Below, in pieces: positions 1 to 40,440 of a stretch of 40,440 nucleotides of DNA (positions are counted from its first letter, which is position 1; each line of letters opens with the position of its first letter). The position numbers were made by a program, and so were the translations under genes. The notes beneath the pieces are model-generated. The model worked only from the letters and a program-made list of their open reading frames with translations, was not told the origin of the DNA and searched no databases. Source of the DNA: a virus; the IMG/VR virus record IMGVR_UViG_3300028569_000072, positions 1 through 40,440 of that record; one strand, written 5' to 3'.

Positions 1-414
1 TTTCCAGTCGGCGACTGTTTCCGGGCCTGGCGCGCCCGAATCGGAGCCGGGAGCGGGGTGGACGGGCTGATCTTCCGCGGCGCGGGCGATGTTGTGAGCG
101 ACAAAGAATCTGGACCAGGCGGCGACGTCGTGGCGGCCATCGGCCCTGGGACGCGGGAAAGTTTCTGGATGCCGTTTCCTGACGTTGTGGAGTGTGCGAC
201 GGGACACGCCGAGCCTGTGCGCGAGATCGTCCCAATTCTTCGCGTAGGCGCTCGCCTGCGGGGGAGCGTTTGGGCTAGCGGCTGGGGCGCCAGCGCGGTG
301 TTGCTCGAGGAGCGCGACTTCAGCGGCCGTGAGGGTGCGGCCGTCGTGCGCTTTGCGAATGACGTTGGCGAGGTTCTTGGTCAGAACCTTTTCGGCATCT
401 TCCGGGGTGAGCAT
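1..414 (-). CDS. Terminase small subunit, N-terminal part (cut by window edge)
   Basis: Reading from the ATG at 414, 138 codons stay open to base 1. The translation has an N-terminal helical segment (MLTPEDAEKVL) and then a winged-helix DNA-binding segment around residues 70-105 (WDDLAHRLGVSRRTLHNVRK, followed by FPRPRADGRHDVAAW). This is the organisation of lambda Nu1-type small terminases, which bind cos or pac DNA and load the large subunit. It ends with ETVADWK, which continues naturally into KLRLECIRLEIENAKT, encoded at the other end of the window, if the window is circular. At that junction the A-run holds seven A and the two halves differ by one base of frame. A TTGACA lies 22 nt before the ATG and no Shine-Dalgarno is seen. 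Family known; circular joining inferred. Confidence 0.8.
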   Translation of the reverse strand, partial: MLTPEDAEKVLTKNLANVIRKAHDGRTLTAAEVALLEQHRAGAPAASPNAPPQASAYAKNWDDLAHRLGVSRRTLHNVRKRHPETFPRPRADGRHDVAAWSRFFVAHNIARAAEDQPVHPAPGSDSGAPGPETVADWK

Positions 415-500
415 TCACTTTTCCCGGAGCGGCGGCTGTCAAGGGCTGACGCGCTACAAGCTGACGACGCAAAGCATGGCCAGGGGCCTCCTCATAATTG

Positions 501-998
501 TTATTCGCACATTTGGTTATACCATTCGTGCGCCTCGCGGACGGCCCTGGCCAGGGCCGGGGCATCATCTAGCGGGGCCATGCCTGGGTGCATGCGCCAG
601 TCCAAGATCATGCGCATTTGTTCGTCATGCTCGGCGACGTGAAAAAGAACTCCATACTCGGTGTCCAGGACACCGAGAAATTCGCTGGCCGGATTGTCCA
701 CAAGCAGCCGCCTGGGGAGCCGAAGAGTAGCTTCTATGTCATACATCAGCCATTCGTTGGGACCGTTGTCCGCTTCGCGCTCGAAGAATTCGACCATGCG
801 GGTGAGGGACTGCTCTAGCTTGTTTCGGGTGGTTTGAGCCAGCACGTCTGGGGGCCAAAGACGGGGTTTGAAGATGGCGATGAGACCGCCTTCGTTGAGC
901 CGCTGAAACCGGGCTAAAACGACGGGATTGCGGAGACGAGCGACGCCCCAGACAGAGCCGGGGGCGTCCTCAAGGAGAACAAATTTAGGGAGTTTCAT
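501..998 (-). CDS. Hypothetical protein, 165 aa, last gene before the terminase
   Basis: A 165-residue protein of mixed charge that I do not recognise. It has no signal peptide or membrane segment. The middle contains an acidic stretch (EFFEREADNGPNEW) and the C-terminal part is rich in His, Asp and Met. Its ATG at 998 overlaps the stop of the preceding gene (ATGA), so translation is probably coupled. It is the last gene of the long leftward early transcript, followed by an 86-bp gap before the small terminase. The overlap and absence of a competing frame support it as a gene. Confidence 0.6.
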   Translation of the reverse strand: MKLPKFVLLEDAPGSVWGVARLRNPVVLARFQRLNEGGLIAIFKPRLWPPDVLAQTTRNKLEQSLTRMVEFFEREADNGPNEWLMYDIEATLRLPRRLLVDNPASEFLGVLDTEYGVLFHVAEHDEQMRMILDWRMHPGMAPLDDAPALARAVREAHEWYNQMCE

Positions 999-1723
999 GA
1001 TGAGAGGCGAGCACGGGCCGCCAGAAAATTAGCGCTTGAAAACGGGAGTGAGTCGCGGCGCAATAGCTTGTAGGCGGCGCGCGCGGAAAAATTGCCATGC
1101 TGGGATTTTAGATGCGCGAGCCTGATGCGGCGGCGCCTGGCGCGGACTTCTTCGGGGAGGGAAGGATCCCGGAAGGCAAGGTTGCGCTTGATCTGGTCCG
1201 CGAACTGCTTTAGTCGCGCGGCTCGAAGTTCCGATTCCAAGCGAGCTTTTTCGCACGCTGCGTAGATGACCGCGCCGCGGTCTGAAAGTTCGGGTCCAAA
1301 CGCCAGGCCAAAGGAAACACCGTGCCTTTTGGCCAGTTCATCGCGACGCTGTTCACGCGATTTACGGTTGCACTTGGGGGTGTAGGGTTCATCACATGCC
1401 AGGTTGCTGGCGATGATTCGAGTGACAAGAGGCCGCATGATAAGTTGCTTGCCACGTTTTGTTAGACTCTTGCCGAGTCCGCGGATTTCTTGCAGCGTGG
1501 TGATGCCCTCCATCCAGGAGGGCACGTCATAATAATCGACGCACGCCGCAAATTTTCCAACGTGGTGCCATTCGCTGGTGCGGACCCAGCGGCGCAGTTC
1601 CGCCGGTGATTTAAAGCCCCACTCGCGCGCGGCGAGGGTGGCTGGGAAACGCCCTTCGTTTTCGGCAACGTGGGCGTTGTAACTGCGGGAGTAACTGTTG
1701 GCTCTTGCGTAATAGGCTGACAT
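995..1723 (-). CDS. Hypothetical protein, 242 aa, basic
   Basis: A 242-residue, strongly basic protein of unknown function. The N-terminal half includes ATLAAREWGFKSPAELRRWV, which could form a helix-turn-helix-like helical pair. The C-terminal half (residues about 155-242) is helical and rich in Arg and Lys (EEVRARRRRIRLAHLKSQ), suggesting nucleic-acid contact. The ATG at 1723 is preceded by AGGA about 10 nt upstream, a fair Shine-Dalgarno. It follows the small XRE protein by 24 bp and overlaps the next gene by 4 bp, so it belongs to the leftward operon. The DNA-binding idea is inference from composition only. Confidence 0.6.
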   Translation of the reverse strand: MSAYYARANSYSRSYNAHVAENEGRFPATLAAREWGFKSPAELRRWVRTSEWHHVGKFAACVDYYDVPSWMEGITTLQEIRGLGKSLTKRGKQLIMRPLVTRIIASNLACDEPYTPKCNRKSREQRRDELAKRHGVSFGLAFGPELSDRGAVIYAACEKARLESELRAARLKQFADQIKRNLAFRDPSLPEEVRARRRRIRLAHLKSQHGNFSARAAYKLLRRDSLPFSSANFLAARARLSS

Positions 1724-1747
1724 GGATTTGATCCTGAGTTTATGGAG

Positions 1748-1948
1748 TTAGGTCTGCTCCGGTTGGTTATGCGCCAGGCTGGTGATGGCGAGCCAAGCTT
1801 CGTTGTCGATTGTGACGTCTCCGGCTTCGCGGAGTTTGATTGTGCGAATGGAGACGCCGAGTTTTTCGGCGAGCTGCTTTTGGGTAAAATCCAACTCGAT
1901 CCGTGCGGCTGAGTAGGTCTGGCCGGGGGTTTTTTTCGCTGATTCCAT
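1748..1948 (-). CDS. Small XRE-family helix-turn-helix regulator, 66 aa
   Basis: A 66-residue protein that is almost entirely one XRE (Cro/CI type) helix-turn-helix: ARIELDFTQKQLAEKLGVS then IRTIKLREAGDVTI, with the usual FTQKQLAEKLGVS recognition pattern. The ATG at 1948 is chosen over longer alternatives because the XRE domain begins soon after it and the preceding gene ends only 4 bp upstream; AGGAAA lies about 10 nt before it. Such single-domain XRE proteins act as Cro-like repressors. It follows another protein with a C-terminal helix-turn-helix, so two regulators are encoded in tandem. The operator is unknown. Confidence 0.75.
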   Translation of the reverse strand: MESAKKTPGQTYSAARIELDFTQKQLAEKLGVSIRTIKLREAGDVTIDNEAWLAITSLAHNQPEQT

Positions 1949-1952
1949 AGGG

Positions 1953-2663
1953 TCAAGTTTCCTGTTCGATCTGGCGAGCATGCCATTTGGCCAAGGCGTC
2001 GATGATTTCCTGGCTGGGCTGGCGGCGACCGGAAATGATTTTGCTGAACGTGGACGTGTCCAGGCCGAGAAGCTTTGCGAGATCGCGCGCGGTGCCTTTT
2101 GGGCAGGCGCGGATGTAGGGACGGATTACCGCGGTGAGCCATTGGTCCGCGCGGCGCCATGGCGCGGGCAGGGTGTAGGACTCCCAGCCGGCTGAGCGGG
2201 CGGCGCGCTTGGCGTCGTGGGCGGCTTTGGTGTTGCGGCGCCAGTCCTTCCGCGCTTGCTTCGCGGTGGCGTCCGGCGCGGCTGTAGCGGTGCGCGGCGG
2301 ATCGGCCACGCCGCCGCTGGTGTGATGACCAGCGGCGGCACTGGCGGCGGCGGCCGCCGCGTCAAGTTCGGCGCGGGCTTCGCGCATGGGGATGCCCTTG
2401 GCAATGGCGCGGTGGGCGGCGGCAACGCGCGAGTCATGCTCTGCCTGGGTCATGCGCCCGGCGGCGAGTTCGGCAACCGCGCGTTGGATTTGGCGGCGGG
2501 CGATACTCCGCGCGCGCGAAGACGAACCTCTCACGTAGGTTTTGCCCATGAGGTAAGCCCAGCGTTCCTGGGTGATGCGGCCGGAGTCGAGAAGGGCATC
2601 CAGCCGGAGGCGCTTGAGGTCTTTTCCGCTGAAGGCGGAATTATCAGGGCGGGAGTTTTTCAT
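1953..2663 (-). CDS. Putative regulator with C-terminal helix-turn-helix, 236 aa
   Basis: From the ATG at 2663 this is a 236-residue protein. Residues 1-100 are helical and basic (LKRLRLDALLDSGRITQERW), followed by an alanine-rich linker. The last 50 residues form a Cro/XRE-like helix-turn-helix: GTARDLAKLLGLDTSTFSKI followed by ISGRRQPSQEIIDALAKW. The first 33 codons of the longer open frame read through a probable promoter region and are excluded. It lies downstream of the hairpin at 2767-2794 and immediately precedes the small XRE gene. DNA binding is well supported by the motif; what it regulates is unknown. Confidence 0.65.
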   Translation of the reverse strand: MKNSRPDNSAFSGKDLKRLRLDALLDSGRITQERWAYLMGKTYVRGSSSRARSIARRQIQRAVAELAAGRMTQAEHDSRVAAAHRAIAKGIPMREARAELDAAAAAASAAAGHHTSGGVADPPRTATAAPDATAKQARKDWRRNTKAAHDAKRAARSAGWESYTLPAPWRRADQWLTAVIRPYIRACPKGTARDLAKLLGLDTSTFSKIISGRRQPSQEIIDALAKWHARQIEQET

Positions 2664-2766
2664 TGACGGGTGCGGTGGGTTGGTTTTGTTGGCGCTGTTC
2701 TCCGCGCGCGGCGCGGCTCCGTTGAAGCTTCGAGTAAAACAATCCGTGTTTTGACTCAAGAAATTT

Positions 2767-2794
2767 CCGCCCCGGTCAGCGTTGACCGGGGCGG
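2767..2794. terminator. Strong GC-rich hairpin, possible terminator after the 340-aa gene
   Basis: A perfect 12-bp inverted repeat (CCGCCCCGGTCA / TGACCGGGGCGG) with a 4-nt loop, 27 bp beyond the stop codon of the minus-strand gene at 2822. On the minus strand it is followed by AAATTTCTTG, not a long T-run, so it is an imperfect intrinsic terminator. It could instead attenuate transcription into the downstream regulators. Confidence 0.6.
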
Positions 2795-2821
2795 TTCCGT
2801 TTCCGGGTGGGTGGTGTGTTT

Positions 2822-3844
2822 TTAGCTGAGTTTGAGCCGGACGTTAAGCACGCGGCCATCCGCCGTGGTAATGGTGGTGTTGACGCCGTAGTTGGTGAGG
2901 ATGCAGCGGCGCTGGAGTCGCTTTTCGATGGTGCACAATTCCGCGAACTGGTCGGGGGTGCACTTAGCGACCTGGGTGCCGAGGTCGGTGACGATGGTGG
3001 TCTCGACATCGGGTGGCTCGATGAGAGCCTCCAGGGTTTCGATGGCCTCGTCGTTCAGCCGTTCAATGACGGTGTCAAGGTCCAGGAGGTTGCGGTCAAA
3101 CATGGCGCGCTCTTCGGTGGTTATGTGGGGCAGCAGAGTCGCGGCTTTTTCGTGGCGGATTTGTTCGCGGCGCGCGATGATTTTTTGTTTCATGTCCGCG
3201 CACTTGGCCTCGACTGCCGCGCGAGTTGCTTGGTCGGCGTATGCCAACTCAAGCATCCAGGTAGGGGCACCTCCTGAGTAATTGTTCCAGGCCACCGGTG
3301 AATACCAATTCACCGGCTCGGCAGCCGCTTCGATCAGGGCTTGCTCGGCAGCCAGGTTGGCGGCATCAGCGTCCAGTGCCGCGGCGCTGGAGTCGAGAGA
3401 ATCGCCGCCCCAGCCGACATTTGGCAGATAGATGGCGAGCACTGGGTGTGCGCGCACCTTCTCGGTGTATTCCTCACGCTCGGCCTCATTCTTAGCTTGA
3501 CGCTGCCGCTTCTCCTCTTCGGCGCGCGCCTGGGCTTCGGCTTCCTGGGATTCTTCCAGGATTGCCGAGTCGATCACGGCAAGCACACCCGACGCGTCGG
3601 GAGTCGGGATGCTATTGAGGGAGCATTTGTTAGGTCGTTGTAACTGAAACCAGATTTCGCCGTTGGACTTTTCGTGACGGCGAAGGTGGTTGCAGATAAA
3701 ATTGCGCTGTTCCGCGTTGGCGGCGGCGAAGATTGCCGCAAGTGGGAGCGCCACGTGCGTGGGTGGGACAATGCCCGACCGCAGTGATGCGGTAACATCG
3801 ACCTCAAACCTGAGGGTGATTTCCTTTGAGTTATCGTTATTCAT
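2822..3844 (-). CDS. Hypothetical coiled-coil protein, 340 aa
   Basis: A 340-residue acidic protein with no family I can name. Residues about 95-130 are a highly charged coiled coil (EAEAQARAEEEKRQRQ) and residues 215-290 are again helical. The C-terminal 30 residues look beta-rich (TTITTADGRVLNVRLKLS). It has no signal peptide. The leader before the ATG at 3844 is unusually A-rich with repeated AAC/AAAC triplets and has no Shine-Dalgarno. It sits alone between the HNH gene and the hairpin at 2767, which probably ends this part of the transcript. Confidence 0.65.
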   Translation of the reverse strand: MNNDNSKEITLRFEVDVTASLRSGIVPPTHVALPLAAIFAAANAEQRNFICNHLRRHEKSNGEIWFQLQRPNKCSLNSIPTPDASGVLAVIDSAILEESQEAEAQARAEEEKRQRQAKNEAEREEYTEKVRAHPVLAIYLPNVGWGGDSLDSSAAALDADAANLAAEQALIEAAAEPVNWYSPVAWNNYSGGAPTWMLELAYADQATRAAVEAKCADMKQKIIARREQIRHEKAATLLPHITTEERAMFDRNLLDLDTVIERLNDEAIETLEALIEPPDVETTIVTDLGTQVAKCTPDQFAELCTIEKRLQRRCILTNYGVNTTITTADGRVLNVRLKLS

Positions 3845-3927
3845 GGTAGCGGTGTTTCTGTTTGCTTGTTTGTTTGCTGTTTCTGGTCCGCCGCGGCTGG
3901 TGATGCAGCCGGGGCGGGAGATTGGTT

Positions 3928-4431
3928 TTAGCGGGTGCCTCCTTTGGCGAGGACTTCGGCTAGCACTTTGGCGGCGGAGCCGCGCCGTGCGATGAGGGTT
4001 TTAGCCTCGGCCTTGGGGCCGGCTAGGCTGCGGCGGGTGGAATTTTTGATGTGGGCCAGTATGTCGGCGGGCTTGACGCCGTGATTGACGTAGCCGGCGA
4101 CGGATTTGGCGAAGGTGGCAACGGCGCGGTCGCCGCGGCTGCTGTTGCAGCGGTGGCAGCAGGTTACCAGATTTGTCTCGTGATTGGTGCCGCCCTTGGC
4201 GTGGGGGACTAGGTGGTCGAGCGTGAGCTGGGCGCCCTGCTCGATGCTGGCGCCGCAGTAGGCGCAGGCGCAGCCGTCGCGAAGGTAGATGGCCAACCGT
4301 TTTTCTTGGGTGATCCAGTTCATGCCCTGCCAGTTGGTTTTGCGCTCGCCTTTGTTTGGTTTGGCGGCGGACTTTTTAGCGGATGTCTGGGAGGATTTCA
4401 TTTCGGAGGCTGCGAGTTTTACGACCTGCAT
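3928..4431 (-). CDS. HNH endonuclease
   Basis: A 167-residue protein with a basic N-terminus and a complete HNH nuclease domain. It has a zinc-binding pair CAYC (residues about 57-60), the catalytic DHLVPHAKGGTNHETNLV and the second zinc pair CCHRC, then NSSRGDR. HNH enzymes make metal-dependent single- or double-strand cuts; in phages they are homing nucleases or packaging accessories. This one is far from the large terminase within the window, so a packaging role is not evident from position, although it lies in the stretch leading into the small terminase. A sigma70-like promoter is visible at 4462-4490. The start may be 4431 or the internal ATG at 4401. Confidence 0.85.
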   Translation of the reverse strand: MQVVKLAASEMKSSQTSAKKSAAKPNKGERKTNWQGMNWITQEKRLAIYLRDGCACAYCGASIEQGAQLTLDHLVPHAKGGTNHETNLVTCCHRCNSSRGDRAVATFAKSVAGYVNHGVKPADILAHIKNSTRRSLAGPKAEAKTLIARRGSAAKVLAEVLAKGGTR

Positions 4432-4461
4432 CCGGTCGAATTCGTTTCTGCTAACGGTGTA

Positions 4462-4490
4462 ATTATTGCACCTTATAGCCTGACGCGCAA
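4462..4490 (-). promoter_or_regulatory. Candidate sigma70-type promoter for the HNH gene
   Basis: On the minus strand TTGCGC and AATAAT are separated by exactly 17 bp, 31 nt before the ATG of the HNH gene at 4431. The region is locally AT-rich compared with its surroundings. The -35 box is weak (3 of 6) and the -10 box strong (5 of 6). Confidence 0.4.
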
Positions 4491-4507
4491 GAAAAAAGGA
4501 ATGATTT

Positions 4508-4801
4508 TCAGTATTTATTTTCCGCGAACTGGGAGACTTGGCGTGAGAGCATTTTCGCGGTGGTCGATAGACTCCGTAGGTCTATGGCGGCGAGCGCCTG
4601 CTCTGGGGAGGCCGGACAATGGGCCAGGACCTCCCGGACGTCTTCGAGGGCGCTCTCCATGATGGATGAGGCGAGAGCGAGGACGAGGCTGCAGGCCTGA
4701 TGGGTGGCGTGGTAGTCGGGGCTTTCGATGACGCCGGACAGTGTCCTTTCGATGGCGCTCACGAGGTCCGCGGCTTGGCTGGTGGGGGAGGGATGCGACA
4801 T
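4508..4801 (-). CDS. Hypothetical protein, 97 aa
   Basis: A 97-residue, mostly helical acidic protein with no recognisable domain (contains SAIERTLSGVIESPDYHATH and DVREVLAHC). It begins at the ATG 4801, 15 bp after the stop of the radical-SAM gene and so probably co-transcribed with it. No membrane segment, signal peptide or metal-binding pattern is seen. It may be an accessory protein of the upstream enzyme, but that is only a guess from position. Confidence 0.5.
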   Translation of the reverse strand: MSHPSPTSQAADLVSAIERTLSGVIESPDYHATHQACSLVLALASSIMESALEDVREVLAHCPASPEQALAAIDLRSLSTTAKMLSRQVSQFAENKY

Positions 4802-4816
4802 GATGTTTGGTCCCAA

Positions 4817-5818
4817 TTACAGCATGATGGCGCCTTCGGTTTGGCGGGGTTCCCACCACGAGCGGCTTTCCTTGGTCACGTATTGTAAGTAGCGTAATTG
4901 GTTAGGCCGATAGCCGGCCTGGACGTGCGCGAGGAAAGTGGCGCGCGCGTAGCTCTCCCAGTATGCTTTGTCGCTGGCGGCGCGATAAAGGGAGTCCGCA
5001 TGGTCGTGGTAGCCGGCTAGTCGGAGCTTTTCCACGGTGCGGGACATGGACTCGCCACGGACGTTAATGACTTCGGCCCAGACGTGCTCGCACCGATCCG
5101 CGCGGATGGTGTTTTTCATTTCGTCGGCGAAATCGGCGTAGCGGCCATCCGCCTTGGGGAGGGAGGGGCAAATCATGCCGAACGTGCGTAGGCCCTGATC
5201 CTGCAACTGGTGCAGGGACTGTATGCGCCTGGAGACGAGCGGAGTGCCGCCCTCGAACGCGGCTGACAAGCGGTCATCAAGGGTGCCGGTGGAGACGCCG
5301 TAGATCATGCGCCCGGCGTGGGCGTCTGGGATGGCGGCCGCGATGCGCGGGAGCAGATTGGACTTGCTGAGGAACCGGATGTCCCAGTTGGTGAGCTCGA
5401 GGATGGTCTGACAGGCTTCGATGGTCTCGGCGACTAGGTCGAGATTGCCGGCGACATCCACCAGGGGGCTGGAGAATATGACGCGGCGGTCGGAGGGATC
5501 AGCGAAGCGGCGGCGGCCTTTCGCGTCCAGGAGCTGGGCCCGGAGGGCGGCGATGGCGCCGCGCCTGCGGATGACCACATTTTGATGCGGCTGGGTAATG
5601 CCGGACATGTGGGGGGATTTGCGCATGAGGTCTGGCACGTAGCAGAATGCGCAGCTATAGACGCACGCGGAGCCAGTGCTGAATGTCAGACCATCGCAAA
5701 GTAGTTTGTGCCGGAAGGCTGACGTGAAATTAATTACTGTTTTGGCGGGGACCTGATATACAGGTTTGCCGTTCATTCTCGCGCGGCCTGTGGGCGTGGT
5801 GGGTGATGATGGAGTCAT
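4817..5818 (-). CDS. Radical SAM enzyme, SplB-like
   Basis: About 333 residues from the ATG at 5818; an alternative start at 5776 is possible. The radical-SAM cluster motif is clear: CVYSCAFCY, that is C-x3-C-x2-C, which binds the 4Fe-4S cluster that cleaves S-adenosylmethionine. Downstream segments RVIFSSPLVDVAGNLD, TNWDIRFLSKSN and VSTGTLDDRLSAAFEGGTP resemble the spore-photoproduct-lyase (SplB/DNA repair photolyase) branch. Phage members of this branch mostly have unknown substrates; repair or modification of DNA is plausible. It heads a short transcript controlled by the operator at 5838-5883 and lies beside ParB-like and methyltransferase genes. Confidence 0.75.
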   Translation of the reverse strand: MTPSSPTTPTGRARMNGKPVYQVPAKTVINFTSAFRHKLLCDGLTFSTGSACVYSCAFCYVPDLMRKSPHMSGITQPHQNVVIRRRGAIAALRAQLLDAKGRRRFADPSDRRVIFSSPLVDVAGNLDLVAETIEACQTILELTNWDIRFLSKSNLLPRIAAAIPDAHAGRMIYGVSTGTLDDRLSAAFEGGTPLVSRRIQSLHQLQDQGLRTFGMICPSLPKADGRYADFADEMKNTIRADRCEHVWAEVINVRGESMSRTVEKLRLAGYHDHADSLYRAASDKAYWESYARATFLAHVQAGYRPNQLRYLQYVTKESRSWWEPRQTEGAIML

Positions 5819-5831
5819 AGTGCGGGAGGCG

Positions 5832-5883
5832 ATTATATTCCGCATTGCGGAATGGCGCGATGAATTTATTCCGCATTGCGAGC
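5832..5883. promoter_or_regulatory. Divergent operator/promoter: two TTCCGCATTGCG sites and a TATAAT box
   Basis: Positions 5838-5852 hold a perfect odd palindrome, TTCCGCATTGCGGAA, with 7-bp arms around one base. A second copy at 5869-5883 keeps TTCCGCATTGCG but loses the last three bases. Their centres are 31 bp apart, about three helical turns. On the minus strand the palindrome directly adjoins a perfect TATAAT (5832-5837) facing the radical-SAM gene, so a bound protein would block that promoter. The small plus-strand HTH gene at 5910 is the obvious candidate ligand. Confidence 0.65.
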
Positions 5884-5909
5884 TTTTTTTGGCGGCTGTA
5901 GTGGTGCGA

Positions 5910-6104
5910 ATGGAGTTCGCGAAAAAGCTACCAAAGAATTTGACGGCGGCGGAAATGATGGCGGCCTTTCCGGGCATGCCGAAGAGCACGGCCTATGATT
6001 GGATAAGAGGGGCGCGGAAGCCACCTGAGTACTTACATTCAGTTATACTGGCTCACCTGCGCTCGGCTGTGTCGGCGGGGAAGGCGAGCCGCAAACCGAA
6101 GTAG
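5910..6104 (+). CDS. Small HTH regulator, 64 aa, plus strand
   Basis: One of only three plus-strand genes. From the ATG at 5910 it encodes 64 residues: MEFAKKLPKNLTAAEMMAAF then PGMPKSTAYDWIRGARKPP, a helix-turn-helix with the recognition helix in KSTAYDWIRG. Locally its codon use is more AT-rich than its neighbours. It diverges from the radical-SAM gene across a 92-bp region that holds two palindromic sites, and its 3' end overlaps the end of the convergent methyltransferase gene by 52 bp. The best reading is an autoregulating repressor of the modification island; the longer open frame starting at 5766 is less likely because it would run through the operator. Confidence 0.6.
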   Translation: MEFAKKLPKNLTAAEMMAAFPGMPKSTAYDWIRGARKPPEYLHSVILAHLRSAVSAGKASRKPK

Positions 6105-6643
6105 CGGCAGGTTCCGCCTGGGTTTGGAGCCTCCATTGCCTCGACGATCTGGAACCCGTAACGCTGTGGGATGCAGAGGCCCGCTCTGATGACGTACTGC
6201 GCGATTGAGCGGTGCAAAGACGATGGGACAGAAAAAGGTATGCCGGCGAACTTGATGAGGGTGGCGTCGTGAGTCCCTAGGCCAACCATGCTAGCGGTCA
6301 GAAATATGGTGCAACACTGCTTTATGTTAGGCAATGCGGCGACCAGGTGTTTCCACGGGGAGCCGTAGGCGTCTAGGTCTATGATGTCGTGAGTCCAGTC
6401 CTGGCGCTGGAGGTATTGGAGGCTGTCCATTTTGAGACGGCCGGGGATGCGGCGAAGCTCGATGCCGGTATAATGCTTGGTGGCGAACTCTTTGCGTAGC
6501 TGGGTCCAGAGACGGGAGTAGCCAGCGAAGCAGTCCAAGATGTCTGGAGGATTTTGCAGGTGGTAGCGGCGGAGGAAATGACGCCGCAGGGTGAGCTTTG
6601 CGGTGGGATTATGGTTGTCGATTTTTTTCGAGCGAATCGTCAT
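6053..6643 (-). CDS. SAM-dependent methyltransferase, Trm1-like motif
   Basis: A 196-residue class I methyltransferase. The SAM-binding motif I is ILDCFAGYSRLW (residues about 35-46), an acidic motif II follows in YTGIELRRI, and motif IV is IIDLDAYGSPWKH. The D-x-D-x-x-G-S-P form of motif IV is typical of Trm1-type guanine N2 methyltransferases rather than the DPPY or NPPY of adenine and cytosine N-methyltransferases. The protein is shorter than Trm1 and lacks an obvious target-recognition domain. It overlaps the upstream ParB-like gene by 35 bp. The substrate, DNA or RNA, cannot be told from sequence. Confidence 0.7.
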   Translation of the reverse strand: MTIRSKKIDNHNPTAKLTLRRHFLRRYHLQNPPDILDCFAGYSRLWTQLRKEFATKHYTGIELRRIPGRLKMDSLQYLQRQDWTHDIIDLDAYGSPWKHLVAALPNIKQCCTIFLTASMVGLGTHDATLIKFAGIPFSVPSSLHRSIAQYVIRAGLCIPQRYGFQIVEAMEAPNPGGTCRYFGLRLAFPADTAERR

Positions 6644-7316
6644 GATTGGTCACGGGTTTTGTGCTGGTGCCGGAGTGGTATTCGATTCCTTCGACCGCGG
6701 CGATAATTTCCAAAGGCGCTGAAATTTCCTTGAACCGAGCTACGGGGATGCCGATCAAAAACCAGGCGGTCTCTGGCGGAGGGATAACCTCGACGGGGAC
6801 TAATTTTGAGGGATCGGCCTCTCCGAGAGAGGTGAGCAGAGCGTCAAATTCCTGGGGGCTGATGGCGGTGAGGGCGATCTCGCCAGGGTCGAGTTCGCCG
6901 ATGAGCTTGCGGAGAGCGGTCTCGTCGTCTTGGGCGAGATCGGCCAGGCGGTTGTCCGCAACCAGGTCCCGTATTTCTTCGCGGCGGGTGGCGTAGGTTT
7001 GGTACTCCACCGGGATGTGAAGGCCGTGGCGCTGCGCCATCTGGACCATGCCGTTGCCCTTTGTGACGCAACCGCTGAGGGTGGAGACGACGGCGGAGCG
7101 GCGCCAGCCGTTGCCTGGCTGGCTGGCGCTGCCGGCTATGACAGTGTGCATGAGGTCGAGCTGCTTGGCCGGGTGCTTGCGGTAGTTTCCCGGGTACAAC
7201 CGCAGATCCGAAGCCGGCACCAGCTCGTCGTAATGACAGTGCACCGGGACGCCCTGGGGAGTCACCGCTTGGCCGTTTGGGCCACGAGTTTCATGGGAAG
7301 TTGATTTTGAGGTCAT
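6609..7316 (-). CDS. ParB-like nuclease-domain protein
   Basis: A 235-residue protein with a ParB/sulfiredoxin-like domain. The start of the domain is seen in YDELVPASDLRLYPGNYRKH, a characteristic VADNRLADLAQDD block lies near residues 138-150, and LIGELDPGEIALTAISPQEF follows. In many prophages such proteins are encoded beside DNA methyltransferases, as here, and are thought to act as DNA-binding or nucleotide-hydrolysing partners. The gene overlaps the methyltransferase gene by 35 bp, implying translational coupling and a shared task. The catalytic residues are not identified, so nuclease activity is not claimed. Confidence 0.75.
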   Translation of the reverse strand: MTSKSTSHETRGPNGQAVTPQGVPVHCHYDELVPASDLRLYPGNYRKHPAKQLDLMHTVIAGSASQPGNGWRRSAVVSTLSGCVTKGNGMVQMAQRHGLHIPVEYQTYATRREEIRDLVADNRLADLAQDDETALRKLIGELDPGEIALTAISPQEFDALLTSLGEADPSKLVPVEVIPPPETAWFLIGIPVARFKEISAPLEIIAAVEGIEYHSGTSTKPVTNHDDSLEKNRQP

Positions 7317-7351
7317 TCACAAAAACGCAGATGGAGACGGAAAAACCTCTC

Positions 7352-7393
7352 GGGGGGGGTGGGGTGTAAGAGATTCCTTAGCCGGGGGGTGGG
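7352..7393 (+). other. G-tract cluster, quadruplex-capable
   Basis: In a 140-bp gap between two minus-strand genes the plus strand has runs of 8, 4, 6 and 3 G, separated by 1, 19 and 1 nt. It could fold as a G-quadruplex with one long loop. The remainder of the gap (7317-7456) shows no convincing promoter. Confidence 0.45.
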
Positions 7394-7456
7394 CTACTCT
7401 CAGAAATGATAGGCAACCGCGCATGCTCATTGGTGTGACAGTTCCCAGCCAGTTAC

Positions 7457-7960
7457 CTAGAGCTTGAGAATAAAAGCAGCAACAGCTTTCAGGCGATCTC
7501 GCAGCTCGTGCTTTTCGCGGTCTGACAGCGTAGCGAGGTCGATTTTTCCGAGAGAGATAAGCAGTCTATTCAGATGCGCCTGATAGCCAGCCGCATCCCC
7601 TGCACTGCCCTTGCCGGCAGCGCCCTCTGGGTCTGGCAACAGGCCAGCCAATTGGTAAGCGTGCCTCAGCCCCCGCGCTGTTTCCAAGTCCAGCCGGCCG
7701 CTTCTTTCAGCCTCCGCCAAGCTCATCCAACGCCTCCTCGTGCGCTCATGCAGATCGGGCAAATGCTCCTCCAAAAAGGACTCCCATGCACGCTTGGCCA
7801 TGTGCGCCTTCCACTCGATTAGCTTCCCGCCTATCTGGCAGACCACGCGCAACCGTTGCGCCGAAAAAGCCGTCGCTTGGTTCCCGACTTGATTCGCTGC
7901 GGAAAGCAGCGCGAGCACCGATTGTACCTCCTTTTCGTTAGGCTGAAACTCTTTCTCCAT
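7457..7960 (-). CDS. Hypothetical protein with DUF3102-like segment, 167 aa
   Basis: A 167-residue helical protein. The segment IGGKLIEWKAHMAKRAWESF followed by LEEHLPDLHERTRRRWMSLA resembles DUF3102-type phage and plasmid proteins, in which a short helical domain precedes an HTH-like serTArryM segment. The ATG at 7960 is preferred to the TTG at 7984; both overlap the preceding gene (stop at 7938). The heptamer GCCTAAC at 7937-7943 serves as Ala-stop in the upstream frame and as part of Pro-Asn here. Function unknown; DNA binding is possible. Confidence 0.6.
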   Translation of the reverse strand: MEKEFQPNEKEVQSVLALLSAANQVGNQATAFSAQRLRVVCQIGGKLIEWKAHMAKRAWESFLEEHLPDLHERTRRRWMSLAEAERSGRLDLETARGLRHAYQLAGLLPDPEGAAGKGSAGDAAGYQAHLNRLLISLGKIDLATLSDREKHELRDRLKAVAAFILKL

Positions 7961-8510
7961 ACGCTTTTTTAAATGCCTCGCCAAAAGCCCATTCGTGCCT
8001 GGGCCCGCGCGAGCTTTTCCCTGTGCGATTCTCCTTATAGCTTTGCACCGCCTTCTGGCTCTTCATGCCAGCGGCCGGTTTCCCGCCAAGGAACAGATCC
8101 TTGATGTGCACACAGTACCGGCTCGCAGTGGCCTTGGTCACACCCTCGCGTTTCGCCATCTCGGTTTCCGAGATCCCGAGTTGCACGCCCAGTTCCAGCA
8201 CGAAATCCATGCACCGCGCCATCAGCCGTGGATTCGGAGCCTCCATGATCTCCGCCACCACCAAGCCCATCAGCTCGCGTCCCTCGATGCGCCTCACCTC
8301 CACGGCCGCTCCCAACCGACCCTCGTCCAACAGACGCCGCGTCACCGTCGTCACCACACGTCCCAGCCTCCGCTCAGTCGCCCCATCGACCCGCCCACCG
8401 CAATACTCCGCCACCAGCTCGCGGATGTGATCCTCCAGCGAATCACAGCCCTCGGCTGGATCGGCTGTGTAGGATGCTTCGGAATATTCGGCGGCGTCGC
8501 GATGCAGCAT
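7938..8510 (-). CDS. Putative DNA-binding protein with HTH, 190 aa
   Basis: A 190-residue acidic-then-basic protein. The first 120 residues are helical (LEDHIRELVAEYCGGRVDGA and ERRLGRVVTTVTRRLLDEGR). Residues about 118-140 form a helix-turn-helix, GISETEMAKREGVTKATASR, with a basic tail rich in Lys and Arg. It lies directly downstream of the replication-initiator-like gene and may load or regulate replication proteins, or regulate transcription. No ATPase motif is present, so it is not a DnaC-type helicase loader. Confidence 0.6.
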   Translation of the reverse strand: MLHRDAAEYSEASYTADPAEGCDSLEDHIRELVAEYCGGRVDGATERRLGRVVTTVTRRLLDEGRLGAAVEVRRIEGRELMGLVVAEIMEAPNPRLMARCMDFVLELGVQLGISETEMAKREGVTKATASRYCVHIKDLFLGGKPAAGMKSQKAVQSYKENRTGKSSRGPRHEWAFGEAFKKAYGERVSA

Positions 8511-8552
8511 TGAGGTCCAGAGCTAAAGCGCTCGTAACCCGTCTTACCAAAA

Positions 8553-9587
8553 TTAGCCGCTAGGTGCCTGATTGCCAAGCATTTCACGCACCACCGCCCA
8601 GACCCAGCCAGCCGGTTGCTTCGCCACAAAGCCACTCTCCAGCCTGCGCCCCTTATGAGCGCCAGCCGCCTCCGCCAGAGCCAAAGGGTGCTTCGCCGCC
8701 GTCTCGCGCCAAAACACACGACCCTTCAAAAACTGCGCCTCCTGCACCTTCCCCGCATGTTTCACCTCCTCACGCAGCACTCGCAGCGCATGCGTTGCCT
8801 CCGCTGACAGGCCATGCGTCATCCGCGCAAACTCAGCATCCAGCCTCTCCACATCCGCGCGCGCAACGCTCCCTGGACCCACCCGTACCGCCTCAGGCTC
8901 AATCGTTGCCACCCGCGACACACTTGGTGGTGGTGGCCGCGACACACTGCGGATCTGCTCAGCCAAGCCAGCCAGATACACACGGTAATCAGCCTCAGGC
9001 ATCCGGTCCAACTCAGCCTCCGTCAATACCGCCCCGCCGCTCACCACCGGCTCACGCTCAGGCCCAGACCCGGACCCAGGCGCTCCCTGCACCTGTTCCA
9101 TCATCGCCTCAAACGCCGCCGCCGGCGTCTCCACCTCCTCGCTAGCAAAGAATTCCGGCATCCGCATCTGGCCATCCGCATCCGCCTCCCCACCAGCCCG
9201 CCGCCGCTGAATCTCCACCAGCCTGGCCAGCGCCGCCGCCCTGCTAGCGTCCTCCACACCCTCCGCCCCTCGTCCCTCCGCAGCAGCCCCGCGCGTGGCC
9301 GTGCACACTTGGTAAAGATTCTCCTCCCCAAACTTCGCCGTCATCAGGTAGCGCCGCTTCACCGCCCCGCGCAGCGCGCGCGAGACCGTGCTCTTGTGGT
9401 AGCCCGTTACCGCCACCACATCCCCCAGGTTCGGGATGCACGCCCAGCTTCGCCTCTCCCCGTAGCTCAGCCTAACAATTAGTGATAAAATAGCCCGCAT
9501 CGCCTTCGGACAGTCCCACTCCAGAGCCAGACGCCGCTCCGCCGTCTCCGCCAGCGCCCCGTAAGCCTCCGCCGTCATGCCAGCCAT
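8553..9587 (-). CDS. Replication initiator-like protein (phage O type), 344 aa
   Basis: A 344-residue protein with an N-terminal winged-helix domain: PKAMRAILSLIVRLSYGERR, then the HTH DVVAVTGYHKSTVSRALRGA and the wing RRYLMTAKFGEENLYQV. This resembles the N-terminal DNA-binding region of phage O-type replication proteins. The middle, residues 110-240, is a low-complexity linker rich in Ala, Glu and Pro. The C-terminal 100 residues are helical and end in QPAGWVWAVVREMLGNQ, like primosomal proteins that recruit a helicase. The origin could lie inside the linker as in lambda, but no clear iterons were found. It overlaps the gene upstream by 13 bp. Confidence 0.65.
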   Translation of the reverse strand: MAGMTAEAYGALAETAERRLALEWDCPKAMRAILSLIVRLSYGERRSWACIPNLGDVVAVTGYHKSTVSRALRGAVKRRYLMTAKFGEENLYQVCTATRGAAAEGRGAEGVEDASRAAALARLVEIQRRRAGGEADADGQMRMPEFFASEEVETPAAAFEAMMEQVQGAPGSGSGPEREPVVSGGAVLTEAELDRMPEADYRVYLAGLAEQIRSVSRPPPPSVSRVATIEPEAVRVGPGSVARADVERLDAEFARMTHGLSAEATHALRVLREEVKHAGKVQEAQFLKGRVFWRETAAKHPLALAEAAGAHKGRRLESGFVAKQPAGWVWAVVREMLGNQAPSG

Positions 9588-10042
9588 TTCGGCAGCTCCC
9601 CCTTGCGAATGCGGCGCCTATCCTCCAACTCAGCGCGCTTGTTGCCGAACTCACCCTTCAGTCTGCTGATCGCCTTCGCCAAAGGCACCTGGCCATCCAC
9701 CGTCTCCATCTCACTCCCAGGGAAAAATGCCTCCCATGCCTCCGCCGCTTTCAGCAAGGCCTCCAGCGCCGCCGTCTTCCCGAACTTCGGACACCGGTTC
9801 CGGACATGATCTCGATAAGCGAAAGGCACCATGCTCAAAATCTTCGCTACCACCTTCTGGCCAAAAATCCAGCGTCGCACATCCACCCGCTTCCCCACCA
9901 CCCTCATCGTCTGCTCGCGACGCGCCTGCCCGCTCACTCGCGCCAGCCGCACCTCATAGCCAAAAGCCACGTCCCGCGCCGCCGCCGCGGCCCGCCTGTC
10001 CGATTTAGACCTGCCCTTCATCCCGCGGCCCCTTTCCATCAT
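9575..10042 (-). CDS. Hypothetical basic protein, 155 aa
   Basis: A 155-residue, very basic protein (many Arg and Lys at both ends) with an amphipathic centre (KTAALEALLKAAEAWEAFF). It has no known domain. The start at 10042 has two consecutive ATG codons; a third at 10021 is also possible. It overlaps both neighbours and directly precedes the replication protein. Binding to nucleic acid is suggested only by composition. Confidence 0.55.
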   Translation of the reverse strand: MMERGRGMKGRSKSDRRAAAAARDVAFGYEVRLARVSGQARREQTMRVVGKRVDVRRWIFGQKVVAKILSMVPFAYRDHVRNRCPKFGKTAALEALLKAAEAWEAFFPGSEMETVDGQVPLAKAISRLKGEFGNKRAELEDRRRIRKGELPKWLA

Positions 10043-10232
10043 AGTCCCGTTGCGTCAGAGGCTTATGCCTAACAAAACGTTTAAAACGCTTCGTGGTCAG
10101 GGCCTTCCGGAAGCACGCGCTCAGCGTCCCCTTAAATCGCTTCGTCACCACCTCCACGCCGGCTCCACCCGTGTTCCGCTCAAACGTGATGTCATAGCCC
10201 ACCGTCCCTTGTTGGATCTCAAGCTTCGTCAC
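10005..10232 (-). CDS. Hypothetical basic protein, 75 aa
   Basis: A 75-residue basic protein of unknown function (VTKLEIQQGTVGYDITFERN at the start, KRFKGTLSACFRKALTTKRF in the middle). The GTG at 10232 is chosen because GGAGG stands 8 nt before it, one of the few textbook Shine-Dalgarno sites in the window. The gene overlaps the end of the membrane-protein gene upstream and the start of the next gene, as expected in this compact operon. Confidence 0.5.
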   Translation of the reverse strand: MTKLEIQQGTVGYDITFERNTGGAGVEVVTKRFKGTLSACFRKALTTKRFKRFVRHKPLTQRDYDGKGPRDEGQV

Positions 10233-10497
10233 TGCCGTCACCTCCCAGAGTCTTGAATTCATCCGCGCACAACCAGTCCGTCTCATGCACAGGGTGGCCG
10301 TCTCCACGCTCCAACCGCAGCCGCAAAAACTCCCGCCCATCCGTCATGCGCTTCGCAAACTCGATGCGCCAATACCGCGCGTGAAACCTCGGCGCCCACC
10401 AGCGCCAGAAACAAAAAATCCCGACACCCGCCCCCACCGCCATCAGGAACAGGCATAAGACCGACCCGCAGAAAAACGTAAAAATAGACTCACTCAT
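10219..10497 (-). CDS. Small membrane protein, 92 aa
   Basis: A 92-residue protein with one N-terminal membrane segment (residues about 5-33, IFTFFCGSVLCLFLMAVGAG continuing to FCFW) followed by a basic cytoplasmic part (WRWWAPRFHARYWRIEFAKR). The tail is acidic. The orientation predicted by positive charge places the C-terminus inside. Function unknown. It overlaps the genes on both sides. Confidence 0.55.
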   Translation of the reverse strand: MSESIFTFFCGSVLCLFLMAVGAGVGIFCFWRWWAPRFHARYWRIEFAKRMTDGREFLRLRLERGDGHPVHETDWLCADEFKTLGGDGSDEA

Positions 10498-10888
10498 TCT
10501 TGTGCTCCTCCTCCTCCCCGCCCGCCCAGTCCGGGCGCGGCAGCGAATTCACAAACTCCACCAGGCTCTCCCGATCGATCAGCACGATCCCCGTGCTAGC
10601 CCCCTTCTTCCGCAGCGTCCGCACGTTCACCTTGCTGCCAGCCTGTTTCAGCAAATCCACCAGTGTCGATCTCGGCAGCCCCGTCACCGGGCACGCCTGG
10701 CCCTCCTTCGGCAGCCGGATAAATTCCGGCCGCATATCCTCCGGAGGCACCACCAACACCGTCGCGCCCGGAAACTTCCCCTCCAGCACCCGCAGCGCCG
10801 AAGTCGGCACCTCGATCACCGCCACGCCCGATCGCGCCCGCTCACGCGCCGGCAAAACAGCCTCGGTAAGTGACGGCAGTGCGGACAT
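10490..10888 (-). CDS. Hypothetical protein, possible excisionase-type fold, 132 aa
   Basis: A 132-residue protein. Residues about 66-118 (CPVTGLPRSTLVDLLKQAGS then KVNVRTLRKKGASTGIVLID) have the layout of a MerR/excisionase-like winged helix, with the sequence GLPRSTLVDLL as a likely recognition helix. The C-terminus is acidic (GGEEEEHKNE). In this operon it could be a transcription regulator or recombination directionality factor; there is no direct evidence. GTCTAAC touches the ATG with one base between, and also contains the stop codon of the preceding gene. Confidence 0.5.
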   Translation of the reverse strand: MSALPSLTEAVLPARERARSGVAVIEVPTSALRVLEGKFPGATVLVVPPEDMRPEFIRLPKEGQACPVTGLPRSTLVDLLKQAGSKVNVRTLRKKGASTGIVLIDRESLVEFVNSLPRPDWAGGEEEEHKNE

Positions 10889-10890
10889 GG

Positions 10891-11184
10891 TTAGACCTCA
10901 ATGTGCCGGCCAATGATATCACTAGCAGACACCCTTTTTCTATGCCGCTTCCAGTTCGGTGCCTTCCCACCTTTATACCCCTTGGTCGGTATGGACATGT
11001 GCAGCAGCGCGAAAGGGCCACCACAGTGGCCATCCACGCGCATGATGCGCGGACGGCCGTTGTGACGCACCGGCCCGACCTCCCAAACAGATCCCACGGG
11101 GAAGATTTTGATCAGCTCGTTAATCAACGCTTGGTTAGTCTGGAAAAACCGGACCTGTAGAGCTTCTAGCCTCTTCGTTTTCAT
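10891..11184 (-). CDS. Hypothetical basic protein, 97 aa
   Basis: A 97-residue basic protein of unknown function. The centre is beta-rich (VGSVWEVGPVRHNGRPRIMR), like a small barrel, and the C-terminus is Lys/Arg-rich (GYKGGKAPNWKRHRKRV). It resembles in layout the 126-aa protein at 12996 (PVGTAVRVYEVLG and later a VVWVEG strand), and the two may share a fold. Its TAA stop lies within GTCTAAC just before the next ATG. Confidence 0.5.
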   Translation of the reverse strand: MKTKRLEALQVRFFQTNQALINELIKIFPVGSVWEVGPVRHNGRPRIMRVDGHCGGPFALLHMSIPTKGYKGGKAPNWKRHRKRVSASDIIGRHIEV

Positions 11185-11207
11185 GGCTACGAGTTATCCG
11201 CCGAAAA

Positions 11208-11633
11208 TCAGTCAGCCAAGCTCTCCTCAGAGTTGTCCCATGAGTCCGTCTCCGGATGATCCGGGTGTCCAGGGTGCACCTGCTTTCCAGCCAGCATCAG
11301 CGGCCCCATGCCTCTTAGCTTGGCCAGAGTATCCTGCGCCTTCTGGAGTTCGGCGGCCACTTGTTCGCTTTCATTGGCGCGCCTCTTCAAGCGCTCGATT
11401 TCATACTCGCCCTGCTTGATCAGTTCGAGCCGCTCGATGTCTGCCAAAATGCGCCGCTTGTGCGACTCAGCCGCTGCCTCCGCTTCGGCCTGCAGCTCCA
11501 CCAGCGCCTCGCCAGGGTGCTCCCCTGGCGACAGCACAGCCTCCAAGTGCAGGTCAAACCGAAAATTCGCAAACTGTTCAAACGGGTGATTAAACCCCCG
11601 GCCAGCCGTCACATGTATCTTTTGGATTTGCAT
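11208..11633 (-). CDS. Hypothetical coiled-coil protein, 141 aa
   Basis: A 141-residue protein. The first 45 residues are beta-like (MQIQKIHVTAGRGFNHPFEQ, RFDLHLEAVL), followed by a long charged coiled coil to residue 110 (ALVELQAEAEAAAESHKRRI). The N-terminal part looks like a small conserved phage domain with a helical tail. The ATG at 11633 is used rather than the upstream TTG. GTTAGGC lies 12 nt before the start. Confidence 0.5.
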   Translation of the reverse strand: MQIQKIHVTAGRGFNHPFEQFANFRFDLHLEAVLSPGEHPGEALVELQAEAEAAAESHKRRILADIERLELIKQGEYEIERLKRRANESEQVAAELQKAQDTLAKLRGMGPLMLAGKQVHPGHPDHPETDSWDNSEESLAD

Positions 11634-11671
11634 AATCAATAATAGTTAGGCCGTCTCTCCGGCTGTCACGC

Positions 11672-12052
11672 CTAGCATCCGGCGTTCGATTCCTGAGGTG
11701 GGCATTTACTAGGGTCCGCCTTGCCAGGATTCCATCCAGACCCATCTTTTCGCTTTTGCGCGAGACGCAGCGAAAGCTGCACCCCGACAAAATTTGTTAC
11801 CCGCAGCGGAAACGGATTTCCGCCAGTGACCATAGCCAGCGCTTCGCTGCAGGTCGCAAGGCCGCACTGCGCCACATGTTGAGCCATGTCGAAGAGCTGA
11901 TCGGAAGTGCAGCGCGAACGATCCAGAAAGTAGCACTCATGCACCATTCCCTTGAATTTCACGGGTAGCTTGAGGGCATTCGCCAAAGGCACTTCCCGGC
12001 TCGGGAAAATCTTCACCAGAGCGCTATCCGTGTAGAGAATTCCGGTAGTCAT
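11672..12052 (-). CDS. Hypothetical protein, 126 aa
   Basis: A 126-residue protein with five cysteines, two of them in CTSDQLFDMAQHVAQCGLAT. No metal-binding pair or known domain is recognised. The tail (ADPSKCPPQESNAGC) is probably disordered. It lies 2 bp from the preceding gene and is part of the early operon. Confidence 0.45.
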   Translation of the reverse strand: MTTGILYTDSALVKIFPSREVPLANALKLPVKFKGMVHECYFLDRSRCTSDQLFDMAQHVAQCGLATCSEALAMVTGGNPFPLRVTNFVGVQLSLRLAQKRKDGSGWNPGKADPSKCPPQESNAGC

Positions 12053-12054
12053 AA

Positions 12055-12234
12055 CTATCGTTTTAACTTCCTTTCCAACTCCTTTGTCAGGGCGTCGCGA
12101 ACCAAATCCGTCTTTATGGGCAGAGCCGTAAACTTAGCCAACTTGACTCCATATCTCAGGCCTCCCGTGCAGACCTCGCCGGCGGTTGATCCTCTCAAGT
12201 CGGGTGGATCGACATAATGAAAAGCTTCAAACAT
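12055..12234 (-). CDS. Hypothetical protein, 59 aa
   Basis: A 59-residue basic protein without a recognisable domain (ends LVRDALTKELERKLKR). The ATG at 12234 overlaps the upstream stop as TGATG and is preceded by an AAGGGGGG run, a good Shine-Dalgarno. That arrangement is the main evidence that it is translated. Confidence 0.45.
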   Translation of the reverse strand: MFEAFHYVDPPDLRGSTAGEVCTGGLRYGVKLAKFTALPIKTDLVRDALTKELERKLKR

Positions 12235-12539
12235 CACGCGCCCCCCTTTCCATTCTTGCCAGCCAGGCCGCGCACACGCTGGTCGTGCTGCGTCAGAGCC
12301 AGAGTCGCGTGCTCCACGCCAAGCTGATACGCCGCGCGCTCGCGATCCTCAATCTTCGGCGGCTCCTTTGCCCGCGCCAGGCACGCCTGCCAGCCCCGAT
12401 CATACGCGGCCTTTTCAGCCTGCGGCCAAAGCCTTTGAGACTCGCGCAGTGCCAGAATTATGCGTCTTATTGCCATCGCCTGCAGCACGATGACCGCGCC
12501 AAAAATCGCGTTCACTATCAATATTAGGTAATCACTCAT
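12234..12539 (-). CDS. Small membrane-anchored protein, 101 aa
   Basis: A 101-residue protein with one N-terminal membrane segment (MSDYLILIVNAIFGAVIVLQ) and a long basic helical cytoplasmic part containing ESQRLWPQAEKAAYDRGWQA. It could be an early membrane effector such as a superinfection-exclusion protein, but there is no sequence evidence for that beyond topology. GTCTAAC sits one base before the ATG. Confidence 0.5.
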   Translation of the reverse strand: MSDYLILIVNAIFGAVIVLQAMAIRRIILALRESQRLWPQAEKAAYDRGWQACLARAKEPPKIEDRERAAYQLGVEHATLALTQHDQRVRGLAGKNGKGGA

Positions 12540-12999
12540 TGTTAGACTCCGGTTCGCGCGGCATGGCGCGCACTTTATCCGCGCAGCCCATCGCCTCCGC
12601 GCGGTCGCCAAAGCCGGCGTGCATTTGCCCCCGGTGGTCGCAGAATGCCCAGGTCTGGCGATTCACCTGGAAGGGCTGATACGGCTCAAGTCCCTCCGGG
12701 CCGCCAAACGGCGCCTGCGCCAGCCAGCCCAGATTTCCAGCGCCCGCCCCCTCGCACGCCTCCGCGGTGTCGATCAGGATCAGCAGCTCCCGAGACTGAA
12801 TCATCATCAGCTCCGGGTCAGCTTTGCGCGCCTGCTCCTTCAGCTCACGCAGCCGCTCAGCGGGAAGAGGCACGCACGCGCTGCATAGGTCATCCTCCAC
12901 CCAGGTGCATAGCTGGCGGTCGAATAGCAGGCAGCGCCGGCAGTCGTCCTCGCAGCAGCCGCACACTCGGCACACTCTCTGTGTCTCTGGCTGCGTCAT
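12532..12999 (-). CDS. Cysteine-rich zinc-binding protein, 155 aa
   Basis: A 155-residue protein. The N-terminal 45 residues carry CRVCGCCEDDCRRC, then a further C and CSAC, an arrangement expected to bind one or two zinc ions. The rest (residues 50-155) is helical and ends acidic. The ATG at 12999 overlaps the upstream stop by 4 bp. Small zinc-finger proteins of this kind are common in early operons; function unknown. Confidence 0.55.
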   Translation of the reverse strand: MTQPETQRVCRVCGCCEDDCRRCLLFDRQLCTWVEDDLCSACVPLPAERLRELKEQARKADPELMMIQSRELLILIDTAEACEGAGAGNLGWLAQAPFGGPEGLEPYQPFQVNRQTWAFCDHRGQMHAGFGDRAEAMGCADKVRAMPREPESNNE

Positions 13000-13376
13000 G
13001 CGCCCTCCTTTCCAGTGACCGCGGCGGCCACGGCCGAAGCCAGTTCGAAAACACCTCGACTCACGCCACGCTCCGGCGCAAAAAACCTTTCCGAGGGCAC
13101 GGCGGCACGACCAGGCAGCGGCCGCACATGCGTCAGAGCGTAGCAGCCGGGTTTCCCCTCCACCCACACGACCGCGCTGTGATCACCTATCACCCCGGCC
13201 TGGGACCGGGTCACGCTTTCCCAAGCGCGATCCTCTTCCCCAAGGACCTCATACACCCGCACCGCCGTGCCGACTGGGAAATGGCGGTTCCACTCCGCCG
13301 CGGACTGCTGAGCTTGGTTCAGCGCTTCGCCAAGGTTCAGCGGCGGCCCATGGTGCCGTTTACGCCAGAAGGCCAT
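12996..13376 (-). CDS. Hypothetical protein, 126 aa
   Basis: A 126-residue protein with a basic N-terminus (MAFWRKRHHGPP) and a beta-rich centre (HFPVGTAVRVYEVLGEEDRA). The beta-rich part, PVGTAVRVYEV and VVWVEGKPGCYAL, recalls the protein at 10891. No catalytic motif is seen. It overlaps the preceding gene by 17 bp. Confidence 0.45.
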   Translation of the reverse strand: MAFWRKRHHGPPLNLGEALNQAQQSAAEWNRHFPVGTAVRVYEVLGEEDRAWESVTRSQAGVIGDHSAVVWVEGKPGCYALTHVRPLPGRAAVPSERFFAPERGVSRGVFELASAVAAAVTGKEGA

Positions 13377-14070
13377 CGTCCGCGCCCTCCTCTCCAGTCT
13401 TGGCTTTGCGGGTTTCCCTCAGCGAAATCTGAATGTCGCCAATGGGTTCACCACCCTCAGCAACCCACGCCGCCGCCATGTTGGAAACGATGATGGACAG
13501 TACGCGCAGCACGAGTTCCCTAAAAGGGATTCCATCGGGCTTGCTGTTCACGCACAAACTCGCGAGCGTAATACTCATCGCGGCATTCACGCCCCCCGCC
13601 ACCAATCCATCATCGTGAGCGGACAGCGCCACTTCTTTCAGCCGGTTCACCAGCGGAATGATTTTTTCCCGGGTCAGCGCTTCAACCTCCTCTTCGCTAG
13701 TCGGCTTGACGCGCTTGACCGGGTCCGCCTTTCTTGTGCGTTGCTCTCCGTTTTCAGGCACGACTTGCTCGAGCACAAAGCCGACATCGTCGCCGGTCAC
13801 CTGTTTCCAGGCTCGCGCCAACTCCCCGCAGTAAGCGTGCACCAACGGCACCGATATCTGGGCAAACTCCCCACGGCCCGCATAGAGCGTCCTAATCTGC
13901 TGCTCCGTCAAGATACGCAACAGCGCTAGCTGCACATCATCATCATCAGCCTCTTGTCGGCTGATAAACTCATGCATCATATCGGACTTGATCTTGAGCG
14001 CCAACGGTTCGCCGACTTCCCCCCAGCGCGCCTGCGCTTCCGCGTAGCAAGAATCAGTCGCGTCAGACAT
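13360..14070 (-). CDS. Hypothetical helical protein, 236 aa
   Basis: A 236-residue mostly helical protein of unknown function. The middle is strongly charged (RTRKADPVKRVKPTSEEEVE). Residues 155-205 are hydrophobic but interrupted by charges (AAMSITLASLCVNSKPDGIP, LVLRVLSIIVSNMAAAW), so a soluble helical bundle is more likely than a membrane protein. It overlaps both neighbours. No homologous family is recognised. Confidence 0.5.
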   Translation of the reverse strand: MSDATDSCYAEAQARWGEVGEPLALKIKSDMMHEFISRQEADDDDVQLALLRILTEQQIRTLYAGRGEFAQISVPLVHAYCGELARAWKQVTGDDVGFVLEQVVPENGEQRTRKADPVKRVKPTSEEEVEALTREKIIPLVNRLKEVALSAHDDGLVAGGVNAAMSITLASLCVNSKPDGIPFRELVLRVLSIIVSNMAAAWVAEGGEPIGDIQISLRETRKAKTGEEGADDGLLA

Positions 14071-14356
14071 GCTGCTGGCCCCCCTTCCTCTTGGGCAGCT
14101 TCGCCGCCAGGTCTTCGCTTTGGCCTAACAAAGAAGTCAACCGTTGACGCGCGGCCTCAACGCCCCGCCCGGCGCCGCAAGTGCTGCCGCTGTGAAGATA
14201 CACCTCGCAGGTGTCGAGACCATGATTGACCGCCACAACCAGCGCCGTGACCGGCGTGCCGCTCTCGCGCAGTTGCTTCATCCGCAGTTGCAACCAACGC
14301 ACCACTTCCGCCTCGGAGATCAATTCCAAAAAATTTTCCTCTTTTTCAGTCATCAC
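14063..14356 (-). CDS. Hypothetical protein, 97 aa
   Basis: A 97-residue protein starting with two consecutive ATG codons (14356 or 14353). Its sequence begins with an acidic helix (EKEENFLELISEAEVVRWLQ) and has a beta segment ALVVAVNHGLDTCEVYL. Not recognised. It overlaps genes on both sides, in keeping with a coupled operon. Confidence 0.45.
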   Translation of the reverse strand: MMTEKEENFLELISEAEVVRWLQLRMKQLRESGTPVTALVVAVNHGLDTCEVYLHSGSTCGAGRGVEAARQRLTSLLGQSEDLAAKLPKRKGGQQHV

Positions 14357-14814
14357 TTCCGGCCCCCTTTCCCCTTTGGGGTTTCCGGCGCGGCGGGTTC
14401 GGCAATGGCAGCCGGCAGGTCAAAGATGATCCCGTCATCCGGCTTTGCGTCCTGAATCTCGAGATCCACATGATCCGGCGTGTCTGGAAAAATCTCCGTC
14501 AGCTTGCCTTGGTGCGGCGCCATCACTTGAAACGAGCGGCTCGTCGCATTCGCCCGAGTCAGCCTCAGATGGCCGGTGGCAAAAATGCGCAACCGCCCCA
14601 TGTTGGTCGGTCGCTGAATCTCCAGCGTCATGCGTTTGCCCTCCGCAAAGCCTGCCCGGGCCGCCGTCTCAGGGCAGATCGAAAAAATGAGCGTCGAAGC
14701 GGATACTCCAGCGGCGAGCGAGCTGGGAGGAGGCCGTTTCACGCGGTAACCCAGGCCCGGCCGAACCTGCTTGCCAAACCTCTTGCGTTCGATTTTGATC
14801 GTCTCCCATTCCAT
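14353..14814 (-). CDS. Hypothetical protein, 153 aa
   Basis: A 153-residue protein, basic at the N-terminus (MEWETIKIERKRFGKQVRPG) and beta-rich in the middle (LRIFATGHLRLTRANATSRS, FQVMAPHQ). No family recognised. The leader upstream is A-rich (AACAAAAAGT) with no Shine-Dalgarno. It follows a 188-bp gap, so it may begin a sub-transcript of the early operon. Confidence 0.5.
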   Translation of the reverse strand: MEWETIKIERKRFGKQVRPGLGYRVKRPPPSSLAAGVSASTLIFSICPETAARAGFAEGKRMTLEIQRPTNMGRLRIFATGHLRLTRANATSRSFQVMAPHQGKLTEIFPDTPDHVDLEIQDAKPDDGIIFDLPAAIAEPAAPETPKGKGGRK

Positions 14815-15002
14815 ACTTTTTGTTACCGTCTAAGGTGTGTTTGCGGCCGGGACCTAGTGTTCTCGTGTTTCCTTTTTTGGTGTCGCCGCCGCCACGCCTG
14901 CGAAGTTCCCGGCTCCGGACGCGGCGGCGGCGGCTTGTCTCCCAGGCGCGCGAAATGCCGGTCCCCCAACCGAGAGAGACCCGCGCGCCCGAAAATCGTG
15001 GG
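14815..15002. other. Non-coding gap of 188 bp
   Basis: No convincing gene on either strand; a minus-strand reading frame here is Ala/Gly-rich and looks accidental. No -10/-35 pair was found that I would defend. The segment nearest 14814 is AC-rich, like the leader before 3844. Confidence 0.4.
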
Positions 15003-15191
15003 TCAACCAGCCGCGTTGACCAGTCCAGCGTGCGTGGAAAGCTCCGGCTTGTTCGCGGCGATCCAAGCCCGCACCGCGTCCAGGACGACCTGGTCCAGGC
15101 TCTTGCCGTCGGCGACCGCCTGGCTGGTCAGAAAATGCAGCTCATCCGGCTGGAGAGTGCGTGAAAGCTGAATGGGAAGGTTCGCTGTCAT
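15003..15191 (-). CDS. Small ribbon-helix-helix regulator, 62 aa
   Basis: A 62-residue protein with the layout of a ribbon-helix-helix (Arc/CopG) regulator: a beta strand (LPIQLSRTL), helix A (PDELHFLTSQAVADGK) and helix B (SLDQVVLDAVRAWIAANK). It is the first gene of the leftward early transcript and diverges from the XRE repressor, the position of Cro in lambdoid phages. Its C-terminal 33 residues match, without gaps, a segment of that divergent repressor (see there), with about a third of positions identical by eye. A role as Cro-like or anti-repressor protein is inferred. Confidence 0.6.
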   Translation of the reverse strand: MTANLPIQLSRTLQPDELHFLTSQAVADGKSLDQVVLDAVRAWIAANKPELSTHAGLVNAAG

Positions 15192-15293
15192 TTGTTCAAT
15201 GATTTAATTTTCGCCGCCATTGTCACTCATTGCGTCAGCGCGTCAATCAAAGAATTTGCACAATGACAAAATTCCAGCGACAAATCCCCCTCA
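15192..15293. promoter_or_regulatory. Divergent early/lysogenic control region
   Basis: A 102-bp AT-richer intergenic segment between two divergent regulators. It contains an imperfect dyad with arms GAATTT (15252-15257) and AAATTC (15269-15274), and several TGTCA/TGACA and GCGTCA elements. Neither promoter can be placed with confidence. By position it should hold the operators of the genetic switch. Confidence 0.5.
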
Positions 15294-15698
15294 ATGACGC
15301 CACAACAACTCAGGCACCTCCGCGAAGCCCGCGGCCTCACCCGCGAAGAACTGGCCCGCGAGCTCAAGTGCTCCGCCGGCGCGATCGTCCAGTGGGAAGG
15401 AAATAGCCGCGCGATCCCGACCTGGGTCGTGGACAAAATGCTGGAGAGCGCAACCATCACGCTCCCACTCAAGGAGCTGCATGAATTAATCGACATCGCC
15501 CTCCAGCGCGAAGCCGATTTCGGCTCCATCCTTGCCGACGCGATCAGAGCCTACATCGCCAACCAACGTGGCGAGGACAAAGTCAGCCAGTTCCCCGACC
15601 CAAAGCCGGCGCAAAACCCCGCGCCGCAGGCTCAGAAGCCAGGGCAACTGGCCGCCGAAGATCCCGTCGTCTATCAGGCCAAACGCCGAAGCAAATGA
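15294..15698 (+). CDS. Lysogeny repressor: XRE HTH fused to a ribbon-helix-helix module, 134 aa
   Basis: Plus-strand gene of 134 residues. Residues 1-48 are an XRE helix-turn-helix: MTPQQLRHLREARGLTREEL then ARELKCSAGAIVQWEGNSR, with the typical Q-L-x-x-L-R-x-x-R-G-L-T start. Residues 50-90 have ribbon-helix-helix layout: strand ATITLPLK, then ELHELIDIALQREAD and FGSILADAIRAYIANQ. That second part aligns with the divergent 62-aa protein (ELH, DA-RA and IA conserved). The tail is Pro/Gln-rich and disordered. There is no peptidase domain, so induction would not follow the LexA/CI self-cleavage route. Orientation and position beside the integrase support a CI-like role. Confidence 0.7.
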   Translation: MTPQQLRHLREARGLTREELARELKCSAGAIVQWEGNSRAIPTWVVDKMLESATITLPLKELHELIDIALQREADFGSILADAIRAYIANQRGEDKVSQFPDPKPAQNPAPQAQKPGQLAAEDPVVYQAKRRSK

Positions 15699-15722
15699 TG
15701 TTAGGCCTGTGGCCCGACAACG

Positions 15723-16406
15723 TCATTCCCTTGCCGTGGGCGCGGCCCCGGAACTGACACCAGGCTCCGACTCCGCTGACCAGGCCGCGAAAATACCGGT
15801 CCCGGCCAGGTTAGCCAAAAGCACGCCGCCAGGCAGGATCACGCCGACAAAAAACACCGCGAAGATACCCCGCAGCGCATGCCCGCGGGCGATCATCACC
15901 ACGCCGATGATCAGGCCGGCAAAGCCCACAAACGCCGCGCCTAACCATGCCAGCAGACCCACGCCAGGGATCAGCGCAAAGAGCCAGATCATCACGCACA
16001 TCACCACCAGCGCCTGGTCGAGCTGGTGCACCGCGTCCGAGTCCCGACGCGCCAGCGCCGCGGCCAGATCAGGCTGCCCGCGCGGCGGGTGGCTTTGCGG
16101 CGCCCGTGGCGGCCGTGCCACCGGCGCCGAGATCGCGCGGCCCGGCCTGGCCTGGCCGGAGACCACCCCAGCCGCCGAAATCACCAACTGGCCCGGCCTC
16201 GTGACCGTGCCCGAAACCGGCTTTTCCTTCGCTAGAAGCGCCTCCAACTGCGTCCAGGTCTCCTGACCCTCCCGGCACACCAGCGACTCCGCTGTGACCG
16301 CGCCAGCGGCATACATCGCCTCAAGCTGCCGCAAAGTAAACGGACCCTCGGTCTGCTCCCAGCCCGTGCGTGACAGCCAGTAGGTATCATTTGCAATCGT
16401 GCTCAT
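15723..16406 (-). CDS. GYF_2-domain membrane protein, 227 aa
   Basis: A 227-residue protein with an N-terminal GYF_2 domain (residues 8-52: WLSRTGWEQTEGPFTLRQLE, then AGAVTAESLVCREGQETW). This is followed by a Pro/Arg-rich linker and two to three membrane segments (VVMCVMIWLFALIPGVGLLA, LGAAFVGFAGLIIGVVMIA, GIFAVFFVGVILPGGVLLA). GYF_2 domains bind proline-rich peptides and are common in bacterial membrane proteins, notably in Verrucomicrobia and Planctomycetes. In the lysogeny region such a gene is a candidate for prophage expression and superinfection exclusion. It converges with the repressor, leaving 24 bp that contain GTTAGGC. Confidence 0.75.
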   Translation of the reverse strand: MSTIANDTYWLSRTGWEQTEGPFTLRQLEAMYAAGAVTAESLVCREGQETWTQLEALLAKEKPVSGTVTRPGQLVISAAGVVSGQARPGRAISAPVARPPRAPQSHPPRGQPDLAAALARRDSDAVHQLDQALVVMCVMIWLFALIPGVGLLAWLGAAFVGFAGLIIGVVMIARGHALRGIFAVFFVGVILPGGVLLANLAGTGIFAAWSAESEPGVSSGAAPTARE

Positions 16407-16514
16407 AACCGTCTGCCCCAAAGCTAGGTCCAGCCGCCGCCAGGCGTCAACCCCAAAACCGCCAGCCAGCCGGCCAGCGCTCCCCAGCCGACAGCTAACG
16501 TTTCAACGTTATCG

Positions 16515-16534
16515 TAATCGTACGTAATCGTACG
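16515..16534 (+). repeat. 10-bp tandem repeat TAATCGTACG x2
   Basis: Two exact copies of TAATCGTACG, flanked by degenerate copies (GTTATCG before, TTACG after). The segment is self-complementary in parts (CGTACG). Confidence 0.7.
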
Positions 16535-16575
16535 TTACGTTCGCGCGCACGCGACGTACTAGCCTGCGCCCTGCC

Positions 16576-16802
16576 GCAACCCCGCCGTTGCAACCACGCA
16601 ACGACGCCAGCGCACAACCTAGGAGCCTCAGCGCCAGAGCCTTGCGCAACCTCCGTCCGCCCTGGAGCCGCGCCCCGTTGCATCCGCGCAACTTGCGGAG
16701 CGTCCAGAAAACTTGCGTTGCGGTCGTGCAACTTTCGTCTCGGGCCGCGCAATCCATGCACCGCCTGCCGCCCGAGTTGCAGCTCCGCATTCGCGCCGTT
16801 GC
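16576..16802. repeat. Array of GTTGC/GCAAC inverted repeats with 6-bp spacers
   Basis: Ten GTTGC or GCAAC pentamers in 227 bp, against about 0.5 expected from composition. Three positions form exact GTTGC-N6-GCAAC dyads: 16587-16602, 16677-16692 and 16717-16732. The first is extended by a further GCAAC-N6 at 16576, so that three elements alternate every 11 bp, one helical turn. Probably binding sites of a dimeric protein. Confidence 0.7.
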
Positions 16803-16839
16803 GCCAGCGGAAACCCAGCGCCCGCGGGGACCTACCTGG

Positions 16840-18030
16840 CTAGCCCTCCAGGATGTTCGGCAGCCGCCGGATCGCATCGCTCTTCACGCTCTGCTCAATG
16901 TGAGTGTAGCCCTGGTTCACCCTCACGTTATCGTGCCCCACCATGTCCCGCACGATCCCGGCCGAGACGCCAGCGCTGGCCAGGTGGGAGACAAAGGAGT
17001 GACGCAGCCCGTGAAACACCAGCTCGTGCGTCTGGCGCGCCGCCCGCCTGCCCTGGCCGCCCTCCTTGCGCCGGTGCGGCGCCGGATCTCGTAGCCCCGC
17101 CTTCGCCAGGATCGCCCGGAAACGCCCGCTGACCGTCACCGTGGCCGTGTGCTTTCCCGCCGCGATCCGCCCGCTCACCGATGCGTGAGCCCACGGGTGC
17201 AGCGGCGCGCGCGGATTGTCCGCGGCCGGCTGGGTAAGCACCCAGTCCACATAGGCCGGGTGCATCGGCAAGATGACCACCTTGCCGGTCTTATGCGTCC
17301 GAAACCGCACCGTCTGCGCATGCGGATCCTCCTGATCAGCCAGTATCAGACAGATATCGATCATCCGTTGACCCGTGTAATACGAGCGCAAAACCAGCCC
17401 GCGCCACTCATTGTTAGGGCACGCGCGCAACACCGCCCGCAGCTCCGCCGTGGTGAAATCGCGCCGCTTCGGCTGGCTGTCAGGCAACCGCGTCTTCGGC
17501 TGGCGCACATCGCGGCACGGATTGTCCGGGATCCACTTGTCGTCCGCCGCGGCCTTGAACAGCATCCTCACGATCTTCAGCCGGTTCGCCGCGGTCGAAG
17601 GCGCCAGCCTCCTCATCAGAGCATCGCGAAACGTCACGATGTCCTGACGCTGCACCGCGTGCAGATCGATCTCCGCGCGCGGCCCCAGGTGCTCCAGGAA
17701 AAGCATCAGCGCATGCCGGTATGCCGCCCGCCCATCCGGCCCGATCTCCGCGCCCCGGAGGCCTAACCAATGATCGCAAAACCCGCGCACGCTCATTCTT
17801 GGCAGCTCCACCCCGACCAGCTTCCGGTGCATCGCGGAAACGATCTCGCGCATCCGCTCCGCCGCCGCCACCCCGCCGCGTGGCCGCGCGGCATTCTCGA
17901 GTTCCTCGGCCATCTCCAAGGCCTGGCGGCGCGACTCAGCCTTCAGCGCCTTTTGCACCTGGACGCCGTCCGCGTCCCGGTACAGCGCATACCAGGTCTT
18001 TGCCTTTCCCCGCTGTCGAACCGAAGCCAT
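16840..18030 (-). CDS. int: Tyrosine recombinase (phage integrase)
   Basis: A 396-residue integrase from the ATG at 18030. Residues 1-30 are a basic arm-binding-like segment (MASVRQRGKAKTWYALYRDA). A core-binding SAM-like domain follows (FCDHWLGLRGAEIGPDGRAA to LKIVRMLFKAAADDKWIPDN). The catalytic domain contains the first Arg in SYYTGQRMIDICLI, Lys in HKTGKVVILP, the H-x-x-R box in HGLRHSFVSHLAS, the second His in VGHDNV and the Tyr nucleophile in NQGYTHIE. All key residues are present. The gene runs away from the attP-like site immediately upstream; the longer open frame to 18141 runs into that site and is not used. Confidence 0.92.
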   Translation of the reverse strand: MASVRQRGKAKTWYALYRDADGVQVQKALKAESRRQALEMAEELENAARPRGGVAAAERMREIVSAMHRKLVGVELPRMSVRGFCDHWLGLRGAEIGPDGRAAYRHALMLFLEHLGPRAEIDLHAVQRQDIVTFRDALMRRLAPSTAANRLKIVRMLFKAAADDKWIPDNPCRDVRQPKTRLPDSQPKRRDFTTAELRAVLRACPNNEWRGLVLRSYYTGQRMIDICLILADQEDPHAQTVRFRTHKTGKVVILPMHPAYVDWVLTQPAADNPRAPLHPWAHASVSGRIAAGKHTATVTVSGRFRAILAKAGLRDPAPHRRKEGGQGRRAARQTHELVFHGLRHSFVSHLASAGVSAGIVRDMVGHDNVRVNQGYTHIEQSVKSDAIRRLPNILEG

Positions 18031-18066
18031 TAACCGTCTGCGGCGAGCATGCCGGGGTTCTAAAAA

Positions 18067-18263
18067 TTTGGCAACACATTTGGCAACAACGCCCGCCGCC
18101 AAGCGTGACGAATCGCCCATTTTGTCGCCACCCTCTCCCAAGGAGAGCGGTGGCGGACAGAGAGGGATTCGAACCCTCGGTACTAATGCCCTGAGTCTGC
18201 TCTACCCAGTTATTTTGTACTTTCCGGGGCCGCAACGGGCGATTTGGCAACGGATTTGGCAAC
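18067..18263. other. attP: Phage attachment site (attP) with symmetrical arm repeats
   Basis: Two pairs of the direct repeat TTTGGCAAC, each pair spaced by 12 bp from start to start, lie at 18067-18087 and at 18243-18263. Between them is a tRNA-Ser 3' end (18151-18182) and a CTCTCC/GGAGAG hairpin (18133-18147). Paired arm-type sites on both sides of a tRNA-derived core are the known structure of tyrosine-integrase attP sites. Both arms being present on one molecule means the site is undivided. Confidence 0.75.
18151..18182 (-). tRNA. 3' fragment of a tRNA-Ser (attachment core, not a complete tRNA)
   Basis: On the minus strand the segment reads CCGAGGGTTCGAATCCCTCT then CTGTCCGCCA: T-arm and acceptor 3' strand with the encoded CCA, characteristic of serine tRNAs. 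No 5' acceptor strand, D-arm or anticodon arm is found upstream, so it cannot be a working tRNA. It would restore the host tRNA gene on integration. Confidence 0.7.
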
Positions 18264-18368
18264 ACGACGCCGGCCATCATGGGCGACGGCGAAAAGCTCA
18301 TTCGTGCTCGGGTGAGCCGCTCTCCTCCGGCGGCGGGTGACCCGTCGCCTCATTGAGGATGGCCCGAA

Positions 18369-18854
18369 TCAAGCGGGGACAATTGGGCTTGGGAAGGAGC
18401 AAAAAAGGTTGGCTTCGCTGGCGCGACGGCGGGTGAGGCCGCGAAGCACCCGGCCGCCGGCGCGGTTCCATTTGCGAAATTCGGGGACTGCTTCCAGGTA
18501 GGCGCGGGCGTTCACGCGCTGCAGTAGGGTGGAGCGCTCGAGGTTCCCGAGGCCCAGGTTGAACGCAAAGCTGACCAGGGCGCCAAACATGTTGTCGGTG
18601 ATCTCGGCGCGCGGACGAGGCAGAAGTTTCGATTCGACTCCTTGAGCAAATTTGGTTAGGTCGCTCTTGAGCAAAACAGCCGCCTCCTCGGGTGTGATGC
18701 TCCGGCCTTTTTTGACGGTGCCGTCGCGATGCTCGATGCCAGTGTGACCGTAGCCGATGGTCCAGACGCCGGCGGGGCAAAGGTAGGCCTCAAGGAAAAG
18801 TCCTTCGAAGGACTTTACCAGATCGACCGTGGCGGAGTTGACGATGCGGCTCAT
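18369..18854 (-). CDS. Endolysin, T4-lysozyme/GH24 type
   Basis: A 161-residue GH24 muramidase that cuts peptidoglycan for host lysis. The catalytic Glu is in LVKSFEGLFLEAYLCPAGVW and is followed by TIGYGHTG. In this enzyme the position often occupied by Asp is Cys (AYLCPAGVW), a variant common in prophage lysozymes. FAFNLGLGNLERSTLLQRVN and GLTRRRASEANLF complete the fold. There is no signal peptide or SAR segment, so release needs a holin, probably the gene at 19376. TGACA, which includes the stop codon of the upstream gene, lies 14 nt before the ATG. Confidence 0.9.
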   Translation of the reverse strand: MSRIVNSATVDLVKSFEGLFLEAYLCPAGVWTIGYGHTGIEHRDGTVKKGRSITPEEAAVLLKSDLTKFAQGVESKLLPRPRAEITDNMFGALVSFAFNLGLGNLERSTLLQRVNARAYLEAVPEFRKWNRAGGRVLRGLTRRRASEANLFCSFPSPIVPA

Positions 18855-18870
18855 GCGCTGGCCGGTGATG

Positions 18871-19305
18871 TCAGAGCTTCCAGCGGGGACCGAACCATTT
18901 GACCGCGGCTGCCATCACCGCTGCTTGACCGGGGCGCACGCCGTCCTCGCGAAGCCGCCGGGCGAAGTGGGCGTGCGTGTCGCGAGAGCTGATTTTGGCG
19001 GGCAGGCTGCCGCTGAATTGCCGGCGCAGCCAGACGGAGCCTCCGGCGCCGATCTCGCAAAGGAAATCATGCTCCAAAGCCGCGGCGATGTGCAGACCAA
19101 AAGCGCTGTAGCCGCTGGCGCCGAAGATGCGCTGCAGGATGGCTGGGACGCTGGCGCCATCAAACTGGTAGCCGGCGGGAATCAGGTATTCACGCTGGCT
19201 GCCATCGGCCAGGTGGACGACGAAGCTCCAGTTGTGTTCGAGGGCGAACAAAGGTCCGGGCGACCAAGGCCAGAGGCCGAAGCCAAGGCCAGAGGCCGAA
19301 GCCAA
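18871..19305 (-). CDS. DUF1353 protein, 5' end thrown out of frame by a tandem repeat
   Basis: The body is a DUF1353 protein: NWSFVVHLADG, IPAGYQFDGASVPAILQRIF, then GLHIAAALEHDFLCEIG. The family is found near phage lysis genes and is uncharacterised. The expected start is the ATG at 19360: it has TGACA 13 nt before it, in common with its neighbours, and follows the previous stop by 15 bp. From there the frame reads MTFAVRPHPQIAVLRNP, then enters a 19-bp repeat and continues in the wrong frame. Removing one 19-bp copy restores a continuous protein (GLGFGLWPW leading into SPGPLFALEHNW). As sequenced, only a TTG at 19305 opens the correct frame. Could be a phase switch, a recent mutation or an assembly error. 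Confidence 0.75.
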   Translation of the reverse strand: MASASGLGFGLWPWSPGPLFALEHNWSFVVHLADGSQREYLIPAGYQFDGASVPAILQRIFGASGYSAFGLHIAAALEHDFLCEIGAGGSVWLRRQFSGSLPAKISSRDTHAHFARRLREDGVRPGQAAVMAAAVKWFGPRWKL

Positions 19306-19311
19306 GGCCAG
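19264..19311. repeat. 19-bp tandem repeat, 2.5 copies, inside the DUF1353 gene
   Basis: Two exact 19-bp units (plus strand starts CCAAGGCCAGAGGCCGAAG at 19264 and 19283) and a 10-bp partial third copy. As 19 is not a multiple of three, each gain or loss of one unit changes the reading frame. Confidence 0.95.
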
Positions 19312-19375
19312 GGTTGCGAAGGACGGCGATTTGCGGGTGAGGGCGGACAGCGAAAGTCATGCCCGGCCGGACATG

Positions 19376-19597
19376 TCACTGACGCTTTTTGGCGTTCTTT
19401 TCGCGGCGCATGCGCGATGCGATCGACGCGATCGTGATCAGCCCGACGGCGATTCCGACGAGCAGGGAGCAGACGCGAAGCCAGGCTTCGAGCTGCTCCA
19501 TGAACGAGGCGGCCGTGGTGGCGGCAAGAGTCAACGTGCCAAGAGCGGCGCGTCCGGCGTCGTCCAGGTGCATCACGATTTGCTGCTCACGGCTCAT
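19376..19597 (-). CDS. Candidate holin, 73 aa
   Basis: A 73-residue protein with an amphipathic N-terminal region, one membrane segment (residues about 41-60, RVCSLLVGIAVGLITIASIA) and a very basic C-terminus (RMRREKNAKKRQ). Size, topology and position two genes before the endolysin fit a single-span holin, which makes the membrane hole through which endolysin leaves. There is no direct family signature. TTGACA lies 13 nt before the ATG and there is no Shine-Dalgarno. Confidence 0.6.
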   Translation of the reverse strand: MSREQQIVMHLDDAGRAALGTLTLAATTAASFMEQLEAWLRVCSLLVGIAVGLITIASIASRMRREKNAKKRQ

Positions 19598-19623
19598 GCC
19601 GCGGAGACGCTGTCAAGGCAGGG

Positions 19624-21357
19624 TCAGGGGGCCACGGCCTGGCTGACCACGATGAAGCTGCCTGCCTTTACGGTGACCGAGTTGCCGCCGCCGGTTTCGG
19701 CGCGAAACCGCGGGAAAATGTAGCCCGCGGTTGATCCGTTGTGAAGCACGCCGGAAATGAAAACGTAAGAGCCTGCCGTGGTGCCGGTGGCCACGGTGGT
19801 CGTGCCGTCATAGGTCGTGATCGCTTCGCTGCTATTCACGCCAGCACTGCCGGCGGAGGTGTGCGTTTCGATGCGATATAAAAACGCAGTCGGGCTGACC
19901 GGCGCAGACACAGACATGGTTAGGCCTTCGGTCGAGACGCTGGTGACGTACTGGGCGAGGATTTCGAATTTGTAGATTTTGTTGGCTTCGACTGGGATGC
20001 GCCAACCGCTGGCGTCCACGCTGGCGAATGAGGTCGAAGAGCTGGGGCTGTCGGCGGAAAGTCGGCTGTAATACGATGCGCCAGTGATGTCCGCGGTGAC
20101 GGCAAGGGTGCCGCTCTTGTCCGGCCAGCTAAGCGCGCGATCAGCCGTGGCCGTGCCACTCACGGTCGTGCGCGTACCCGCAAAGCCAAACTGGATGGAG
20201 CCGGTGCCGGTGAGGTCGATGCTGCCGCCACCAGCGCTGAGGTTGATGCTGCCGCCGGCTTCGCCATTCGCGGAGTCGCTGCCGCCGCCGCCGCTAAGGT
20301 TGATGCTGCCACCCTGGCCGCCGGTGTAGCCGGTGGACGTGTCGCTGTCGAAACCGCCGGTTCCGCCTGTCAGGTTGATGCTGCCGGCCGCGCCCCCGAT
20401 GCCGCTGTCGAGCGCAGGTCCGCCACTGAGGTTGATGCTGCCGCCGTTGCCTGGCGTGGTGCCGAGATCGGCGCTGCCAGAGTCGAGCTTTAGCGAGCCG
20501 CCCGTGGCGGTGCCAATGTCCTGACCGCTGATCCAGCCGATGCCTTGGGGATCATAGATAGCTGATACCTCATCGACGATGCCACCGACGAAGTCACCGG
20601 ACGTGTCCGTGATCTTGCCATCGCCATTGACCGTCAAAAAATCGCCAGTCTGGAGGTCGGTGAAAACAACGTCACTCAAGCCTGACATCGCGAGAGTCTG
20701 CCAAGTCGAATCACCACGCAGGAATTTCGTGGTGATGCTGGACCCGCTGCCGAGCTGAGCGGCAGGCACGGTGCCAGTCGTGATGTTGTCCCCGCTCATG
20801 CCAGATCCCACTTTGGATCCCGTCAGGCTGCCGTCCGCTAGGTCGGTCAAGTCCGCGTCCAGGGGCTGATACGTGCTGGCCGCGGTGGCCGTGGTCAGGT
20901 AGTCGCTGATCGTGCCGCTCTGCGTGGCCAGCGTGCCGAGGCCGGCGGCCGTGCGAAGCGCGGCGGCGTCCGCAAGCGTGAGCAGATCGCGGCCAAAAGA
21001 ACTCGTTGTTAGACCGGCGATGCTCGTCAGATCCGAGTCCAGCGGCTGAAAGCCTAGGCTGGCGCGCGTGGCGTTGATCCAGTCCCCGGAGCCGCTGCTG
21101 TAGGTCAGGACGTCCAGGTTTGCCAGCGAAGTCAGGGCAACGTCATCAAGGCTCGAGAAGCTGCCGCCCGAGCCGCCGGTGACCATGGTGAGATTGCCGC
21201 TGCCATCCAGGCCGAAGGACTTCGAGTTTTGCGGCGTGAGCCAAAGTTCCTCCAGCGTTCCGTTGGCTCGCAATTTCTCGAACCGAAATTGTCCGGTGGT
21301 CTGGGCTATGGACACGCTGGACAGGGCCAGCGCCGACAGGGCGAGAAGGATGCGCAT
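19624..21357 (-). CDS. Tail fibre-like protein with signal peptide and GGSINLSGG repeats, 577 aa
   Basis: A 577-residue protein. Residues 1-19 are a typical Sec signal peptide (MRILLALSALALSSVSIAQ), which is unexpected for a virion protein. Residues 60-210 contain fibre-type repeats (FQPLDSDLTSIAGL, YQPLDADLTDLADG, FLRGDSTWQTL), as in trimeric tail fibres. Residues 300-390 hold at least five GGSINLSGG-like repeats suggestive of a beta-helix. The last 150 residues form a distinct domain (ASYYSRLSADSPSSSTSFAS). It is the last gene before lysis, the usual receptor-binding position. CTGACA lies 14 nt before the ATG; the GTG at 21360 is an alternative start. Confidence 0.75.
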   Translation of the reverse strand: MRILLALSALALSSVSIAQTTGQFRFEKLRANGTLEELWLTPQNSKSFGLDGSGNLTMVTGGSGGSFSSLDDVALTSLANLDVLTYSSGSGDWINATRASLGFQPLDSDLTSIAGLTTSSFGRDLLTLADAAALRTAAGLGTLATQSGTISDYLTTATAASTYQPLDADLTDLADGSLTGSKVGSGMSGDNITTGTVPAAQLGSGSSITTKFLRGDSTWQTLAMSGLSDVVFTDLQTGDFLTVNGDGKITDTSGDFVGGIVDEVSAIYDPQGIGWISGQDIGTATGGSLKLDSGSADLGTTPGNGGSINLSGGPALDSGIGGAAGSINLTGGTGGFDSDTSTGYTGGQGGSINLSGGGGSDSANGEAGGSINLSAGGGSIDLTGTGSIQFGFAGTRTTVSGTATADRALSWPDKSGTLAVTADITGASYYSRLSADSPSSSTSFASVDASGWRIPVEANKIYKFEILAQYVTSVSTEGLTMSVSAPVSPTAFLYRIETHTSAGSAGVNSSEAITTYDGTTTVATGTTAGSYVFISGVLHNGSTAGYIFPRFRAETGGGNSVTVKAGSFIVVSQAVAP

Positions 21358-21378
21358 CACAGCGCGCCCGGTGTCAGA

Positions 21379-21969
21379 TTAGGAGCTGACGCGGATGTAC
21401 TTGCCGCCGGGCAGGTACAGCTTCACGCCGTCGTAAGCGAAGAGGTTCTCAAGGAGCTGCGTCTTTTCGTCGTCGCTTACATCCTGCTCCTCATCGATCC
21501 GGACGCAGCGCGCGCGCAACCAGTCTTCGCTGGCGGTTAGGGCGGCGTCAGGCGCATCGTCATCATCAGGGCGAGACCAAGCGTTCTCGAAATGGATCGG
21601 GAAGCTGCTGGCGTAACTGACGCCGTCCACCGTCCAGCGGATTTCGGCGGTGAGAATCACAAAAGGTTCGGAGCCGAGAGCCGCGCGCAGTTCCACGCTG
21701 TCGGCGGAGTTCCACACGAATTCGTACAGAGCGTCTTCGCCCTCTTCGCCGTTGTGGGTCCACGCGGTGTCGAGCAACAGGGCGTCACCAGCAGGGGTGG
21801 ATGTGGTTTTGATGGTGCAGCGGCCGGTTGCTCCGTCAGCCAGTGCGACAATCTCGACGTCCGTCTTGAAAGCGCACTGAATGACCAGCTTGGACAGCAG
21901 CTTGCCGCGCAGGGAAAACTCCGGCTTTGCCTCTTGCGTGTCCGTCTTGATGACAACTAGGCCAGTCAT
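21379..21969 (-). CDS. Baseplate/tail accessory protein, paralogue of the next fibre's N-terminal domain, 196 aa
   Basis: A 196-residue protein. Residues 20-150 match the N-terminal domain of the 563-aa protein upstream (here AGDALLLDTAWTHNGEEGED and LRAALGSEPFVILTAEIRWT; there GTALLLDADWTLTGDGASAI and LRAAIAELVHLDCSAQITWE). The fold, strands alternating with short loops ending in a TVDG or EVDG hairpin, resembles baseplate upper-protein N-terminal domains. The C-terminus ends in LYLPGGKYIRV, as in fibre-attachment modules. The ATG overlaps the upstream stop. Attachment of a fibre to the tail tip is a reasonable inference. Confidence 0.6.
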   Translation of the reverse strand: MTGLVVIKTDTQEAKPEFSLRGKLLSKLVIQCAFKTDVEIVALADGATGRCTIKTTSTPAGDALLLDTAWTHNGEEGEDALYEFVWNSADSVELRAALGSEPFVILTAEIRWTVDGVSYASSFPIHFENAWSRPDDDDAPDAALTASEDWLRARCVRIDEEQDVSDDEKTQLLENLFAYDGVKLYLPGGKYIRVSS

Positions 21970-23657
21970 GGGAATGGGGGTTCCGCCGTGTTCGAGTTCA
22001 CCGCGCTACCGTAACTGTTCACGGTATTCGCGCTTTCGGTGTGGACGATGCTGAGCCGCATTTCCAGCAGGTCGCAGGTGACCTCACCTGTGACGATGGA
22101 GCCGAGCAACCAGACCTCGAACAGCGCGCCGGCGGCGCCGTTGGAGCCAGCGCCGGTGGCCACGCCGGCGGAGCCAGCGCTTTGTTCCACGTTGCCGCGC
22201 ACTTCGCAGCGTGTCAGCGAAATGCCGCCGCAGTCGCCGCCGTCGCCACCGTCCACGGCGCCGCTCACTCCATCACCGCCAGAGCCGCCAGCGCTCAAGA
22301 TGGAGTCACACACCACGCCGCGCATGCGCAGCGCGCCGGAATCGCCGCCATCGCCAGCCTGGCGAGTCGAGCCAGTGGAGGTGACGTTGCCACCCGCGCC
22401 GCCGGCGAGCACGATGTCACCCAGGTTGATCGAGCCATCGGATTCGATCCACACGTCGAGGCCATCCGTGCCAAGGTTACCGTTTGCGTCAGTCGTAGCG
22501 GCCGGAGTGTCGGGCGGGTCGAAGGTGATGCCGTCCAGAAAGCTGATGCCGTTGCCGCGGCCAAAAAACGACATGATGCGGCCGGTGAGATTCGCATCGC
22601 CTGGGCAGGTGATGCTGCCGTGATCGCCCGCCCCGAAAATGAAGATGCCACAGGCTTCGGCGGAGCCGACCCAGGCGTCGAAAGCAGCCTGCGCGGTCTC
22701 GTAGGGCAGGTGCGCTCGACCCGGCAGCGCCGTGGCATCGTCCCCGGTGTCCAAGTCCACGAAGTAGCAAAATTTGTTATACAGCGCCGAGGCGTTGGCT
22801 TGCCAGCCGCGGTTGCCGGAGGCATCCGTCCCGTAGATTTTATTCAGGCCAGGGGTCGCCGTGTCGCCCACCAGAGAAAGCGTGCGGTTCGCGCTGAGGT
22901 CGCCGCCGCCCTGCAGACTGTGCTGCGTGGCCACCTGGCGCGAAGCCGCGATCGCGTTTGATGAGACGTAGCTTACCAGCGCCGCATTGTCCACCGGGGC
23001 GCCGCTGCTGATCTGGCTCCACGAATGCGTGTGACTGGAGGGCGCAAACGTGGAGGGCACGCCGGTCAGCGATGACCAAGAAACGGTGGGAGAAGCGCCT
23101 TCTTCGCCGTTGATCGTGATCGTCTTCGCCGATTCATCAATGGTCAGAGTGACGTTGCTGCCCTGCACCAGGCGCGCTTTTAGCCAGGTCCAAGCGTTGG
23201 ACAGAGTGGTTGTTGGCAGGCCATCGTCAGGCTGCTCGTAGCTGTTCAGTACGCAGAGATCAAGGTGGAAGGATTTCCGCGGATTGTCCTCGCCATCCAC
23301 CTCCCAGGTGATTTGCGCCGAGCAATCCAGATGGACTAATTCGGCTATTGCCGCGCGCAATTCTTCCGAGTCCGCGAGGAGGCTGAAAGTATAGATCGCG
23401 GAAGCGCCGTCGCCGGTCAGAGTCCAGTCCGCATCCAAGAGTAGCGCGGTGCCTTCGGGCACGCCTTTTTGCTTGATGGTCAGGCGGCCGGTCGTGCCAG
23501 CGGCAAGCTCAATGGTCGAGTGCGAATCGTCGATGAATTGGACCTGCAAATTTAGCAGCGTGCCTAACAAGGCATATAACATCGGCGGCGTGGCGTCCAC
23601 GTTGCTTTTGCCAACGCGGCCAGTGCCAGAGTGAATGCAGATGCCTTGTGCGTCCAT
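21966..23657 (-). CDS. Tail fibre / baseplate protein, 563 aa
   Basis: A 563-residue fibre. Residues 25-150 form the domain shared with the smaller protein downstream. A coiled or shaft segment with fibre signatures follows: SWSSLTGVPSTFAPSSHTHS, where the H-T-H motif is known from metal-binding fibre shafts, and QHSLQGGGDLSANRTLSLVG. The C-terminal 280 residues are Gly/Asp-rich and resemble a right-handed beta-helix (IVLAGGAGGNVTSTGST, SILSAGGSGGDGVSGAVDGG), perhaps a polysaccharide-binding or -degrading domain. GTGACA lies 13 nt before the ATG. Confidence 0.7.
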   Translation of the reverse strand: MDAQGICIHSGTGRVGKSNVDATPPMLYALLGTLLNLQVQFIDDSHSTIELAAGTTGRLTIKQKGVPEGTALLLDADWTLTGDGASAIYTFSLLADSEELRAAIAELVHLDCSAQITWEVDGEDNPRKSFHLDLCVLNSYEQPDDGLPTTTLSNAWTWLKARLVQGSNVTLTIDESAKTITINGEEGASPTVSWSSLTGVPSTFAPSSHTHSWSQISSGAPVDNAALVSYVSSNAIAASRQVATQHSLQGGGDLSANRTLSLVGDTATPGLNKIYGTDASGNRGWQANASALYNKFCYFVDLDTGDDATALPGRAHLPYETAQAAFDAWVGSAEACGIFIFGAGDHGSITCPGDANLTGRIMSFFGRGNGISFLDGITFDPPDTPAATTDANGNLGTDGLDVWIESDGSINLGDIVLAGGAGGNVTSTGSTRQAGDGGDSGALRMRGVVCDSILSAGGSGGDGVSGAVDGGDGGDCGGISLTRCEVRGNVEQSAGSAGVATGAGSNGAAGALFEVWLLGSIVTGEVTCDLLEMRLSIVHTESANTVNSYGSAVNSNTAEPPFP

Positions 23658-23684
23658 GCCTTGCCAGAGGTGTCACGCGGCAGC

Positions 23685-24629
23685 CTAGACATCCAGCTCG
23701 ACCCAGGATACCGAGGCACCGGCGCGCGCGATGATGGCCGAGCCGCTGACTTCGGACGCGAAGCGCCCGATCACAGTCCCGGTCGAGGCCGCTTTCAGCA
23801 TGCCCTCAATGATGGCCAGGCCGCCCGTGGTCAGGCTCGTCGCGCCCGCCGCTGCCGGTGCGTTGTATGCGGCAAGGTGATTTTGGACCTGAGTCAGATC
23901 AGTAAGTGGCCACGAGCTGCGATAATGCAGACGGTAGGCCGCTGGACCGTTGATCGAAAAACGCGCGCCCGTGGTGGTGGCAGCCGCGTCGTATGGGATG
24001 AGGAAGCGAAAACGGTATGCCTTTTCCGCCTCCACATCGAAGTACAACCCGGTGAGATCGGCCAGCGTGTTCGCTGTGCCGTTGTTGTTGGTGACGTTGT
24101 TCAGCATCACGCGGATCTGCTCTTGCATGAGCAGAGCGGCGCCGGTCTCCTCAAGGGACGGTGTGCCAGGCGCGACTTCGACGCCGCGCCACACGTTGTT
24201 ATGTAGGACGAACGGCACCGTCTGCGAGCGATCTTCCCAAGGCACGCTGGAACTGGGCCGCATGGCGAACTCGGCCATGAGGGTGAGCTGGCCGCTGTCC
24301 ATGTTTTGCAGCGCCGGATACTGGTTATCCGTCTTGAGCAGCTCGTTCAGCCGGTTCGTCGCGAAGTTGATGCGGCCGCTGTAGCAGCTCCGGGTTGTAT
24401 CGACCGTGAAGCTTTCAGCCAGCGCGCAGACTTGGTCCGTGTCGTAAACGCCCCAAGGTTTGACGATAAAGCGAAACTGGGTCAGCGTGGAGGGCGTGTA
24501 AAAAACGCTGTCTCGCAAAAGTCGCACCTGGATGCGGGAGCCTTCGCCGCGCTTGGCCTCCAGCTTGTCCAATTCGGCAAAGTGGCCGTTGACGAGGAGC
24601 TTGCGGTCGGTGTCGAAAATCAGTTCCAT
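23685..24629 (-). CDS. Putative tail-tip protein, 314 aa
   Basis: A 314-residue beta-rich protein of unknown family, starting at the ATG 24629, one base after the upstream stop. It begins MELIFDTDRKLLVNGHFAEL; the middle has LYFDVEAEKAYRFRFLIPYD and the C-terminal part has AIIEGMLKAASTGTVIGRFA. The phrase EAEKAYRFRF is shared in style with VEANKIYKFEI in the fibre at 19624, suggesting a common small jelly-roll-like carbohydrate domain. Position between tail and fibre genes suggests a baseplate component. Confidence 0.55.
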   Translation of the reverse strand: MELIFDTDRKLLVNGHFAELDKLEAKRGEGSRIQVRLLRDSVFYTPSTLTQFRFIVKPWGVYDTDQVCALAESFTVDTTRSCYSGRINFATNRLNELLKTDNQYPALQNMDSGQLTLMAEFAMRPSSSVPWEDRSQTVPFVLHNNVWRGVEVAPGTPSLEETGAALLMQEQIRVMLNNVTNNNGTANTLADLTGLYFDVEAEKAYRFRFLIPYDAAATTTGARFSINGPAAYRLHYRSSWPLTDLTQVQNHLAAYNAPAAAGATSLTTGGLAIIEGMLKAASTGTVIGRFASEVSGSAIIARAGASVSWVELDV

Positions 24630-24630
24630 G

Positions 24631-25017
24631 CTATGAGGGCAGATTGTCATCGGCGCGGCGGCGCCGCTCAAGCGCGGCCTGGACCCAGGCGTCGAAAGAC
24701 CGCAGCTCCTCGATGCTGAGCGGGCGCTGCCCTTTGGGCGGCGTGTAAGGGTCCTTCGCCGTATGTGCCGCGAGCGGCGCGCGCACGTAATCGACAAACC
24801 CAGGGAACTGACGGAGAGACACAAGGCCGGAAGCCTTCGGGAACTGGTAGGGTTCCACGCGGTCTTTAGTGCCCGAGCGCTCCGGGTCGGTGACTCCTTC
24901 AGCCTGCCAGCGCAGGCCGAGCTGCGGGAAGAGCCATGTCGCGTAGCTTCGGAGCGTGCGCCAGGAAACCAACACGCAGTTGTTAGGCCACTCAAATTTC
25001 TGCTTGTGACTCGTCAT
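24631..25017 (-). CDS. Tail-tip accessory protein, 128 aa
   Basis: A 128-residue protein without known domains; Trp- and Pro-rich at the N-terminus (FEWPNNCVLVSWRTLRSYAT) and helical at the end (IEELRSFDAWVQAALERRRR). It overlaps the upstream gene by 4 bp (ATGA), so it is co-translated with the tail-tip genes. Function inferred only from position. Confidence 0.5.
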   Translation of the reverse strand: MTSHKQKFEWPNNCVLVSWRTLRSYATWLFPQLGLRWQAEGVTDPERSGTKDRVEPYQFPKASGLVSLRQFPGFVDYVRAPLAAHTAKDPYTPPKGQRPLSIEELRSFDAWVQAALERRRRADDNLPS

Positions 25018-25892
25018 CGTGGCGTGGCGACAGGAACAAATTCCGTCGTGATCGAAATCAGCCAGACTTCCAAGTCAAGAAGCCGCTCGGCTGTTATTCC
25101 CTTGAGCGACCAGCCCCAAGGCCAGTTGAAGGTGAACCCTTCAGGGGAAAACCAAGGCACCGAAAATATATCCTTTACGTTAGGCGCGTTTTCCGGGGTC
25201 AAATGCCCGGGCAGTTGGTCGGTTGGCGGAGGATCGGTGGACAGAAAGGTATCAGTCACCACGACGCGCGAAGTGTCGATGGCGGAATAACGTGGACTGC
25301 CCCAGCCGGTGAACTCGCCGTACTCGTTGACAAACGGGAAAGGTTCTCCGTCCACAATGCTATTGGTCAGCACATAGGGCACGCTGCTACTCACTACTTG
25401 ATTGCCCACCGTGATCCGCCGCTTGCGGGCGCGGGAATTGAGTATGCCTTTGTACCTCGGAGTGACTTGCCAGGTCAAATCATCGTACTGTTCTTTCTCC
25501 GCCTCAACGCACCAGAGCGTGGACTGGGTAGGATGCGCCGCGCCGCGCACGAAGTCGGCCGGGGCGCGGGTGAGCCAGGTTTCCTGCCCGCCGTCCCAGC
25601 CTTCCTCCCCTTCGGACAGGGAACTGGAAATGCGCTTGCTTGAGCGGACGCCGGCGAAGCCGCTGGCCTGGATGCGGTGCTCCCATGCGCCCCCGGACTG
25701 TCTTGTCTCACATTCGGTTATACGCATGTGCGGGCGCCGAGGCGGAGCGCCGCCATTGGCGAACTCGTGCTCGTCTTGGCTCAGCCACACCTGCGTGGTC
25801 TGGTCCAGACCGCGAGCGCGGGTGACCAGGCGCTCCGGCTCGATCTCCATGCGGTCGAGGCCGTGAATGATGATTTCAGCGGGGGCGGTCAT
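25014..25892 (-). CDS. Putative distal tail protein, 292 aa
   Basis: A 292-residue protein immediately after the tape measure, where siphoviruses encode a distal tail or minor tail protein. It is beta-rich and has many Trp and Arg (LVTRARGLDQTTQVWLSQDE, NVKDIFSVPWFSPEGFTFNW). No family was recognised with certainty. Its ATG overlaps the tape-measure stop (TGATG) and is preceded by AAAGGAG, a good Shine-Dalgarno, in contrast with most late genes. Confidence 0.55.
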   Translation of the reverse strand: MTAPAEIIIHGLDRMEIEPERLVTRARGLDQTTQVWLSQDEHEFANGGAPPRRPHMRITECETRQSGGAWEHRIQASGFAGVRSSKRISSSLSEGEEGWDGGQETWLTRAPADFVRGAAHPTQSTLWCVEAEKEQYDDLTWQVTPRYKGILNSRARKRRITVGNQVVSSSVPYVLTNSIVDGEPFPFVNEYGEFTGWGSPRYSAIDTSRVVVTDTFLSTDPPPTDQLPGHLTPENAPNVKDIFSVPWFSPEGFTFNWPWGWSLKGITAERLLDLEVWLISITTEFVPVATPR

Positions 25893-27526
25893 CAGGCTCC
25901 TTTCACCGTCTGCAGGATGTCAGTCACGAGCTGGATGAGCTGCTGCGCGGTCGGGTTTGAGGCCTGATCGGGCGGCTTTTCCGGGGCGTTGGCGGCCGGG
26001 GCTTGGCTGACTTTGTCAGCGCCCGGCAAAAGCGAGCGCGCGCCGGTGCGACCTGGCTGGTTTGCCTCAAGCTCTTTCAGCCCGGTGAAGCCGCGGAGGA
26101 AAGCCGGATCTTCGTTCATTCGGCGGCCCTGGCGGCCGTTGAATTCGTTCAGACCGCCAAAGCTGGCATCTCGGCCACTCTGGGCGCGATCACGCGCCTC
26201 CTGGGAGCGTTGCGCCGCGCGCGCGCGGGCGTCCACGGCATCGCCGCGATCCTCGCGGCTGAACCCGCGAATGCGGCCTTCCTTGCCTGCATTCTTTTCG
26301 ATCTTCTCTTCGAGGGCGGCTTTTTCCTTGGCCATGGCCAAGGCGGCGGCCTGGCTGAGGCCGGTCTCGCGCTCGATGCGCAAAGCATCCTCCGCGATCT
26401 TCTTCGCGCGCTCAAGAGCGGCCGCTTTCTTCTCTTGCCCGGCGGCTTGAAGCTGCAGAATCTCCAGCTCGTATTGGGCGGCGGCCAGCGCGTAATCCTG
26501 CTGTTGCTGGGCGGCCTGGGCCTTGGCGTCCACGGCGGAGCCTTTGTCCACCTCGGTGGCCGCGCTCGAGTTTTTCTTGGCTAGCTCCTTCTGAGCCGTG
26601 CGCCCGATCTGCCGGTTGAACAGGCTGTTCCCGAATTCGGCGCGCCCCGAAAGAGCATCCAACGACGCACCCAGTATGTCGAGCGAGAAGACGCCGGCGT
26701 CTCCGAGCCTACTGAACAGGCCGCCTAAATCCTTGGTTAGCTGGACGTTTTCCTCCAGGATGACCGAGAGGGCTTTCGCGCCGTCAACGACATCGTCAAA
26801 CAGGCCGGCGGTGAGGTTTCCAGCGGCTTTGTCGAGCGCCGAAGAAAGGGTCGAAAATGCGACGCCGGCGGTGTCTCCCGCCTCGCCCAGAGCGCCGACA
26901 CGCTTAACAAGAAATTCGTACAGATTACCGGCTTGTTTCGCGCGCTCGATATCGGCGTTCTTGATCAGCAACAGCCGAGCCAGGGCGGAATCACTGGTGA
27001 TGTTCCCGGAGACGATGGACTGTAGCTCTTGGACGAGCTGCTCCGCCGGGAGGTTGGCATTGGCCACGGCGTTAGCCAGGCGGCCGACGAGATCCACGTT
27101 TTGTTCGATGCTGAGTCCGGCGGACTGACTCGCGGCGAAGGTGGCAAGGAAACCTTCAGTCAGGCCTTGCAGCGTGGCCGCGCTGCGCGGCTCCATGGCA
27201 ACGATAGCCTCCATGGCTTTGCTGGCTTCACGCTTGGCGGCTTCCCCGCTGAGGCCCTGGAACTTGCGAATGACGTTCGCAATGGCGACCTCACTGTCTT
27301 TCATCGACTGATTGAACTCGAAGCCGCGCTTGCCGAGCTGCGTGAGCTGGCTGATGCCGGCACTCAGGCCAGCTCCGAGAACGAATCCTCCAACCAGGCT
27401 GCCGACATCGATCTTGCGCAGGGCGCTCTCCATCGCGCCGGCCGCGCGGCGCACGCGGTTTTCGGCCTCCGCGGCGCCAGCCCGGAGGCGGCTGTTGTCC
27501 CAGCCCAGTTCTACGGATGCGGCCAT
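25892..27526 (-). CDS. Tail tape-measure protein, 544 aa
   Basis: A 544-residue, almost wholly helical protein with heptad-rich regions and a hydrophobic segment near residues 44-62 (LVGGFVLGAGLSAGISQLTQ), typical of tape-measure proteins that fix tail length and later help DNA entry. The second half has long charged coiled coils (LQAAGQEKKAAALERAKKIA, AMAKEKAALEEKIEKNAGKE). It starts 5 bp after the end of the frameshifted chaperone frame, the standard order. With the empirical 0.15 nm per residue, a tail of roughly 80 nm would be expected. Confidence 0.85.
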   Translation of the reverse strand: MAASVELGWDNSRLRAGAAEAENRVRRAAGAMESALRKIDVGSLVGGFVLGAGLSAGISQLTQLGKRGFEFNQSMKDSEVAIANVIRKFQGLSGEAAKREASKAMEAIVAMEPRSAATLQGLTEGFLATFAASQSAGLSIEQNVDLVGRLANAVANANLPAEQLVQELQSIVSGNITSDSALARLLLIKNADIERAKQAGNLYEFLVKRVGALGEAGDTAGVAFSTLSSALDKAAGNLTAGLFDDVVDGAKALSVILEENVQLTKDLGGLFSRLGDAGVFSLDILGASLDALSGRAEFGNSLFNRQIGRTAQKELAKKNSSAATEVDKGSAVDAKAQAAQQQQDYALAAAQYELEILQLQAAGQEKKAAALERAKKIAEDALRIERETGLSQAAALAMAKEKAALEEKIEKNAGKEGRIRGFSREDRGDAVDARARAAQRSQEARDRAQSGRDASFGGLNEFNGRQGRRMNEDPAFLRGFTGLKELEANQPGRTGARSLLPGADKVSQAPAANAPEKPPDQASNPTAQQLIQLVTDILQTVKGA

Positions 27527-27530
27527 GGTG

Positions 27531-27767
27531 CTACGGCTTGCGAGTCAAGTTTCTGAGCCAGGCGCACAGCCGGTCGAAGGCCCGGCTTTCCCGGTTCTGT
27601 TGGGCTTGCGGCCAGCGCATGTCGCCGCCGTGCTCGATCTGGTGGACGTGGACGTAACTCCAGCCGCGTTCCTGCGGGAGCTGATACCGAATGCAATCTT
27701 CGGTTAGGCCGGGACAGGCCCGCGCTACCGTGCTCACGTATTGAGCCGCGGCGGCGGGCCAGGCTAG
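27531..27767 (-). CDS. Tail assembly chaperone, -1 frame extension (gpT-like)
   Basis: Seventy-eight residues read after a -1 shift at the slippery site. They continue seamlessly (LAWPAAAAQYVSTVARACPG then LTEDCIRYQLPQERGWSYVH). The frame has no ATG; the only internal start is a GTG at 27737. Read as a fusion with the upstream gene it gives a 273-residue protein like lambda gpGT, in which the G part binds the tape measure and the T part recruits tail-tube subunits. It ends 5 bp before the tape-measure gene. Confidence 0.8.
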   Translation of the reverse strand, partial: LAWPAAAAQYVSTVARACPGLTEDCIRYQLPQERGWSYVHVHQIEHGGDMRWPQAQQNRESRAFDRLCAWLRNLTRKP

Positions 27768-28351
27768 TTTTTTGAGCGCGCGGAGTCATGGCGTTCGCCC
27801 GGTTTGGCCACGGCGCGGGTTTCATGCGCGGAACTGTATATCTCGTAAAAGACCTGCACGGCCAAAGCGCCCTCTTCGCGGCGCACATTGGCGGCGGACC
27901 ATTCTCGGATCTTCAGCTCGAGCAGGTAAGCGCGATCAAATGCGGACAGGCGATGCCAGCCGGCTTCCTCGCCATCGTAACGCATGGATGGAATGTTGAG
28001 CCACTCCACGGGTTCGTGAGCGAGGAACCAAAGGACGCGCAGCGCATCGTTGAGCATGAGCTGGGGCTTGCCGATGATTTCGGCCAAAGGCACCTCGTTC
28101 AGCAGCTCGCGGTGACGCAGCCAGTCGCCTTCGCGGTCGATGGCGAAAGGGGCAAGTTGCTTCTCTTTCCAGTGCCACAGCTTGCAGCCCCAGGCCTGGT
28201 TGACCTCGCTCTCGCGGCGACCGAGGTCGATTTCATCCTGAGGGTCATCCTTCAGGATCGGCGCGACGGCTTGCGTGGAGGTGCCGGCTGATTCGGCGCC
28301 GATATCTTCGGTGATGCTTGGCGGCTCGGGAAGCTCGTAGTTTGGTTCCAT
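27764..28351 (-). CDS. Tail assembly chaperone (gpG-like), 195 aa
   Basis: A 195-residue acidic-helical protein located between tail-tube-region genes and the tape measure, the place of gpG. It contains LSAFDRAYLLELKIREWSAA and MLNDALRVLWFLAHEPVEWL. It ends with the slippery heptamer A AAA AAC directly followed by TAG, so the normal product stops there and a fraction of ribosomes should continue in the -1 frame. No enzymatic motif is present, as expected for a chaperone. Confidence 0.8.
   Translation of the reverse strand: MEPNYELPEPPSITEDIGAESAGTSTQAVAPILKDDPQDEIDLGRRESEVNQAWGCKLWHWKEKQLAPFAIDREGDWLRHRELLNEVPLAEIIGKPQLMLNDALRVLWFLAHEPVEWLNIPSMRYDGEEAGWHRLSAFDRAYLLELKIREWSAANVRREEGALAVQVFYEIYSSAHETRAVAKPGERHDSARSKN
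27767..27773 (-). other. -1 ribosomal frameshift site A AAA AAC, abutting a TAG stop
   Basis: The minus strand reads TCA AAA AAC TAG; A AAA AAC is a canonical -1 slippery heptamer. A small hairpin, GCTCA/TGAGC with loop ATACG, lies about 22 nt downstream and may stimulate slippage. Confidence 0.8.
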
Positions 28352-28360
28352 GGGCGAAAA

Positions 28361-29176
28361 TCAGATGATGCGCAGATGCTGGCGGACGCGATCCAGCGTG
28401 CGCGAGCTGGCATCCTCCGGGACGAGTGACGCGCGGCCCGTGCCCTCGGCCCGGATCATGACCATGCGCCGTTGGCCGTTGATGAAATCCAAAATGGCAT
28501 CGCGATTCTTGAGGCCCTGCATCATCCACAGCAGCGGATGCTGCTCATGTAGGGAGCCAGCGCGGAGGGCAAGCGCCAGATCGGACGGGACAATGGCGGG
28601 CACGTCCGGCGCGAGTTGATAAGCCAGCATGGAAAAAAGAAAGGCGTGATTTTTCCCCTCCGCATCGATGCGGGTCAACGGGACTCCGAGCACCGACATG
28701 CAGGCTGCCAGTTTGAGATCGCGCGTGCGCCAGATGGCTTGCGCCGCTTTGATCGTCTGGGGTTCCTCCCCTGGCACGAAGCGGAAGCGCTGGACCCCGG
28801 AGACGCGCGCCAGGCGATATCTCATGCCCGATCGGCAGGCTTCCTGGAGGCAGTCAGCCGCGGCGCAGGCGCGCAGCACGTCCAAGGCGGGATGATGAGG
28901 ATCCGACTTTTGGAGTTCGCCCTTGCGGATCAGGCCGAGGATCGACTGCGTGCGAAAATTCGGAGTCGGATCGGGAGCGCCTTCGACGATCTTTCCGCCG
29001 ATGGCCTCGCTAGGCACGGACTCCAGGCCTAACAGAATGGTCTTCCAACCGCGCCCGGTTTTCGCGTCGATGGTCTGGTCAACCTGGATCGGAATGCCGA
29101 GCACCGAACACGCCGCGGCGATGTCCGGGCTGGTCGTGCGGGCCCAGGATGCCAGTTGCGGCTGCGTGCTCTTCAT
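28361..29176 (-). CDS. Tail-region protein with an internal repeat, 271 aa
   Basis: A 271-residue helical protein of unknown function. Two segments resemble one another: residues 19-50 (DIAAACSVLGIPIQVDQTID, then GWKTILLGL) and residues 150-180 (DLKLAACMSVLGVPLTRIDA, then FLFSMLAYQL), suggesting a duplicated domain. It lies between the putative tube protein and the assembly chaperone. No signal peptide. It may be an additional tail chaperone or minor structural protein. Confidence 0.5.
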   Translation of the reverse strand: MKSTQPQLASWARTTSPDIAAACSVLGIPIQVDQTIDAKTGRGWKTILLGLESVPSEAIGGKIVEGAPDPTPNFRTQSILGLIRKGELQKSDPHHPALDVLRACAAADCLQEACRSGMRYRLARVSGVQRFRFVPGEEPQTIKAAQAIWRTRDLKLAACMSVLGVPLTRIDAEGKNHAFLFSMLAYQLAPDVPAIVPSDLALALRAGSLHEQHPLLWMMQGLKNRDAILDFINGQRRMVMIRAEGTGRASLVPEDASSRTLDRVRQHLRII

Positions 29177-29198
29177 GCTGGTCGGCGCCGCCTTGGAA

Positions 29199-29597
29199 TT
29201 AGGCGGCGGGGATCACGAATGGCGCGTGCATGACGGTGAAGCTAGTCTTCACGTCTTCTTCGAGGGACCAGGAATCTTCCGGGTCTTCAAAGATCATGCT
29301 GCCTTGGGCAGGATCCATGCCGCGGCGTTCGGCGGCAAAATTGGTGAGCGCCGTCACGCGCGTGCCTGGGTGGGCGACGGCCAAGCTGGTCGAGCCAGTG
29401 ACGAAAGCCGTGAAGCTCATAACCAGCATCGGGTTGAAATATTCGATCCGCCGCGTGTTGCCGAAGTTGTTCTTCCGCTCTCGCTTCTCCCGGGTGTACT
29501 TGGCCTTGAATTCGGACACGTCCAGGCTGGTTTCATCCTGGATATCGTGCGTGGAATCGGCGGTGCCGTGGATGTTTTCAGCAGTGGGAGCGGCCAT
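29199..29597 (-). CDS. Putative tail tube protein, 132 aa
   Basis: A 132-residue protein with a mixed beta content (RRIEYFNPMLVMSFTAFVTG, SLAVAHPGTRVTALTNFAA) encoded two genes before the assembly chaperone, about where siphoviruses encode the major tail tube protein. It is short for that role and no family signature is visible, so the call rests on position. GCCTAAC lies 11 nt before the ATG; there is no Shine-Dalgarno and no TGACA box. Confidence 0.45.
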   Translation of the reverse strand: MAAPTAENIHGTADSTHDIQDETSLDVSEFKAKYTREKRERKNNFGNTRRIEYFNPMLVMSFTAFVTGSTSLAVAHPGTRVTALTNFAAERRGMDPAQGSMIFEDPEDSWSLEEDVKTSFTVMHAPFVIPAA

Positions 29598-29631
29598 GAT
29601 AAAATTTAGTTAGGCTGTTCTTGCGGGCCGG

Positions 29632-30138
29632 TTATTGAGCGACTCCGGACGCGAGGCCGGGGGCGCGGAAATAGATAACCGTGGTGGTTTTCACCACGCC
29701 CAGGACAAGCAGGTATTCACCCGTGCTGAGATCAGCGGCAGGGGCAACTCCGCCGGCTGTGGGAGACGCAATCAAGATCGTGTTTGCCGTCTGGCTGCCG
29801 CCGATGGTCAGAGCGGGGTCGAACTCGACGTAGTTCACGCGCTGGCCGGAGCTGGCGCTGTTGATGGCCATGCCGGCGCAGGTGCGGATCAGGGCCGTCG
29901 CGCTGTCGCAGTCAGTGAGCTTGGCTTTGCCGATGCCGCGCGCGTCGAGGTCCGCGGTGTCGAGGTAAACGAGCTGGCCCGCCGCGATGGTTGCTCCGGC
30001 GGTCGCCTCCTTGATGAGGGCCGAGGAAGACGGCACCACGTTTGCGGCCGTGATGGTGAGGTCAGTCGCAAGCGCTGGCGCGCATGCGAACAGAGCGAGG
30101 GCGGCACAGCCGGTCAGCAGGGAAAGGAGGCGCTTCAT
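29632..30138 (-). CDS. Secreted DUF2190-like structural protein, 168 aa
   Basis: The mature part (from residue 24) matches the style of DUF2190/decoration-type phage proteins: TITAANVVPSSSALIKEATA, GQLVYLDTADLDARGIGKAK, SASSGQRVNYVEFDPALTIG and AADLSTGEYLLVLGVVKTTT. The first 23 residues are a complete Sec signal peptide (MKRLLSLLTGCAALALFACA, then PALA before TDL), highly unusual for a capsid or tail decoration protein. TTGACA lies 14 nt before the ATG, supporting this start. It could cover the head or tail; its place among tail genes favours the tail. Confidence 0.7.
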   Translation of the reverse strand: MKRLLSLLTGCAALALFACAPALATDLTITAANVVPSSSALIKEATAGATIAAGQLVYLDTADLDARGIGKAKLTDCDSATALIRTCAGMAINSASSGQRVNYVEFDPALTIGGSQTANTILIASPTAGGVAPAADLSTGEYLLVLGVVKTTTVIYFRAPGLASGVAQ

Positions 30139-30167
30139 CGCGAGGGCGCGAGTGTCAATTTTGCCGA

Positions 30168-38082: not shown

Positions 38083-40047
38083 TCACCCGTCTTCGTCAAG
38101 CTCGTCTTCGGCGTTGGTTTCCGGGTGGAGCTGGCGCCATTCGGTGCGCACGACTTCGAGCCTGGCTTCGATGGTGTCGCGCAAAACCTCGTGCATCTTT
38201 TCGGTGTCGCCCAGGTGGTTTCCCTCAGCGCCTTCGACGATCCAGACCAGCTTGGAGGTGCCGTCATCCTGGCGGCGTTCCTCCGTGCGCTCCGCGGTGA
38301 GCTGGGCTTTGTAGTCGGGGCCGAGGTTGCGCGGCAGCCACCACAGGTTGCGGTGCTCCTTGACGCAGCCGTAATAGAGCTGCTGCTTGAAGCCGTCGTC
38401 ATAATACCAGACGAGGTTTTGCTGATCGTTGTCCACGGGTGAAAGCCGCACGTCCAGGCCGCGGAGCTGCGCCCAGCCGCCGCCTTTGGACGGGGAAAAC
38501 ATGTCCGCGTGCTTCAGGGTGAAGGCATACACCTTTTTGTTAGACTGAGCCTCAAATCCGGAGTCAATGAGGCCGGCGAAAACGCTGAAGGTTTCCTCCT
38601 GAAACGCATAGGTGTTTTTGCGGCCGGATGAGTCGGGAGTGATGCCGGCGATCTCTTCGATCTGGGCCCAGCTCACGGCGGCGCCGTAGTCCACAAGCGC
38701 GGACCAGGTGGGCAGGTCGGGTGAATCGTGGTCGATGCCCCAGGCGCGGATGCTCCACCAAAAGCCGTCCCCCTGGACGTCCACCGTCATGGTGAGCAGC
38801 TCCGGGCGGCGCGGAATCTGGCGCAGAAAGTACTCTGGCGAGCGCGCGATCGCGGCGTCGATGTCGTCGATCTTGATGTTGGTGGCCTGGCGGATGAACG
38901 GCAGGCCGAGGTCCGAATTGAAAAAGTCGTGCATGCGGGCGATGGAGCCGCGGGCGAGCAGGAATTTTTTCGCGAGGGTGCCCCAGCCCTCGAACGGGCT
39001 GAGGGCTGACCAGACGTGGACGGACACTTCATCGCGCGGGGAGGAGGGGTTGTGGGAGCGCAGCTCGTAGCGGCGCAGCATGGTTGCTTGGTGGCGATCC
39101 TGGTTGATTTCGCCAAGGCAGGCGGCGCACTCGTACAAGGTCTCCCGCTCGACGCGCTGGAGGTCGTAGGAGCCGGAATTAGGCGACTTCAAGTGCTCAA
39201 ATTTGAACCGGCCAGTTTTCTCGACGCGCTTTTGACCAGGCGGGAGCGGAGCGCCGGAGGCATCAAACGGGACCTCCTTTTCTTCGGCAAAAAAGGTTAG
39301 GCGTTGTTTGTGGCCGCAGTGGGGACAGGGCAGATAAACGTAATGCTGGGAGCCGGATTTGAAGCGGGTCCAGATGCGGCGCCACTCGACGGTGGGAGTG
39401 GACTCTTCGATGATTTTTCGGGTGAAGCGAAACTGCTTCGTGCGGACGATGGCTAGCTCTTGGGTGGGGGCTTCGCCTTCGATGGTATGCTTGATTTTGT
39501 CCGACTCGTTGATGATGACGAGCTCCGCCTGGAAGCCGCCTAGATCCGCCGCGCTGCCGCCACCGACCAGGCGCAGGATCATGCCCGTGAAGTGCATGAA
39601 CAGGGCGGTCCAGTGGACTTTGTCGATGATGGCCTTGGCGGCCACGGGCCGGCACTCCAGGATGTGGGGTTGCAGCTCCGAGCGGCTGAAGCGCTTCGCG
39701 GTTTTTCCGGTGGGATCCACCCATAGGATGGGACCTGGCCAGATGTCGATCTTGTGGAGCAGGCAGCAGATGGCGAAGAGCGTTTTGCCGATGCGCGCGG
39801 ACGCACAAATGGTTAGGTGATGGACGTGTTTGTCCCAATACAGGTCATAGATGCCGCGCCAGAATGGCAGGCGCGAGGTGTCCAGGGGGCCGGGGTTTGC
39901 GCTGCCGACGATCTGCGGGATGATGACGTGCTCGTCGATCCACTCCCAGATGCGCTGGGTGGGACGGACCTGCAGAGCGGATGCCAAGACGCGGCGCGCG
40001 ATGGCGCGGAAGGTGGTCAGCTTGGCGCGGATGCCGGCGGGGATCAT
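38083..40047 (-). CDS. Terminase large subunit, lambda gpA family
   Basis: A full-length 654-residue GpA-type terminase, the ATPase and nuclease that packages DNA. Walker A is CASARIGKT (residues 81-89). The Walker B position reads AELVIINESDK (176-183), with Asn where Asp is usual before the catalytic Glu. A zinc-finger-like pair follows (LPCPHCGHKQ and ECAACLGE). The nuclease part has LTMTVDVQGDGFWWSIRAWG, FAGLIDSGFEAQSNKKVYAF and LVWYYDDGFKQQLYYG. Its ATG overlaps the small-subunit stop (ATGA). Confidence 0.92.
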   Translation of the reverse strand: MIPAGIRAKLTTFRAIARRVLASALQVRPTQRIWEWIDEHVIIPQIVGSANPGPLDTSRLPFWRGIYDLYWDKHVHHLTICASARIGKTLFAICCLLHKIDIWPGPILWVDPTGKTAKRFSRSELQPHILECRPVAAKAIIDKVHWTALFMHFTGMILRLVGGGSAADLGGFQAELVIINESDKIKHTIEGEAPTQELAIVRTKQFRFTRKIIEESTPTVEWRRIWTRFKSGSQHYVYLPCPHCGHKQRLTFFAEEKEVPFDASGAPLPPGQKRVEKTGRFKFEHLKSPNSGSYDLQRVERETLYECAACLGEINQDRHQATMLRRYELRSHNPSSPRDEVSVHVWSALSPFEGWGTLAKKFLLARGSIARMHDFFNSDLGLPFIRQATNIKIDDIDAAIARSPEYFLRQIPRRPELLTMTVDVQGDGFWWSIRAWGIDHDSPDLPTWSALVDYGAAVSWAQIEEIAGITPDSSGRKNTYAFQEETFSVFAGLIDSGFEAQSNKKVYAFTLKHADMFSPSKGGGWAQLRGLDVRLSPVDNDQQNLVWYYDDGFKQQLYYGCVKEHRNLWWLPRNLGPDYKAQLTAERTEERRQDDGTSKLVWIVEGAEGNHLGDTEKMHEVLRDTIEARLEVVRTEWRQLHPETNAEDELDEDG

Positions 40048-40440
40048 GGGGCGGGAGCGGGCTTGAGTCCGCGGCCTGGGGCGCGGCGGCGCTTTGCTGG
40101 CTGGGCGGGAGCCGCAGGCTGGGCTGGCGGGATCTCGACGGCCGGGGCGGGCGCGGCCATGGGCTGGATGGGCGGCCGGGCTTGGGCTTCGGCGAGGAAG
40201 TCGGCGCGCTGAAGCACGCGGAGGATAACGTTGACCTCTTCTTGGGCGATGGCTTCCAGCTCGTGAAATTCTTGGCAGCCGAGGGCTTTTTGGGCGAGGC
40301 GGCCGGGCAGGTTATTGAGCGCTTGGCGGAAGGCCGCGACCGTGACGGAGAGACCGGCCTCGACGTCCGTGGCCTCGACCAGCTCGCCGGCGGTCTTGGC
40401 GTTTTCGATTTCAAGGCGAATGCACTCGAGCCGGAGTTTT
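40044..40440 (-). CDS. Terminase small subunit, C-terminal part (cut by window edge)
   Basis: The frame runs from the window end for 131 codons to a TGA that overlaps the large-terminase ATG. The sequence KLRLECIRLEIENAKTAGEL, then EAGLSVTVAAFRQALNNLPG and HELEAIAQEEVNVILRVLQR, is the helical C-terminal half of Nu1-type small terminases; the tail is Pro/Ala-rich and basic, likely for contact with the large subunit. The N-terminal half lies at 1-414, but with one base of frame difference across the joined ends (an A7 run). Confidence 0.8.
   Translation of the reverse strand, partial: KLRLECIRLEIENAKTAGELVEATDVEAGLSVTVAAFRQALNNLPGRLAQKALGCQEFHELEAIAQEEVNVILRVLQRADFLAEAQARPPIQPMAAPAPAVEIPPAQPAAPAQPAKRRRAPGRGLKPAPAP

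Follow-up and report, generated by a model that had tools for sequence, protein, structure and literature searches.

A probable recent 19-bp tandem duplication in the 5' part of a phage lysis-region DUF1353 gene

Main finding

Examination of an uncultivated virus record revealed what is likely a recent, spontaneous duplication of 19 bp in the 5' part of a DUF1353 (phospholipase-A2-like) gene. The gene belongs to the lysis region of a phage that is temperate and whose host is probably a member of the Verrucomicrobiota. It lies on the minus strand of the window, by which we mean the entire 40,440-bp record. Comparison with homologues shows that the gene ancestrally started at ATG 19360 and that the additional 19 bp are a derived duplication that breaks the reading frame. 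Overall, we regard this as a real but ordinary mutation, one case of a common mutation type. The features discussed below are as follows.

18369-18854, minus strand: phage lysozyme (PF00959, Pfam match), lying downstream of DUF1353, whose stop codon overlaps the lysozyme TGACA box
18871-19305, minus strand: DUF1353 body frame of 144 aa, with a TTG start and its own GLGFGLWPW copy; matches profile positions 15-150
19190-19360, minus strand: ATG-start frame, 56 aa to the stop; conserved N-terminus ...LRNPGLGFGLWPW, then off frame; matches positions 5-27 of the relatives' HMM
19264-19311, minus strand: 19-bp tandem repeat, 2.53 perfect copies (48 bp), from Tandem Repeats Finder and self-match
19374-19378, minus strand: TGACA box, 13 nt ahead of ATG 19360, read from the sequence; the TGA within it ends the upstream gene
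19376-19597, minus strand: upstream 73-aa protein, a holin candidate by position only, with no family match

A perfect repeat that separates two reading frames

Tandem Repeats Finder placed the repeat at the top of its 27 arrays (period 19, 2.5 copies, 100% match, score 96), and no other short tandem repeat in the record comes close to it in strength. The exact self-match run at an offset of 19 extends for 29 bp, against 15 for the runner-up in the window. In simulations under an order-3 Markov model (n=100) the longest exact run was 14, so far below 29 bp that we conclude that the repeat did not arise by chance. Both measures bear out the coordinates of a 2.5-copy repeat described in an earlier, sequence-only reading. 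On the minus strand, three CTGGCCTTGG blocks are spaced 19 bp apart, with first bases at 19311, 19292 and 19273, in the order ...CGCAACC CTGGCCTTGG CTTCGGCCT CTGGCCTTGG CTTCGGCCT CTGGCCTTGG TCGCCC.... An exact search of viral contigs with the repeat core gave no match, nor did a megablast of the region against phages; the corresponding search against plasmids returned nothing beyond short Azospirillum matches (47-94 bp), all falling in the query's far part.

The size of the unit is indivisible by three, and the repeat falls within the first 100 nt past ATG 19360. For this reason translation initiated at this ATG runs off frame: the distance to the TTG of the body frame (19360-19305) is 55, or 3x18+1, and subtraction of one unit leaves 36. 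The earlier reading was thus correct, in both arithmetic and coordinates, that ATG 19360 is out of frame and that one 19-bp copy fewer would restore the DUF1353 frame. From the ATG the translation is MTFAVRPHPQIAVLRNPGLGFGLWPW before it goes out of frame, and the body frame, which reads GLGFGLWPWSPGPLF..., stays open for approximately 122 codons past the repeat. There is no ATG in the body frame between 18871 and 19305; the sole start ahead of the domain is the TTG within the repeat, and this TTG exists in the body frame only through the duplication.

Homologues carry the motif once, in a single frame

A homologue search, for which the window was aligned to its first relative to make the query, recovered 26 viral loci together with one genome locus, a Prosthecobacter MAG. 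A GFGLWPW-type motif (GFGLWPW or a close variant) occurs exactly once, within one continuous ATG-started frame, in 23 of 23 motif-bearing loci (L002 and L006-L027). The ATG stands roughly 12-30 codons ahead of the motif in these loci, in the same frame, and in most of them the motif is preceded by (I/L/V)(R/K)DA-like residues. A shorter N-terminus that lacks the motif is found in another three loci (L028, L030 and L031). Together with the layout of the window described next, the single occurrence in one ATG-started frame leads us to consider ATG 19360 ancestral.

A profile built from the relatives alone matched the window in two pieces, one in the ATG frame (positions 5-27; 16 bits, part of which comes from the duplicated motif itself) and one in the body frame (positions 15-150; 148 bits). 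The two pieces overlap by the duplicated motif, of which each frame carries its own copy, and two overlapping pieces in two frames are the pattern that an out-of-frame tandem duplication gives. The in-frame state with one copy, which previously followed from arithmetic alone, is therefore now backed by homologues, and the simplest history is a single 19-bp tandem duplication in an intact gene. That the copies are identical argues that the duplication is recent. Identity to the window protein is only 39-48% in the closest relatives, so the recent copy-number history is invisible in them. Counting copies in relatives, as had been proposed, thus supported single-copy ancestry (one copy in all 23, each a distant relative) and gave no mixture of one and two copies.

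Programmed ribosomal frameshifting could in principle link the ATG frame to the body frame, the two overlapping by more than 160 nt. We consider this highly improbable: the overlap contains no slippery heptamer of the form X XXY YYZ, and a single frame is found in every relative. The possibility of an artefact deserves more weight, though it too seems rather improbable to us. If the second copy were introduced by assembly or sequencing of the metagenomic contig, the real phage would carry an undamaged gene with a single copy; nothing else interrupts the body frame, and with a single, uncultivated virus record of this phage an assembly error or a minor variant is possible. Against such an artefact, an unsystematic look around the locus met no other broken frames, and short-read assemblers collapse a short tandem repeat more often than they invent a unit. 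We continue to favor a genuine duplication.

Translation starts and the TGACA box

The TGACA box that had been noted at ATG 19360 is real. TGACA is present 11-16 nt ahead of 8 of the 43 listed starts, where 0.2 would be expected (P about 2e-11), but at only 3 of 470 other minus-strand ATGs. Of these three, the ATGs at 24629 and 37929 are plausible gene starts (314 and 96 aa), and the remaining one directly follows the GTG at 21360. The box is possibly a late-gene start or transcription signal. We note that starts with a TGACA box span 18854-37929 on the minus strand, in the structural and lysis half of the genome, with none between 0.5 and 18 kb. In the pooled relatives an excess of TGACA at that spacing is weak at most (32 in the 12-17 bin, 13-30 elsewhere).

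These data bear on whether the gene is still expressed from TTG 19305, in which case the duplication would merely replace N-terminal residues and be nearly neutral, a reading that is compatible with a real duplication. The TTG is in frame and inside the repeat, the protein that it opens keeps the whole conserved motif and the domain, and the predicted structure is confident from about residue 20. However, the TTG has neither a TGACA box nor a purine-rich stretch upstream, and the upstream gene ends where handover to ATG 19360 would be expected, like the adjacent junction between DUF1353 and the lysozyme gene. We judge nearly neutral expression from the TTG to be unlikely, though this start could give a low-level product without only the N-terminal residues that precede the motif.

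With the duplication in place, ribosomes starting at the ancestral ATG would stop at 19190, after 56 codons, and full-length DUF1353 would presumably be lost or reduced in this genome through loss of expression. The stop codon of DUF1353 shares bases with the lysozyme gene's TGACA box (start at 18854), so early termination in DUF1353 might have an effect on lysozyme expression too.

A probable origin in a short direct repeat

The one-copy gene would encode ...NPGLGFGLWPW..., with CTGGCCTTGG present twice, 19 bp apart, as a 10-bp direct repeat arising from the PGLG and LWPW codons. Slipped-strand mispairing between these two copies would add exactly one 19-bp unit, and slippage in the reverse direction could remove it again. 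The duplication was therefore probably seeded by this direct repeat. The window contains 23 other direct-repeat pairs of at least 10 bp at offsets of 10-60, and because 10-bp pairs are so common by chance we see no indication that the locus was selected for instability. Single-strand structure was considered as a cause of slippage and rejected, since the structure of the repeat as single-stranded DNA is unremarkable (z 0.45).

In 168 kb of the relatives' loci there were eight other exact tandem runs of at least 15 bp. Their periods (18, 39, 45, 48 and 57) are all divisible by three, as expected if selection removes frame-breaking runs. Long exact repeats of this kind, with periods of 18-57 that are all divisible by three, lie downstream of the DUF1353 gene at about 5560-6010 in L010, L015, L025 and L027.

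Comparison with reversible duplications

The duplication has the form of that in the pneumococcal capsule gene cap3A: it is an exact tandem duplication within the ORF, breaks the frame, and is absent from the ancestral gene. Duplications in cap3A, and in cap8E and tts (Waite et al. 2001 and 2003, as cited in PMC4022640 and PMC4243769), are described in the citing accounts as inactivating the gene and as open to precise loss. Those accounts give reversibility and frequency as measured in pneumococcus, whereas we have one phage record and its sequence. Microhomology-mediated duplication in fission yeast ssp1 is similar in that short direct repeats flank a frame-disrupting, reversible duplication in a coding region (PMC13207564); that system is eukaryotic and its reversion has been shown, whereas slippage in the phage is our reading of the likely cause. 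A 5' coding-region repeat with a unit indivisible by three also recalls simple-sequence-repeat phase variation (PMC11868660), but those tracts are hypermutable and shown to be reversible; in the phage a 19-bp unit stands in 2.5 copies, and its distant relatives gave no sign of polymorphism.

It had been suggested that the repeat serves as a possible on/off switch. On this reading, the 19-bp unit would be gained and lost by slippage at high frequency, turning DUF1353 on and off within a phage or prophage population. The unit is not a multiple of three, the one-copy state would be in frame, and reversible duplication of capsule genes is, in the same pneumococcal accounts, an accepted cause of phase variation (PMC4022640, PMC4243769). 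However, phase variation requires high-frequency, reversible change, and phase-variable simple repeats are normally hypermutable tracts for which reversibility has been demonstrated (PMC11868660). A second copy is found in none of the 23 motif-bearing loci, all of them distant, and the single-strand structure of the repeat is ordinary. The repeat tract of the one-copy state, a 10-bp pair, is within the length expected by chance (simulated maxima 10-14), with 23 similar pairs elsewhere in the window. With no copy-number variation among relatives and a seed of chance size, the suggestion is not supported; the switch is unproven and unlikely, and we give high-frequency switching very little credence. 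We are, if anything, still more skeptical that a temperate phage uses the 19-bp unit to switch a phospholipase-like gene of its lysis region and so obtains mixed lysis behavior in its population.

Our literature searches found no description of phase variation in a DUF1353 gene. If both forms did occur in a population, this would be a phase-variable gene of a phage lysis region, undescribed in the literature that we examined. The case also carries a caution, that a perfect repeat whose contraction restores a frame can mimic a switch while relatives reveal a derived slip.

The DUF1353 protein and its neighborhood

The body frame matched DUF1353 (PF07087) with 45.8 bits, above the gathering score of 22.5. 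The function of this family had been given as unknown, which is out of date: a 2024 report identified the member TtaP as a phospholipase A2, with key residues H70, D71 and D85 (PMC11525133). The window protein belongs to the same Pfam family and shares the conserved His-Asp pair (H79-D80 in the 144-aa frame), which is invariant among 23 DUF1353 proteins (alignment A3). It differs from TtaP at the position of the second catalytic Asp, where the window protein, its clade, L003 and L005 have a His (H111 in the window) and the phage members L032-L034 keep the Asp. TtaP itself is outside the alignment, and we placed D85 by the published H70-D85 spacing (15 residues in ungapped members), which is exact in L003, L033 and L034. 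Because a His occupies the position of a catalytic Asp, phospholipase activity of the window protein is uncertain. Across loci L002-L031, an invariant His in place of the second catalytic Asp marks a clade of DUF1353 proteins. A family linked to phospholipase A2 thus includes a lysis-cassette clade in which a catalytic Asp has become His, and the consequence of this change is directly testable.

The predicted structure has a mean pLDDT of 81 and matches viral DUF1353 models, with named DUF1353 proteins among the top structural matches to viral models. A profile search of solved structures gave no match. Foldseek against the PDB gave no significant match, and no phospholipase was among the matches listed, a result that excludes nothing.

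Cell-wall hydrolases are encoded directly downstream in several relatives: an amidase in L015, and CHAP or peptidoglycan-binding proteins in L014, L018 and L027 (the matches in L014 and L027 being below the Pfam cut-off). These genes, together with the lysozyme of the window, make a role for the DUF1353 gene in host lysis likely from its genomic context. The PHROG label of "tail assembly chaperone" was not adopted, as the gene adjoins lysis genes here and in several relatives. A search with the upstream 73-aa protein found no relatives.

On the minus strand at 18050-18260, close to where the integrase gene has its 5' end, two pairs of GTTGCCAAAT repeats flank a sequence (GAGGGTTCGAATCCCTCTCTGTCCGCCA) that resembles a tRNA 3' end. 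ARAGORN found no complete tRNA there; the layout is as expected of a putative attP site with integrase arm sites. Finally, the DUF1353 frames at 2932-3627 of L007 and 2926-3615 of L009 have a C-terminal extension with a hydrophobic stretch and a Cys (LVFPSC and LVSSFLVSC, respectively), which is reminiscent of a lipoprotein signal that may be fused or overlapping in frame.
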